This document shows positions 1 through 38,364 of a DNA stretch of 38,364 nucleotides, one piece after another. The first letter of the stretch is position 1, and every line of letters begins with the position of its first letter. Origin of the DNA: a virus; IMG/VR virus record IMGVR_UViG_3300031566_000167, positions 1 through 38,364 of that record. The stretch is one strand, 5' to 3'. The notes under the pieces are model-generated. The model had not been told where the DNA came from, did no database searches, and saw only the letters and a list, made by a program, of their open reading frames with translations. A program made the position numbers and the translations under genes.

Positions 1-752
1 ATCCCGTCGCCGCCAGGCGCACCGTCTACCCCGTCGCGCCCTGGCTCGCCCTGGATGCCCTGGGGACCCGGCAGGCCGTCTGCTCCGTTGTTCCCGTCGC
101 CGCCAGGCGCACCGTCCGCCCCGTTATGCCCTGACTCACCCTGGATGCCCCGGGGACCCGGCAGGCCGTCTACCCCGTCCTTCCCGTCGCAGCCGGGCGC
201 ACCGTCCGCCCCGTTATGCCCTGACTCACCCTGGATGCCCTGGGGACCCGGCAGGCCGTCTACCCCGTCCTTCCCGTCGCCGCCAGGCGCACCGTCTGTC
301 CCGTCACATCCTGGCTCACCCTGGATGCCCTGGGGACCCGGCAGGCCATCTGTCCCATCGTTCCCGTTGCAGCCGGGCGCACCGTCTGCACCGTCACGCC
401 CTGGCTCGCCCTGGATGCCTTGGGGACCCGGCAGGCTGTCTGCTCCATCTTCTCCATCGCGGCCGTCGATTCCGTCGCGGCCTTCAATTCCATTGCAGCC
501 GGGTTCGCCCTGGGGGCCGGGTTCACCCTGGGGGCCGGGTTCACCTTTCTCGGTTGGCCGCTCCGCAAGTTCGCTGACTTCGGCATTGACTTGGCACACA
601 AACTGATGCACGTCGAGTACACCTTTTTCGACATCAATTACCTCGTCTTTGAGATAATCCAAGTCAGCGGGAGTCGGCTCCTTCTTCGGGATTCCGGTCT
701 CCAGTGCCGAAGGCCAGATACCGTTCCATACTCGTTTCGGAAAGCGGGTCAT
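1..752 (-). CDS. Collagen-like repeat fibre protein (C-terminus off the left edge)
   Basis: The frame is open from an ATG at 752 to the left edge (250 codons visible), so the C-terminus is missing. About 65 non-repetitive residues start with MTRFPKRVWNGIWPSALETG. A collagen-type Gly-X-Y domain follows, with units such as GEPGPQGEPGPQG, GIEGRDGIDG and LPGPQGIQGEPGRDG. The DNA repeats with a 90 bp (30 residue) period. Phage Gly-X-Y proteins of this kind are usually tail fibres, receptor-binding or capsid decoration fibres that form triple helices; the exact role is inferred. AGGA lies 8 nt before the ATG. It is the only structural-protein candidate in the window. Confidence 0.85.
   Translation of the reverse strand, partial: MTRFPKRVWNGIWPSALETGIPKKEPTPADLDYLKDEVIDVEKGVLDVHQFVCQVNAEVSELAERPTEKGEPGPQGEPGPQGEPGCNGIEGRDGIDGRDGEDGADSLPGPQGIQGEPGRDGADGAPGCNGNDGTDGLPGPQGIQGEPGCDGTDGAPGGDGKDGVDGLPGPQGIQGESGHNGADGAPGCDGKDGVDGLPGPRGIQGESGHNGADGAPGGDGNNGADGLPGPQGIQGEPGRDGVDGAPGGDG
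4..540 (-). repeat. 90-bp tandem repeats encoding Gly-X-Y units
   Basis: The plus-strand string ctggatgcc recurs at about 51, 141, 231, 321 and 411, an exact 90 bp period. Copies differ at scattered positions (for example gccgccagg versus gcagccggg). Each unit encodes 30 residues, or ten Gly-X-Y triplets. Unit number is likely to vary by recombination, changing fibre length. Confidence 0.85.
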
Positions 753-762
753 TTGATGATTC

Positions 763-984
763 CTAAGTAGGCATCGTGTAAACAATCTCGTCACGCCACT
801 CGTCATAGACTCGGCCGGCATCCGCACACAGCTTTTCGGCTTCGTCGATGGTGTCGCAGTTGTAATCCTCGAATAGCTCGATGATCTTGTGGGCCGCATG
901 GACCCGCGTGCTACCTCCGGGAATCAGGTTGCGGACGGCCGCCCACACGTCTTCAGCCAATTCACTGCCGCTGGCCCAGCCCAT
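763..984 (-). CDS. Small hypothetical protein (73 aa)
   Basis: This 73-residue, mostly helical and acidic protein begins MGWASGSELAEDVWAAVRNL. I do not recognise a family. It starts 9 nt after the stop of the gene at 994-1170, and its TAG stop is 10 nt before the fibre gene, so it fits the tight packing of its neighbours. No membrane segment or cysteine motif is present. ATG start at 984. Confidence 0.7.
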   Translation of the reverse strand: MGWASGSELAEDVWAAVRNLIPGGSTRVHAAHKIIELFEDYNCDTIDEAEKLCADAGRVYDEWRDEIVYTMPT

Positions 985-993
985 GTTGTTGTC

Positions 994-1170
994 TCACTTG
1001 TTGGTTGCTTCGATGTAGACTCTATCCGTGCCGTCTTCATTCCTGGCCTCTACCGTGGCAATGAACTGCCGCGCGTAGGTCTCATAGACTAGGATGACAG
1101 GCATCCCTTCCGGATAATGTTGGAGAGCGTCAATTAGTTCGCCCACGGTCTCGATGTCAGAGAACTTCAT
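994..1170 (-). CDS. Small hypothetical protein (58 aa)
   Basis: This 58-residue protein begins MKFSDIETVGELIDALQHYP and continues with EGMPVILVYETYARQ. It resembles the many short phage proteins with a 'segment-limited, then P-x-x-x-P-V-x-V' pattern, whose function is unknown. The frame is clean, with an ATG at 1170 and a TGA stop 9 nt before the next gene. The upstream sequence includes GAAAGAGAGGCG, a plausible ribosome binding site. Confidence 0.65.
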   Translation of the reverse strand: MKFSDIETVGELIDALQHYPEGMPVILVYETYARQFIATVEARNEDGTDRVYIEATNK

Positions 1171-1235
1171 CGCCTCTCTTTCACAGTGTAAGGTGGTTCA
1201 AGCCCGTGGTTGCGTTGATACGCTCTAGGCATCAT

Positions 1236-1442
1236 TCAATCCCGGTAGGCGGCCCACTTCTTGCTGGTTTTCACATCCTGCCGCTCGTCCTTCTCACGGC
1301 CGTCTGCGCTGTGATGTACCACTAGCGGACCATTGGCGAAAGGCAAGCCCTCACCGTCGAACCATTCGATGATCGGCAGGCACCAGCAGACGGCCGAGCG
1401 TCGATGGCGGTGCAAATCACGAATCGGAATCACGTTGACCAT
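1236..1442 (-). CDS. Small hypothetical protein (68 aa)
   Basis: This 68-residue protein begins MVNVIPIRDLHRHRRSAVCW and contains CWCLPIIEWFDGEGLPF followed by VVHHSADGRE. The CWC and HH residues could bind a metal, but this is only a suggestion. Its start overlaps the end of the gene at 1417-1620 by 26 nt, and GAGAGAACTG precedes the ATG at 1442. Similar short phage proteins exist, but I know no function for them. Confidence 0.65.
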   Translation of the reverse strand: MVNVIPIRDLHRHRRSAVCWCLPIIEWFDGEGLPFANGPLVVHHSADGREKDERQDVKTSKKWAAYRD

Positions 1443-1620
1443 CAGTTCTCTCGCCGGTAGCCGTGCAGGGTGATTCAGTCAGCAAGCGGTGAGCCGCCCG
1501 TAGTCCTGCGATGAAGCCGACTCGGAACTCCTTTGAAGGACCATGTGGCGATTCCAAATTCCCCTTGTACCAGTCAATCTCCTTCTGCAACATGACTTCG
1601 AGTTGTTTGCTATTGAGCAT
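1417..1620 (-). CDS. Small hypothetical protein (67 aa)
   Basis: This 67-residue helical protein begins MLNSKQLEVMLQKEIDWYKG and has a Ser/Asp/Arg-rich tail. I chose the ATG at 1620, which follows GGAGAAGAAC; an in-frame GTG at 1638 is the alternative. It overlaps the stop of the 1610-1771 gene by 11 nt and runs 26 nt into the next gene, typical of translational coupling. No known domain is recognised. Confidence 0.65.
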   Translation of the reverse strand: MLNSKQLEVMLQKEIDWYKGNLESPHGPSKEFRVGFIAGLRAAHRLLTESPCTATGERTDGQRDSDS

Positions 1621-1771
1621 TGTTCTTCTCCAACTCACGCTTTGCTCTGACTCGCTCCAGCCGGTGGGTGATCTTCTTGTTATCCTTCCCGGGGCTGATG
1701 CAGCCTTTGGATGGTCGGCGGCTCCAATACTCGTAGGTGGGTCCCTTGGAGCCCTTCTTCGTGCGGCTCAT
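1610..1771 (-). CDS. Small basic protein (53 aa)
   Basis: This 53-residue, lysine/arginine-rich protein begins MSRTKKGSKGPTYEYWSRRP. The basic N-terminal segment with a PxYEYWSRRP motif looks like a short nucleic-acid-binding phage protein, but no function is known to me. Its ATG at 1771 overlaps the TGA of the upstream gene (ATGA, 4 nt), which supports it as a real gene despite its size. Confidence 0.65.
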   Translation of the reverse strand: MSRTKKGSKGPTYEYWSRRPSKGCISPGKDNKKITHRLERVRAKRELEKNNAQ

Positions 1772-2094
1772 GCAATGCTCCGTTTCAAGTAGCCAAGACC
1801 AACATTCACGTCCAACCAGAACGCGCAGCCGCCGGTCTCTTTGTCAAACCACTCGGACCCAGCAATCTTTACCCCGCACCAGATTCCATTGGCCCGCAGG
1901 CAACGGCCTACCTTGGCCACGAAAAGACGGGGCAAGGCCGTGAAACGGGCGATCTCCTGAATGTTGGGTCCAACGTGTAGCCCGGAGAGTAGGATGGCTG
2001 CAACCTTGTAAGCGTCATCATTTGGTGACAGGGTGGGGTCCATCTTACGAATGGTGCGGCGGACACGACTGTAGGATGGATCAGGTTTCTTCAT
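1768..2094 (-). CDS. HTH-like small protein (108 aa)
   Basis: This protein of about 108 residues contains IQEIARFTALPRLFVAKVGR followed by LRANGIW, which reads like a helix-turn-helix ('A-x-x-T-x-L-P-x-x-F-V' with a second recognition helix). It may therefore be a DNA-binding regulator; this is inference from pattern only. I chose the ATG at 2094 because AGGATG lies at good spacing upstream. Alternatives are ATG 2103 and GTG 2133, the latter overlapping the previous gene. Confidence 0.6.
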   Translation of the reverse strand: MKKPDPSYSRVRRTIRKMDPTLSPNDDAYKVAAILLSGLHVGPNIQEIARFTALPRLFVAKVGRCLRANGIWCGVKIAGSEWFDKETGGCAFWLDVNVGLGYLKRSIA

Positions 2095-2117
2095 GGCAGT
2101 CATCCTGTTGTTCAACT

Positions 2118-2498
2118 TCACCTTTTGGACCACAGGACAAAGCCGTAGTTCGATCCTTTCTGCCGACCAATACGCACAAACGTCAGGGCCTTCTCCATCT
2201 GGACGATGAACTCTTCGGTATCGGGGTGCATGGGGCCGGGTGCCCGGTTCCGATAGGCTTCCTCGTCGGTGATGACTGAGACAAGGACATTGCCAGCAGG
2301 GGTTGGCTTGATGATCCTGCGGTGGCTGCCCGGCATCTCCAGCTTGTGCAGCAGGGCGAGGAGATTACGGCGACTGAGGGTCACGGAAGGCGGTGTCGGG
2401 TAGCGGCACATGGCGTCTTCGTAGTCAGCGCGGTCCACAATGACGTGCTCAATGTCAAGGCCGTAGTCAGCCTCCAGTTTCGGGTGCGTGTGAATCAT
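2118..2498 (-). CDS. Hypothetical protein (126 aa)
   Basis: This protein of about 126 residues begins MIHTHPKLEADYGLDIEHVI. No domain is recognised; the middle part has alternating hydrophobic segments typical of a small alpha/beta fold. The ATG at 2498 was preferred over an in-frame TTG at 2537, because only TTGAGA lies before the ATG but the TTG has no ribosome binding site at all. It lies downstream of the radical SAM gene. Confidence 0.6.
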   Translation of the reverse strand: MIHTHPKLEADYGLDIEHVIVDRADYEDAMCRYPTPPSVTLSRRNLLALLHKLEMPGSHRRIIKPTPAGNVLVSVITDEEAYRNRAPGPMHPDTEEFIVQMEKALTFVRIGRQKGSNYGFVLWSKR

Positions 2499-2607
2499 GT
2501 TGTGTCTCAAGGGTGGAAGGTTCAGGTCTCGGGGCAATCTTGTCGGCCAATCCTTGCTCTACGGCGTCTTGCGGGCGGGCTTCAAATTCGGGAAACAGGA
2601 AACAGAA

Positions 2608-3456
2608 CTAAAGCAACCGTGCTCCGGGGTAGGTCCAGTCGTAGGCGATCCGTCCATCAGGGAAGAAGATTATCTGCCGCATGGTGTCAGGGTCAGTGCT
2701 TGTCGTCAGGCAGTTGTTCACGCAGACGTTCTGCCCGTGATAGTCGTAGACGATGGCACCATGCGGCAGGTGAAGCAGTTGGACCGCACCTTGCATTTCC
2801 AGGCAGCCGCGCACGTAGGCGGCTGCCGACACCCGCTGGTTGCGGGCATACTCGGTGACGGTTTTGTTGACGCAGCGGTTGGGAACCACCACGTCCCGCA
2901 GCGTCAATTGCTCGACGCCGTGGTCGCGGCACTGGTCGATTAGACGCTCGATCTGGTCAAACTGCCAGATGCCGTTTCGCAGCATCGTGCAGTTAAGCCT
3001 CACGCTGAGGCCCAGGTTGTGCAGCAGTTTGACAATCTCCCAGTAGTCGAAGCGCTCATCCCGGATTTGCATCAGTTGATTGCTGCTCCGGGCATCATAG
3101 TGAGTGATCGACAGGCAAACGAGGGACAGCCCAATGGACGCCCACTTTCTCACGTCATGTTGTCCTGCCTCCAAGAGGGTGCCATTGGTCTGCAATTCGA
3201 CGACGGGCATCCTGTAACGGTCCAGCCTTTGGAGGTAGTCCAGAATCAGATCGGGCCATAGGGTTGGTTCCCCCTTGCCGGTCAAAAGCGTGGTGGTGAC
3301 ACCGCACTGTTGAGCCAGCCGGCAGGCGACATCAAATCGTCGCCAGTTCACGTCCAATCGCTCGGCCGCATGTCCGGTCATTTTGGACACACAATAGCCG
3401 CAGGCAGCATTGCAGGCAGCCGTACCGACGACAAGGGAGAGGGTGCCGATCTTCAC
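2608..3456 (-). CDS. Radical SAM protein
   Basis: This 282-residue radical S-adenosylmethionine enzyme has a C-x3-C-x2-C cluster motif at Cys15, Cys19 and Cys22 (TAACNAACGYC), which binds the [4Fe-4S] cluster. A GGE-like TGKGEPT at 59-65 fits SAM amino-group binding, and ELQTNGTLL at about 95-103 also suits the barrel. Later cysteines (CVNNC near 247-251) could hold a second cluster or zinc. The substrate is unknown. The gene lies 18 nt downstream of the FkbM methyltransferase, so the two may act on the same molecule. The frame stays open for 46 codons beyond its TAG stop (see findings). Confidence 0.85.
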   Translation of the reverse strand: MKIGTLSLVVGTAACNAACGYCVSKMTGHAAERLDVNWRRFDVACRLAQQCGVTTTLLTGKGEPTLWPDLILDYLQRLDRYRMPVVELQTNGTLLEAGQHDVRKWASIGLSLVCLSITHYDARSSNQLMQIRDERFDYWEIVKLLHNLGLSVRLNCTMLRNGIWQFDQIERLIDQCRDHGVEQLTLRDVVVPNRCVNKTVTEYARNQRVSAAAYVRGCLEMQGAVQLLHLPHGAIVYDYHGQNVCVNNCLTTSTDPDTMRQIIFFPDGRIAYDWTYPGARLL

Positions 3457-3474
3457 TGGTCGATGGCCTCACAG

Positions 3475-4158
3475 TTAATGAAGGGATGGGTGTGTTGCAC
3501 CGGCAAGGCGGAAGCAGGCGTCCCAGGCCCGCACTTGATCCAGGATGTAGCCATTGGGCTCCAGGATGCGTTGCAAGCGGTGCAGGATGCCCGCGTCTTG
3601 CAGGTATTCAACAGTCAGGCAGCGGATGATCCACTCTCGCCGGCCGTGGAAGAACTCTTCCAAAGCGACGACTTCTGCCCCTTCAGTGTCGAGGCTGAGA
3701 TAGTCGATCACCTTGGGTGTCTGGCTACCATCAAACAAGTCATAGAGGGTCGTGGTGTTGACGAAGATTTCCTCGGCATGGCGTCGTTCATGTTCACGTT
3801 TCCAGGCATCGGGTAGGAAGTTGGTTAGCCCGCCAAAAGGACCACCCCGGGTGAACCGGGATTGACCCTTGTAATGGGCTGCGGCAACACAGAGATGCCG
3901 GCAGTTGGGTCGATTCCTTCGGCTCTGCTCAAACAAGTCGGGGTCTGGTTCAACCAGTAATCCAGTCCAGCCGAAGGATTCCTCCAAAGCCAGCGTGTTG
4001 CTGTGCCGCAAACCGTCGTAGCCACCAATCTCCACGAAGTAACCGCCCGCCTGCCCCCGGGTGACTTCGATCACCCACTCGTCCTGTGCGGTGGCCGGTT
4101 GGGAGTACAGTTCGACATTGTGGCCGAAAAGGCGACGTTGACGGACGATTTCAATCAT
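3475..4158 (-). CDS. FkbM-family SAM-dependent methyltransferase
   Basis: This 227-residue class I methyltransferase has motif I YFVEIGGYDG at 40-49, an acidic residue after strand 2 (LLVEPD, Glu70), and the FkbM signature YLSLDTEGAE at 154-163. FkbM enzymes typically O-methylate sugars or small metabolites, so glycan or surface modification is possible; the substrate is unknown. It is the first gene after the two-box element at 4182-4227, with a leader of about 25 nt. The radical SAM gene follows, suggesting a two-enzyme modification unit. Confidence 0.85.
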   Translation of the reverse strand: MIEIVRQRRLFGHNVELYSQPATAQDEWVIEVTRGQAGGYFVEIGGYDGLRHSNTLALEESFGWTGLLVEPDPDLFEQSRRNRPNCRHLCVAAAHYKGQSRFTRGGPFGGLTNFLPDAWKREHERRHAEEIFVNTTTLYDLFDGSQTPKVIDYLSLDTEGAEVVALEEFFHGRREWIIRCLTVEYLQDAGILHRLQRILEPNGYILDQVRAWDACFRLAGATHPSLH

Positions 4159-4181
4159 GTGTGCTCTCAGCGGTGAAACGT

Positions 4182-4227
4182 GTTCATAAGAGTCGGGTCA
4201 AATTTGCCCTGATGGGGTCACGAATTT
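4182..4227 (-). promoter_or_regulatory. Two-box promoter-like element, copy 1
   Basis: Coding strand: GTGACCC (4215-4221), 13 bp, then TTTGACCCGACTC and TTATGAAC (to 4182). This copy lacks one C of the usual CCCC and has TATGAA in place of TATAGAG. The TGA stop of the exonuclease gene lies inside box 1. The FkbM gene starts 24 nt downstream. It is one of eight copies with the same spacing. Confidence 0.7.
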
Positions 4228-5009
4228 GGGAATTTACAGATTTGTCTGGCGGCATACCGAATCATGCGGACAACCGCCATGGCATCCGCCACGGCGGTGT
4301 GCGCCACCTTGCCATCTATTCCAGCCCGCTCCATACATGTCTTCGAGCAGGGTAGCGTCTCGTCTTCCGGCCGCCAGAACAGCGGCGCAGGGTCCAGGGT
4401 GCGGTGATGGAAGAAGCGGTCGAAGCCACAGAGATCGAGGAATCCCCGGTCGAAACTGGCGAAGTTCTTTCCTGCGGGCGTAATACGCTTCTCGGTCAAC
4501 AGCCAGTCACATTCATGGAACATCCAATCCGAGAACTGACCGGCCAAATCCTGGATGGAACAGAACATCGGGTTGCGGCGGGAGCCGATCCACACACAGG
4601 CTGTACAGAGGCCATCATTCCGCCCGCCCTGGAGAACACCGCCGCAGGCGGGGCAAGCGTCCAGAAGAGGCTGTTCGGCGATCAGACGCAATAGATGCGG
4701 GTGCATCGACAGGGCATAGGGCTGACCGACGATGGCCTGGTGGGTAATGATGCGGTGGAATTTGGGTAACTCCGCGACTGGCTTGGACCAGTCATCAAAC
4801 ACGGCCCCGACTTCGAGAATCTGACAGGTCTCAGCCACCAGTCCTGTGGTCTCAATGTCGATGGAGACATAGGGCAACTGCATCGGCGCGATTGTCGGGG
4901 TGGCGCTAGTGTCACGGAAGTTGCCTTGCCAATGACATTTGGGGCAGTACGCAATACAGTCCGTTGCAGACTTCAGCACGGTTTCACAACTGGGGCATAG
5001 CTTCTTCAT
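4218..5009 (-). CDS. DnaQ-like DEDDh 3'-5' exonuclease with two zinc ribbons
   Basis: This 263-residue protein has an N-terminal zinc ribbon (Cys5-x2-Cys8, Cys22-x2-Cys25) and then an RNase T/DnaQ exonuclease fold. Exo I is SIDIETTGL (Asp51, Glu53), Exo II NFASFDRGF (Asp187) and Exo III HTAVADA (His237, Asp242), so all DEDDh catalytic residues are present. A second zinc ribbon (Cys119/122 and Cys135/138) is inserted between Exo I and Exo II, which is unusual. Such enzymes trim DNA or RNA 3' ends using two metal ions; here replication, repair or host nucleic acid decay is plausible. Its stop lies in a promoter-like element. Confidence 0.88.
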   Translation of the reverse strand: MKKLCPSCETVLKSATDCIAYCPKCHWQGNFRDTSATPTIAPMQLPYVSIDIETTGLVAETCQILEVGAVFDDWSKPVAELPKFHRIITHQAIVGQPYALSMHPHLLRLIAEQPLLDACPACGGVLQGGRNDGLCTACVWIGSRRNPMFCSIQDLAGQFSDWMFHECDWLLTEKRITPAGKNFASFDRGFLDLCGFDRFFHHRTLDPAPLFWRPEDETLPCSKTCMERAGIDGKVAHTAVADAMAVVRMIRYAARQICKFPNS

Positions 5010-5197
5010 GGTGAATTGATGATCTCGTTCAGGTAACTCAGAAACTCCGTGTTGGCTTGTAGTTCTTCCATCAGATCGGCTGACGGTCGCTGATTGGCCG
5101 CACGCATGGCACGCACGCAGTTTGACTTTTGCTCCACCTCGGCAGCAGTGCGTCTCATTACTCGGAGGGTTGCTTCATCTCTCATTTGCAGGTTCAT
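5006..5197 (-). CDS. Small helical hypothetical protein (63 aa)
   Basis: This 63-residue protein begins MNLQMRDEATLRVMRRTAAE and is predicted helical throughout, with charged heptad-like spacing. Its start overlaps the upstream stop by 4 nt, and its stop overlaps the exonuclease start by 4 nt, so it is translationally coupled on both sides. No family is recognised. Confidence 0.7.
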   Translation of the reverse strand: MNLQMRDEATLRVMRRTAAEVEQKSNCVRAMRAANQRPSADLMEELQANTEFLSYLNEIINSP

Positions 5198-5706
5198 TTC
5201 TCAGGTTCGATGATGGCGTTGTGTCGGCGCAGCTTGTTCTGCACCCAGGTCTCGGCTTCGTAGTGCCATGCTCCGCAGGAGCATAGCCCAATGAGCATGT
5301 CGCATTGCTCACTGCCGTTGTGATGCCTGTCGGTCCAGTCGTCGGGCCAAGGCACCATGCCGTTGATTCGAGGGACGACTTGCTTGCTGGGATGGATTCC
5401 GCGAAACAGGGCGATCAGGCTTGACTCGGACTCAACGATCTTCGCCCGCGCTCGGAGCAGGTCGCCGAAGCTAAGCTGATCGGCTTTGTAAGCTGCCTCC
5501 AACAGCAGTTCGTTTCGACAGACGGAACGATACAGTGCGAGAGATTGACGTAGACTCGTCTCCAAGTTGCCGGTCATGGGTGGCTTCTTCAGCGTCTCCG
5601 TGGAGTCACCGAACCAGGCACAGATTGAGCAAAGCCGCGAGGGGTCGTTTGCCTCCAAGATGCCAATGGGATTTCCGCATTTAGGGCAAAATTCGACGAT
5701 GTTCAT
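5194..5706 (-). CDS. Zinc-ribbon hypothetical protein (170 aa)
   Basis: The N-terminus has a zinc ribbon, CPKCGNPIG ... LCSICAWFG (Cys8, Cys11, Cys26, Cys29). The helical middle part (about 48-105) is followed by a Trp-rich tail with LCSCGAWHY. A similar CxxCxW ribbon occurs in the exonuclease two genes downstream, so the two may share an ancestry or a partner. No enzymatic motif is visible. It is coupled to the following gene by an ATGA overlap. Confidence 0.7.
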   Translation of the reverse strand: MNIVEFCPKCGNPIGILEANDPSRLCSICAWFGDSTETLKKPPMTGNLETSLRQSLALYRSVCRNELLLEAAYKADQLSFGDLLRARAKIVESESSLIALFRGIHPSKQVVPRINGMVPWPDDWTDRHHNGSEQCDMLIGLCSCGAWHYEAETWVQNKLRRHNAIIEPEK

Positions 5707-5736
5707 TTCTCGGACTCCTCGGGCATTCTCAGACTC

Positions 5737-6570
5737 CTAACTCACGGATGGCTTGGACTTCTTCGCTCGTAAGCCTTTGGAGGGCTTCTTTGCGGACTTG
5801 GACGAAGCGGGCGTATTCTTCGGCTTCTTCCTGCCACTTGCGGATTGCTTCACGATACACTTCTTGGCACGCTCTCCAGGTGCCTTGTCCGCTGCCTTGG
5901 CAGGAGGAGCAGCCGAGGGTCTGCCGATGCTTGTTGCCTTCAACCCGGCACGGCGGGTCGTTCGGGTCGTAGACTTTTCCCCATCCGAGGCAGGCGAGGC
6001 AGGGCCACGTTTTCGGGTTTTCCGCGACCCAGGCTTGACTTCGGTGGAGGAAGTGTCGGGATCGGAAGTCGGCGAGGGACTTGTAGGGCTACAAGGGCTT
6101 GTGTCGTCGCCAGACGGTGATGCAGTCTCGGGGCATGGCTCCTCTTCCTTTTCTTCCACGTATTTGACATTGCGAGGCCGAATCAAGATGGAGAGCGTCT
6201 TGGGATTCATCTTTCTCTTGACCCAACACGGAAAGCCAAGCGGCATCCGGCCGAACAGTTCAGTCAAGCCCCTGATGCCGCTAACCTCGCAGGCTTTGCT
6301 CCATAGGCGCTTGTGATGCTCGCACGCCTCTTGGGCAGCCTTCATCGTTTTGTGTAGATGCCGACCAGCATTCACGAAGTCCCACATTTCACAGAACTCG
6401 CCCGCAAGGCCGCTGAAATTTGGGATTACGATTCGCACGCACGCCTCATAGCGGGCTGGCACGGTGACGCTGAAAACTTCCTTGCGCCAAGTGATACGGT
6501 AGTCTTCGCTGTACCATGTTTTTCTGGTCTTCTGGCTCTGGCCTCGCTTCTTTTTTCGCGCGAATTGCAT
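5737..6570 (-). CDS. Basic-tailed protein, possibly DNA-binding (277 aa)
   Basis: The ordered N-terminal half (about 1-145) begins MQFARKKKRGQSQKTRKTWY and has a Cys/Trp-containing helical region. Residues from about 150 on are low complexity: a short acidic stretch (EEKEEEP), a Ser/Pro/Thr/Asp run, then about 110 residues rich in Lys, Ala, Ser and Arg (KKPSKGLRAKKSKPS). Such tails resemble histone H1-like and HU-like C-termini and suggest DNA or RNA binding or compaction; this is inference. I set the start at ATG 6570, which overlaps the FmdB-like stop by one base (TGATG). An upstream GTG frame would overlap that gene entirely. Confidence 0.7.
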   Translation of the reverse strand: MQFARKKKRGQSQKTRKTWYSEDYRITWRKEVFSVTVPARYEACVRIVIPNFSGLAGEFCEMWDFVNAGRHLHKTMKAAQEACEHHKRLWSKACEVSGIRGLTELFGRMPLGFPCWVKRKMNPKTLSILIRPRNVKYVEEKEEEPCPETASPSGDDTSPCSPTSPSPTSDPDTSSTEVKPGSRKTRKRGPASPASDGEKSTTRTTRRAGLKATSIGRPSAAPPAKAADKAPGERAKKCIVKQSASGRKKPKNTPASSKSAKKPSKGLRAKKSKPSVS

Positions 6571-6764
6571 CAATGCCCTCGCCCACGACGGGCTCGCGGG
6601 TGCATGGGTGAGTAGTGCGGATGGTAGGCTGGAGGCTTCGTGAGCACTTTCCTCAGTCTCCGTTTGCCGCAGGCCGGACACTTTTTCGGACCCGACTCAC
6701 TCATGCCGTGGATCACTTCAAGCTGATGGCCGCAGGCGGCACATTCGTAGTCGTATGCTGGCAT
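6570..6764 (-). CDS. FmdB-family zinc ribbon protein
   Basis: This 64-residue protein begins MPAYDYECAACGHQLEVIHG and has the FmdB/CxxC_CxxC_SSSS ribbon: Cys8-x2-Cys11 and CPAC at about 30-33, separated by a short loop. It ends in a basic tail (RARRGRGH). Family members are thought to be small regulatory or nucleic-acid-binding proteins; the role in phages is unknown. The ATG at 6764 is chosen because the zinc ribbon normally begins within a few residues of the start. Confidence 0.85.
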   Translation of the reverse strand: MPAYDYECAACGHQLEVIHGMSESGPKKCPACGKRRLRKVLTKPPAYHPHYSPMHPRARRGRGH

Positions 6765-6771
6765 GATGCCC

Positions 6772-6990
6772 TCAGACAGTTGAGGTGTCCGAGGCCGAGA
6801 CGACCACAGTGTTGCCGAGGTTCTTGATGATGGTGCGGCGTCCATCCGGCTTGTTGCCGGTCACGGCGGCGGGGAGCGCCTGGGTGACGAGGATGCGATT
6901 CAGCCACATGCTGGAACCACGCCGGACGGGATAAACCAACGTGTCGCCCGCTTTGATCTCGCGGCCTAAGTAGTCGGTGGGAGGGTTCAT
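6772..6990 (-). CDS. Small hypothetical protein (72 aa)
   Basis: This 72-residue protein begins MNPPTDYLGREIKAGDTLVY and continues PVRRGSSMWL. The pattern 'D-x-x-G-R-x-I-x-x-G-D-x-V-x-Y' is common in short phage proteins with an SH3-like beta barrel. No function can be assigned. Its start overlaps the upstream stop (ATGA), and it ends 7 nt before the FmdB-like gene. Confidence 0.7.
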   Translation of the reverse strand: MNPPTDYLGREIKAGDTLVYPVRRGSSMWLNRILVTQALPAAVTGNKPDGRRTIIKNLGNTVVVSASDTSTV

Positions 6991-7271
6991 GTGATCTCCG
7001 ATGCTAAGTCGAGTGCTAAGTCGAGTGCTAAGTTGAGGGATTCAAAATGGTCAACGGACGGCGGAAAGTGTTGCTGAATTACCGGCTGGGACAGTTCCGC
7101 CAACAAGCTGTCCAGGCAGGCTTTGTAGTTTGCCACGCTGGAAAGTCGCACCCCTAGCTCGTGGCTGGGTGGTGTGCCATCCTCAATGAGAGCGCGGAAC
7201 TCCTCGTCGAATTTGGGGTGGATGTCGAAGGTTCGTAGCTTTCGTTTCAGGTCTGAGATGTGAGCGAGCAT
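6987..7271 (-). CDS. Hypothetical protein with C-terminal LALD repeat (94 aa)
   Basis: This protein of about 94 residues begins MLAHISDLKRKLRTFDIHPK. A perfect or near-perfect 12 bp triplication near the 3' end encodes LALDLALDLA. I chose the ATG at 7271, which follows AAGGGG at 9 nt; ATG 7301 has no ribosome binding site. It is the first gene after the promoter-like element at 7336-7376. No known domain. Confidence 0.65.
   Translation of the reverse strand: MLAHISDLKRKLRTFDIHPKFDEEFRALIEDGTPPSHELGVRLSSVANYKACLDSLLAELSQPVIQQHFPPSVDHFESLNLALDLALDLASEIT
7002..7037 (-). repeat. Three tandem 12-bp repeats
   Basis: The plus-strand unit tgctaagtcgag occurs three times in a row (third copy with one C-to-T change), within the 3' end of the coding region. 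It keeps the reading frame. Confidence 0.9.
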
Positions 7272-7335
7272 GATCGTTTTCCCCTTACACCCAGAGGCCA
7301 TGCCGCCCGCGCCAAGCGGCGAGCATGTCGCAGGT

Positions 7336-7385
7336 CTCTATAAGAGTCGGGGTCAAGCCGCGTCAAAGTGGCTCACGATTTCTTT
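7336..7385 (-). promoter_or_regulatory. Two-box promoter-like element, copy 2
   Basis: Coding strand: AAAGAAATC, GTGAGCC (7370-7376), 13 bp, TTGACCCCGACTC then TTATAGAG (7356-7336). The upstream gene's TGA (7363-7365) lies in the spacer. The next ATG (7271) is about 65 nt downstream. Confidence 0.8.
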
Positions 7386-7620
7386 CAGAAATGAGGTTGC
7401 GAAGGGCGCGAAACAGCAGGTCCCAGGCAAGCAGACGCTTGCGCGGGAAGCCCTCCACGGTGCCGTTCTTCCACGGACGGCCGGCGGCGTCCCGAAGCAG
7501 CACGCGGTAATTACCCCGCGCGAGTGTGCCGGTGCCAGCGTTGGCAATCATGCCGGTCGCCAGGGTCTTGGCCCGGGCCGGGTTGCCGAAGGGCCACAGT
7601 TCGATCTTCACAACGAGCAT
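7363..7620 (-). CDS. Conserved phage hypothetical protein (85 aa)
   Basis: This 85-residue protein begins MLVVKIELWPFGNPARAKTL and has GNYRVLLRDAAGRPW and WDLLFRALRNL. The pattern resembles a widespread phage protein of beta-sandwich type with no assigned function. The start overlaps the previous stop by one base (TGATG). Its stop codon lies in the spacer of the promoter-like element. Confidence 0.75.
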   Translation of the reverse strand: MLVVKIELWPFGNPARAKTLATGMIANAGTGTLARGNYRVLLRDAAGRPWKNGTVEGFPRKRLLAWDLLFRALRNLISERNREPL

Positions 7621-7856
7621 CAGTAGCAGTCCGGGAAGGGTTCATGCGGGTTGGACAGGTTGTGCTGTCCCGGCTCACTGTGCCAAACCTCACCATCGCC
7701 ACAACAGTCACAGACGGACACGTCATGGTTATCGTGGCTGGTGATCCAGTCGAGGATCACCTGCGGGTCGCCGGTCTCGTCGAAACGGGCCAGGGTCTCC
7801 TCGTCCACTTGATGAAGGTTGAGGAAGCCGGTGCCGTCGCAGCGGGTGCAGTTCAC
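7620..7856 (-). CDS. Small zinc-finger protein with DnaJ-like CxxCxGxG (78 aa)
   Basis: The 78-residue protein has CTRCDGTGF near its start and CDCCGDGEVW later, two CxxCxG units that should bind one zinc as in the DnaJ central domain. I chose a GTG start at 7856 because it forms a GTGA overlap with the methyltransferase stop and places the first cysteine at residue 3. A longer frame starting at 7949 would lie inside the methyltransferase. Role unknown; coupling to the methyltransferase suggests co-expression. Confidence 0.7.
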   Translation of the reverse strand: MNCTRCDGTGFLNLHQVDEETLARFDETGDPQVILDWITSHDNHDVSVCDCCGDGEVWHSEPGQHNLSNPHEPFPDCY

Positions 7857-8593
7857 AGTGTCAACTCCCAGCCGTCGCCGTTGAGGATCATGGCGTGCTC
7901 TTCGGCAATCTTCTCGCAGTAGCCGGGGTCGATCTCGATCAGGGTGCAAGGCCGACCGAGGCGTTTACACACTCGGAGTGTCGTGCCTGTGCCACCAAAG
8001 GGGTCTAAGACCGGCTCGCCAGGCGGGGTGGTCAGCTTGATGCACCGTTCGACTAGCCCTTCGTTCAGTTGCGTGGGGTGCCAGGGCCGGCGCTGTTTTG
8101 AGTTGCCGACGACACGAGTGAAATCGAATACGTCGCCGGGCACCCGCCCGCGAGGATCGGCCCGCTTGTCCCCGTTCTCTTGCCGCCATGACGGCACGCG
8201 AATGGAGTCGGGCAACAACGGGGCATCCGGCCAGCGGAACCGCCACAGCGGCCGGTGGTTGTTGCCCAGGTCGTGGTGGCAGTGCTGCCCAAAGCTGAAC
8301 GTCTGGACGCAGGGCTTGGCTTCAATGCCGCTGTGTTGCACCAGGCTGTCCACAATGCTGCCCAGGGCAAAGGTCCATTTCGCGTTGAACGAGAGCCAGA
8401 CCGTTTTCGCCCTAGTGGTGAAAGCGGTCAGCCAAAGCGCCAAAAGGTTGAGGTATTCGCCGTCTGGCATCTTGTCCTTGTAGGCGTCATAGCCCAGGTT
8501 GATGTTGTCCGGCGGGTCCACAAAAATGGTAGTCCAGTCATCTCGGTTTCCGGTAAGGAAATCGAGGCAGTCAGCGTTAATCAGTCGGTGCAT
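7853..8593 (-). CDS. DNA methyltransferase (N4-cytosine/N6-adenine type, motif order IV to I)
   Basis: This 246-residue amino-methyltransferase has the catalytic motif IV DPPDN at 26-30 and the SAM-binding motif I DPFGGTGTT at 197-205, preceded by HPTQLNEGL, typical of beta-class enzymes. DPPDN instead of DPPY is an aromatic loss seen in some N4-cytosine or inactive enzymes, so the target base is uncertain. No restriction endonuclease is adjacent, so self-protection against host restriction is the likely role. It is one of three DNA methyltransferases in the window. Confidence 0.88.
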   Translation of the reverse strand: MHRLINADCLDFLTGNRDDWTTIFVDPPDNINLGYDAYKDKMPDGEYLNLLALWLTAFTTRAKTVWLSFNAKWTFALGSIVDSLVQHSGIEAKPCVQTFSFGQHCHHDLGNNHRPLWRFRWPDAPLLPDSIRVPSWRQENGDKRADPRGRVPGDVFDFTRVVGNSKQRRPWHPTQLNEGLVERCIKLTTPPGEPVLDPFGGTGTTLRVCKRLGRPCTLIEIDPGYCEKIAEEHAMILNGDGWELTL

Positions 8594-8819
8594 GGAAGGG
8601 ACTCTCAGCTTGTGGAAGCTGCGGTTGCAGCGGAAAGTTGAATGTTAGTTGCCGGAACCAAAGCCGGCGGGTGAATAGCAGCCGAACGCACTCTCGCCAT
8701 GAAAGCCGCCAGCAGGAAATGACTTCACCCTTCGGCGTCCGGTGAGCCGGCAGCGGCAGATACTCGGGCTGGTCTTCCGCGAAAACCACGTTCTGTTGCG
8801 GAAAGGCGACTGGTTTCAT
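8577..8819 (-). CDS. Conserved hypothetical protein (80 aa)
   Basis: This 80-residue protein begins MKPVAFPQQNVVFAEDQPEY and has the conserved-looking core CWRLSWRECVRLLFTRRLW followed by QLTF. I recall similar short proteins in phages with the same 'Q-P-x-Y-x-P-L-P-A' and 'W-R-L-x-W-x-E-R' motifs, with no assigned function. Its tail overlaps the methyltransferase start by 17 nt, and its start overlaps the upstream stop (ATGA). Confidence 0.75.
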   Translation of the reverse strand: MKPVAFPQQNVVFAEDQPEYLPLPAHRTPKGEVISCWRLSWRECVRLLFTRRLWFRQLTFNFPLQPQLPQAESPFHAPTD

Positions 8820-9085
8820 GCAGGAATCTCCGCATATTCAATGTTCCAACCTTCGTACTCATAGTCGCGGCGGATTTCGAGGATGGTGCGTATGTAACGG
8901 ATGTCACCTCCTCGGGCCGGTATTAGCCAGCAGGCAACATCCGGGTTGTCGTTGGAGTTGTAACAACCTTGCTCGTCGATTTGCTTGAAGAGGGCACGCA
9001 GGGCGGCTTCCATCCGGGGTGTGGTGTCGGCAAGCCAATACTGGTCGCCATGTTTGCCGTGGTAGATCAGGATGGCAGCAGTCAT
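8816..9085 (-). CDS. Hypothetical protein (89 aa)
   Basis: This 89-residue protein begins MTAAILIYHGKHGDQYWLAD and has an alpha/beta pattern ending in WNIEYAEIPA. No domain is recognised. I chose ATG 9085, which has GGAG 6 nt upstream, rather than a much earlier in-frame start inside the next gene. It is coupled to both neighbours by 4-nt overlaps. Confidence 0.7.
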   Translation of the reverse strand: MTAAILIYHGKHGDQYWLADTTPRMEAALRALFKQIDEQGCYNSNDNPDVACWLIPARGGDIRYIRTILEIRRDYEYEGWNIEYAEIPA

Positions 9086-9345
9086 TGTGGACTCCGTGGC
9101 CAAAGTCGGTAGCGGACCATGATGAAGACGCAGATCAGATTGAAGGTGTAGTTGACCATCATCCAGCCGACCCAGCCGAACTGAATCAGCACAGCGGCGA
9201 TGTAGCACATCTCACCCGCGCCCCAGAGGGCCAGGAACAAGGGCGAAAGCCCACGAGCGTGTCCCTGGCGGATGCACTGGAATGCTTGGGGTGTGCCGCA
9301 CAGCGCAAAACAGATGGACCCGATCCAGCCGATGATTGATGCCAT
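9082..9345 (-). CDS. PQ-loop (SemiSWEET-like) membrane protein
   Basis: This protein of about 87 residues begins MASIIGWIGSICFALCGTPQ. The first helix carries the PQ-loop (CGTPQAFQC), and two more hydrophobic helices follow (LFLALWGAGEMCYIAAVL and VNYTFNLICVFIMV). Three helices with a PQ motif match half-transporters of the SWEET/PQ-loop class, which dimerise to move sugars or similar solutes. In a phage its role is unknown; host membrane modulation is conceivable. ATG 9345 lies one base after the upstream stop; ATG 9363 is an alternative. Confidence 0.75.
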   Translation of the reverse strand: MASIIGWIGSICFALCGTPQAFQCIRQGHARGLSPLFLALWGAGEMCYIAAVLIQFGWVGWMMVNYTFNLICVFIMVRYRLWPRSPQ

Positions 9346-9346
9346 C

Positions 9347-9646
9347 TCACATGCCGCCATCATTCTCGACCACGGTTTCCGGGGCAGGGCGGCCGGGCTC
9401 TTCTTCGGATTCTTCCGCAGGTGTCGTCTTGGCAGCCAAGCGGGCTCGTTTGAGGGCGAGATGAATCTGCGGAATCAGATCACCCTCCTGGACGGGATCA
9501 TCCACACTGAGAAAATCCAGCATAAGGGTCCCGCCCGGCAGTTTCATCCGTTCCACGGCCTCGGCCATGTTGTGGAAGAGCGTGGCGATGCGGTGGCCGC
9601 TTAACTCGGACTCGGTGATTCGGTTGATGATTGCGGTTGGTATCAT
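9347..9646 (-). CDS. Hypothetical protein (99 aa)
   Basis: This 99-residue protein begins MIPTAIINRITESELSGHRI and ends in an acidic, proline-containing tail (EESEEEPGRPAPE). It is likely a small helical core plus a disordered tail. I preferred ATG 9646 with AAGG upstream to ATG 9694, which would overlap the upstream gene by 38 nt. No family is recognised. Confidence 0.6.
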   Translation of the reverse strand: MIPTAIINRITESELSGHRIATLFHNMAEAVERMKLPGGTLMLDFLSVDDPVQEGDLIPQIHLALKRARLAAKTTPAEESEEEPGRPAPETVVENDGGM

Positions 9647-9656
9647 GGGTGCCTTT

Positions 9657-9866
9657 TTAGTAGCGATACTCGCGGTCTTCGTCGCGGCCTTCACTGTAGA
9701 CGGCGTGCTTGCTGAAACAGATCAGCACGGCGACGAAGGGCCAGAAAACGATGGACCAGGGAAGGTTCCACCAGTCGCTCTCGATATTGACCGACATGGC
9801 GTCGGCTTTGACTGTGAGAGCGGCGGCGATCAGCCAGAGGATGGTGAAGATGTAGATGTAGATCAT
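9657..9866 (-). CDS. Small two-helix membrane protein (69 aa)
   Basis: It begins with a hydrophobic helix (IYIYIFTILWLIAAALTV), then a short loop, a second hydrophobic helix (IVFWPFVAVLICFS) and a charged tail (EGRDEDREYRY). It looks like an inner-membrane protein; nothing specific to holins can be shown. Its start overlaps the upstream stop by 4 nt. Confidence 0.65.
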   Translation of the reverse strand: MIYIYIFTILWLIAAALTVKADAMSVNIESDWWNLPWSIVFWPFVAVLICFSKHAVYSEGRDEDREYRY

Positions 9867-10030
9867 GCCTCATCCTTCTCCCACTGCTCCTCTGGCGATT
9901 CGTGCCAGTAGTGGGACCACGGATGGTCGAAGCGGTCCACTTGGACCTTAAACACGCCGTCGATCATTCGCCCCAGCGCAGTCTTGCCCACGAGGAAATC
10001 ATCGTCGCCGATGTAGCGGTAGTGGTTCAT
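9863..10030 (-). CDS. Small hypothetical protein (55 aa)
   Basis: This 55-residue protein begins MNHYRYIGDDDFLVGKTALG and is rich in His and Trp towards the end (HPWSHYWHESPEEQW). I chose ATG 10030 because GGAGATAGGG lies directly upstream. It starts 2 nt after the nuclease gene stop. No domain recognised. Confidence 0.6.
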   Translation of the reverse strand: MNHYRYIGDDDFLVGKTALGRMIDGVFKVQVDRFDHPWSHYWHESPEEQWEKDEA

Positions 10031-10032
10031 CC

Positions 10033-11037
10033 CTATCTCCGAAACTGCGGTCTCGTGACCTCGTTGAACCATTCGCCCTCCTCGGAGATGTCTGTGGCCA
10101 GGCCAAGGCTCATTTGCTCCAGCACTTCGCAGCGGGCGTCATTGTCTTCGCGGCTCATGTCCGTGAAGACATGCCCGCTGGTGACGGCCTGCCAGCAATG
10201 CTGCACGCGGGTAAACAGTTTCTCCTGGTATTCGGCCTTGACACGGGCGCGGTGGCGGGCATAGCGAAGCTGCGGGGCGTGGCCCTCGCCCATGTACTTG
10301 GCGACGGTCTCCTCGATGCCCAGCACGACCGTCTCGTCGCCGACACGCTCCCCCAATAGCCAGCCGTACAGCGTAAGCTGGTCGGCGTACTCGGCATTGC
10401 AGAACTCCAGGTAGCCGGAGTTGATGGTCATGCCCCTGTAGTCCCTCGCCAGGAACTTGGCGTGTTCCTTGCCGTGGCTGCGGCTGGTCTTCTCAGCCTT
10501 GAAGCCATCAAGGCAGATTTCGTAGCCTTTGGACGGGCTGGCCCCATACTTGGAGCAGTAGCCCTTGACCTTCCAGTCGAAGATGCAATTGAAGGGGCCA
10601 TACCCCAAGTCAGGTGTGAAGCCCAGGTCAGGTTTGCCTAGGAAGGGGGCCTCGCCGATCTTGCCCTCCACGGTAAACTCGAAGCGCGGGGGCTTCGTGC
10701 TCTTCTGCAACAGGTCCAGGAGGTTGTCGTAGGCCCCGCACAGCTTGTACGATTTCCAGACATGCTTGCCGGCTTTGAGGGCGAAGTCGCGGTTTGGCGG
10801 TTCGACCTGGGCCTCGAAGATTGCGCCGAACTCCAGTTGGGCGGGCATATCCCGGCCGAACAGATCGTAGGCCAGCGTGTTTTTTACGTAGGCGTCAAAG
10901 GCGCTGCCCACGGCCATTGGCGGCTCTTGCGGCAGTCGCGGTGGCCGGTGCTCGGCGAGGTAGCGCAGGTAGAACTCCTCGGGCTGCTTCTCCCAAAAGG
11001 ACATGGACGAGTAGCTGAGCGTTTTCGGAAGGCGCAT
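10033..11037 (-). CDS. PD-(D/E)XK nuclease (Cas4/RecB-like)
   Basis: This protein of about 334 residues has the PD-(D/E)XK core: FLGKPDLGF (Asp137) followed by IFDWKVKG (Asp154, Lys156). A YLRYLAEHRPPRLPQEP segment and GSAFDAY lie near the N-terminus, as in RecB/Cas4-type nucleases (PF12705-like). Phage members process DNA ends during recombination or degrade host DNA. Whether an iron-sulfur cluster is present is unclear, as no clear four-cysteine set is visible. I chose ATG 11037 over GTG 11049. Confidence 0.8.
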   Translation of the reverse strand: MRLPKTLSYSSMSFWEKQPEEFYLRYLAEHRPPRLPQEPPMAVGSAFDAYVKNTLAYDLFGRDMPAQLEFGAIFEAQVEPPNRDFALKAGKHVWKSYKLCGAYDNLLDLLQKSTKPPRFEFTVEGKIGEAPFLGKPDLGFTPDLGYGPFNCIFDWKVKGYCSKYGASPSKGYEICLDGFKAEKTSRSHGKEHAKFLARDYRGMTINSGYLEFCNAEYADQLTLYGWLLGERVGDETVVLGIEETVAKYMGEGHAPQLRYARHRARVKAEYQEKLFTRVQHCWQAVTSGHVFTDMSREDNDARCEVLEQMSLGLATDISEEGEWFNEVTRPQFRR

Positions 11038-11045
11038 GGATGCTC

Positions 11046-11264
11046 TCACTGAGGGTTGACAGGTTCAACAAGGGTTGAATGGCCGAGGATGCTGGCGACT
11101 ACGATATGCGGGCGAAGATGCCTGGGTGCGGATGCCAGCGCTTTGATCTTGTTCAGGCAGCACCGCTTCGCTTTCTTTCCGCTTCCGCACGGGCAGGGCG
11201 AATTACGGCCGGGGAGCGGGTCCCTGCGGGCGGGCTCCAACTTGGACTTGGAATGTTTGGACAT
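11046..11264 (-). CDS. SEC-C motif protein
   Basis: The SEC-C zinc motif is clear: GRNSPCPCGSGKKAKRCC, as found at the C-terminus of SecA and in many small proteins. I start it at ATG 11264 (72 aa, beginning MSKHSKSKLEPARRDPLPGR). The frame is open further upstream, and a GTG at 11399, 11 nt after the stop of the next gene, would add 45 plausible residues (VSVRLDHGREPLSRAR). The true start is therefore uncertain. Function unknown; SEC-C motifs bind zinc and partner proteins or nucleic acid. Confidence 0.8.
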   Translation of the reverse strand: MSKHSKSKLEPARRDPLPGRNSPCPCGSGKKAKRCCLNKIKALASAPRHLRPHIVVASILGHSTLVEPVNPQ

Positions 11265-11407
11265 TGATGTTCTCTTTTTGAATGGGCCGGTTACTGCGCG
11301 TTTGGCTGGCGTCGGTTCAATCTCTGCTACTTCACGCGCCCTTGATAATGGTTCCCGCCCGTGGTCGAGCCGCACCGAAACCGGCTCTTCCACCCTCACC
11401 GGCCGAC

Positions 11408-11623
11408 TTACTTGGTCTTGCCCCAATTGATCTGATGCCAGATTCGTTCGTGGATATAGAACATGCCCAACTTCAGGACGAAGCTGATGATGAAGAAGAT
11501 GGCGCACAATCTTATATTGCCGAACATGGCGTAGGCTAAACCAAACACGGCAAGATTTGAGACGGATTCCCACGACAGGGCCTTGGTGAAGGACCGCTTG
11601 TGTGCGCTGCTGTCACGCTTCAT
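11408..11623 (-). CDS. DUF2061-family membrane protein (71 aa)
   Basis: It begins MKRDSSAHKRSFTKALSWES and ends with KLGMFYIHERIWHQINWG. The 'R-S-x-x-K-A-x-S-W' start and 'K-x-x-x-Y-x-H-E-R-x-W' end match DUF2061, a family of two-helix membrane proteins; two hydrophobic segments are present between them. Function is unknown in all members I know. It overlaps the 3' end of the deoxyribosyltransferase-HNH gene by 11 nt. Confidence 0.85.
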   Translation of the reverse strand: MKRDSSAHKRSFTKALSWESVSNLAVFGLAYAMFGNIRLCAIFFIISFVLKLGMFYIHERIWHQINWGKTK

Positions 11624-12674
11624 GATAGTTGTCTCCTAGCAACTCGCGGCCTGCTTTGTTCCGCACGCTCTTGGCTTCATCGAGGGTTTTGTGCTTGCCC
11701 AGGCGATGTTTCACGCCACAGAAGACGATCTCCGGGTAGAACCAGCCATTACGAAGCCAGACGCCTTTCACACTCGTAGTGTTATTGGTTTGCGGACCAC
11801 GGTTATGAAGGTTTATGCTTCGCTCGGTGAGACGAAGATTCTCTCGGCTATTGTTGAGGGCATTTCGGTCAAGATGGTCAATTTGCACTAACTCTGGGTC
11901 ATAAGGCAGACCCATCCGCAAAGCAACATCCTGGTGCATGTAACGAGTGATGGAGCGGCCGGCGATCTTGATCTTTCGCTGTGCTCGCCATACCTCACGT
12001 CCATTCTTGCGCTGCTTCGCATTGACTTGGGTGGCGGCTGTCCATTTCCATTGCGTCAAGTAGGCATGATCCTCGGGATTGACCGTAGCCGCCAAGCCAT
12101 TCGACAGTGTGATGGTTCGCTTGTCGTAGAGGCTGCCGTAATCCAAAAAACGCCAGCGATTGTGGCAGTCGATGGGCGGCGAATCGTGCGCAACATGTCG
12201 AATGTAGGTGACCAATTCATCCCAAGTGCTGAAAATATGCTGGTGTGGCAGCGTGCCCCAGTACCAGTCCGGCAAATGGGCTTTCCCTTGCTCGACGTGA
12301 ACCAGAATAGGCACTTTGCGGCGATTCAGCAGACCGATCTCCTCGTGGGTGCCCGTGGAGTAGACTTCCATATCGAGGTGGACAATGGTAAAGTCGCAAA
12401 GGTCCGCCAGCCGCAAGTCGATGCAGCGGATTAGGCGCATCTCGCGCGAGATGGTATCGAAATCACCTAGTTTCTTCAGTTCTAGGCGGCGTTGGTGATT
12501 CTCCAGGTCTTCGCAGGCATAGCCAGGTTGCATTGGCTTGTTGCATGGATCGAGAAAGATCAGGTCAAGATCACGAAGACTCTCTTTGATCTCGGTTCGC
12601 CAACCCATGCCGAAGTCTTTTGCATTGTCGATGGGGCCAGAGAGATAGACCCGATTGTAGAAAAGACGATTCAT
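11613..12674 (-). CDS. Nucleoside 2-deoxyribosyltransferase-like domain fused to HNH homing endonuclease
   Basis: In this 353-residue protein, residues 1 to about 168 resemble nucleoside 2-deoxyribosyltransferases: VYLSGPID at 9-16, LDPCNKP, and YSTGTHEEIGLLNRRKVPIL at 105-124 with the catalytic-type Glu111/112. From about 184 the chain switches to a typical phage HNH endonuclease: ITLSNGLAATVNPED, WKW, MHQDV (His247), IDHLDRNALNNSRENL (Asp266/His267, Asn279). A C-terminal AP2-like part (TSVKGVWLRNGWFYPEI) follows. Homing enzymes usually stand alone or in introns, so the in-frame fusion is unusual. The domain order suggests capture at the end of a deoxyribosyltransferase gene. ATG 12674 follows GGAGCTACTGCC. 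The gene lies beside deoC. Confidence 0.85.
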   Translation of the reverse strand: MNRLFYNRVYLSGPIDNAKDFGMGWRTEIKESLRDLDLIFLDPCNKPMQPGYACEDLENHQRRLELKKLGDFDTISREMRLIRCIDLRLADLCDFTIVHLDMEVYSTGTHEEIGLLNRRKVPILVHVEQGKAHLPDWYWGTLPHQHIFSTWDELVTYIRHVAHDSPPIDCHNRWRFLDYGSLYDKRTITLSNGLAATVNPEDHAYLTQWKWTAATQVNAKQRKNGREVWRAQRKIKIAGRSITRYMHQDVALRMGLPYDPELVQIDHLDRNALNNSRENLRLTERSINLHNRGPQTNNTTSVKGVWLRNGWFYPEIVFCGVKHRLGKHKTLDEAKSVRNKAGRELLGDNYHEA

Positions 12675-13318
12675 GGCAGTAGCTCCGTGAATCGGGAAGA
12701 GCCGATGCGTGTACAGCCCATGTCGAGATAGCGTTTCGCATCGGCGTAAGTCTTGATGCCACCGCTTGCTTTCACTTGGGCCTTGTCTTTGACGGAATCG
12801 AGCATGAGTTGGACGACTCCCGGTGTGGCCCCGCCGTCCGCGTAGCCAGTGGATGTCTTCACCCAGTTGGCCCCACAGGAGACGCATATCTCGCACGCTT
12901 GGATGATCTGCTCTGGCGTGTAGTAGCAGGTCTCCAAAATGACTTTGACCGAGATGCCATAGGAGTGCGCTTCGCTGATGATCGAATACAATTCGCTTTC
13001 AATGGTGGACCAGTGACCCTCCAGGAAACGGCCGTAGTTCATCACCACGTCCAGTTCACAAGCCCCATAGTCGATGGCCCGCGCGGCTTCCACCCGCTTG
13101 ACTTCCACGAGCGAGTTGCCGTGCGGGAAGCCGATTACGGCACACACTCGGCGGGTGTGCTTGCGGGCGATCGCGACGTTGATTGGTGCCACGCAGATGG
13201 AAGCGATGTTGTGGGCCTCAACCAGTTTGGCCGCCTCAATCACGTCGTACCGAGTTGCCGTGGGCTTCAAGACGGCTAGGTCCAGGGCGGCGGCAATTTG
13301 TTCTTTCGTGTAGGTCAT
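12671..13318 (-). CDS. deoC: Deoxyribose-phosphate aldolase
   Basis: This 215-residue DeoC cleaves 2-deoxyribose-5-phosphate to glyceraldehyde-3-phosphate and acetaldehyde. The Schiff-base lysine lies in WVKTSTGY (Lys154), the second active-site lysine in VKASGGIK (Lys183) and the aspartate in ELDVVMN (Asp90). The length fits bacterial DeoC. I chose ATG 13318 with GGGAG upstream. It is adjacent to the deoxyribosyltransferase-like gene, and a deoxyribonucleotidase lies at 19.9-20.5 kb, which points to deoxynucleoside turnover, perhaps to recycle host DNA. Confidence 0.92.
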   Translation of the reverse strand: MTYTKEQIAAALDLAVLKPTATRYDVIEAAKLVEAHNIASICVAPINVAIARKHTRRVCAVIGFPHGNSLVEVKRVEAARAIDYGACELDVVMNYGRFLEGHWSTIESELYSIISEAHSYGISVKVILETCYYTPEQIIQACEICVSCGANWVKTSTGYADGGATPGVVQLMLDSVKDKAQVKASGGIKTYADAKRYLDMGCTRIGSSRFTELLP

Positions 13319-13806
13319 AGGACTCCCTCTTTCTGCAACTTGGCTGTCAGTCGTTCCAGAATCTCCATACGTGGCGTGACGTGCCCATGACCCAGACAGG
13401 GCCAATAATCGTGTAGTGCCTCGTGGACAATCAGCATGGCCAGTTCGTGCTGCGTCGAGTGCGCTACTGCTTCGATGTCAAGCGTGATTCCCGGCACCAG
13501 TGGGTTGTTGCAGCCGAGGATTTGCCACCCCTTTCGGTTCTGCGGAATGCACGTCACGCACACGTCGAACGGCCCAATGCGCTTGTAGCGTCGAATCGTG
13601 TAGTCCAGGACGCCTTGCAGGTCCGGGTCATCGCAATGGGCGCGGAGTATGCGGAGGTGACTGACGGCTCGGTCCACAAGAATCTGCTCGACGGCACCAC
13701 CGGAATTGATGAAGTACGACGCTGCGCCGAGAAGCAAGGGCATGGAAAGCCAGAATAGGACAGCGAGAATCACGCCCTTCAACAGCCGAAGACTAGATTT
13801 CACCAT
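13315..13806 (-). CDS. Membrane-anchored putative zinc metallopeptidase
   Basis: This 163-residue protein has an N-terminal transmembrane or signal-anchor segment (about 8-31, LKGVILAVLFWLSMPLLLG). Near the end it has VHEALHDYWPCLGHGH, a HExxHD motif (His128, Glu129, His132, Asp133) that could bind zinc, with a following GHGH as an extra ligand. It may act on host envelope proteins or peptidoglycan; this is inference. AAGGAG stands 9 nt before ATG 13806. A decayed copy of its tail lies near 14.7 kb (see there). Confidence 0.7.
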   Translation of the reverse strand: MVKSSLRLLKGVILAVLFWLSMPLLLGAASYFINSGGAVEQILVDRAVSHLRILRAHCDDPDLQGVLDYTIRRYKRIGPFDVCVTCIPQNRKGWQILGCNNPLVPGITLDIEAVAHSTQHELAMLIVHEALHDYWPCLGHGHVTPRMEILERLTAKLQKEGVL

Positions 13807-14236
13807 TATCTTGTGCTCCTTTTCGATCAAGGTAGACCTTAGCCGGCGGCTCGTACTTGACGGCTCGGTAGTAGCCGGTTACATCTGTGCCGAATGAACA
13901 GCCGTCACACTTCAGCCATTTGAACAGGTCGTTGGGGACTGGCTGAATGAAGCCGTAGGAAGGCACGCCTTGCAGCCGAGTGGCAGCCACGCGGCAAGGA
14001 AAACGGAAGCCCTCCCAAAGAGCGGTTTTGAGGTATTGTGTTACGCCTAGTTGATCGGATACGTCGCCAGGGAGCAGGATGTCGGGCGGGAAGTAGATCA
14101 CGCTGTCACCCGCCTGAAACTGGCCTTTGAGAATGATCGTCTGGGTGCCCGCCACGCGAGCGATCTCCAGCCGGTCGGCATTCGGATGCGACTCGACGCT
14201 TTTGATCTGTTCGATGGTGACGGTAACTTCCGACAT
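13793..14236 (-). CDS. N-terminal domain of an Rnl5/DRB0094-type RNA ligase, lacking the catalytic domain
   Basis: This 147-residue protein matches the OB-like N-terminal domain of Deinococcus DraRnl-type RNA ligases: VTIEQIKSVESHPNADRLEI, ARVAGTQTIILKGQFQAGD, SVIYFPPDILLP and RVAATRLQGVPSYGF. In full-length enzymes a YEPP linker is followed by the nucleotidyltransferase domain with KxDG or KxHG. Here YEPPAKVY is followed by 17 residues and a stop, so ligation cannot occur unless a partner supplies the catalytic half. It may be a remnant or a stand-alone RNA-binding domain. It is the first gene after the element at 14290-14330. Confidence 0.8.
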   Translation of the reverse strand: MSEVTVTIEQIKSVESHPNADRLEIARVAGTQTIILKGQFQAGDSVIYFPPDILLPGDVSDQLGVTQYLKTALWEGFRFPCRVAATRLQGVPSYGFIQPVPNDLFKWLKCDGCSFGTDVTGYYRAVKYEPPAKVYLDRKGAQDNGEI

Positions 14237-14278
14237 GGGCGCAGGGTCCTAGATAGTTGGCGACTTGTGGACGGGTTT

Positions 14279-14339
14279 GAGGCGAACGCCTCTATGAGAG
14301 TCGGGGTCAAAGTGACCAGGGATGGCTCAACTATTGCGA
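14279..14339 (-). promoter_or_regulatory. Two-box promoter-like element, copy 3, with 5' hairpin
   Basis: Coding strand: TTGAGCC (14330-14324), 13 bp, TTGACCCCGACTC then TCATAGAG (to 14290). The stop of the upstream gene (TGA, 14327-14329) lies in box 1. A 6-bp inverted repeat (gaggcg aa cgcctc, 14279-14292) follows immediately, so a transcript would begin with a small hairpin. The RNA-ligase-like gene starts at 14236. Confidence 0.8.
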
Positions 14340-14509
14340 GCGTTTTCGCCTGCGGGGCACTCGCGCTTGCAGGCTTCCAAGAACAACAGGATGTCGTTCA
14401 GATGGCCGAAGTAGTTGATGTGCCTCTTCTTGGGTAGGGCCTTGAATAACTCATTAACGGCCTCGATAGTCGCTTGGGCCTCTTCTCTCGTGAAATCACC
14501 TTGAGCCAT
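14327..14509 (-). CDS. Small hypothetical protein (60 aa)
   Basis: This 60-residue helical protein begins MAQGDFTREEAQATIEAVNE and contains LFKALPKKRHINYFGHLNDI. ATG 14509 follows GAGG; longer in-frame starts lie within the upstream gene. It overlaps that gene by 14 nt and ends inside a promoter-like element. No family recognised. Confidence 0.65.
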   Translation of the reverse strand: MAQGDFTREEAQATIEAVNELFKALPKKRHINYFGHLNDILLFLEACKRECPAGENARNS

Positions 14510-14702
14510 TGGAGCCTCGGGGGTTTGTCTTTTTGCACTCTTCGCAGTAGTGGCAGTCACCATCAACGAGCCAGCCGATGCTCTTCAGGTAGCAGGCGGC
14601 ATTGCGCTCGTCCCAGCCCTTGCCGGCCGTGGCGGTCAACTGAACGATCTCGACTTGATGGCAACCGTCGCAGGTCGCTTCAACGTAGGCATCGGACAAC
14701 AT
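14496..14702 (-). CDS. Small Cys-rich, zinc-finger-like protein (68 aa)
   Basis: This 68-residue protein begins MLSDAYVEATCDGCHQVEIV and has CDGC near the start and CHYCEEC later, a likely zinc-binding knuckle pair. The middle contains WDERNAACYLKSIGWLVDG. It is probably a zinc-ribbon protein of unknown function. The first 20 codons overlap, in another frame, the decayed metallopeptidase fragment that precedes it. Confidence 0.7.
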   Translation of the reverse strand: MLSDAYVEATCDGCHQVEIVQLTATAGKGWDERNAACYLKSIGWLVDGDCHYCEECKKTNPRGSNGSR

Positions 14703-14790
14703 AGAACAACTCGTAGAATCTCTTTTCGCGGGTCGATGTGCGCGTGGCCGTAGTAGGGGTAGTAGTCGCGCATGGTCTCGTGAAACAGCA
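14636..14790 (-). pseudogene. Remnant of a second copy of the metallopeptidase-like C-terminus
   Basis: Reading downstream of the element at 14794, one frame gives VLFHETMRDYYPYYGHAHID followed by PRKEILRVVL. This aligns with IVHEALHDYWPCLGHGHVTP and RMEILERL at the end of the gene at 13315-13806: the HE, DY, P, GH-x-H, PR and EIL residues are shared. The fragment keeps His-Glu but has Met-Arg where the parent has Leu-His of HExxH, so a zinc site would be lost. After about 25 codons the frame runs on without similarity to a stop at 14636. The remaining ORF from ATG 14773 is 45 codons. It looks like a partly deleted paralogue. Confidence 0.6.
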
Positions 14791-14793
14791 CGC

Positions 14794-14842
14794 CTCTATA
14801 AGAGTCGGGGTCAAAAGCACCTGGGTCGGGTCAACTTTTCCG
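14794..14842 (-). promoter_or_regulatory. Two-box promoter-like element, copy 4
   Basis: Coding strand: GCGGAAAAG, TTGACCC (14834-14828), 13 bp, TTGACCCCGACTC then TTATAGAG (to 14794). The kinase gene's TGA (14831-14833) lies within box 1. Downstream come the metallopeptidase remnant and, at 14702, the Cys-rich small gene. It is only about 0.5 kb upstream of copy 3, so it would serve a very short unit. Confidence 0.8.
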
Positions 14843-15430
14843 CGAAGATTTCGACCGGCGCTTGATATTGTTGGTCTGGATGGGCTCGATGTTGCCCATG
14901 CTCACTCCATGCCTCTCCAGTTCCTTTAGTGCTGGCCCCAGATCGTCGGACACAATATGCGTAAAAGGAACATGCCAGTCGTTCAAACACGTCTCAATGA
15001 AACGGTCCATCCCCACCGCCTGAACCAGATTCTCGTAACGGCCACCTTGTTCGTAGGTGTCGGACTGGGCGCGATCCATGAGAAAATTGACAGAGGGGTA
15101 TTCCTTCTCGAAACGCTTGGCGATCCGCCACAACTCGTTGGCCGCCTTCATCCGCTTGTGTAAGGCGTACATGCACTGCAAATAGACCGGCGAGTCCGTG
15201 ACGATAATGTTCACTCCCGCCTGCAAGAGGCGGTCTTCCGTGTGCAACTGCTGAGCGAACGTGTAAACGTAGTCGAACGACTGCATTTGCCTGCCAATGT
15301 AAGCCCAGTTCTTCACCCACTCCTGAACAAGTTCCGCCTGGAAACCCTGCTGACGGAGCCAGCCGAACAGCAGGGCGGCCAAGGTGGATTTGCCTACACC
15401 AGGTCCACCGTAGATGTTGATCCGCATCAT
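14831..15430 (-). CDS. P-loop NTPase, kinase-like
   Basis: This protein of about 199 residues begins MMRINIYGGPGVGKSTLAAL with Walker A GGPGVGKST at 8-16. VIVTDSPVYLQ (about 72-82) is a Walker B-like Asp in a DSP motif, as in deoxynucleoside kinases and NadR-like AAA_28 proteins. A long helical segment with RFEKEYPSVNFLMDRAQS follows. A nucleotide or nucleoside kinase is the likely role; the substrate is unknown. The start overlaps the radical SAM stop (ATGATG). ATG 15427 gives better spacing from AGGGGAG. Confidence 0.78.
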   Translation of the reverse strand: MMRINIYGGPGVGKSTLAALLFGWLRQQGFQAELVQEWVKNWAYIGRQMQSFDYVYTFAQQLHTEDRLLQAGVNIIVTDSPVYLQCMYALHKRMKAANELWRIAKRFEKEYPSVNFLMDRAQSDTYEQGGRYENLVQAVGMDRFIETCLNDWHVPFTHIVSDDLGPALKELERHGVSMGNIEPIQTNNIKRRSKSSRKS

Positions 15431-16173
15431 TCTCCCCTCAGTTGTTTCATTGTCTGGAGGTAATGCGTTTCGCAGTTGCGGCAATTCCGGCAATAGGCGC
15501 TGTCAAGGCTGCTGCACATGGACACCAGCCGATTGCCTGCGTATCGCCCCATTACGGCCCGCATGAAACGTGGAGTCGCGCACCAGTAGGAATTGATGTG
15601 GCGGACCTTCCACTGGTAGCATTCATCTACCGGCAGCACGGTGGCCGTCTCGTCCACTTTCGGCTTCTCGGTGTAGTAGGCCATGAAGGTCAGGACTACG
15701 GGCACCTGCGCCGCCGTCCAAGCGAGCACTGCTTTGTCGATCAGATGCAAGTTGGTGCCTGATACCCGCAGACGAACGAACATCAGGTTCGAGGGTGCCC
15801 ACCAGGACTCCCGATGATACTGTGGGTAATGATACTTCGCGCCGTCTTCCTCGTGTGGATTGGCCGTCAGAACAACGGGACCCGGGAAGTCGAAACGCGG
15901 CACGCTGGTGTTAAAGAAGAATCGCTTATACTGACGGGCTGTCTCGATCACCAACTCACGCTGGTTGTTGGAGTCGTTGCCGCAATTCATGCGAACCAGC
16001 CCGTCGCCCACTTCCTCCGGGCTTGGAACCAGGGGCATTTGATCCAAGGGCACGTAGTATGCGCCCGGCCGGTTGAAGAAGCACTGGTTGCAGTCGAACG
16101 GGCAGGTGCCAGTTTGCGGAATGCAGTCCCAGAAGTCGGTGCCTTCCTGCTTGGGGTTTCGTTTCGTGCTCAC
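15427..16173 (-). CDS. Radical SAM-like iron-sulfur protein
   Basis: This 248-residue protein starts with GTG 16173 (MSTKRNPKQEGTDFWDCIPQ), which forms a GTGA overlap with the previous gene and follows GGAGGA at 6 nt. It has Cys24-x3-Cys28-x2-Cys31 (CPFDCNQC), the radical SAM cluster motif. LVLTANPHEED and an alternating strand/helix pattern follow, as in the partial TIM barrel. A C-terminal cysteine set CSSLDSAYCRNCRNC (about 220-234) could ligate an auxiliary cluster. Substrate unknown. It lies with a winged-helix protein and a P-loop kinase, and 1 kb or so from a nucleotidyltransferase. Confidence 0.8.
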   Translation of the reverse strand: MSTKRNPKQEGTDFWDCIPQTGTCPFDCNQCFFNRPGAYYVPLDQMPLVPSPEEVGDGLVRMNCGNDSNNQRELVIETARQYKRFFFNTSVPRFDFPGPVVLTANPHEEDGAKYHYPQYHRESWWAPSNLMFVRLRVSGTNLHLIDKAVLAWTAAQVPVVLTFMAYYTEKPKVDETATVLPVDECYQWKVRHINSYWCATPRFMRAVMGRYAGNRLVSMCSSLDSAYCRNCRNCETHYLQTMKQLRGE

Positions 16174-16679
16174 GACTGATCCTCCGCAATCTGAAGGGCC
16201 TCCTCGACCGCCCCGCTTGGCGTATCCCCGTAACCACAGGAGGCATCGGGGATGATGGGAGCGCCGCACTTATTGCAGTTCATGGCACCTTTCGCTAAAG
16301 CTGCCATGAAGCAAGGCTCACCGGCCATAGGTGAAAGCACGAAGTCATAGCCACGCGACACCATCTCGGTGACGCGCTGAAAGAGGCCGGGGTCGTAGAT
16401 GCCCAGCGGACGAGGCGGGACGGGCTTGTTCTCTCGTGCGTACTGCTGCCCCTTGTCCGTGATGACGTGGACGATGGCCGTGGTCCCCGTGTCCGTGGGC
16501 CGGCGGTTGCCGGTCTTGCGGCAGAGGCCGTTCAATTCCAGGTCGCGGCGTCGGGTGGGGACATGATTCTTGCTGGCTCCAGTACGGGTAGCCAACTCGG
16601 AGTCAGTCAGGCCGTCGTCGCCGGCCTCGTAGAGCAGCTTCAGAAGGATGTTGCGGATTTTGGGTCGGTCAGCAATCAT
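16170..16679 (-). CDS. Winged-helix protein with C-terminal zinc knuckle
   Basis: The 169-residue protein has an N-terminal winged-helix (about 1-75): ILLKLLYEAGDDGLTDSELA and TRTGASKNHVPTRRRDLELN, then GLCRK and VITDKGQQYA as the wing. This looks like a MarR- or ArsR-like fold that would bind DNA. The C-terminal half contains NCNKCGAPIIPDASCGYG, a possible zinc site. It is translationally coupled to the downstream radical SAM gene and could regulate it, but no operator can be seen. Confidence 0.75.
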   Translation of the reverse strand: MIADRPKIRNILLKLLYEAGDDGLTDSELATRTGASKNHVPTRRRDLELNGLCRKTGNRRPTDTGTTAIVHVITDKGQQYARENKPVPPRPLGIYDPGLFQRVTEMVSRGYDFVLSPMAGEPCFMAALAKGAMNCNKCGAPIIPDASCGYGDTPSGAVEEALQIAEDQS

Positions 16680-16695
16680 GGGTGTTATCTCAGTG

Positions 16696-17607
16696 CTATC
16701 TCAAAAGGTGTTGGTTCTCGTTGATGATCTCCGCGATCTCCCGGAGGGCTCGCAGCGGATCGGCCTCGGTAACGATGCAGCCGGTGAGGCTGCCATAGTG
16801 CTCCTCCAGGCAATCGAGGAGAAGCTGCTTGATCTCGTCCTGGCGGGGACCCCAGGGAAGGTCGGCCTTCTCATAGAGCCCTTCCAGGAACTTCTCTTTT
16901 GCGGCAAAGAAGTCCCTGATCTTCTGTTCGGAGACCTCACCTCGGCGGATGGCCTTCAACTCTTCGGCATTGCGCCGCAGGTCCAGGTCGCCCGTGGTGA
17001 GAATCTGTTCGATCTCGTACATCAGGCGAACAAGGTGGTAGGCGAACTTCACGTCAAAACCATACTGTTCCACCAGGGCGGTCCGCCTGCTGCCCGACTC
17101 TGGCGTCCTACCCATTTTCGATAGCTGGCTGTAGGCGTAGCCCTTAAAACGGTGCCAGGCCCCCTTGTGCAGGAAGATATGCCGCTTCTCGCGGACCATC
17201 TCACCCACCTTCGTGGTGAATAGAACACAGTCGCGCGGCAGGAAGAGGCTGGCGACCATGTTGGGGTTGTTATCCATCGTGAGATGGAAGTAATGGACCA
17301 CGTTGTAGATGTTCAGGTCATACTCCCGCCCCTTGCCACCCTGGGCGTCCTTGTCGAAGACGTGGTGCTTCTGGTAGCAGATGAATCGCTTCTTCTGCCG
17401 GCCGAAGCCTTCGATCTCGCCCGCAAGATGCGGGAAGATCATGTCCTTGGGCGGGATGCACCATCCCACGACATCGAAGTCGCTGGTATCCACGGCCAGG
17501 CCGTAGGCATTGGAGCCCTGCACACCCTCGAACTGGATGTTGTCCGGGAGCCAAGCGGGCGGCGTCAGTAGGCCGCGATCCGTGAGTTGTGAGGTGATGC
17601 TCGACAT
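16696..17607 (-). CDS. RlaP-type nucleotidyltransferase (DNA polymerase beta superfamily)
   Basis: This 303-residue protein contains FEGVQGSNAYGLAVDTSDFD (27-45) followed by VVGWCIPP, the GS-x10-DxD-type signature of the RlaP/PF10127 nucleotidyltransferases; Asp43 and Asp45 would bind metal. The helical C-terminal part contains LVRLMYEIEQILTTG and LDLRRNAEELKAIRRGE. Family members are predicted to transfer a nucleotide to RNA or a small substrate; biological targets are mostly unknown. It overlaps the next upstream gene by one base. Phage copies often occur near RNA repair genes, and this genome also has an RNA-ligase fragment. Confidence 0.85.
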   Translation of the reverse strand: MSSITSQLTDRGLLTPPAWLPDNIQFEGVQGSNAYGLAVDTSDFDVVGWCIPPKDMIFPHLAGEIEGFGRQKKRFICYQKHHVFDKDAQGGKGREYDLNIYNVVHYFHLTMDNNPNMVASLFLPRDCVLFTTKVGEMVREKRHIFLHKGAWHRFKGYAYSQLSKMGRTPESGSRRTALVEQYGFDVKFAYHLVRLMYEIEQILTTGDLDLRRNAEELKAIRRGEVSEQKIRDFFAAKEKFLEGLYEKADLPWGPRQDEIKQLLLDCLEEHYGSLTGCIVTEADPLRALREIAEIINENQHLLR

Positions 17608-17918
17608 CAGAGGCTCAGCATCTCGGGGAAAGCGGACTCAATGACGTGAGTTAGGAACTCGTCGCTGGCGGGCACCTCGAACATCCGCTCGGTGTAGCTG
17701 GTGTTGTATGTTTGCCAAAAGCCCGCCACCTGGGGTGGTTCTGTCTCGTAGATCACCAGTTGCTTTGCTGTCGTCTCGCGTGAGAGCACGCATAGCCACA
17801 TCACGCCATTTTGACAATAGACGACGAACCCGAAGCCTTGGTAAACGGCGGTAAAGCCTCGGTCCTTCCAGACCCATTGAAGGTTCAGAGTGGCGAGCCG
17901 TGATTCAAGGGTGGTCAT
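17607..17918 (-). CDS. Hypothetical protein (103 aa)
   Basis: This 103-residue protein begins MTTLESRLATLNLQWVWKDR and has a beta-rich middle (GFTAVYQGFGFVVYCQNGVM). No recognised domain or catalytic motif. It ends one base into the nucleotidyltransferase start, so the two genes are coupled. Confidence 0.65.
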   Translation of the reverse strand: MTTLESRLATLNLQWVWKDRGFTAVYQGFGFVVYCQNGVMWLCVLSRETTAKQLVIYETEPPQVAGFWQTYNTSYTERMFEVPASDEFLTHVIESAFPEMLSL

Positions 17919-17935
17919 TGTTGTACTCCGGTAGT

Positions 17936-18451
17936 TTAGAACTCGTAGTCAAGTTGCTTGATGATCGCTGTGAACTTCTCGCGGACACGTTCCTTCCGGC
18001 GATGGTCATAGAACTCGCGGTAGTGCCGACCGTTTCGGAAGTGGCCAACATTGCGGTGTGGCAGCGACGTGTGCGGCAGCCCGGCATCCTTGAGGAAGGC
18101 GGCCCAGTCGGCGTCCAGGTTCTCGAAGTGCAGGACGTGGGTTGCATACGGCAGGCCGAAGAAGAGCCCCTGCTGCACCAGGCGGTTAGTGTTGGTTATC
18201 CAGCCGTCAAACCATGTCTCGAATAGCGGGAACTTCGGTATTACGCTGTGGTAGTGGAAATACCAACTGACGACGGTATCCCACGGATTGCGAACAGTGG
18301 CCCCGATAATGCGCAGGCCAGTCAACCAGGGCTCGCGAATTTCGTGATGGTTGCCGCACTCCTCAAAGCCCAGTTCCATCAGACAGGCGGCGGCCGACTG
18401 GCTGCCCGTCTTCGGGTGAGCGATGAAGCCTATGTCATTGAGGAGGTACAT
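17936..18451 (-). CDS. Sulfotransferase-like protein
   Basis: This 171-residue protein begins MYLLNDIGFIAHPKTGSQSA. HPKTGSQS (12-19) is the P-loop-like 5'-phosphosulfate-binding motif of PAPS-dependent sulfotransferases, and ATVRNPWDTVVSWYF (50-64) is the 3'-phosphate-binding motif (RNPxD, then S). The distance between the two is short but normal for the family; total length is somewhat below typical cytosolic or bacterial enzymes. It could transfer sulfate to a glycan, lipid or other host surface molecule. Sulfotransferases are rare in phages, so this is notable. No PAPS synthesis gene is seen here. Confidence 0.8.
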   Translation of the reverse strand: MYLLNDIGFIAHPKTGSQSAAACLMELGFEECGNHHEIREPWLTGLRIIGATVRNPWDTVVSWYFHYHSVIPKFPLFETWFDGWITNTNRLVQQGLFFGLPYATHVLHFENLDADWAAFLKDAGLPHTSLPHRNVGHFRNGRHYREFYDHRRKERVREKFTAIIKQLDYEF

Positions 18452-18496
18452 GGCGGCTCTTCAATGAGTGCAAAGCAGGAATGGTTGATCGACTCT

Positions 18497-18703
18497 TCAC
18501 AGACAGCGTTTTCGGTCCCAGCCTGAGAAAACAATGCCCAAGGTTCCGAAGAACCAGGCGGTGGCGAACACAACGAGGCTTATAGCAGTGGGTATCAACC
18601 CACCACGAACACAGCCATCAGTAATGATGCCAACGCACGCCAGTCCCATGATGAAGGTCAAAATGAACCAGGCTCTAAGCCCACACGGACAATTGGACTT
18701 CAC
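18497..18703 (-). CDS. Small two-helix membrane protein (68 aa)
   Basis: It begins MKSNCPCGLRAWFILTFIMG and has two hydrophobic segments (AWFILTFIMGLACVGII and LIPTAISLVVFATAWFFGTL) ending in WDRKRC. The GTG start at 18703 is supported by the GTGA overlap with the ligase stop and a GGAGGGG upstream. Function unknown; a holin-like role cannot be tested from sequence alone. Confidence 0.65.
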   Translation of the reverse strand: MKSNCPCGLRAWFILTFIMGLACVGIITDGCVRGGLIPTAISLVVFATAWFFGTLGIVFSGWDRKRCL

Positions 18704-19827
18704 TCCATGCCCCTCCGTCGCCAGAATCTTGCTTCCTTCGGGATGCCGTCGTCGCTTAACTCGCGATACTTGAACGTCACGGTCTGGCCAACCTTAAACT
18801 GTTTCCCCTGGAAGCCTGTGGGCATATCTTCACCCGGGTGGAAGGTGGCGTGAGCCGACATCCATCCTTCGGCAAATTCTCGTTCGGCATCAGTGAGCCC
18901 GGACAGTTCGAGCCGCTTGCCCTGATAGTTGGTGATGAGCGCCCCGATCTTCCCCAAAAGCCGGCTGCCTTTGTTGGTCTTACGGCCGGAGGTGAAGCCC
19001 GTCACGGTCGCCTCGGCGTCACTGAAAGGCTTGTACTTCAAGAGCCCGCGATGCCGCTTGGGTGTCCAGAGCGTCTTCGGGCCGCGAATCACGACACCCT
19101 CGCCGCCCTGGTCCAGCACCTTTTCCAGATAGGCTTCCACCTGATTGGCGGCCTCGACTGGCATGTCGATCAGCCTGGTCTGCGGGTGCATGTAGCACCG
19201 TGAGTCAGGATCGCAGTTATCCAGGGCCGTCTGCATGAATCGCAACTCGTCAGCGAAGACGGACCCAGGCGGCAGGTAGTGGAAGTCGCCTCGCTGCTTC
19301 CAGTCACGGCCAAAAACTTCAAGCCGTTGCCGGACCCAGTGCTCGATGGTGATGTAGTCGATGGGGACCACCATGTTGGCGTTCTTGATCTGCCCCGTCT
19401 GAAACACGGAAGCCAGCGGCGGGCTGGAATAGACGGCGAACGTGATCTGGTCAAAGCGGGGATCGGGCGTATCCCCGGCGCAAATCGAGCGGCAAAGCTG
19501 GAAGTTTCCGCGTCCGGCCCATAACTCACCGTCCAACGGACAAGCGGGAAGCTGGTTCAGGAACCACTCGGGGGCCATGATCGGGTTGCCGTAGCGGCTC
19601 CAGAGGCCCGTGGCGACCGGCTTGATCTTGGCTTTCCGCTTCCCAGTCTTCGGGTCGATGGTATTTGCATAGGGCACCCGCTCGGTCAGGAGGCCACGGG
19701 AAAGTCCGCCATCCCAAAAGCAGCGCGTGCCATCCAGCTTCTCTGAGATCAACCAGCCGGCTACGTCGCTCTTTTCCGGCTTGTAGTGGTTGGCCAGTTG
19801 CAGTAGTTCGCGTTTGGTGCTTGACAT
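18700..19827 (-). CDS. ATP-dependent DNA ligase
   Basis: The 375-residue enzyme carries the adenylation lysine in motif I, SEKLDGTR (Lys30), motif III LDGELWAG (98-105), motif IV GEGVVIR (241-247) and motif V LLKYKPF (Lys263/Lys265). The C-terminal OB-fold follows, ending KVGQTVTFKYRELSDDG. It seals nicks in duplex DNA using ATP, likely for Okazaki fragment joining. Length fits T7-like and other small viral ligases. It is the first gene after the element at 19854-19894, with a leader of about 26 nt. Confidence 0.95.
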   Translation of the reverse strand: MSSTKRELLQLANHYKPEKSDVAGWLISEKLDGTRCFWDGGLSRGLLTERVPYANTIDPKTGKRKAKIKPVATGLWSRYGNPIMAPEWFLNQLPACPLDGELWAGRGNFQLCRSICAGDTPDPRFDQITFAVYSSPPLASVFQTGQIKNANMVVPIDYITIEHWVRQRLEVFGRDWKQRGDFHYLPPGSVFADELRFMQTALDNCDPDSRCYMHPQTRLIDMPVEAANQVEAYLEKVLDQGGEGVVIRGPKTLWTPKRHRGLLKYKPFSDAEATVTGFTSGRKTNKGSRLLGKIGALITNYQGKRLELSGLTDAEREFAEGWMSAHATFHPGEDMPTGFQGKQFKVGQTVTFKYRELSDDGIPKEARFWRRRGME

Positions 19828-19853
19828 GCCAGGGCTCCGGGGTGTAGATCGCT

Positions 19854-19903
19854 CTCTATAAGAGTCGGGGTCAAAACGGCTCCTGGTGGCTCACAGATTT
19901 TTC
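19854..19903 (-). promoter_or_regulatory. Two-box promoter-like element, copy 5
   Basis: Coding strand: GAAAAATCT, GTGAGCC (19894-19888), 13 bp, TTGACCCCGACTC then TTATAGAG (to 19854). The TGA stop of the deoxyribonucleotidase gene (19891-19893) is part of box 1. The ligase ATG lies 26 nt downstream of the end of box 2. Confidence 0.82.
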
Positions 19904-20463
19904 AATCCCGTTAGATGTAGGAGACCGGCCGACAAATAAGGGCGTGGCTCTTGACCCCAGGCAGCATTCCAGGGCCTTGGGAATCGCAGAACCTCCCCAC
20001 CCGCTGCCTCAAACTTGCGGCAGTTTTTCTCGTTGTCGTCGATTAGAAGAGCGCCACGCTGGGCTAGCTTCCACTTCCGGGGCGTGATGAAGAATTGTCG
20101 GTGTATCCACTTAGGCAGATGGACATGAATCCACTCCAGCTTGCCAGCCAGACAGTCAGGGTCCTTCGTGGGACTGGTAGCAATGTAGATTTCACGACCA
20201 ACAGCGCGTTTACACGCCTTCAGCAGCCAACAACATTCGGCGGACCTGGGTGTTTCCGCCCAGACCTGCCGTGAGATTGCCTGCCAGAAGGTAGTGCGCG
20301 TGTACTTTCGACCTAGCATCCGGTTTGCTGCCAGCACGATGTCCAGCCTGCCCGGGTAAGTGCTGTAGTCATCCGCCGCAATGGGAGCACCGAGATGTTG
20401 GAGGATGTACGGTGCGAGCGTATTGAGAACATCATCAAGATCGAGATAGATAGTGTGAATCAT
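19891..20463 (-). CDS. 5'(3')-deoxyribonucleotidase (HAD superfamily)
   Basis: This 190-residue HAD-fold phosphatase has motif I YLDLDDVLN (Asp8, Asp10), motif II IYIATSPT, the conserved lysine near PRKWKLA, and motif III LLIDDNEKNCRKFEA with two aspartates. It resembles NT5C-type enzymes and phage 5'(3')-deoxyribonucleotidases. They dephosphorylate deoxynucleoside monophosphates and so shift nucleotide pools. With deoC and a deoxyribosyltransferase-like gene it forms a deoxynucleotide turnover set. It overlaps the sigma-like gene by 4 nt and ends inside a promoter-like element. Confidence 0.88.
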   Translation of the reverse strand: MIHTIYLDLDDVLNTLAPYILQHLGAPIAADDYSTYPGRLDIVLAANRMLGRKYTRTTFWQAISRQVWAETPRSAECCWLLKACKRAVGREIYIATSPTKDPDCLAGKLEWIHVHLPKWIHRQFFITPRKWKLAQRGALLIDDNEKNCRKFEAAGGEVLRFPRPWNAAWGQEPRPYLSAGLLHLTGLKNL

Positions 20464-21092
20464 CGAAGTTGACTCAGTTTCCTTTCCACTTGTTTCTGGA
20501 GTCGTTTAGAGAGGCGGTAAACACTGCGGAGAGAAATCCCCGTCTCGCAGGCGATCTCTTCGTTGCTGTATCCTTCTTTGCGCATTTCCACAAAACGCCT
20601 CTCTCGGTCATCCTTGCAACAGGACATCAGCAAGTCTTCAGCGTCGATCCAGTCGATTTCCTGGTTGCTTCTGCCAAGTTCAGCAAGTGCCTCCTGCTGC
20701 GGCAATTTGCGGTCGGTTCCACGGGTGCGGTAGTGGGTGAAACGCGAGTAGTAGACCATCACCTCGGAGTCAACTACTTGTCCGAAAGCGTTGTTGATGG
20801 CAGCTATCAAGTAGCCTGAAGGCTTCTCGATGGTTGAATCGCGACACAGGGCTTCAACAGCCTCGATAAGGCAGAGGAAGCCTTGACCAACAAGATCGTT
20901 ACGTAGATAGGACAGCCTCGGGGTATTGCGAAGGAAGCATTCAACCTTCGACAGTACGAGAGGCATGTTGCTTTCGATCAAAGTCCGCTTGGCTGCTTCA
21001 TCGCCCAAGCAGGCTCGTTGATGTAAATAAGTGTTGGTATCAATGTCTGATGGTTCAGTCATTTGCGATACAAGAAGACTGTTGTAGGCCAC
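20460..21092 (-). CDS. Sigma-factor-like protein (regions 2 and 4)
   Basis: This 210-residue protein has sigma region 2-like LVGQGFLCLIEAVEALCRDS (67-86) followed by PSGYLIAAINNAFGQVV. The C-terminal region 4-like helix-turn-helix is YSNEEIACETGISLRSVYRL (175-194), preceded by CKDDRERRFVEMRKEG. It probably redirects host RNA polymerase and is a candidate for recognising the two-box elements here. A GTG start at 21092 is chosen because TAGGAGGGCAAC precedes it; ATG 21062 has no ribosome binding site. The TAG stop of the upstream gene is the first codon before this Shine-Dalgarno sequence, in the same frame. Confidence 0.82.
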   Translation of the reverse strand: MAYNSLLVSQMTEPSDIDTNTYLHQRACLGDEAAKRTLIESNMPLVLSKVECFLRNTPRLSYLRNDLVGQGFLCLIEAVEALCRDSTIEKPSGYLIAAINNAFGQVVDSEVMVYYSRFTHYRTRGTDRKLPQQEALAELGRSNQEIDWIDAEDLLMSCCKDDRERRFVEMRKEGYSNEEIACETGISLRSVYRLSKRLQKQVERKLSQLR

Positions 21093-21101
21093 GTTGCCCT
21101 C

Positions 21102-21602
21102 CTAGTAGATGCGGTCAACGCGCCAGGCGCATTGTGGGAAGAAACTCTGCTCCTCGCAGGCTTCCAAACCGAAGGCATACTCGTAGCCGTTGGGATCATA
21201 GAGGAAGCCGTGATCGTAGGCGGCGGCATGGCCAACCATGCCGGTCATGGGCACACCACGGAGGCCGGTAACAACGCCACGACTTAGAAGAATCACGTCG
21301 CCGAAGGCACACTGGTTGTCGTCGCTCTCGGTTGTAACCACATAGTTCTCATAGCCCGGCCTGGGTGGCGCGATCTGCGGGAACATCTCGCAGGGTGTGA
21401 CAGCGTAGCCATAGTTCAAAGCGAGGCGAATCACCTCTTGGATATGCACGCCGCGCCAACACAGAGGTTCCGGGAGGCCGGGGAAAATCACGTCATGCCA
21501 ACCTCTGAGTTGGGACAGGAGGCTTTCCACAGGCATGTCGAGAGCCATTGCGAATGAGGTTGGCAGGCAGAGACCTTGGGCTGGCATTACTTGCAATTGC
21601 AT
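21102..21602 (-). CDS. Putative papain-like cysteine peptidase fold protein (166 aa)
   Basis: This protein of about 166 residues begins MQLQVMPAQGLCLPTSFAMA. A cysteine near the start followed by a helix (GLCLPTSFAMALDMP), a His in GHAAAYDHGFLYDPNGYEY and a following Asp/Asn are arranged as in papain-like or C39-like folds (Cys-His-Asp). Whether it cuts peptides or glutamyl bonds is unknown. ATG 21602 with GGGAG upstream puts the cysteine at residue 12; ATG 21635 would add 11 residues. It ends in frame with the sigma-like gene, separated by TAG. Confidence 0.6.
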   Translation of the reverse strand: MQLQVMPAQGLCLPTSFAMALDMPVESLLSQLRGWHDVIFPGLPEPLCWRGVHIQEVIRLALNYGYAVTPCEMFPQIAPPRPGYENYVVTTESDDNQCAFGDVILLSRGVVTGLRGVPMTGMVGHAAAYDHGFLYDPNGYEYAFGLEACEEQSFFPQCAWRVDRIY

Positions 21603-21647
21603 CAGCGCATACTCCCAGCGCAGTTGAAGTTTCATGGACGGGGTGAG

Positions 21648-22052
21648 CTATTGCTGTGCGCGATGCTCGCGCACTAGCTCGTCGATTAGCGCGTCAACGT
21701 CAGGTAATTCGCCCCAGGAGGGTTTCCAGTATTGCCGCCAGTTGGGCGGGGCGAACAACTTGTTGTATTCCTCTTGTGTGGCGGCGGTGAGAATCCAGAT
21801 ACAGACGCCCTTCTGCTCCCACTCGGGCCACTTCCGCTTTTGCTGCTTCGTGAACGAGTAGCGCTTTGGCTGCTTTACGTCGATCCAGCGATAGCTCCAC
21901 TTCGGGTGATGGCAGTAAAGGTCAGGGATGCCCATCTGATAGGCGTTGCCAATCATCCGTTCAACAAGCCACCCACGAGCCTTCAGATACTCCACCACGT
22001 CTTGCTGGATGTACCATTCCGGCCCGTGCTTGGGCCGGCGGATTTTGCTCAT
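21648..22052 (-). CDS. PD-(D/E)XK nuclease, VRR-NUC/resolvase-like
   Basis: This 134-residue protein begins MSKIRRPKHGPEWYIQQDVV. GIPDLYCHHP is followed by RWIDVKQPKRY, the D-x(n)-D-x-K core of small PD-(D/E)XK enzymes such as VRR-NUC and archaeal-type Holliday junction nucleases. It may resolve branched replication intermediates. An upstream in-frame start at 22106 exists but would overlap the next gene; ATG 22052 has a 4-nt overlap with that gene's stop. Confidence 0.78.
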   Translation of the reverse strand: MSKIRRPKHGPEWYIQQDVVEYLKARGWLVERMIGNAYQMGIPDLYCHHPKWSYRWIDVKQPKRYSFTKQQKRKWPEWEQKGVCIWILTAATQEEYNKLFAPPNWRQYWKPSWGELPDVDALIDELVREHRAQQ

Positions 22053-22351
22053 GGCATCTTCCAGGCCAGCCGCTTTGTGAGCCGGCGGAACATGCCTTGG
22101 TGCCATTCCCAGATGCGGAAGGCGTCACAGCGGTGCTGGCACTGGAGCCGAGCCAGCGTGCTGGCGACATAGGAACGCGCAACCTTGGCCGCCGAGGCGG
22201 CATCGTTGCCGATCACAGGCCGGCAGACGAGGCCCAAAAGCCACCACGGCCTGGTGATACACCAGTTGTACTTCGGGTAGTAGTTCCCAATATGCTCCCA
22301 GGAGCCGTCCGCGCATCGGGCCTCAATCTCATAGTGGTTGATGTAGCTCAT
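22049..22351 (-). CDS. Hypothetical protein (100 aa)
   Basis: This 100-residue protein begins MSYINHYEIEARCADGSWEH and has a Trp-rich segment (YNWCITRPWWLLGLV) that might be membrane-associated. A C-terminal basic helix contains RRLTKRLAWK. No family recognised. It overlaps both the DNA polymerase stop and the downstream nuclease start by 4 nt, so it is part of the replication operon. Confidence 0.65.
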   Translation of the reverse strand: MSYINHYEIEARCADGSWEHIGNYYPKYNWCITRPWWLLGLVCRPVIGNDAASAAKVARSYVASTLARLQCQHRCDAFRIWEWHQGMFRRLTKRLAWKMP

Positions 22352-24852
22352 ACCGGTGCCCTTATCTTCACTGTTCGTGAGCCGCCCTTCTTCTCAGCCC
22401 AATTGTCTTGTGCTTCATTCCATGTGAGGCCAATCAAAGGCACCTTTGAACGAAAGGACTCAACAGCTATACCAACCGCCTCTGTAACCTTCTCCACGTA
22501 ATCCGGGTGAGTCGCCACCATCAATTCATCGTGTACGTTGAAGGGGCCAACATAGAGTGGGTGAACACCCACCGGCTGCAAGTCCCAGATCGCCCGTTGC
22601 ACGCTCTTCGTGATCTGGGCACCCGGGCTCTGGATTTCATGGTTCGCGGCAGCCCGCATGTTGGCCGCCTGCATGGCGAAGGCTGCTCCATAGAGGGCCG
22701 ACTGCGATGCGCCGCCGGCTGTCTGGACGCGATCACGCCGGACCACCTTGATCTTCACGTCCTTCCAGTGCTTGGGCGGCTTGTTGGCCAAGTCGTAGAG
22801 GGCTTTGCAGATACGGTTTTCCAAAGTGAAATAGCGACGAAAGCCAAGGAAGGATTCCACGTAATTGGCCGGGTCCACCCAGACAACCTGTGTGCCGATA
22901 CCCCCGGGCTGTCGCATTGAGCAGAATGCCTCAAACACCCGCCCTCGCCACTTCTTGACACCCTTGTATCGCTTGCCGAAGGCGTCAATGGCATCACGAG
23001 CATCCTGTTCCCTGACGCCCAGCTTATTCATCAGCGTCGTGTGATCGCCGCCATAGAGGATGGCACCAAAGAAGCCTTGCTTGCCCTTCGTGTATAGATC
23101 ATTCTCCATACCGGCTGTTGCCTTGATCTCCTCATAGGTGTAACCAGGAAAGAGGGCCATGCCAAAAAGAGCATGAATCTTCTTTCCTTGCTGCAACTCA
23201 GCACGCAAGGCGTCATCGTCGCACACGGCATCGGCAATCGTCACCTCGAAAGCATCGAAGTCGCCGCCACAGAGGGTGTAATTGTCCCAGGCCAGCGGAA
23301 ACTGCTTGCGAACTTCCTTCGTGGCCTTAATACCCTGGGCGTTGAGGCCATCTGACCCGCTCATGCGGGAGGAGAGCGCACCAATCACATTGAAGCTGGC
23401 ATGAAACTTGCCAGCCAAAAGCAGCTTCTTATACAGTTCCACTTCCTTGGCAGCCGTCTTCACGTTGAGAATCTGCTTGCTTCGCACGGCCGCCGGATGT
23501 TTGCCCACAGGTACATCCCCCTCACCGTGACAGCGGGCACACTGCGGGTCCGACCCCTCGCAACGGGTGCAGGGTTCAGGCTCTCCGACGAGGCCCAGCC
23601 CGCCGCACTCCGGGCAGGGCGACGGCTTAATGTCGCTGCCCTCGGGTGGCGGGTCCAGAGTCACAACACTCTTGCCCTTGCAGACTGGGCACTGCTCACC
23701 GATCTCCCACTTGACAATGGCTTCGAGGTTGGTCTTCCTCGTGCTTTCTTCAAGGATCACCGCCTCGGTGTCATCACAGGCAGCCGTGATGTAGGCCCGC
23801 ACCTCACTCGGCTTATTGATGTTGACCGGGCTGGCATCTACCCTAGCCTGAGCCTCGGCCAGCAGACCGTTCATACCAGCATGATTGATCTTGAAGCCGC
23901 GCCAGCGGATGCTGGCGACCATACAGGTGAGGATTGAGTCATCATCGCCGTGGGGCGGATCGCCGAAGTGATGATCGAGTGCCCGGGTGTAGACAATATC
24001 GTCGTTGGCGTACTCGCGGGCGTTCTCATGTGTGCGCCAGTGTTCAACGAACCTGTGGATCACGCCGGGCCAGGCGTAACCTTTGACTCGCACCTCGCCT
24101 TTAGGAGTTTTGCCCCAGATGGCCCAATCCTTCTCCGGCGTGGAGATGGCCAGGGCGGTAGGGGCGTAGCCCAACTCAATAGGTCGCCAATCCGTAGGTG
24201 GTTCCACATCCTTGTAGTGAAACTTGGGCTTCAACTTCAGAACATGCTCAGCCAAAAACTTCAAGCCGCCGGCCGGGTTGAACCGAAGCACCACGTCCTT
24301 GAAATCCGGGTCGATGTCGCCATAGCGGTCATGGCGGTCAAAGACCTGCCACTTGGGAGCCTCTGGATCGCTGGACTTGGCAAAGTAGATGTTGTCCAGT
24401 TCGATCCGTTTTTCCAACTCGGCCGCCAGAGCATAAGCTAGTGCGATGGGCACCCGCTTGATGCGGACATCATTGCGGCTCATAAGCGATTGCATCGGAC
24501 CCTTGCGGCTGTGCATCAGCAAGTCAAGGGCGCTGTACGGCTTGACGCAGGGGCCATTTTGCGCGGCCGGCTCCAGCATAGCGATCTCGTTGACGTGCTC
24601 GATGGGTAGCCACTCGGGATCGCAGAGCCGGAGAATGGTGTAGAGTTTCGTGATATGGAACCAATCGAACGAGAGGTTGAAGCCCACAACGATATTCTCA
24701 CAGAACCACTCGATCAGAACCAATGTCTCTCGCACTGTCTGATGCCACACCTCATACAAATGAATGGGTCCATCTTCTAGCGCGTATTGCAGGAGAACCG
24801 GCATCCCATGCAGCCCACACGTCTCAGAATCAAGGTAGACTTTTCTAGGCAT
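22348..24852 (-). CDS. Family A DNA polymerase (T7/Pol I type) with zinc module in the thumb
   Basis: The 834-residue enzyme has an N-terminal 3'-5' exonuclease: YLDSETCG (Asp8, Glu10), GFNLSFDW (Asp63) and YANDDIV (Tyr281, Asp285). The polymerase domain has motif A GGDFDAFEVT (Asp531), motif B KQGFFGAILYGG (Lys591, Tyr600) and motif C NVHDEL (His774, Asp775, Glu776). It lacks a 5' nuclease domain, as in T7 gp5. Residues 388-441 hold four CxxC pairs (388/391, 413/416, 428/431, 438/441) with CxGxG-like spacing, as in the DnaJ zinc domain. This insert lies in the thumb, where T7 polymerase has its thioredoxin-binding loop, and may hold a processivity partner or DNA. ATG 24852 was chosen because the exonuclease motif starts at once. 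Confidence 0.95.
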   Translation of the reverse strand: MPRKVYLDSETCGLHGMPVLLQYALEDGPIHLYEVWHQTVRETLVLIEWFCENIVVGFNLSFDWFHITKLYTILRLCDPEWLPIEHVNEIAMLEPAAQNGPCVKPYSALDLLMHSRKGPMQSLMSRNDVRIKRVPIALAYALAAELEKRIELDNIYFAKSSDPEAPKWQVFDRHDRYGDIDPDFKDVVLRFNPAGGLKFLAEHVLKLKPKFHYKDVEPPTDWRPIELGYAPTALAISTPEKDWAIWGKTPKGEVRVKGYAWPGVIHRFVEHWRTHENAREYANDDIVYTRALDHHFGDPPHGDDDSILTCMVASIRWRGFKINHAGMNGLLAEAQARVDASPVNINKPSEVRAYITAACDDTEAVILEESTRKTNLEAIVKWEIGEQCPVCKGKSVVTLDPPPEGSDIKPSPCPECGGLGLVGEPEPCTRCEGSDPQCARCHGEGDVPVGKHPAAVRSKQILNVKTAAKEVELYKKLLLAGKFHASFNVIGALSSRMSGSDGLNAQGIKATKEVRKQFPLAWDNYTLCGGDFDAFEVTIADAVCDDDALRAELQQGKKIHALFGMALFPGYTYEEIKATAGMENDLYTKGKQGFFGAILYGGDHTTLMNKLGVREQDARDAIDAFGKRYKGVKKWRGRVFEAFCSMRQPGGIGTQVVWVDPANYVESFLGFRRYFTLENRICKALYDLANKPPKHWKDVKIKVVRRDRVQTAGGASQSALYGAAFAMQAANMRAAANHEIQSPGAQITKSVQRAIWDLQPVGVHPLYVGPFNVHDELMVATHPDYVEKVTEAVGIAVESFRSKVPLIGLTWNEAQDNWAEKKGGSRTVKIRAPV

Positions 24853-25363
24853 GATAAAGCTGGTCGTCGTACTCACCAATGAACCGCAGGATTTCCCGCT
24901 CGTCTTGAACGACCCGCCGGGCATTTTCCGCGCCGCTGGCATCAACTTCGGCACAACACTCGCACAGCACCTCCAGGGCAATGGCGTAAGTCTTCCAGTG
25001 GTCTCTCGCGTAGGTAGCAAACATCAAGGCGACCGTTGAAGCGGCCGTCTGGTTGACAAGCTGCGAAGCCAGGACATCCCAACTTTCCGAAACTTTCTCT
25101 GCTTGCGTACAAAGATTGACAAGCTGCGGAGCCAGGACATCCCAACTTTCCGTAACTTTCTCTGCTTGCATACAAAGATTGCAGGCCGCCTCCTGAAGAG
25201 ACAGATTGGCCTCCTGACAAATGGTCAACTCCATCTGGCAAGAAGCCAAAGCCATTCGATATTGCTCAATCTCGCGCCGTTTGCGTGCAAACAGGAGGAG
25301 GAAGTAGATGCCGCACAAAGTCACAAGTGTGCAGGCGCAGATTGTGAGCACAGTTGTCATCAT
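24845..25363 (-). CDS. Membrane-anchored coiled-coil protein with 21-residue tandem repeat (172 aa)
   Basis: The N-terminus has one transmembrane helix (TVLTICACTLVTLCGIYFLL), followed by basic residues and a long helical, coiled-coil-like region. Two 21-residue copies of CxQAEKVxESWDVLAxQLVN come from a 63 bp DNA duplication. The rest is helical and contains several cysteines (CECCAEVD). It may form a membrane-linked scaffold next to replication proteins, but nothing shows its function. Its TAG stop lies 8 nt inside the DNA polymerase start, so the two are coupled. GGAG precedes ATG 25363. Confidence 0.7.
   Translation of the reverse strand: MMTTVLTICACTLVTLCGIYFLLLFARKRREIEQYRMALASCQMELTICQEANLSLQEAACNLCMQAEKVTESWDVLAPQLVNLCTQAEKVSESWDVLASQLVNQTAASTVALMFATYARDHWKTYAIALEVLCECCAEVDASGAENARRVVQDEREILRFIGEYDDQLYHA
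25055..25180 (-). repeat. Tandem duplication of 63 bp (2 copies)
   Basis: Copies at 25055-25117 and 25118-25180 differ at only three positions (a/g, a/t, g/a). The duplication is in frame in the coiled-coil gene and looks recent. Confidence 0.95.
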
Positions 25364-25399
25364 AGGGGTTTCTCCATCGGGTAGATAAGGGCAACGACG

Positions 25400-25798
25400 T
25401 TAGAACACGTCGAGATGCCATTCTTTGCCACGCACCGATGCGGACAGGACTACGCCCGTCTCGAACACCGCGTTGCGGAATACAATGACAAGTCGCCTGG
25501 CAGGGCCGATCCATGCCTGCCGCTTGTCATCACGGTCGAGAGCACTGAATGAGTGATCCAGCAAACCGACCGTGGCCGTATGAAGTCGCGGATCGGTTCC
25601 CGAAACTTCAACATACTGCCTAGTGGGATCGACGATTACCAACTCGTAGATGCCGTTGTCGGTCTCGATCAGAATCGTGTCACCAACATGCCGCTGGCGA
25701 ATGTCGATGCCTTGCTTCGAGTGGTCAATAACGGATTGCAGTGGCGGTGTGACGGCCTCTCCCTGAGCGTCGTCGTAGGGCTCGAAGTTGTCGTGCAT
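25400..25798 (-). CDS. Hypothetical beta-rich protein (132 aa)
   Basis: This 132-residue protein begins MHDNFEPYDDAQGEAVTPPL; the N-terminal part is acidic and likely flexible. The rest has alternating strands (DTILIETDNGIYELVIVDPT, QYVEVSGTD), like a small beta-barrel. No function is known. ATG 25798 is only 9 nt from the end of box 2 of the element at 25808-25848, and GAGGG at the end of the element is its ribosome binding site, so the mRNA leader would be very short. Confidence 0.65.
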   Translation of the reverse strand: MHDNFEPYDDAQGEAVTPPLQSVIDHSKQGIDIRQRHVGDTILIETDNGIYELVIVDPTRQYVEVSGTDPRLHTATVGLLDHSFSALDRDDKRQAWIGPARRLVIVFRNAVFETGVVLSASVRGKEWHLDVF

Positions 25799-25807
25799 GT
25801 TAGGTCC

Positions 25808-25857
25808 CTCTACAAGAGTCGGGGTCAATTTGCCGCTGGGTGGGTCACTTTCTCCAT
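25808..25857 (-). promoter_or_regulatory. Two-box promoter-like element, copy 6
   Basis: Coding strand: GGAGAAA, GTGACCC (25848-25842), 13 bp, TTGACCCCGACTC then TTGTAGAG (to 25808). The ParB-like gene reads through box 1 and the spacer and stops at the TGA inside box 2 (25825-25827). The downstream ATG is only 9 nt away, so the predicted transcription start must be at or near the terminal GAG. Confidence 0.82.
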
Positions 25858-26637
25858 ATCAGCGGTCAATTCCTCATTCGTGATATGACCGGCACACCAT
25901 GCCCCCACCCTTGTTGGGAGGCCCGTGATGCCCAATTCCAACATCTTGGAGACCATCTGATTGATCTCCTCGCGGTTCCGCACGCGGTTGATCCGCTTGG
26001 CCGACTTCTGAAAGGGGCGAAAGCCTTTTCGCCGCCCCGGCTTCCGCTCTCGGTGAGACCGCACTAACTCCTCGGCAGCCCTGATCTGGGCTTCCTTGCC
26101 CTCTTCGATACGATCCAGAATCTCGATGTCCGCCCGCCGCAGCAGGCCGGCGGCCACCATCGTTTGGATTTCTTCCGGCAGTTGCAGGAGGCGAAGCCGT
26201 ATGTAGGCCCAATAGTAGGGCCGCTGCAACTCGGTCTTGACCTTTATGATGGAGGCCCCTTCCGGGAAGAGGCGCTGAATCGCACGAGCCTCTTCGAGAA
26301 TGTTCAGGTCTTTCCTCTCCAGATTCTCCAGGAAGTTCAGCTTGTGTGCTTCCCAGTCAGAGAGATTGGCACGAATGTTGGCTGGAATGGTTTCCCAATC
26401 CAGGAAGGTCATAATCGCCTTGAAACGGCGATGGCCCGCAAGAAGCCGGTATTCATAGTCCGGCCGCTGGTCCCACGGCTGAACGATCACCGGGTACGCG
26501 AGGCCATCCTTCCCAATGCTGTCGGCCAGTTCCTTCACGCTATCCAGAGTAAAGGCGCTACGACAGTTGAAGTCTGGGTCGTAGTAGATCAGGCTTGAAT
26601 GGATGGCGAACGTGTCGTACTGCTCAAGACGTTCCAT
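25825..26637 (-). CDS. ParB/Srx-type nuclease-fold protein
   Basis: The 270-residue protein begins MERLEQYDTFAIHSSLIYYD. The ParB N-domain motifs are RLLAGHRRFKAIMTF (64-78, box II with GHRR) and NFLENLERKDLNILEEARAI, and a helix-turn-helix-like middle follows. It ends in a basic C-terminus (RKPGRRKGFRPFQKSAKR). Such proteins bind CTP and DNA in chromosome segregation; phage copies often act as transcription or DNA-modification factors. No parA partner or parS-like repeat is present. GGAGG precedes ATG 26637. The final codons (KVTHPAAN) are encoded by a promoter-like element. Confidence 0.85.
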   Translation of the reverse strand: MERLEQYDTFAIHSSLIYYDPDFNCRSAFTLDSVKELADSIGKDGLAYPVIVQPWDQRPDYEYRLLAGHRRFKAIMTFLDWETIPANIRANLSDWEAHKLNFLENLERKDLNILEEARAIQRLFPEGASIIKVKTELQRPYYWAYIRLRLLQLPEEIQTMVAAGLLRRADIEILDRIEEGKEAQIRAAEELVRSHRERKPGRRKGFRPFQKSAKRINRVRNREEINQMVSKMLELGITGLPTRVGAWCAGHITNEELTADMEKVTHPAAN

Positions 26638-26917
26638 GAAGGCCCTCCAAGCGATCAAGGATCAGCTTGCCGAAATCAGCAAGGAAGCTGCCGGCGCAGC
26701 CACAGGCGAACAGCACGAACAGGTTGACACTGACCAGAACCAGACCCAGCGCCACGCCGCACCAGAAGCCGCAACACTGATAGCACTCAAACAGGCCATG
26801 ATGCAGCTTCGCGGGCAGTCGATTCTTGGCCCACTCGTCCACGGAGTCCATGATCTCAGAGTCCACCATGATATGAGTCATGCCGACGACACCGAGAATA
26901 AAGAGGATCAGATTCAT
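26624..26917 (-). CDS. Small membrane protein with CYQCCGFWCG motif (97 aa)
   Basis: This 97-residue protein begins MNLILFILGVVGMTHIMVDS. Two or three hydrophobic segments flank FECYQCCGFWCGVALGLVLV. The 'T-H-x-x-V-D-S' plus Cys-rich 'C-x-x-C-x-G-x-W' pattern resembles DUF1360-type small membrane proteins of phages. Function unknown. Its start forms an ATGA overlap with the upstream metallophosphoesterase, and 14 nt overlap the ParB-like start. Confidence 0.68.
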   Translation of the reverse strand: MNLILFILGVVGMTHIMVDSEIMDSVDEWAKNRLPAKLHHGLFECYQCCGFWCGVALGLVLVSVNLFVLFACGCAGSFLADFGKLILDRLEGLHGTS

Positions 26918-27912
26918 ATCGGTAGCCTCGTCATATTGGAAACCGCACAGCCATTGATCCAATCGAAGACCCCAACCGCCCCCTGAGCGGGCTCGATGCA
27001 AAAAAAGCTGTTGACTCGCTCGGCCCAGGTGCCTGTGTTGTAAAGCCGGAGACCGACATGCCCCGCACGATGCGTGTGACCTGAGACAATGAAGTAGCCG
27101 GGATAAAGAGATGCGAGCCGGCGATTCATGGTTTTGAAGCGATCCGCCCGACCCAGAAGTCGATAGACGACACTCAACACCCGCTCCATGCGGCCCACAA
27201 CAGCCTCTTCAACCATTTGGTACTTATTGACCCACGGCGAGCCGTTTCGGTCTTCCCAGATGCCCGAATAGATGGCCGAGATGCGGCCCTTGCCCGGCGT
27301 GTCGCTGGCACAGTACGGGTCGGCTTGGTGGCCGTGGATGAACTTGAATCTCTGACCGCCGATGATCTCCTCGTGCTCCATCACCATCCGGTCGAAGAAG
27401 GTGTGGCGGAACATAGTGCTGTTGCAGAAATAAAGCAGGTCGGCGTCATGGTTGCCCAAGACATAGCGGACTCCCATTTCGGCCAGCCGGTCCAGGAGCC
27501 AAAGGTGCTTCATAATCACCTTGCTCACGTTGGCCTGCCAAAACTCGAACAGGTCGCCCAAGATAATCAGGCGGCCCTTCTGCTCCTCCACGTAGTCGAG
27601 AAAGGCCAGAAATTGTTTCATCTTGTCGCCGACCGCAAAGTTGTCTCGCGGCCCGCCATCGCCAAGATGCAGGTCGCTCACGCAGTAGATCGGGCACCGG
27701 CTCCCTCGCGGCTCGGTCCATTTCTTCTCTGGCTTCGTGGCGAAGGTGGCTGCCTGCGGGCACGAGAGATGATCTATCATGACACTAAGGTCTCCAGGAT
27801 GACGATCGAAATCAAACCATTCGCAGCACGCCACACGAAGCGAGCGCTTTACAACATCAAGGTCTGTGTCTTCGGGCATGGCTTTGAGAAGCATGGTAAC
27901 TTGCAGGTCCAT
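26914..27912 (-). CDS. Calcineurin-like metallophosphoesterase
   Basis: The 332-residue protein has all five motifs: YCVSDLHLGDGG (Asp80, His82), LIILGDLFEFW (Asp about 119), VLGNHDADL, FIHGHQADP and VSGHTHRAG. The GNHDAD and HGHQAD spacing resembles LpxH-type and phage phosphoesterases, but a specific substrate cannot be assigned. The N-terminal 75 residues before the first motif are extra and begin MDLQVTMLLKAMPEDTDLDV. The start has no obvious ribosome binding site; ATG 27894 or 27879 are possible. Three tRNA genes lie directly upstream. Confidence 0.85.
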   Translation of the reverse strand: MDLQVTMLLKAMPEDTDLDVVKRSLRVACCEWFDFDRHPGDLSVMIDHLSCPQAATFATKPEKKWTEPRGSRCPIYCVSDLHLGDGGPRDNFAVGDKMKQFLAFLDYVEEQKGRLIILGDLFEFWQANVSKVIMKHLWLLDRLAEMGVRYVLGNHDADLLYFCNSTMFRHTFFDRMVMEHEEIIGGQRFKFIHGHQADPYCASDTPGKGRISAIYSGIWEDRNGSPWVNKYQMVEEAVVGRMERVLSVVYRLLGRADRFKTMNRRLASLYPGYFIVSGHTHRAGHVGLRLYNTGTWAERVNSFFCIEPAQGAVGVFDWINGCAVSNMTRLPI

Positions 27913-27931
27913 GAGGGTACTCGCAGAGAAG

Positions 27932-28004
27932 AGCCGGCGATCGGACTTGAACCGACAACCGGCTGATTACAAATCAGCAGCCCTGCCAATTGGGCTACGC
28001 CGGC
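27932..28004 (-). tRNA. tRNA-Thr (UGU)
   Basis: A 73-nt cloverleaf. Acceptor GCCGGCG pairs with CGCCGGC, the D-arm holds GCCC ... GGGC, the anticodon arm is GCUGA UUUGUAA UCAGC (anticodon UGU) and the T-arm is GUCGG UUCAAGU CCGAU with one G-U pair. No 3' CCA is encoded. It reads ACA and neighbouring Thr codons. It is the last of three tandem tRNAs. Confidence 0.9.
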
Positions 28005-28008
28005 AAGA

Positions 28009-28082
28009 GTTGCGGGGCGGGGATCGAACCCGCGACCTTCAGATTATAGGCCTGACAAGCTACCGACTGCTCCACCCCGCAA
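28009..28082 (-). tRNA. tRNA with anticodon UAU (Ile-type; initiator-like body)
   Basis: A 74-nt cloverleaf with acceptor UUGCGGG/CCCGCAA, anticodon arm UCAGG CCUAUAA UCUGA and T-arm GCGGG UUCGAUC CCCGC. The body is close to bacterial initiator tRNA (GGAGCAGUCGGUAGCUUGUC; AUAAUCUGAAGGUCG). The anticodon loop is CCUAUAA instead of CUCAUAA, giving anticodon UAU and C33 in place of the nearly universal U33. The linker after the acceptor has one extra base. It may read AUA; charging identity is uncertain. No CCA is encoded. Confidence 0.75.
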
Positions 28083-28083
28083 G

Positions 28084-28155
28084 CTGTAGCGGCAGGACTC
28101 GAACCTGCAACCATCGGATTAACAGTCCGGTGCGCTACCGTTGCGCCACGCTACA
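28084..28155 (-). tRNA. tRNA-Asn (GUU)
   Basis: A 72-nt cloverleaf. Acceptor UGUAGCG pairs with CGCUACA, the D-arm has GCGC ... GCGC, the anticodon loop is CUGUUAA (anticodon GUU, CGGA/UCCG stem with one end mismatch) and the T-arm is GCAGG UUCGAGU CCUGC. It lies 1 nt before the next tRNA. No CCA encoded. Confidence 0.9.
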
Positions 28156-28177
28156 GTGACTTCCGTGTGTGGGCCGA

Positions 28178-28483
<306 letters not shown>

Positions 28484-28512
28484 GAAAGTCTCCTGATGGA
28501 AAAGGGATAGGT

Positions 28513-28560
28513 CTCTACAGTAGTCGGGGTCAAAACCGTCCCAGCCGGCTCACGAATTTT
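28513..28560 (-). promoter_or_regulatory. Two-box promoter-like element, copy 7
   Basis: Coding strand: AAAATTC, GTGAGCC (28553-28547), 13 bp, TTGACCCCGACTA then CTGTAGAG (to 28513). It is the most divergent box 2 (ACTACTGTAGAG). The poly-Asp gene starts 29 nt downstream, followed by the tRNA cluster, so this element probably drives tRNA expression. Confidence 0.78.
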
Positions 28561-28595
28561 GGTCGGGCGGCTTCTCTGGTTCGCAACAAGGCCAT
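28530..28595 (-). CDS. Possible 21-residue peptide
   Basis: ATG 28595 with AAGG 9 nt upstream starts the frame MALLRTREAARPKFVSRLGR and Phe, ending at the TGA inside box 2 of the element. It copies the pattern at other elements, where an upstream gene ends in the element, but its size makes it uncertain. It otherwise fills the 155-nt gap between the poly-Asp gene and the gene at 28638. Confidence 0.25.
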   Translation of the reverse strand: MALLRTREAARPKFVSRLGRF

Positions 28596-28637
28596 CCGAT
28601 TCAGCCTTCTCGTCTAATCCAGAGACCGGCTACCCGC

Positions 28638-28841
28638 TCATGGTTTGTCGATTCTCTCGGTAGTAAAGTCGAACATGAGAGTGTCGCGCTCATTTAGCTC
28701 GAAGTGTTCTGGAATCAGGACACGAACGGTCACGCCACCCTTGGGCCGCCTTCCGATCACGTAGTAGTGGTTCACCAGTCGCGGCTCGCAACCGCGCTGG
28801 TGAACCGTAATCTTCAGGCGGTATCGCTCGTCACTAAACAT
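28638..28841 (-). CDS. Small hypothetical protein (67 aa)
   Basis: This 67-residue protein begins MFSDERYRLKITVHQRGCEP and has an alternating-strand pattern (VTVRVLIPEHFELNERDTLM). No domain recognised. It overlaps the upstream gene by 8 nt. The two genes have similar size and a comparable beta-rich pattern, so they may be distant duplicates, but identity is low. Confidence 0.6.
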   Translation of the reverse strand: MFSDERYRLKITVHQRGCEPRLVNHYYVIGRRPKGGVTVRVLIPEHFELNERDTLMFDFTTERIDKP

Positions 28842-29037
28842 GCTTCAGCACATCCGCTGCATCATGCAGGTTGAAGTGCAATTCGTCGTCCGTGACGAAC
28901 TCGACACGGCAGAGTGGAAACACGATGCGAACTACATCGTCTTCGTAGGTCGTAATGATCTTGTTGGTCAACTCAAAACTCTCGATGCACTCTCCATCCC
29001 GCCAGTGTTCGACAATGAACTTACTGTCTAGCATCAT
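28834..29037 (-). CDS. Small hypothetical protein (67 aa)
   Basis: This 67-residue protein begins MMLDSKFIVEHWRDGECIES and ends LHFNLHDAADVLKHV. Short beta-strands alternate with charged loops (VVRIVFPLCRVEFVTDDE). AAGGGG is 4 nt before the ATG pair at 29037/29034. Function unknown. Confidence 0.62.
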   Translation of the reverse strand: MMLDSKFIVEHWRDGECIESFELTNKIITTYEDDVVRIVFPLCRVEFVTDDELHFNLHDAADVLKHV

Positions 29038-29049
29038 CTGACCCCTTCC

Positions 29050-29223
29050 TTACAGATGAGCCGGCCTCCCCGTGCGGTGGGCAATGGCGAGGGCCTGCTG
29101 GCGGGCCTTTTCCTTCGCCCGTTCGCGGCTGGCTTTGTTGCCCGACACATAGGTGTACTTCGCACCGGTTGTGCCGTATTGGTAAGCCAGCTTACCGTTC
29201 TTCATGGTTCTGTGAATAGGCAT
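29050..29223 (-). CDS. Small conserved phage protein (57 aa)
   Basis: This 57-residue basic protein begins MPIHRTMKNGKLAYQYGTTG and ends in a Lys/Arg/Ala-rich helix (ASRERAKEKARQQALAIAHR). The 'Y-Q-Y-G-x-x-G-x-x-Y-T-Y' followed by a basic helix is a pattern of short phage proteins with no assigned function. ATG 29223 has GGGAG 7 nt upstream. The first residues of a longer in-frame ORF (29253) overlap the lipoprotein gene. Confidence 0.7.
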   Translation of the reverse strand: MPIHRTMKNGKLAYQYGTTGAKYTYVSGNKASRERAKEKARQQALAIAHRTGRPAHL

Positions 29224-29225
29224 GT

Positions 29226-29969
29226 CTAAACTCCCAAAATGCGGCGCGTCCACTCCGCGCCAAAATACGATCTTGCAAATGTCCGAAGCGACTCAGCGTC
29301 AGGTGCATCGCGCAACCGCCTCAATGAATCAGGGCCGGCTAATGAGACCACCCGCTCCAATTGCCAGCGAATAAAGGCCCGCATTTGTGCATCATTGGAG
29401 CCGGACACCATCGGCACACAGATCGCGTAGACCGACATCTCCAACGCATAATCAACGGTTTCGTGCCGTCTTCGGATGCCAAGTTGCTGGCGGGCTTCAG
29501 CCCCATTCGTGTAGGCAACCCACTCGCCAAACACGTAAGTAGGCTGACTGTTCCAAGACACTCTCGCCTGCACGAGGTATGTATGATAAATCTTGCCACG
29601 CAAACTTCGTGGCACGAATGCTGCCACAGCAGAAAGGGTCGTTGGCGGCTCTGGCATCAAGACCGCTCGATTCTGCAAGACGTAGAATCCTGGACAGTGA
29701 TACTTACTTCGTAGCAGACCGGCGATGCCTTGAGTGCCCTCATGGACCCAGCCCACTTTGTCTGCCTCCCGGTATGGGTTGCCAGACCATAAGTGCGACT
29801 CAATGTCTGTCACCACCGGCCCAAGATTGCCTGGGTTCCAGGTTGGCGAATAAGTGGTCCAAGTCGGCTGCGGATACGATGTCGGTAGCAGGGGAAGGTC
29901 GCAGGAAAACTGCGTCAGTGCTATTACACACAGGATGACCGTTGACAGAAGCCGAACATGATTACGCAT
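29226..29969 (-). CDS. Predicted lipoprotein (247 aa)
   Basis: The N-terminus MRNHVRLLSTVILCVIALTQ is a Sec signal, with FSC at 21-23 as a lipobox-like site (Cys23). The mature part has an aromatic, proline-rich beginning and no recognised domain; it contains WVHEGTQGIAGLLRSKYHCP and ends FARSYFGAEWTRRIL. A lipoprotein encoded by a phage could act at the host membrane, for example in superinfection exclusion or in lysis, but this is a guess. It starts directly downstream of a terminator-like hairpin. Confidence 0.7.
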   Translation of the reverse strand: MRNHVRLLSTVILCVIALTQFSCDLPLLPTSYPQPTWTTYSPTWNPGNLGPVVTDIESHLWSGNPYREADKVGWVHEGTQGIAGLLRSKYHCPGFYVLQNRAVLMPEPPTTLSAVAAFVPRSLRGKIYHTYLVQARVSWNSQPTYVFGEWVAYTNGAEARQQLGIRRRHETVDYALEMSVYAICVPMVSGSNDAQMRAFIRWQLERVVSLAGPDSLRRLRDAPDAESLRTFARSYFGAEWTRRILGV

Positions 29970-29980
29970 GGTCTACCTCC

Positions 29981-30024
29981 AATGAGAAGAACCCTGCCGG
30001 GGCCTTATGGCGTGTCCGGCAGGG
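29981..30024 (-). terminator. Probable intrinsic terminator of the HTH-phosphoesterase gene
   Basis: A 9-bp perfect inverted repeat, CCCTGCCGG (30024-30016) and CCGGCAGGG (30000-29992), with a 15-nt loop, is followed on the coding strand by TTCTTCTCATT. It sits between the stop of the upstream gene (30033) and the lipoprotein start (29969). Confidence 0.7.
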
Positions 30025-30032
30025 AGGAAGTG

Positions 30033-31343
30033 TTATTCCAGCGGCCCTACATCCCGGCCGCCGTCAATCACGTAGCGCTTGGGTCCGCCCCGCTCCTTCG
30101 GGCCTCGTAGCTTCACGTTCAGCCGCCACGTAACTCCATGCTTGGGATTGACACCATGAAACCACTGTGCCGGCTCCCGATAGCCGCTGAGCGAGTTGAA
30201 CGCGAACGGGTCCGTGGCGGTCCAAGCACCATTGACCATCATCTCGCCGTCAATGTCCGATAACGTGGCTGCATCGTGATGGTGGCCAACACAAAAGTAG
30301 CGGCATCGCTTGCCGCCGGCCGCCGCTCCCAGGGCGATCAATCCCTTTTGCCGGCGAACCATGCCGTACCAAGGGATGCCCAGATTGGAGCGCACATCGT
30401 CACCGTGACTGATATTGAAGCCAACACCGTTGATATCGATGTTCGCGCTCCACGCATCGGGAATCATAAAGCTGACGTTGTGCAGCCCCTTGCAGTACAG
30501 CCGGGCGACCTCGGCCACAAGGTAGTCCCAGTTGTCATTCGCCCCAAGATAGTCCTTCTTCGGCGTTCGCCGGCCGTGATTGCCGGACAGATAGAGGATG
30601 TTCACCTGCTCGAAATGGCATGCCAAATCGCGGTACATCAAGGCGTGTAGTTGCCCGATGGCCAGACAATTGCGAAACTGGTTGCGGTAGTAACTCCGCT
30701 CGGCAGCCTTATGAATCTCCCCGCTGGTGTGATCGCCGTAGGCTAGCACCCACAAAACTGGAAAATAGAACTTCGGAGCCAGGGTGTCTTGCGTCCACTC
30801 GATTACCGTATCCACGTATCGCTCGCCACGGGCACAACTGATCGGGAAATTGTACTCCTCCAGACCGCCTACCATCCCGGGCGTGATGACCTGATCGTGG
30901 TGTCCGTCCGAAAGGTGCATGGCACAATGCTCAACAATCTGTGCCTTGCGTCGGTACTCAAAGGCCGGCGGCAAGGGGTCGATGGGCTTCACCCGCTCGT
31001 CCATCTCGTGAGCCACCGCCTTGAAGAGGCCGGTAAGTTTCGCCCCCGCCTTGACTCGCCGTCGCTCGCGGTTCAATTCATCGTGCAAGTGAACAATGTC
31101 GGCTTCCAACTCCATGATCCGCTCATTGGTCGGATCGTAATCTTTCTTCATCGGCTGGCCGCCCGGCTTCTTCGGGACCGGATTGTAGCCCTCCGGCCAC
31201 GACACATCCCTGTGAGTCCGACCCGTTGCAATATCACTGATGGTAGAACGGCTGACACCATACCGCTTAGCGATCTCAGGCTGCGTCGTCCCCTCTGCGA
31301 TATTGGCCTTGATTCCGGCGGCCTTTTTCTTCGTTAGTTTCAT
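30033..31343 (-). CDS. HTH-linked metallophosphoesterase-like protein (436 aa)
   Basis: An N-terminal helix-turn-helix (TTQPEIAKRYGVSRSTISDI, about 19-38) precedes a basic linker and a coiled-coil (about 73-98, ERIMELEADIVHLHDELNRE). From about 130 on, a metallophosphoesterase-like fold has MHLSDGHHD, AYGDHTSGEIH, LYLSGNHGRR, NISHGDDVRS and FCVGHHHDA. These are D-x-H, GD, GNH, H-GD and GHHH motifs. The fused HTH suggests a sequence-directed phosphoesterase or nuclease acting on DNA. It is coupled to the small upstream gene by ATGA and ends before a terminator-like hairpin. Confidence 0.8.
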   Translation of the reverse strand: MKLTKKKAAGIKANIAEGTTQPEIAKRYGVSRSTISDIATGRTHRDVSWPEGYNPVPKKPGGQPMKKDYDPTNERIMELEADIVHLHDELNRERRRVKAGAKLTGLFKAVAHEMDERVKPIDPLPPAFEYRRKAQIVEHCAMHLSDGHHDQVITPGMVGGLEEYNFPISCARGERYVDTVIEWTQDTLAPKFYFPVLWVLAYGDHTSGEIHKAAERSYYRNQFRNCLAIGQLHALMYRDLACHFEQVNILYLSGNHGRRTPKKDYLGANDNWDYLVAEVARLYCKGLHNVSFMIPDAWSANIDINGVGFNISHGDDVRSNLGIPWYGMVRRQKGLIALGAAAGGKRCRYFCVGHHHDAATLSDIDGEMMVNGAWTATDPFAFNSLSGYREPAQWFHGVNPKHGVTWRLNVKLRGPKERGGPKRYVIDGGRDVGPLE

Positions 31344-31519
31344 GGTGTATCCTCATAGTTATTGATGTCGGAGAGCAGCCCACAGAGCAGAATGCTGCCT
31401 GAAGCGGGACCACAACACCACGCCACAACAGACTGTGCGAAATGCTCCGAGAGCAAGCTGGAGTCCAAAGTCAAGGCCCGCGCCGCCCGTGCATAGACTG
31501 AGATTGTAGAGGGCATCAT
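31340..31519 (-). CDS. Small hydrophobic protein (59 aa)
   Basis: This 59-residue protein begins MMPSTISVYARAARALTLDS and has a hydrophobic segment (VVAWCCGPASGSILLCGLL). The ATG at 31519 forms TAATG with the methyltransferase stop and the end forms ATGA with the next gene, so it is embedded in the operon. Function unknown. Confidence 0.55.
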   Translation of the reverse strand: MMPSTISVYARAARALTLDSSLLSEHFAQSVVAWCCGPASGSILLCGLLSDINNYEDTP

Positions 31520-32232
31520 TACCCACAAGACGCCACCCCCTCGATCCAAAGCACTTCCTTCGAGTACCCCTTGCGCTTTAGTCCTGGTGTAGCCAAACAA
31601 GTATGAAATGCGCGAAAAGGAAGCCATGTCGCCCCCTCAGCTTCACACACTATTACTTGCCCTCTGCGACTGCGGCACCAATCTGCCAACACAGAGTAAT
31701 CAACATTGTGATAACGATACGCACACCCCGCTTTACAGTTATAGGGTGGATCAATGAACCATGTTGCTTGTCGATTAGCTGCAAATTTGTAATCGACATT
31801 TCGTACATGCCAATGACGAATCTTCTCAACCTGATCGGCAATTCGACAGCGAATCACTTCACCCCAGAAACTATTAGGACGGCGACCAGAGCGCATCCAT
31901 GCCGAGGGTGTTACACGAGGGGCGCTTGCGGCTGCATTCAGCCAAAAGCCGATCAGCCACTTGGCCTCCTGTGGAATATGCAGGGCTTCAGTCGATTCGA
32001 CCTTAATAGGCAGCCGCAGAATCTCGGCCTTTGTTACACGAATGAGATAGTCCCATACGCCTGCAATAATTGGGTCTGCGTCATAGAGTGACACTTCATG
32101 CTGCGGATACCGAAGCGAATAGCCAGCACTGCCTGCAAAGGGCTCTACAATCTTCTTATAAGCGGGCACGGGATAGCGCGGAGCAATCCGATACTTTCCG
32201 CCATAAAAATAGAAGAAAGGCTTACAGGACAT
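31519..32232 (-). CDS. D12-class (Dam-like) N6-adenine DNA methyltransferase
   Basis: The 237-residue enzyme has the FYGGK motif (9-13), SAM-binding PFAGSAGYS (31-39) and catalytic DPPYNC (161-166), the alpha-class order of Dam and D12 enzymes. It transfers a methyl group from SAM to adenine N6. ATG 32232 was chosen because GGAGG lies upstream; it overlaps the second methyltransferase stop by 11 nt. It forms a pair with the following enzyme on the mRNA (32222-32947), so two DNA specificities are likely made together. No restriction enzyme is nearby. Confidence 0.88.
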   Translation of the reverse strand: MSCKPFFYFYGGKYRIAPRYPVPAYKKIVEPFAGSAGYSLRYPQHEVSLYDADPIIAGVWDYLIRVTKAEILRLPIKVESTEALHIPQEAKWLIGFWLNAAASAPRVTPSAWMRSGRRPNSFWGEVIRCRIADQVEKIRHWHVRNVDYKFAANRQATWFIDPPYNCKAGCAYRYHNVDYSVLADWCRSRRGQVIVCEAEGATWLPFRAFHTCLATPGLKRKGYSKEVLWIEGVASCG

Positions 32233-32947
32233 TAGCCACCTCCTCGCAGCGGGCATCCGCCGACAAGGCGTCTGCCTCAATAGCCTCGCAGCCGGTGAAA
32301 CGGCGGCCCAACTTCAAGGCCATAATCCCCGTTGTGCCATAGCCGCAAAATGGGTCTGCCACCATGTCGTTAGGATTCGAGTGTGCCTGAATCAGGCGGG
32401 CCACCAGCGGCTCAGGCTTCTGGCAGTACCGTTTCGGCCGGAACAATTCCGTAATGTCGGTCCAGACGTTTGTGACCCGCTTGTACTCGGACTTCGCCGG
32501 ATACTTCGGATTCATGGAAGGACAGGTTCGCTTCTCTCCCAGGTACGGAATGTTGAAGGTGAACTCGTCAGAACAGGTGAGCCAGATCATCTCCTCGCGG
32601 GTGAAAAGATAGTCACGCTTCTTTCCATAGGCCCGGCGCTTGCCCCAAGTGATCCAGTTGCGATAGATGTAGGTTCCCTCCAGCCGTTCAATCAACTTGA
32701 ATAGCGGATGCTGACCGTGGCGGCCGATGCCGCCGAAAAAGACCAGGGACCCCGTTGTCTTCAGTTTCGGGCGGGCCGCCTCGAAGATGCCCGCCAACCA
32801 GGCAACAAAATCGTCTAGGCTAGACCACTGGTTGTCCCAAGAGTCCTTAACAATGCCATAGTAAGGCGGGTCCGTCAGCAGAAGGTCCACTGACTGATCG
32901 GGTAGCCCATTACAGAACGCAAGCGCATCGGTAGCATGGACGTGCAT
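32222..32947 (-). CDS. DNA methyltransferase (DPPY, motif order IV to I)
   Basis: The 241-residue enzyme has catalytic TDPPYYG (25-31) near the N-terminus and SAM-binding ADPFCGYGTTG (197-207) near the C-terminus, the beta-class order used by N4-cytosine and N6-adenine enzymes. A target-recognition region lies between. It methylates duplex DNA at an unknown site. An inverted repeat with a U-rich tail precedes its start. It forms an overlapping pair with the D12-type gene, an arrangement that suggests a modification set against host restriction. Confidence 0.9.
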   Translation of the reverse strand: MHVHATDALAFCNGLPDQSVDLLLTDPPYYGIVKDSWDNQWSSLDDFVAWLAGIFEAARPKLKTTGSLVFFGGIGRHGQHPLFKLIERLEGTYIYRNWITWGKRRAYGKKRDYLFTREEMIWLTCSDEFTFNIPYLGEKRTCPSMNPKYPAKSEYKRVTNVWTDITELFRPKRYCQKPEPLVARLIQAHSNPNDMVADPFCGYGTTGIMALKLGRRFTGCEAIEADALSADARCEEVANVL

Positions 32948-32954
32948 GGGATTC

Positions 32955-32995
32955 CCTAAAGAAGAGCCAGGTGGCGCTGCCCCGACGCCACCTGG
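32955..32995 (-). terminator. Probable intrinsic terminator of the serine protease gene
   Basis: A 10-bp perfect inverted repeat, CCAGGTGGCG (32995-32986) and CGCCACCTGG (32976-32967), with a 9-nt loop, is followed on the coding strand by CTCTTCTTTAGG. It lies between the stop at 33011 and the methyltransferase start at 32947. Confidence 0.75.
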
Positions 32996-33010
32996 CCAGT
33001 GAATCGCCGA

Positions 33011-34084
33011 TCAGGTGGTATGAAGAACACGGAAGGGGCGCACGATCTCCCCCATGTCGCTTTCAGCCGGAATCTGCGCAGGCAGTGGGATGCCGATACT
33101 GGGACTCGGCCCTTCGATGCGGGGCTCTTCATCGCCCGGCTCTTCGGGCACTACGATAGGCTCTTCATCGCCCGGCTCTTCGGGCACTACGATAGGCTCT
33201 TCATCGCCCGGCTCTTCGGGCACTACGATAGGCTCTTCATCGCCCGGCTCTTCGGGCACTACGATAGGCTCTTCATCGCCTGGACCAATGGAGATGATGA
33301 TCTGCATCGGGTTTTGGTAGTCCGTCGCCGTGCCATCATCCACAGGCAGTTTGGCTCGCGCTTCCTCATTCGGCATGGAAACACTTAGGTCCAAAGCCCA
33401 CAAGACGCCCATCTTCTTAGCCCAAGGGATAATCCGTCGCATGGGAATGATGAAGTTCAGTCCAGGACCAACGCCACGGGTCAACAGACCGATGCACTCA
33501 TGTGTCTCGTCGAGGTAGACACCGCCGCCGGATGATCCGGGATAGCCCATGCAGCTTGTCTGGTCGAAGACCTTGCCCATAATGTCCCGTTCGGTCTGTG
33601 ACAGAACGCCAAAACTCAGCGAATCATAGAGGCCCATAGTGCAGCCGACGTGAACCAGCTTCACGCCGATTTCAGGGATTTCGTCCTTCAAGTAGAACTT
33701 CGCCGAACGAATGACAGGTGCCCAATTGTCCTGCAAAATCTCCAACAGCGCCAGGTCTTCGCCGCTGTCCGGGGCGCTGTAGGCAATCACCTTGGCCTCA
33801 ATCCGGCCGGAGCCAATCAGGCGGCCTTTGTCGCGATACTCGAAATAGATGATCGAATTGTCGAACTTGCCGTCGTGACGAAGCGATTCGACAACATGCC
33901 CGGCCGTCCAGACAAAGGTGCGGGTCCGCTCGCCGTCGGCGCGTGTCACCAGCACACCGGTGCCACAGCCACGGCCGATCTCCACGCGCACACTCACACT
34001 CAGCAGATCATCGTACTTGCCCGCAAGGGCGTCCGACGCCAGTACCAACACGGCAACTAGCGAGAAAATCAGTGCTCGAATCAC
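33011..34084 (-). CDS. Secreted trypsin-like serine protease with acidic Pro/Glu repeats
   Basis: The 357-residue protein has a Sec signal (MIRALIFSLVAVLVLASDAL, likely cleavage after Ala21) and a chymotrypsin-fold catalytic triad: TAGHVV (His63), GEDLALLE (Asp110) and YPGSSGGGVY (Ser185). After about residue 265 there are four or five copies of EEPGDEEPIVVP, encoded by exact 36 bp repeats, then a short tail. Phage-encoded exported proteases of this form are uncommon; it may process host envelope or virion proteins. The repeat tail may act as a spacer or cation-binding stalk. It is followed by a terminator hairpin. Confidence 0.85.
   Translation of the reverse strand: MIRALIFSLVAVLVLASDALAGKYDDLLSVSVRVEIGRGCGTGVLVTRADGERTRTFVWTAGHVVESLRHDGKFDNSIIYFEYRDKGRLIGSGRIEAKVIAYSAPDSGEDLALLEILQDNWAPVIRSAKFYLKDEIPEIGVKLVHVGCTMGLYDSLSFGVLSQTERDIMGKVFDQTSCMGYPGSSGGGVYLDETHECIGLLTRGVGPGLNFIIPMRRIIPWAKKMGVLWALDLSVSMPNEEARAKLPVDDGTATDYQNPMQIIISIGPGDEEPIVVPEEPGDEEPIVVPEEPGDEEPIVVPEEPGDEEPIVVPEEPGDEEPRIEGPSPSIGIPLPAQIPAESDMGEIVRPFRVLHTT
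33133..33276 (-). repeat. Four 36-bp tandem repeats
   Basis: The plus-strand unit beginning cgcccggctcttcgggc occurs at 33133, 33169, 33205 and 33241, then diverges. It encodes the 12-residue unit of the protease tail. High identity points to recent expansion. Confidence 0.95.
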
Positions 34085-34097
34085 GGTTGTCTCTCCA

Positions 34098-34123
34098 GGT
34101 GTTAGGGAATGGTGTTAGGGAAT
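34098..34123 (-). repeat. 13-bp direct repeat in the gap before the protease gene
   Basis: The plus-strand unit ggtgttagggaat occurs twice in a row. It lies in the 98-nt gap (34085-34182) between the helicase stop and the protease start, upstream of the protease. No promoter box or hairpin is clear there. Confidence 0.85.
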
Positions 34124-34182
34124 GGTGAAGGTCAAATTGGTAGACTGCTACTTCACATGACAATCGGTGGGTGCCGTAGGTA

Positions 34183-36159
34183 TTAAACCGCTTCCTCCTC
34201 GATCTGAAGCCCATCATCCGTGCCCTTGGGCTCGTCCCACTTCACGCCACCCATGATTTCGCCCATCGTCATTAGCTCCAGCTTGCGATTGGCGCAGATG
34301 ATCTCGATCACCCGCTCGTCGCTCGGTAAATGAATCAGGTCCACGATGACACAGCCGAGGTTTTCATCCATGCCCTTACGGTGGATTCGGTCTTCACTTT
34401 GGATGCGGTACTCGGGCTTATGACTGTTGGACCAGTAGACCGCCATGCGGGACTCAACAAGCGTTAGGCTCATACCCCCGGACTCGGGATGGGCGACAAA
34501 GGCGACACGCGGATGCTTCTCCATGTCGGCCCAGTAGTCCAGCGGCTCCTCGCCCGTGACAACGGCACCCTCATGGGTGGTGACCTTGAAGCCACGGCCG
34601 TCGCACCGCACCACGTCCCATCCCTGGCTCTGGCACAGTTTCGTCACGCGATCCACGCTGCCGGTGAAGCTGGCAAAGATCACGATGCGGCCGACTTCCT
34701 CGCACTCCTCCAGGAGCAGCATCAGAGCGGCATCCTTGGGGCACGGCACCTCACGGGTTTCGCGCACGTACTTGGGCACCTCGCGACTGCCACCGCACAG
34801 CGGACAGACGGCCTCGCGCTCGACCAGCCGTTCCTTCGTCTCGGGATCGAGCAGGTCGATCACCTCGTAGGTCTTCTCTTCATCCAGCGGGTCAACCCAT
34901 TCGCGGACCTTGCCCTTGATACAGTGCTTGCAGCGGGTGGTGCCGTCCTTGATCTCGCGATACTGGAAGCCGTCGCTCAATTCCCGCAGCAGGGTCATAC
35001 CCGTGATGGTGTTCTGGGCCGACTGCACAACCACCTGGGCCACCCGCAGGGTGCTCGGCGTCGGCTTGCAAAAGACCTTGCGATACCGCTTGTCCGGCAG
35101 GTTGAGGCAATCCTTCTTGTGCTTGATGATGGCGAGGCCCTTCAGGCGCTCGTACATGAAGGCAACCTCGTTCTTCGAGGGCTGGTAGACGTGGAAGTCA
35201 TCAGGGTCTTCACACAACTCCGAGTGGCAGTCGTCGTCTTCCCACCCTCCGCAGATTTCGCACTTTGCCTCGTTGTCCTTCCAGCCGATCCGCTTGTTGA
35301 AGGCGACTCCACTGTCAAATTCCTGCTTGACCATGAAGGCCAGCCGTTGCTCCAGCGCTCGTGGACTTCCTTCCTTGAGAAAGCCCGGCCAAACGATCTC
35401 GCACTGCGCCCACCAGTCGATAGGCGACTTGGGGCTCGGCGTGCCGGACATGAGGATCACGTAGCCCTCGTGCCCGTACTTCTCGCGGATCAGGTCGGCC
35501 AACATCTGCGCGGCCTTCGTCCGCTGCGCGGTCGCCGTCTTCAGTCTCGACGACTCGTCACAGATCACGCCCCGCACAACCGGAGTGCCCGGGGTCCATT
35601 CATCCATCCGGCGGACCAGACCCTCGTAGGTCATAAACTCGACATTGAAGGCGCTGGCGGGGAAGTTCCACTTGCGGAACTCCCGCTTGATGTTCGGGAT
35701 GCTCGTCTTCGGGCCGACCCACCACCACGTCGGGATGCCGGAGCGCTCGATCACCTCCTGGGCCGCCAGCGTCTTGCCTGTGCCCATTTCGGCAGCAAAT
35801 ATCTGATAGTGGTAGGTGAGGCCCGCGTCCGACAGGTCACACTGGTGTGCCATCAGCGGGCGCTCATACTTGCGTTGCACAACCGGCCGGTCAAACCAGG
35901 CGTAGACGTTCTCGCCCATGAGATAGCCGAGACTGAAGCTGTTCCGCTGACAGTCTTCGATGGACCAAATCTTCTTCGGGTTCGGCTCCTCGAATCCGTG
36001 CCACTTCGAGCCCTTCATGCTCTTGATTTCATCCTTCAGAGCGAAAGGACTCTTGAGGAAAAAGATGCGCCCGTCCTTTCGCTCGATCAAGGCCGTGGAC
36101 TGGACCAAGGTGCCCTTGGGGGTTCGGTGTCGCAGCTTGACTTGTTTGATCTCAGGCAT
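34183..36159 (-). CDS. SNF2-type (superfamily 2) helicase with zinc inserts
   Basis: The 658-residue protein has Walker A AEMGTGKT (123-130), Walker B-type CDESSRLK (200-207, DESS box), motif III LMSGTPSP (236-243) and a C-terminal helicase domain ending with SEDRIHRKGMDEN (motif VI). Two cysteine-rich insertions (CEICGGWEDDDC with a nearby Cys pair, and CKHC/CPLCGGS) are likely zinc fingers. The family remodels or translocates on DNA using ATP; phage versions aid replication or late transcription. ATG 36159 follows GAGAG. It is the largest gene of its transcription unit. Confidence 0.9.
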   Translation of the reverse strand: MPEIKQVKLRHRTPKGTLVQSTALIERKDGRIFFLKSPFALKDEIKSMKGSKWHGFEEPNPKKIWSIEDCQRNSFSLGYLMGENVYAWFDRPVVQRKYERPLMAHQCDLSDAGLTYHYQIFAAEMGTGKTLAAQEVIERSGIPTWWWVGPKTSIPNIKREFRKWNFPASAFNVEFMTYEGLVRRMDEWTPGTPVVRGVICDESSRLKTATAQRTKAAQMLADLIREKYGHEGYVILMSGTPSPKSPIDWWAQCEIVWPGFLKEGSPRALEQRLAFMVKQEFDSGVAFNKRIGWKDNEAKCEICGGWEDDDCHSELCEDPDDFHVYQPSKNEVAFMYERLKGLAIIKHKKDCLNLPDKRYRKVFCKPTPSTLRVAQVVVQSAQNTITGMTLLRELSDGFQYREIKDGTTRCKHCIKGKVREWVDPLDEEKTYEVIDLLDPETKERLVEREAVCPLCGGSREVPKYVRETREVPCPKDAALMLLLEECEEVGRIVIFASFTGSVDRVTKLCQSQGWDVVRCDGRGFKVTTHEGAVVTGEEPLDYWADMEKHPRVAFVAHPESGGMSLTLVESRMAVYWSNSHKPEYRIQSEDRIHRKGMDENLGCVIVDLIHLPSDERVIEIICANRKLELMTMGEIMGGVKWDEPKGTDDGLQIEEEAV

Positions 36160-36171
36160 CGAAACTCTCAA

Positions 36172-36339
36172 TCACAGTGGCAGCATAGTGGAGGGATTCA
36201 GCATTACGATGGGGTGAAACAGTGAGACCTTGGCCGCGAAGCCCAGGGCTTCAAGGTATTTCCGCTCCATTGCGTCGGCCTTCGACCAAAGGCCCGCTGC
36301 AATCGCGACAGCACACTGTTTACACGGTGCATCGTCCAT
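36172..36339 (-). CDS. Small Cys-containing protein (55 aa)
   Basis: This 55-residue protein begins MDDAPCKQCAVAIAAGLWSK. CKQC near the start resembles a thioredoxin-like or zinc knuckle motif, but there are only two cysteines. Its ATG overlaps the preceding TGA by one base (TGATG) and its stop is 12 nt before the helicase start. Function unknown. Confidence 0.6.
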   Translation of the reverse strand: MDDAPCKQCAVAIAAGLWSKADAMERKYLEALGFAAKVSLFHPIVMLNPSTMLPL

Positions 36340-36569
36340 CAGATCACGCCGAACAGCTTCAAGAGTCCGAGAATCACGCCGCCGATCACACTGACTGTCA
36401 GGGCCGTGACGACCAAACCGATGACGAGATTGACGAGAAGAATCTTCCAGTAGGTCCGTTTGACGTGGTGCATCACCTTGCCGAAGTGATCGGCAGCATT
36501 GGTGGCCCCATCAAACGAGACACGAAGAGACTCAAAGGATTCAAGCAGGTCTTTACCAGTGCGGTTCAT
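36339..36569 (-). CDS. Small membrane protein (76 aa)
   Basis: This 76-residue protein begins MNRTGKDLLESFESLRVSFD. One long C-terminal hydrophobic stretch (KILLVNLVIGLVVTALTVSV, then GGVILGLLKLFG) could span the membrane once or twice. Start and stop overlap the adjacent genes. Function unknown. Confidence 0.65.
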   Translation of the reverse strand: MNRTGKDLLESFESLRVSFDGATNAADHFGKVMHHVKRTYWKILLVNLVIGLVVTALTVSVIGGVILGLLKLFGVI

Positions 36570-37096
36570 CGTTTTCTCTTGTCTTCGAGGAGGAAGGTTA
36601 CGTGGTCCGGGGCGTCACGCATGTTGAAGTCTGCCCATACGTCCAGCCCCTCAGCGGAGAACAGGTGGTGAATCTTGTTGAAGCAGTGGCGAACGCTTGC
36701 CTCGACTTCGAGCGACGACCCCGACTTGACGGCATCACGCCATTGACCCAGGGTGCCCGAGACCACGGCTACCTGGACGCCGCGAGCCAGCGTGTCGGCC
36801 GTGACAAACGGCATCCCCGCGCAGCACTCCAGGATGTCGAGCATGTCCCGCTCGTCCGCCACGATCAGGGCCGAAAACGAGACGTGCGTGAGCAACTTGG
36901 GCGGCAGGCCAACAGAAGCCTTCTGATCGCGCAGGGCCGCCAGGCAGCTTAGGAACCGCTCGGCATCTGCAAGATCGCGGGGCGACTGATCCGAGGCGGC
37001 GCATAAGCTGTAGCCAAGCACCTCGTAGCTCACGCCGAGGAACCTTTGGAAGTCAATCGCCGGGCGGTTGATAAGCAAGACCTCAGGATTCATCAT
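36566..37096 (-). CDS. Hypothetical protein (176 aa)
   Basis: This protein of about 176 residues begins MMNPEVLLINRPAIDFQRFL. Helical segments alternate with short strands (DMLDILECCAGMPFVTADTL, VQVAVVSGTLG). No family is recognised. The starts are clustered (GTG 37099, ATG 37096, ATG 37093); AAGTGAG lies just upstream. It is the first clearly coding gene after the element at 37280 and the structured RNA stretch. Confidence 0.65.
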   Translation of the reverse strand: MMNPEVLLINRPAIDFQRFLGVSYEVLGYSLCAASDQSPRDLADAERFLSCLAALRDQKASVGLPPKLLTHVSFSALIVADERDMLDILECCAGMPFVTADTLARGVQVAVVSGTLGQWRDAVKSGSSLEVEASVRHCFNKIHHLFSAEGLDVWADFNMRDAPDHVTFLLEDKRKR

Positions 37097-37226
37097 CACT
37101 CACTTGGGAGAAGAGACGCCGCCAGGTGTCGAACCTGGAATCGCGGACGCTAGCCCACGAGTCTTCACTGCCGCCCTCGAAGGGCCGAATTGTGTGCTCG
37201 TCTAGCTCGGCGTGGCCCCGGGCCAC
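37083..37226 (-). CDS. Possible 47-residue peptide
   Basis: A frame from GTG 37226 reads MARGHAELDEHTIRPFEGGS, EDSWASVRDSRFDTWRRLFS and QVSDDES, with a TGA at 37083-37085. Composition and the Trp/Arg/Phe pattern look protein-like, but there is no clear ribosome binding site. The frame coincides with the tRNA-like structure at 37115-37232, so the two readings compete. Confidence 0.3.
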   Translation of the reverse strand: MARGHAELDEHTIRPFEGGSEDSWASVRDSRFDTWRRLFSQVSDDES

Positions 37227-37232
37227 GGCGTC
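37115..37232 (-). ncRNA. Candidate 118-nt structured, tRNA-like RNA
   Basis: The ends pair perfectly: GACGCCG (37232-37226) with CGGCGUC (37121-37115). The 3' end also has a T-arm, CCAGG UUCGACA CCUGG, directly before the acceptor-like strand. Inside are a GUGGCC/GGCCAC hairpin, a long GCUAGACGAG with CUCGU-GGG-CUAGC helix, and GCCC UUCGA GGGC. The shape recalls a tRNA-like end on an extended helix, as in tmRNA, but there is no tag sequence and no CCA. It lies directly after a promoter-like element. A competing short ORF runs through it. Confidence 0.35.
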
Positions 37233-37238
37233 AGAGAA

Positions 37239-37272
37239 CGCCCGCCCGAAGCATCAAAGCGTTGGGCGGGCG
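37239..37272 (-). other. 9-bp inverted repeat just after the promoter-like element
   Basis: CGCCCGCCC (37272-37264) pairs with GGGCGGGCG (37247-37239) around a 16-nt loop. It begins about 8 nt after box 2 of the element at 37280 and is followed by TTCTCT, not by a U-run. It may protect the 5' end, act as an attenuator or be a weak terminator. Confidence 0.6.
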
Positions 37273-37279
37273 GATTGTG

Positions 37280-37326
37280 CTCTATAAGAGTCGGGGTCAA
37301 AAATGCCCTGGAAGGGTCACACTTTT
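37280..37326 (-). promoter_or_regulatory. Two-box promoter-like element, copy 8
   Basis: Coding strand: GAAAAAGT, GTGACCC (37320-37314), 13 bp, TTGACCCCGACTC then TTATAGAG (to 37280). The preceding gene's stop TGA (37327-37329) directly abuts it. Downstream are a strong inverted repeat, the tRNA-like RNA and the gene at 36566. Confidence 0.82.
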
Positions 37327-38121
37327 TCAGCGAGCCCGCCCCGAACCGTCTTCCTGGACCTTCTCGACGCCATCGGTCTTGATGGTCAGAAACTTCTGAA
37401 TCTCGCGGACGATGGCCTCGGGCTTCGGCAGCTTTGTGAACGGCTGCCCGCACTTCGTCGTGACGGGAACGTGCCAGGAATACGATCCCTTCTCAACCAG
37501 CTTGCTCTTCAGGGTCATGGAGATCGGGCCGTGCGCCTGAAGCCCCGTCACGTCGCCACGCTCGGCCATCGCGTCGATGGCAGCCTGGGTGAGCGGAAGA
37601 AACGAGAAAATCCGTTTCGCCTCAGCGCGGTTCGACTTCGTGCCGCAGAAGAACTCCAGGAAACGGCCGGTGCTCTTCTCGTAGACGAGGAAGCTGGGGC
37701 CGTACATGCAGTGCGATTCCTTCTCGCCTGCCTGCACCTGGATGCGCTGGAACTCCGCGCTCTTCACGTCGTAGACGGCGATCACGGCGTCGGTATCGCT
37801 CATGTCGAGCGCCTTCGGCCGGCGGGCCAGCACGAGCAGGTCGATGCTGTCACCCAGGTCGATCACTTCCTCGCCTTCGGGGATGCCGTAGTGGCCGGGG
37901 CGGACAAGACCGCGATTGACAGCCTTGCCCTTCGTGTAGAGTTGCAGCCGCCCGAGAAAGTCGGACGACTTGGCGATCTCGGCGAAGTCCTCGTCGGTGC
38001 CGATCTGCACGGAGGGAAGCTGGTCCAGGTTGACGACAACGAGAGCGGTTTCAGGGGTCTCGGGATTCTTGGTCCCGGGGTTCTTGGTCTCGGGGTTCTT
38101 GGCGGTTTGCTTCTTGGCCAT
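37327..38121 (-). CDS. Conserved phage hypothetical protein (264 aa)
   Basis: A short repetitive N-terminus (NPETKNPGTKNPETPETA) precedes a folded domain of about 230 residues with VIDLGDSIDLLVLARRPKAL, SHCMYGPSFLVYEKSTGRF and HGPISMTLKSKLVEKGSYSW. It resembles an uncharacterised phage protein often found near replication genes; a single-strand DNA-binding role has been suggested for such genes but I cannot show it. GAGG is 5 nt before ATG 38121. Its stop abuts the element at 37280. Confidence 0.75.
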   Translation of the reverse strand: MAKKQTAKNPETKNPGTKNPETPETALVVVNLDQLPSVQIGTDEDFAEIAKSSDFLGRLQLYTKGKAVNRGLVRPGHYGIPEGEEVIDLGDSIDLLVLARRPKALDMSDTDAVIAVYDVKSAEFQRIQVQAGEKESHCMYGPSFLVYEKSTGRFLEFFCGTKSNRAEAKRIFSFLPLTQAAIDAMAERGDVTGLQAHGPISMTLKSKLVEKGSYSWHVPVTTKCGQPFTKLPKPEAIVREIQKFLTIKTDGVEKVQEDGSGRAR

Positions 38122-38213
38122 AGATGCCTCACACAGGAGTAGAAGTGAAAATGGGAACAGAAGTAGAAACAGTCACAGATACGAAGCCTCTGAGCAGGCG
38201 GTGTGACAAGAAC

Positions 38214-38364
38214 TCAGGCTTCATCAGGTGGCTTAAACAGCTTCGTCTGCATCCGCCTCAATGCAGCCTCGCGCTGCTGCTCGACGCTTTCCTTGTCGAG
38301 GTGCAGCGCCCATTGCAGTGCGAGATACCAGCCGTCCACGGGCGTCTTGCAGCCGGCAGCCGTT
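38214..38364 (-). CDS. Hypothetical protein (start off the right edge)
   Basis: The frame enters from the right edge and reads TAAGCKTPVDGWYLALQWAL, HLDKESVEQQREAALRRMQT and KLFKPPDEA, with a TGA at 38214-38216. Only 49 C-terminal residues are visible, mostly helical. Family unknown. The 92-nt gap to the next gene holds no further feature I can support, apart from that gene's ribosome binding site. Confidence 0.7.
   Translation of the reverse strand, partial: TAAGCKTPVDGWYLALQWALHLDKESVEQQREAALRRMQTKLFKPPDEA

Follow-up and report, generated by a model that had tools for sequence, protein, structure and literature searches.

A cysteine-rich module at the thumb tip of a family A phage DNA polymerase and its J-domain-bearing versions in relatives

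Introduction

What might an insert of paired cysteines do in the thumb of a replicative DNA polymerase? The question is raised by a viral DNA of 38,364 nucleotides, analysed here at its full length and referred to as the window, which encodes a family A polymerase with eight cysteines between two thumb helices. Some phages have long been known to need DnaK and DnaJ for replication; to our knowledge, this dependence runs through separate proteins. It has also been shown that processivity in T7 is gained through an insertion in the thumb, the thioredoxin-binding loop at residues 258-333 of gp5 (PMC3556154). A preliminary description of the window had read the cysteines as a DnaJ-like zinc module at the site equivalent to the T7 loop, perhaps serving as a processivity device or as a docking site for a factor. 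Here, we ask where the module lies, what it resembles, how it varies among relatives, and which function is best compatible with that variation.

Results

The gene (Table 1) begins with an ATG that overlaps the stop codon of the upstream gene, and its product carries N-terminal 3'-5' exonuclease motifs (LDSETCGL). PF00476 matches the polymerase at 72.1 bits, above the curated cut-off of 34.3. An AlphaFold2 model computed from an 82-row alignment has a mean pLDDT of 92.8 and resembles the Bst, Klenow and G20c Pol I folds with Z scores of about 19-21; Bst Pol I superimposes over 518 residues (Z 20.6, rmsd 3.5) with the same layout of exonuclease, palm, fingers and thumb. The VIA and Foldseek match lists for the model are filled by the polymerase fold. 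Among phage and plasmid records, only distant polymerases were found, with less than 60% identity over at most 29% of the query.

In the model, helices at residues 324-339, 348-356 and 373-380 lead up to the insert and a long helix at 453-480 follows it, while alignment with T7 gp5 and Klenow places the insert after T7 EVLEGVRV (367-374). The thumb alignment with T7 is weak between helices H and H1, and its clear anchors are VLE.. and helix I. By model and alignment, the insert connects thumb helix H2 to helix I, at the thumb tip. Thus, the AlphaFold2 model and the comparison with T7 gp5 bear out the earlier placement of the cysteines in the thumb. The proposed equivalence with the T7 thioredoxin-binding loop does not hold, since that loop is placed between helices H and H1, about 40 residues earlier. 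For the same reason, the insert does not match a T7-type thioredoxin-binding domain in its position.

Table 1. Features of the window polymerase, with positions in the window
Feature	Position	Strand	Basis or remark
Family A DNA polymerase, 834 codons	22348..24852	(-)	PF00476 match and Pol I-like fold match
Thumb helix H, residues 324-339	23836..23883	(-)	AlphaFold2 model; name via T7 gp5 and Klenow alignment
Thumb helices H1/H2 region, residues 348-380, directly ahead of insert	23713..23811	(-)	Model and alignment
Thumb-tip insert, residues 382-452	23497..23709	(-)	Alignment and AlphaFold2 model
First predicted zinc ribbon, C388 C391 C413 C416	23605..23691	(-)	In part of the clade only; comes and goes as a two-pair unit
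Second (core) predicted zinc ribbon, C428 C431 C438 C441	23530..23571	(-)	Cysteines kept in 76/82 aligned relatives
Thumb helix I, residues 453-480, directly after insert; starts at conserved HPAA..R..IL	23413..23496	(-)	Model and alignment
Fingers-base junction (ALRAEL / KIHALFG, residues 553-558), empty in window	23179..23196	(-)	Relatives' alignment

The eight cysteines form four CxxC pairs, in the motifs CPVCKGKS, CPECGGLG, CTRCEGSD and CARCHGEG (nt 23530-23691, minus strand). The count and pairing given in the preliminary description are therefore confirmed, and its span of 23529-23688 is correct to within 3 nt. When the window polymerase was shuffled 20,000 times, four CxxC within 62 residues never arose. 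Since 76 of 82 aligned relatives retain the core-ribbon cysteines, the eight cysteines are almost certainly zinc sites. CxxC or CxxCxGxG motifs also occur in the window frames 7623-7964, 4221-5174 and 5732-6088 (-), such that zinc-ribbon-like sequences recur in this genome. A helicase encoded at 34183-36171 (-), matching phrog_62 at 1.2e-48, has CxxC pairs of its own (CEIC, CKHC and CPLC), as does the related helicase of L304.

The likeness to DnaJ is partial. Two of the four motifs have the CxxCxGxG form, and PF00684, the DnaJ central zinc domain, aligns with residues 386-434 (E 3.3e-5), but its 24.5 bits fall below the curated cut-off of 32.7. We rejected this domain as a label for the window module, and of the earlier DnaJ-like reading only a partial resemblance stands. 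The first two CxxC pairs are gained or lost together among relatives, whereas the core pairs, C428-C441, are kept in most. The first ribbon of L010 is a C-x3-H variant (CPQQH..CEVC); those of L060 and L081 are similar and short. The behaviour of the first two pairs as a unit, together with these variants, suggests tandem two-pair ribbons (1+2, 3+4) rather than the nested sites of DnaJ (1+4, 2+3), and each CxxC-CxxC unit would then hold one zinc.

Profile scans of viral contigs yielded 87 distinct polymerases, including that of the window, and 20 further loci were examined (L243 by hand). All of the approximately 90 relatives belong to uncultured phages or prophage-like regions. Most of them have one ribbon, the window and the L012/L061 group have two, and L082 has 14 cysteines; the ribbon is absent, or the loop free of cysteines, in L044, L045, L047, L085, L088 and L093 and in eleven of the 20 further loci. 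Judged by these sequences, the H2/I thumb loop is an insertion hotspot, empty in some polymerases and elsewhere filled by one to three ribbons or by a ribbon that encloses a J-domain. Thumb modules that lack a J-domain have a negative net charge in 52 of 71 cases (median -2), the value for the window insert (residues 382-451) being -6. A second cysteine module, at the fingers base between palm motif A and KIHALFG, is present in 22 of 82 relatives (e.g. L004-L007, L017 and L030) and is mostly basic; the L030 copy exceeds the PF00684 cut-off, with 34.0 bits.

Inserts also occur elsewhere in these polymerases. The L010 and L243 enzymes have an extra palm insert of about 46 residues (e.g. NHGTVLRHEKVMQGGQEVIVAHIATLSIENGVEVRKEIVVPQEYEKQ) ahead of KVVRRDR, which L013 and L059 probably share, given their longer matches at that site. 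An acidic insert, LTDPALxLDDEHDDEEVV, separates the exonuclease and polymerase parts in L004-L007 and L009 (alignment A1, columns 266-300) and is absent from the window.

A J-domain replaces the short loop inside the core ribbon in only five of about 87 polymerases, namely L005 (= L011), L006 (= L016), L036, L057 and L061, so that it is flanked by one CxxC pair on either side. PF00226 matches all five with 32.6 to 44.9 bits, above its cut-off of 27.8 (E-values 2.9e-11, 8.6e-11, 1.3e-11, 8.9e-8 and 1.5e-8, in the order above). HPD plus Y, R, L, F and K are invariant in the five domains, which are themselves only 44-65% identical. HPD falls between helices II and III in each, the helices having been modelled in L061 (mean pLDDT 91.8), where they span residues 430-435, 444-458 and 466-487 in a block with pLDDT of about 77-95. 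With a profile built from the five domains, the match is at about 1e-12 for CbpA and DnaJ and at 1.2e-6 for SV40 large T. What we take to be the equivalents of DnaJ K/R26, R/H27, HPD, F47 and K48 are kept, and R22, presumably a DnaK-contacting residue, is replaced in all five. Of 75 other viral J-domain loci, most have the domain at the N-terminus of a DnaJ-like protein and none has it inside such a ribbon. As assembled, the L036 gene (4995-7133) is shortened by a clean in-frame deletion that removes about 205 residues from the fingers and palm and, with them, its PF00476 match. PF00226 has no match across the whole window contig; hence, the window polymerase is without a J-domain.

The J-domain of the polymerase is the sole one in each of the five contigs, where no second copy was found. 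Eleven phage contigs, the five included, have no Hsp70 gene, so the partner of the J-domain would be the host DnaK. In a search of open-licence papers, nothing relevant emerged on family A phage polymerases with a J-domain or zinc module, and the fusion is apparently undescribed.

Several features of the five J-domains bear on their history. On a quick tree made without the module columns, the five polymerases are scattered and imply five changes, at least three of which are forced by well supported branches. L061 and L057 are 91% identical outside the module but only 56% within their J-domains, and the corresponding values for L006 and L005 are 90% and 44%. Third-position G+C of the J segment is, in all five, below that predicted for its residues from the codon usage of the gene itself; no draw out of 20,000 was as low for L061 or L006, and simulated P was 0.010 to 0.017 for L036, L057 and L005. 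The five domains group together among the sampled viral J-domains, with values of 93/70 from 52 columns, a grouping that is not firmly supported. Because the J-domains are far more divergent than the polymerases around them, depart from the codon usage of their genes and appear at scattered points of the tree, we read them as an exchangeable cassette, one type of J-domain having apparently been passed among polymerases and placed each time at the same site. The pattern could instead have arisen through many losses or through rapid change driven by selection.

A first scan of genomes with the whole-protein profile gave no match. A C-terminal profile identified three Planctomycetota metagenome-assembled genomes with 63-66% identity to the C-terminal query, all three of which encode DnaK-like Hsp70s; no further polymerase copy was found in 294 Planctomycetota genomes, one of which was already known. 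The polymerase of L304 (G066:C1) is encoded about 24 kb into a contig of 444 kb and has conserved neighbours, a ParB-like gene upstream and a VRR-NUC-like gene downstream. Since the same contig carries infB- and nusA-like genes near 300 kb (recognised by eye), L304 is likely a prophage in a bacterial (Planctomycetota) chromosome, which gives a hint as to the host of this polymerase family.

Discussion

We propose that the two-ribbon zinc module is a protein-docking platform, and that versions with a J-domain recruit the host DnaK to the viral replication machinery; we put the probability of this reading at roughly one half. The ribbon module would stand out from the thumb next to the freshly synthesised duplex and there offer a docking surface. 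Protein docking is favoured for the thumb ribbons because they are mostly acidic, while the fingers-base module is mostly basic, and the J-domain cassettes of five relatives give the idea a concrete candidate partner. In those five, the platform would tether an Hsp70-activating J-domain to the polymerase and so bring DnaK to the replication machinery. In SV40, replication of the viral DNA involves a J-domain of the T antigens. Once recruited, DnaK might remodel, or help to assemble, the working complexes of the polymerase, in a manner comparable to that seen with lambda, P1 and SV40 large T; DnaK and DnaJ take apart the O-P-DnaB complex of lambda and also act on RepA dimers of P1 (PMC8215388). 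Against recruitment of DnaK count the replacement of R22 in all five J-domains and the small number of J versions, one of which, L036, is short of part of its fingers and palm as assembled. The DnaK idea is not directly applicable to the window polymerase, which is without a J-domain and whose two ribbons probably bind some phage or host replication protein. That phage polymerases of this family activate the host DnaK at the fork through a DnaJ-type co-chaperone carried in the thumb, the J cassette in a zinc ribbon, with the window representing the J-less state, is a more specific proposal that we make tentatively. We thus keep the docking site of the preliminary description, with the host DnaK as candidate partner in the J versions; the processivity role that it also suggested is unsupported by any data.

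An unlikely alternative is that the zinc module itself binds DNA, acting over the primer-template duplex as a processivity device that replaces the T7 thioredoxin clamp. Its location at the thumb tip would suit this function, no beta clamp was found in 15 related contigs, and T7 owes its processivity to a thumb insertion (PMC3556154). However, direct gripping of DNA is argued against by the acidity of the module in 52 of 71 relatives without a J-domain, the window among them; the module that is mostly basic is the one at the fingers base, absent from the window, and six aligned and eleven further relatives manage without a ribbon. We also doubt that the loop is simply a permissive site at which ribbons and J-domains accumulate harmlessly, without dedicated function. 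The varied content of the loop, from 0 to 14 cysteines with or without a J-domain, the existence of zinc-free relatives and the scatter of J-domains on the tree are what such a site would predict, but the core cysteines are kept in nearly all aligned polymerases (76/82 rows), and HPD, which is dispensable for the fold, is intact in five diverged J-domains.

It is very unlikely that, as in T7, the cysteines are bound or redox-switched by a thioredoxin of the phage or the host. A thioredoxin-family gene is indeed common: two overlapping sets of related contigs, many of them fragmentary, carry it in 13 of 15 and 18 of 49 cases. Yet most of the copies read start with a signal or lipobox (e.g. ..LGCEPP, ..FAGCEAP), a few, such as L203, being without one, and those of the L201-L218 contigs (e.g. 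L201, L204, L213 and L217) mostly look like exported lipoproteins or membrane-anchored proteins. Because most appear to be exported, phage thioredoxins are poor candidates for a cytoplasmic subunit of the T7 kind, and we discount them as likely partners of the polymerase. In addition, the paired CxxC ribbons resemble metal sites rather than the basic loop of T7, and, because no thioredoxin match was obtained in the basal clade, whether or not its members carry zinc ribbons, any association of thioredoxin with the ribbon is inseparable from phylogeny. We give almost no credence to the J-domain insertions being assembly chimeras: all sequences are metagenome contigs and the in-frame deletion in L036 is suspicious, but five distinct J sequences occupy the same in-frame site in five contigs with intact frames, and L005 and L011 come under two metagenome ids, although their identity over 9,995 nt means that they are possibly the same population.

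If the proposed recruitment of DnaK is correct, a J-domain in the thumb of a replicative polymerase physically ties a chaperone to the enzyme, and the action of Hsp70 on a working replisome becomes testable. The loops, which range from no ribbon through one and two to three and include those with a J-domain, form a natural series in which to study how thumb insertions serve polymerases, and the zinc module would be a second solution to set beside the T7 thioredoxin clamp. An accessory insert at the thumb tip is of a kind already known; the J-domain fusion in the same loop of relatives is apparently new.

The solved structure with the best sequence match is the DNA polymerase I of Thermus phage G20c (7r0k; phmmer 4.7e-12), whose fold is also among the closest (Z 18.9). 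In the alignment, it has no cysteine module at the H2/I loop, and its paper makes no mention of zinc. T7 gene 5 polymerase resembles the window enzyme in being a replicative family A polymerase of a phage and in bearing an accessory module at the tip of its thumb. Its insert, at residues 258-333, lies between H and H1 and binds thioredoxin, whereas the insert of the window family follows H2 (about T7 374/375), is of zinc type and is mostly acidic. Class A DnaJ shares with the module its CxxC repeats, some of them CxxCxGxG, and with five relatives a true J-domain with HPD. It differs in that the polymerase module is embedded in another enzyme, with the J-domain inside a ribbon rather than N-terminal, with ribbons that are probably tandem instead of nested and, in the window, with a PF00684 match below the cut-off; nor was a G/F region or beta-sandwich seen with the polymerase module. 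The J-domain protein Rki of phage RB43 engages the host DnaK in an HPD-dependent manner (PMC3486835), as we predict for the polymerase J-domains, but Rki is a separate protein that acts on DnaK and sigma32, outside the polymerase. SV40 large T is, like the five polymerases, a viral replication protein with a J-domain of its own; there, however, the domain is N-terminal and belongs to the helicase of an animal virus rather than to a polymerase.
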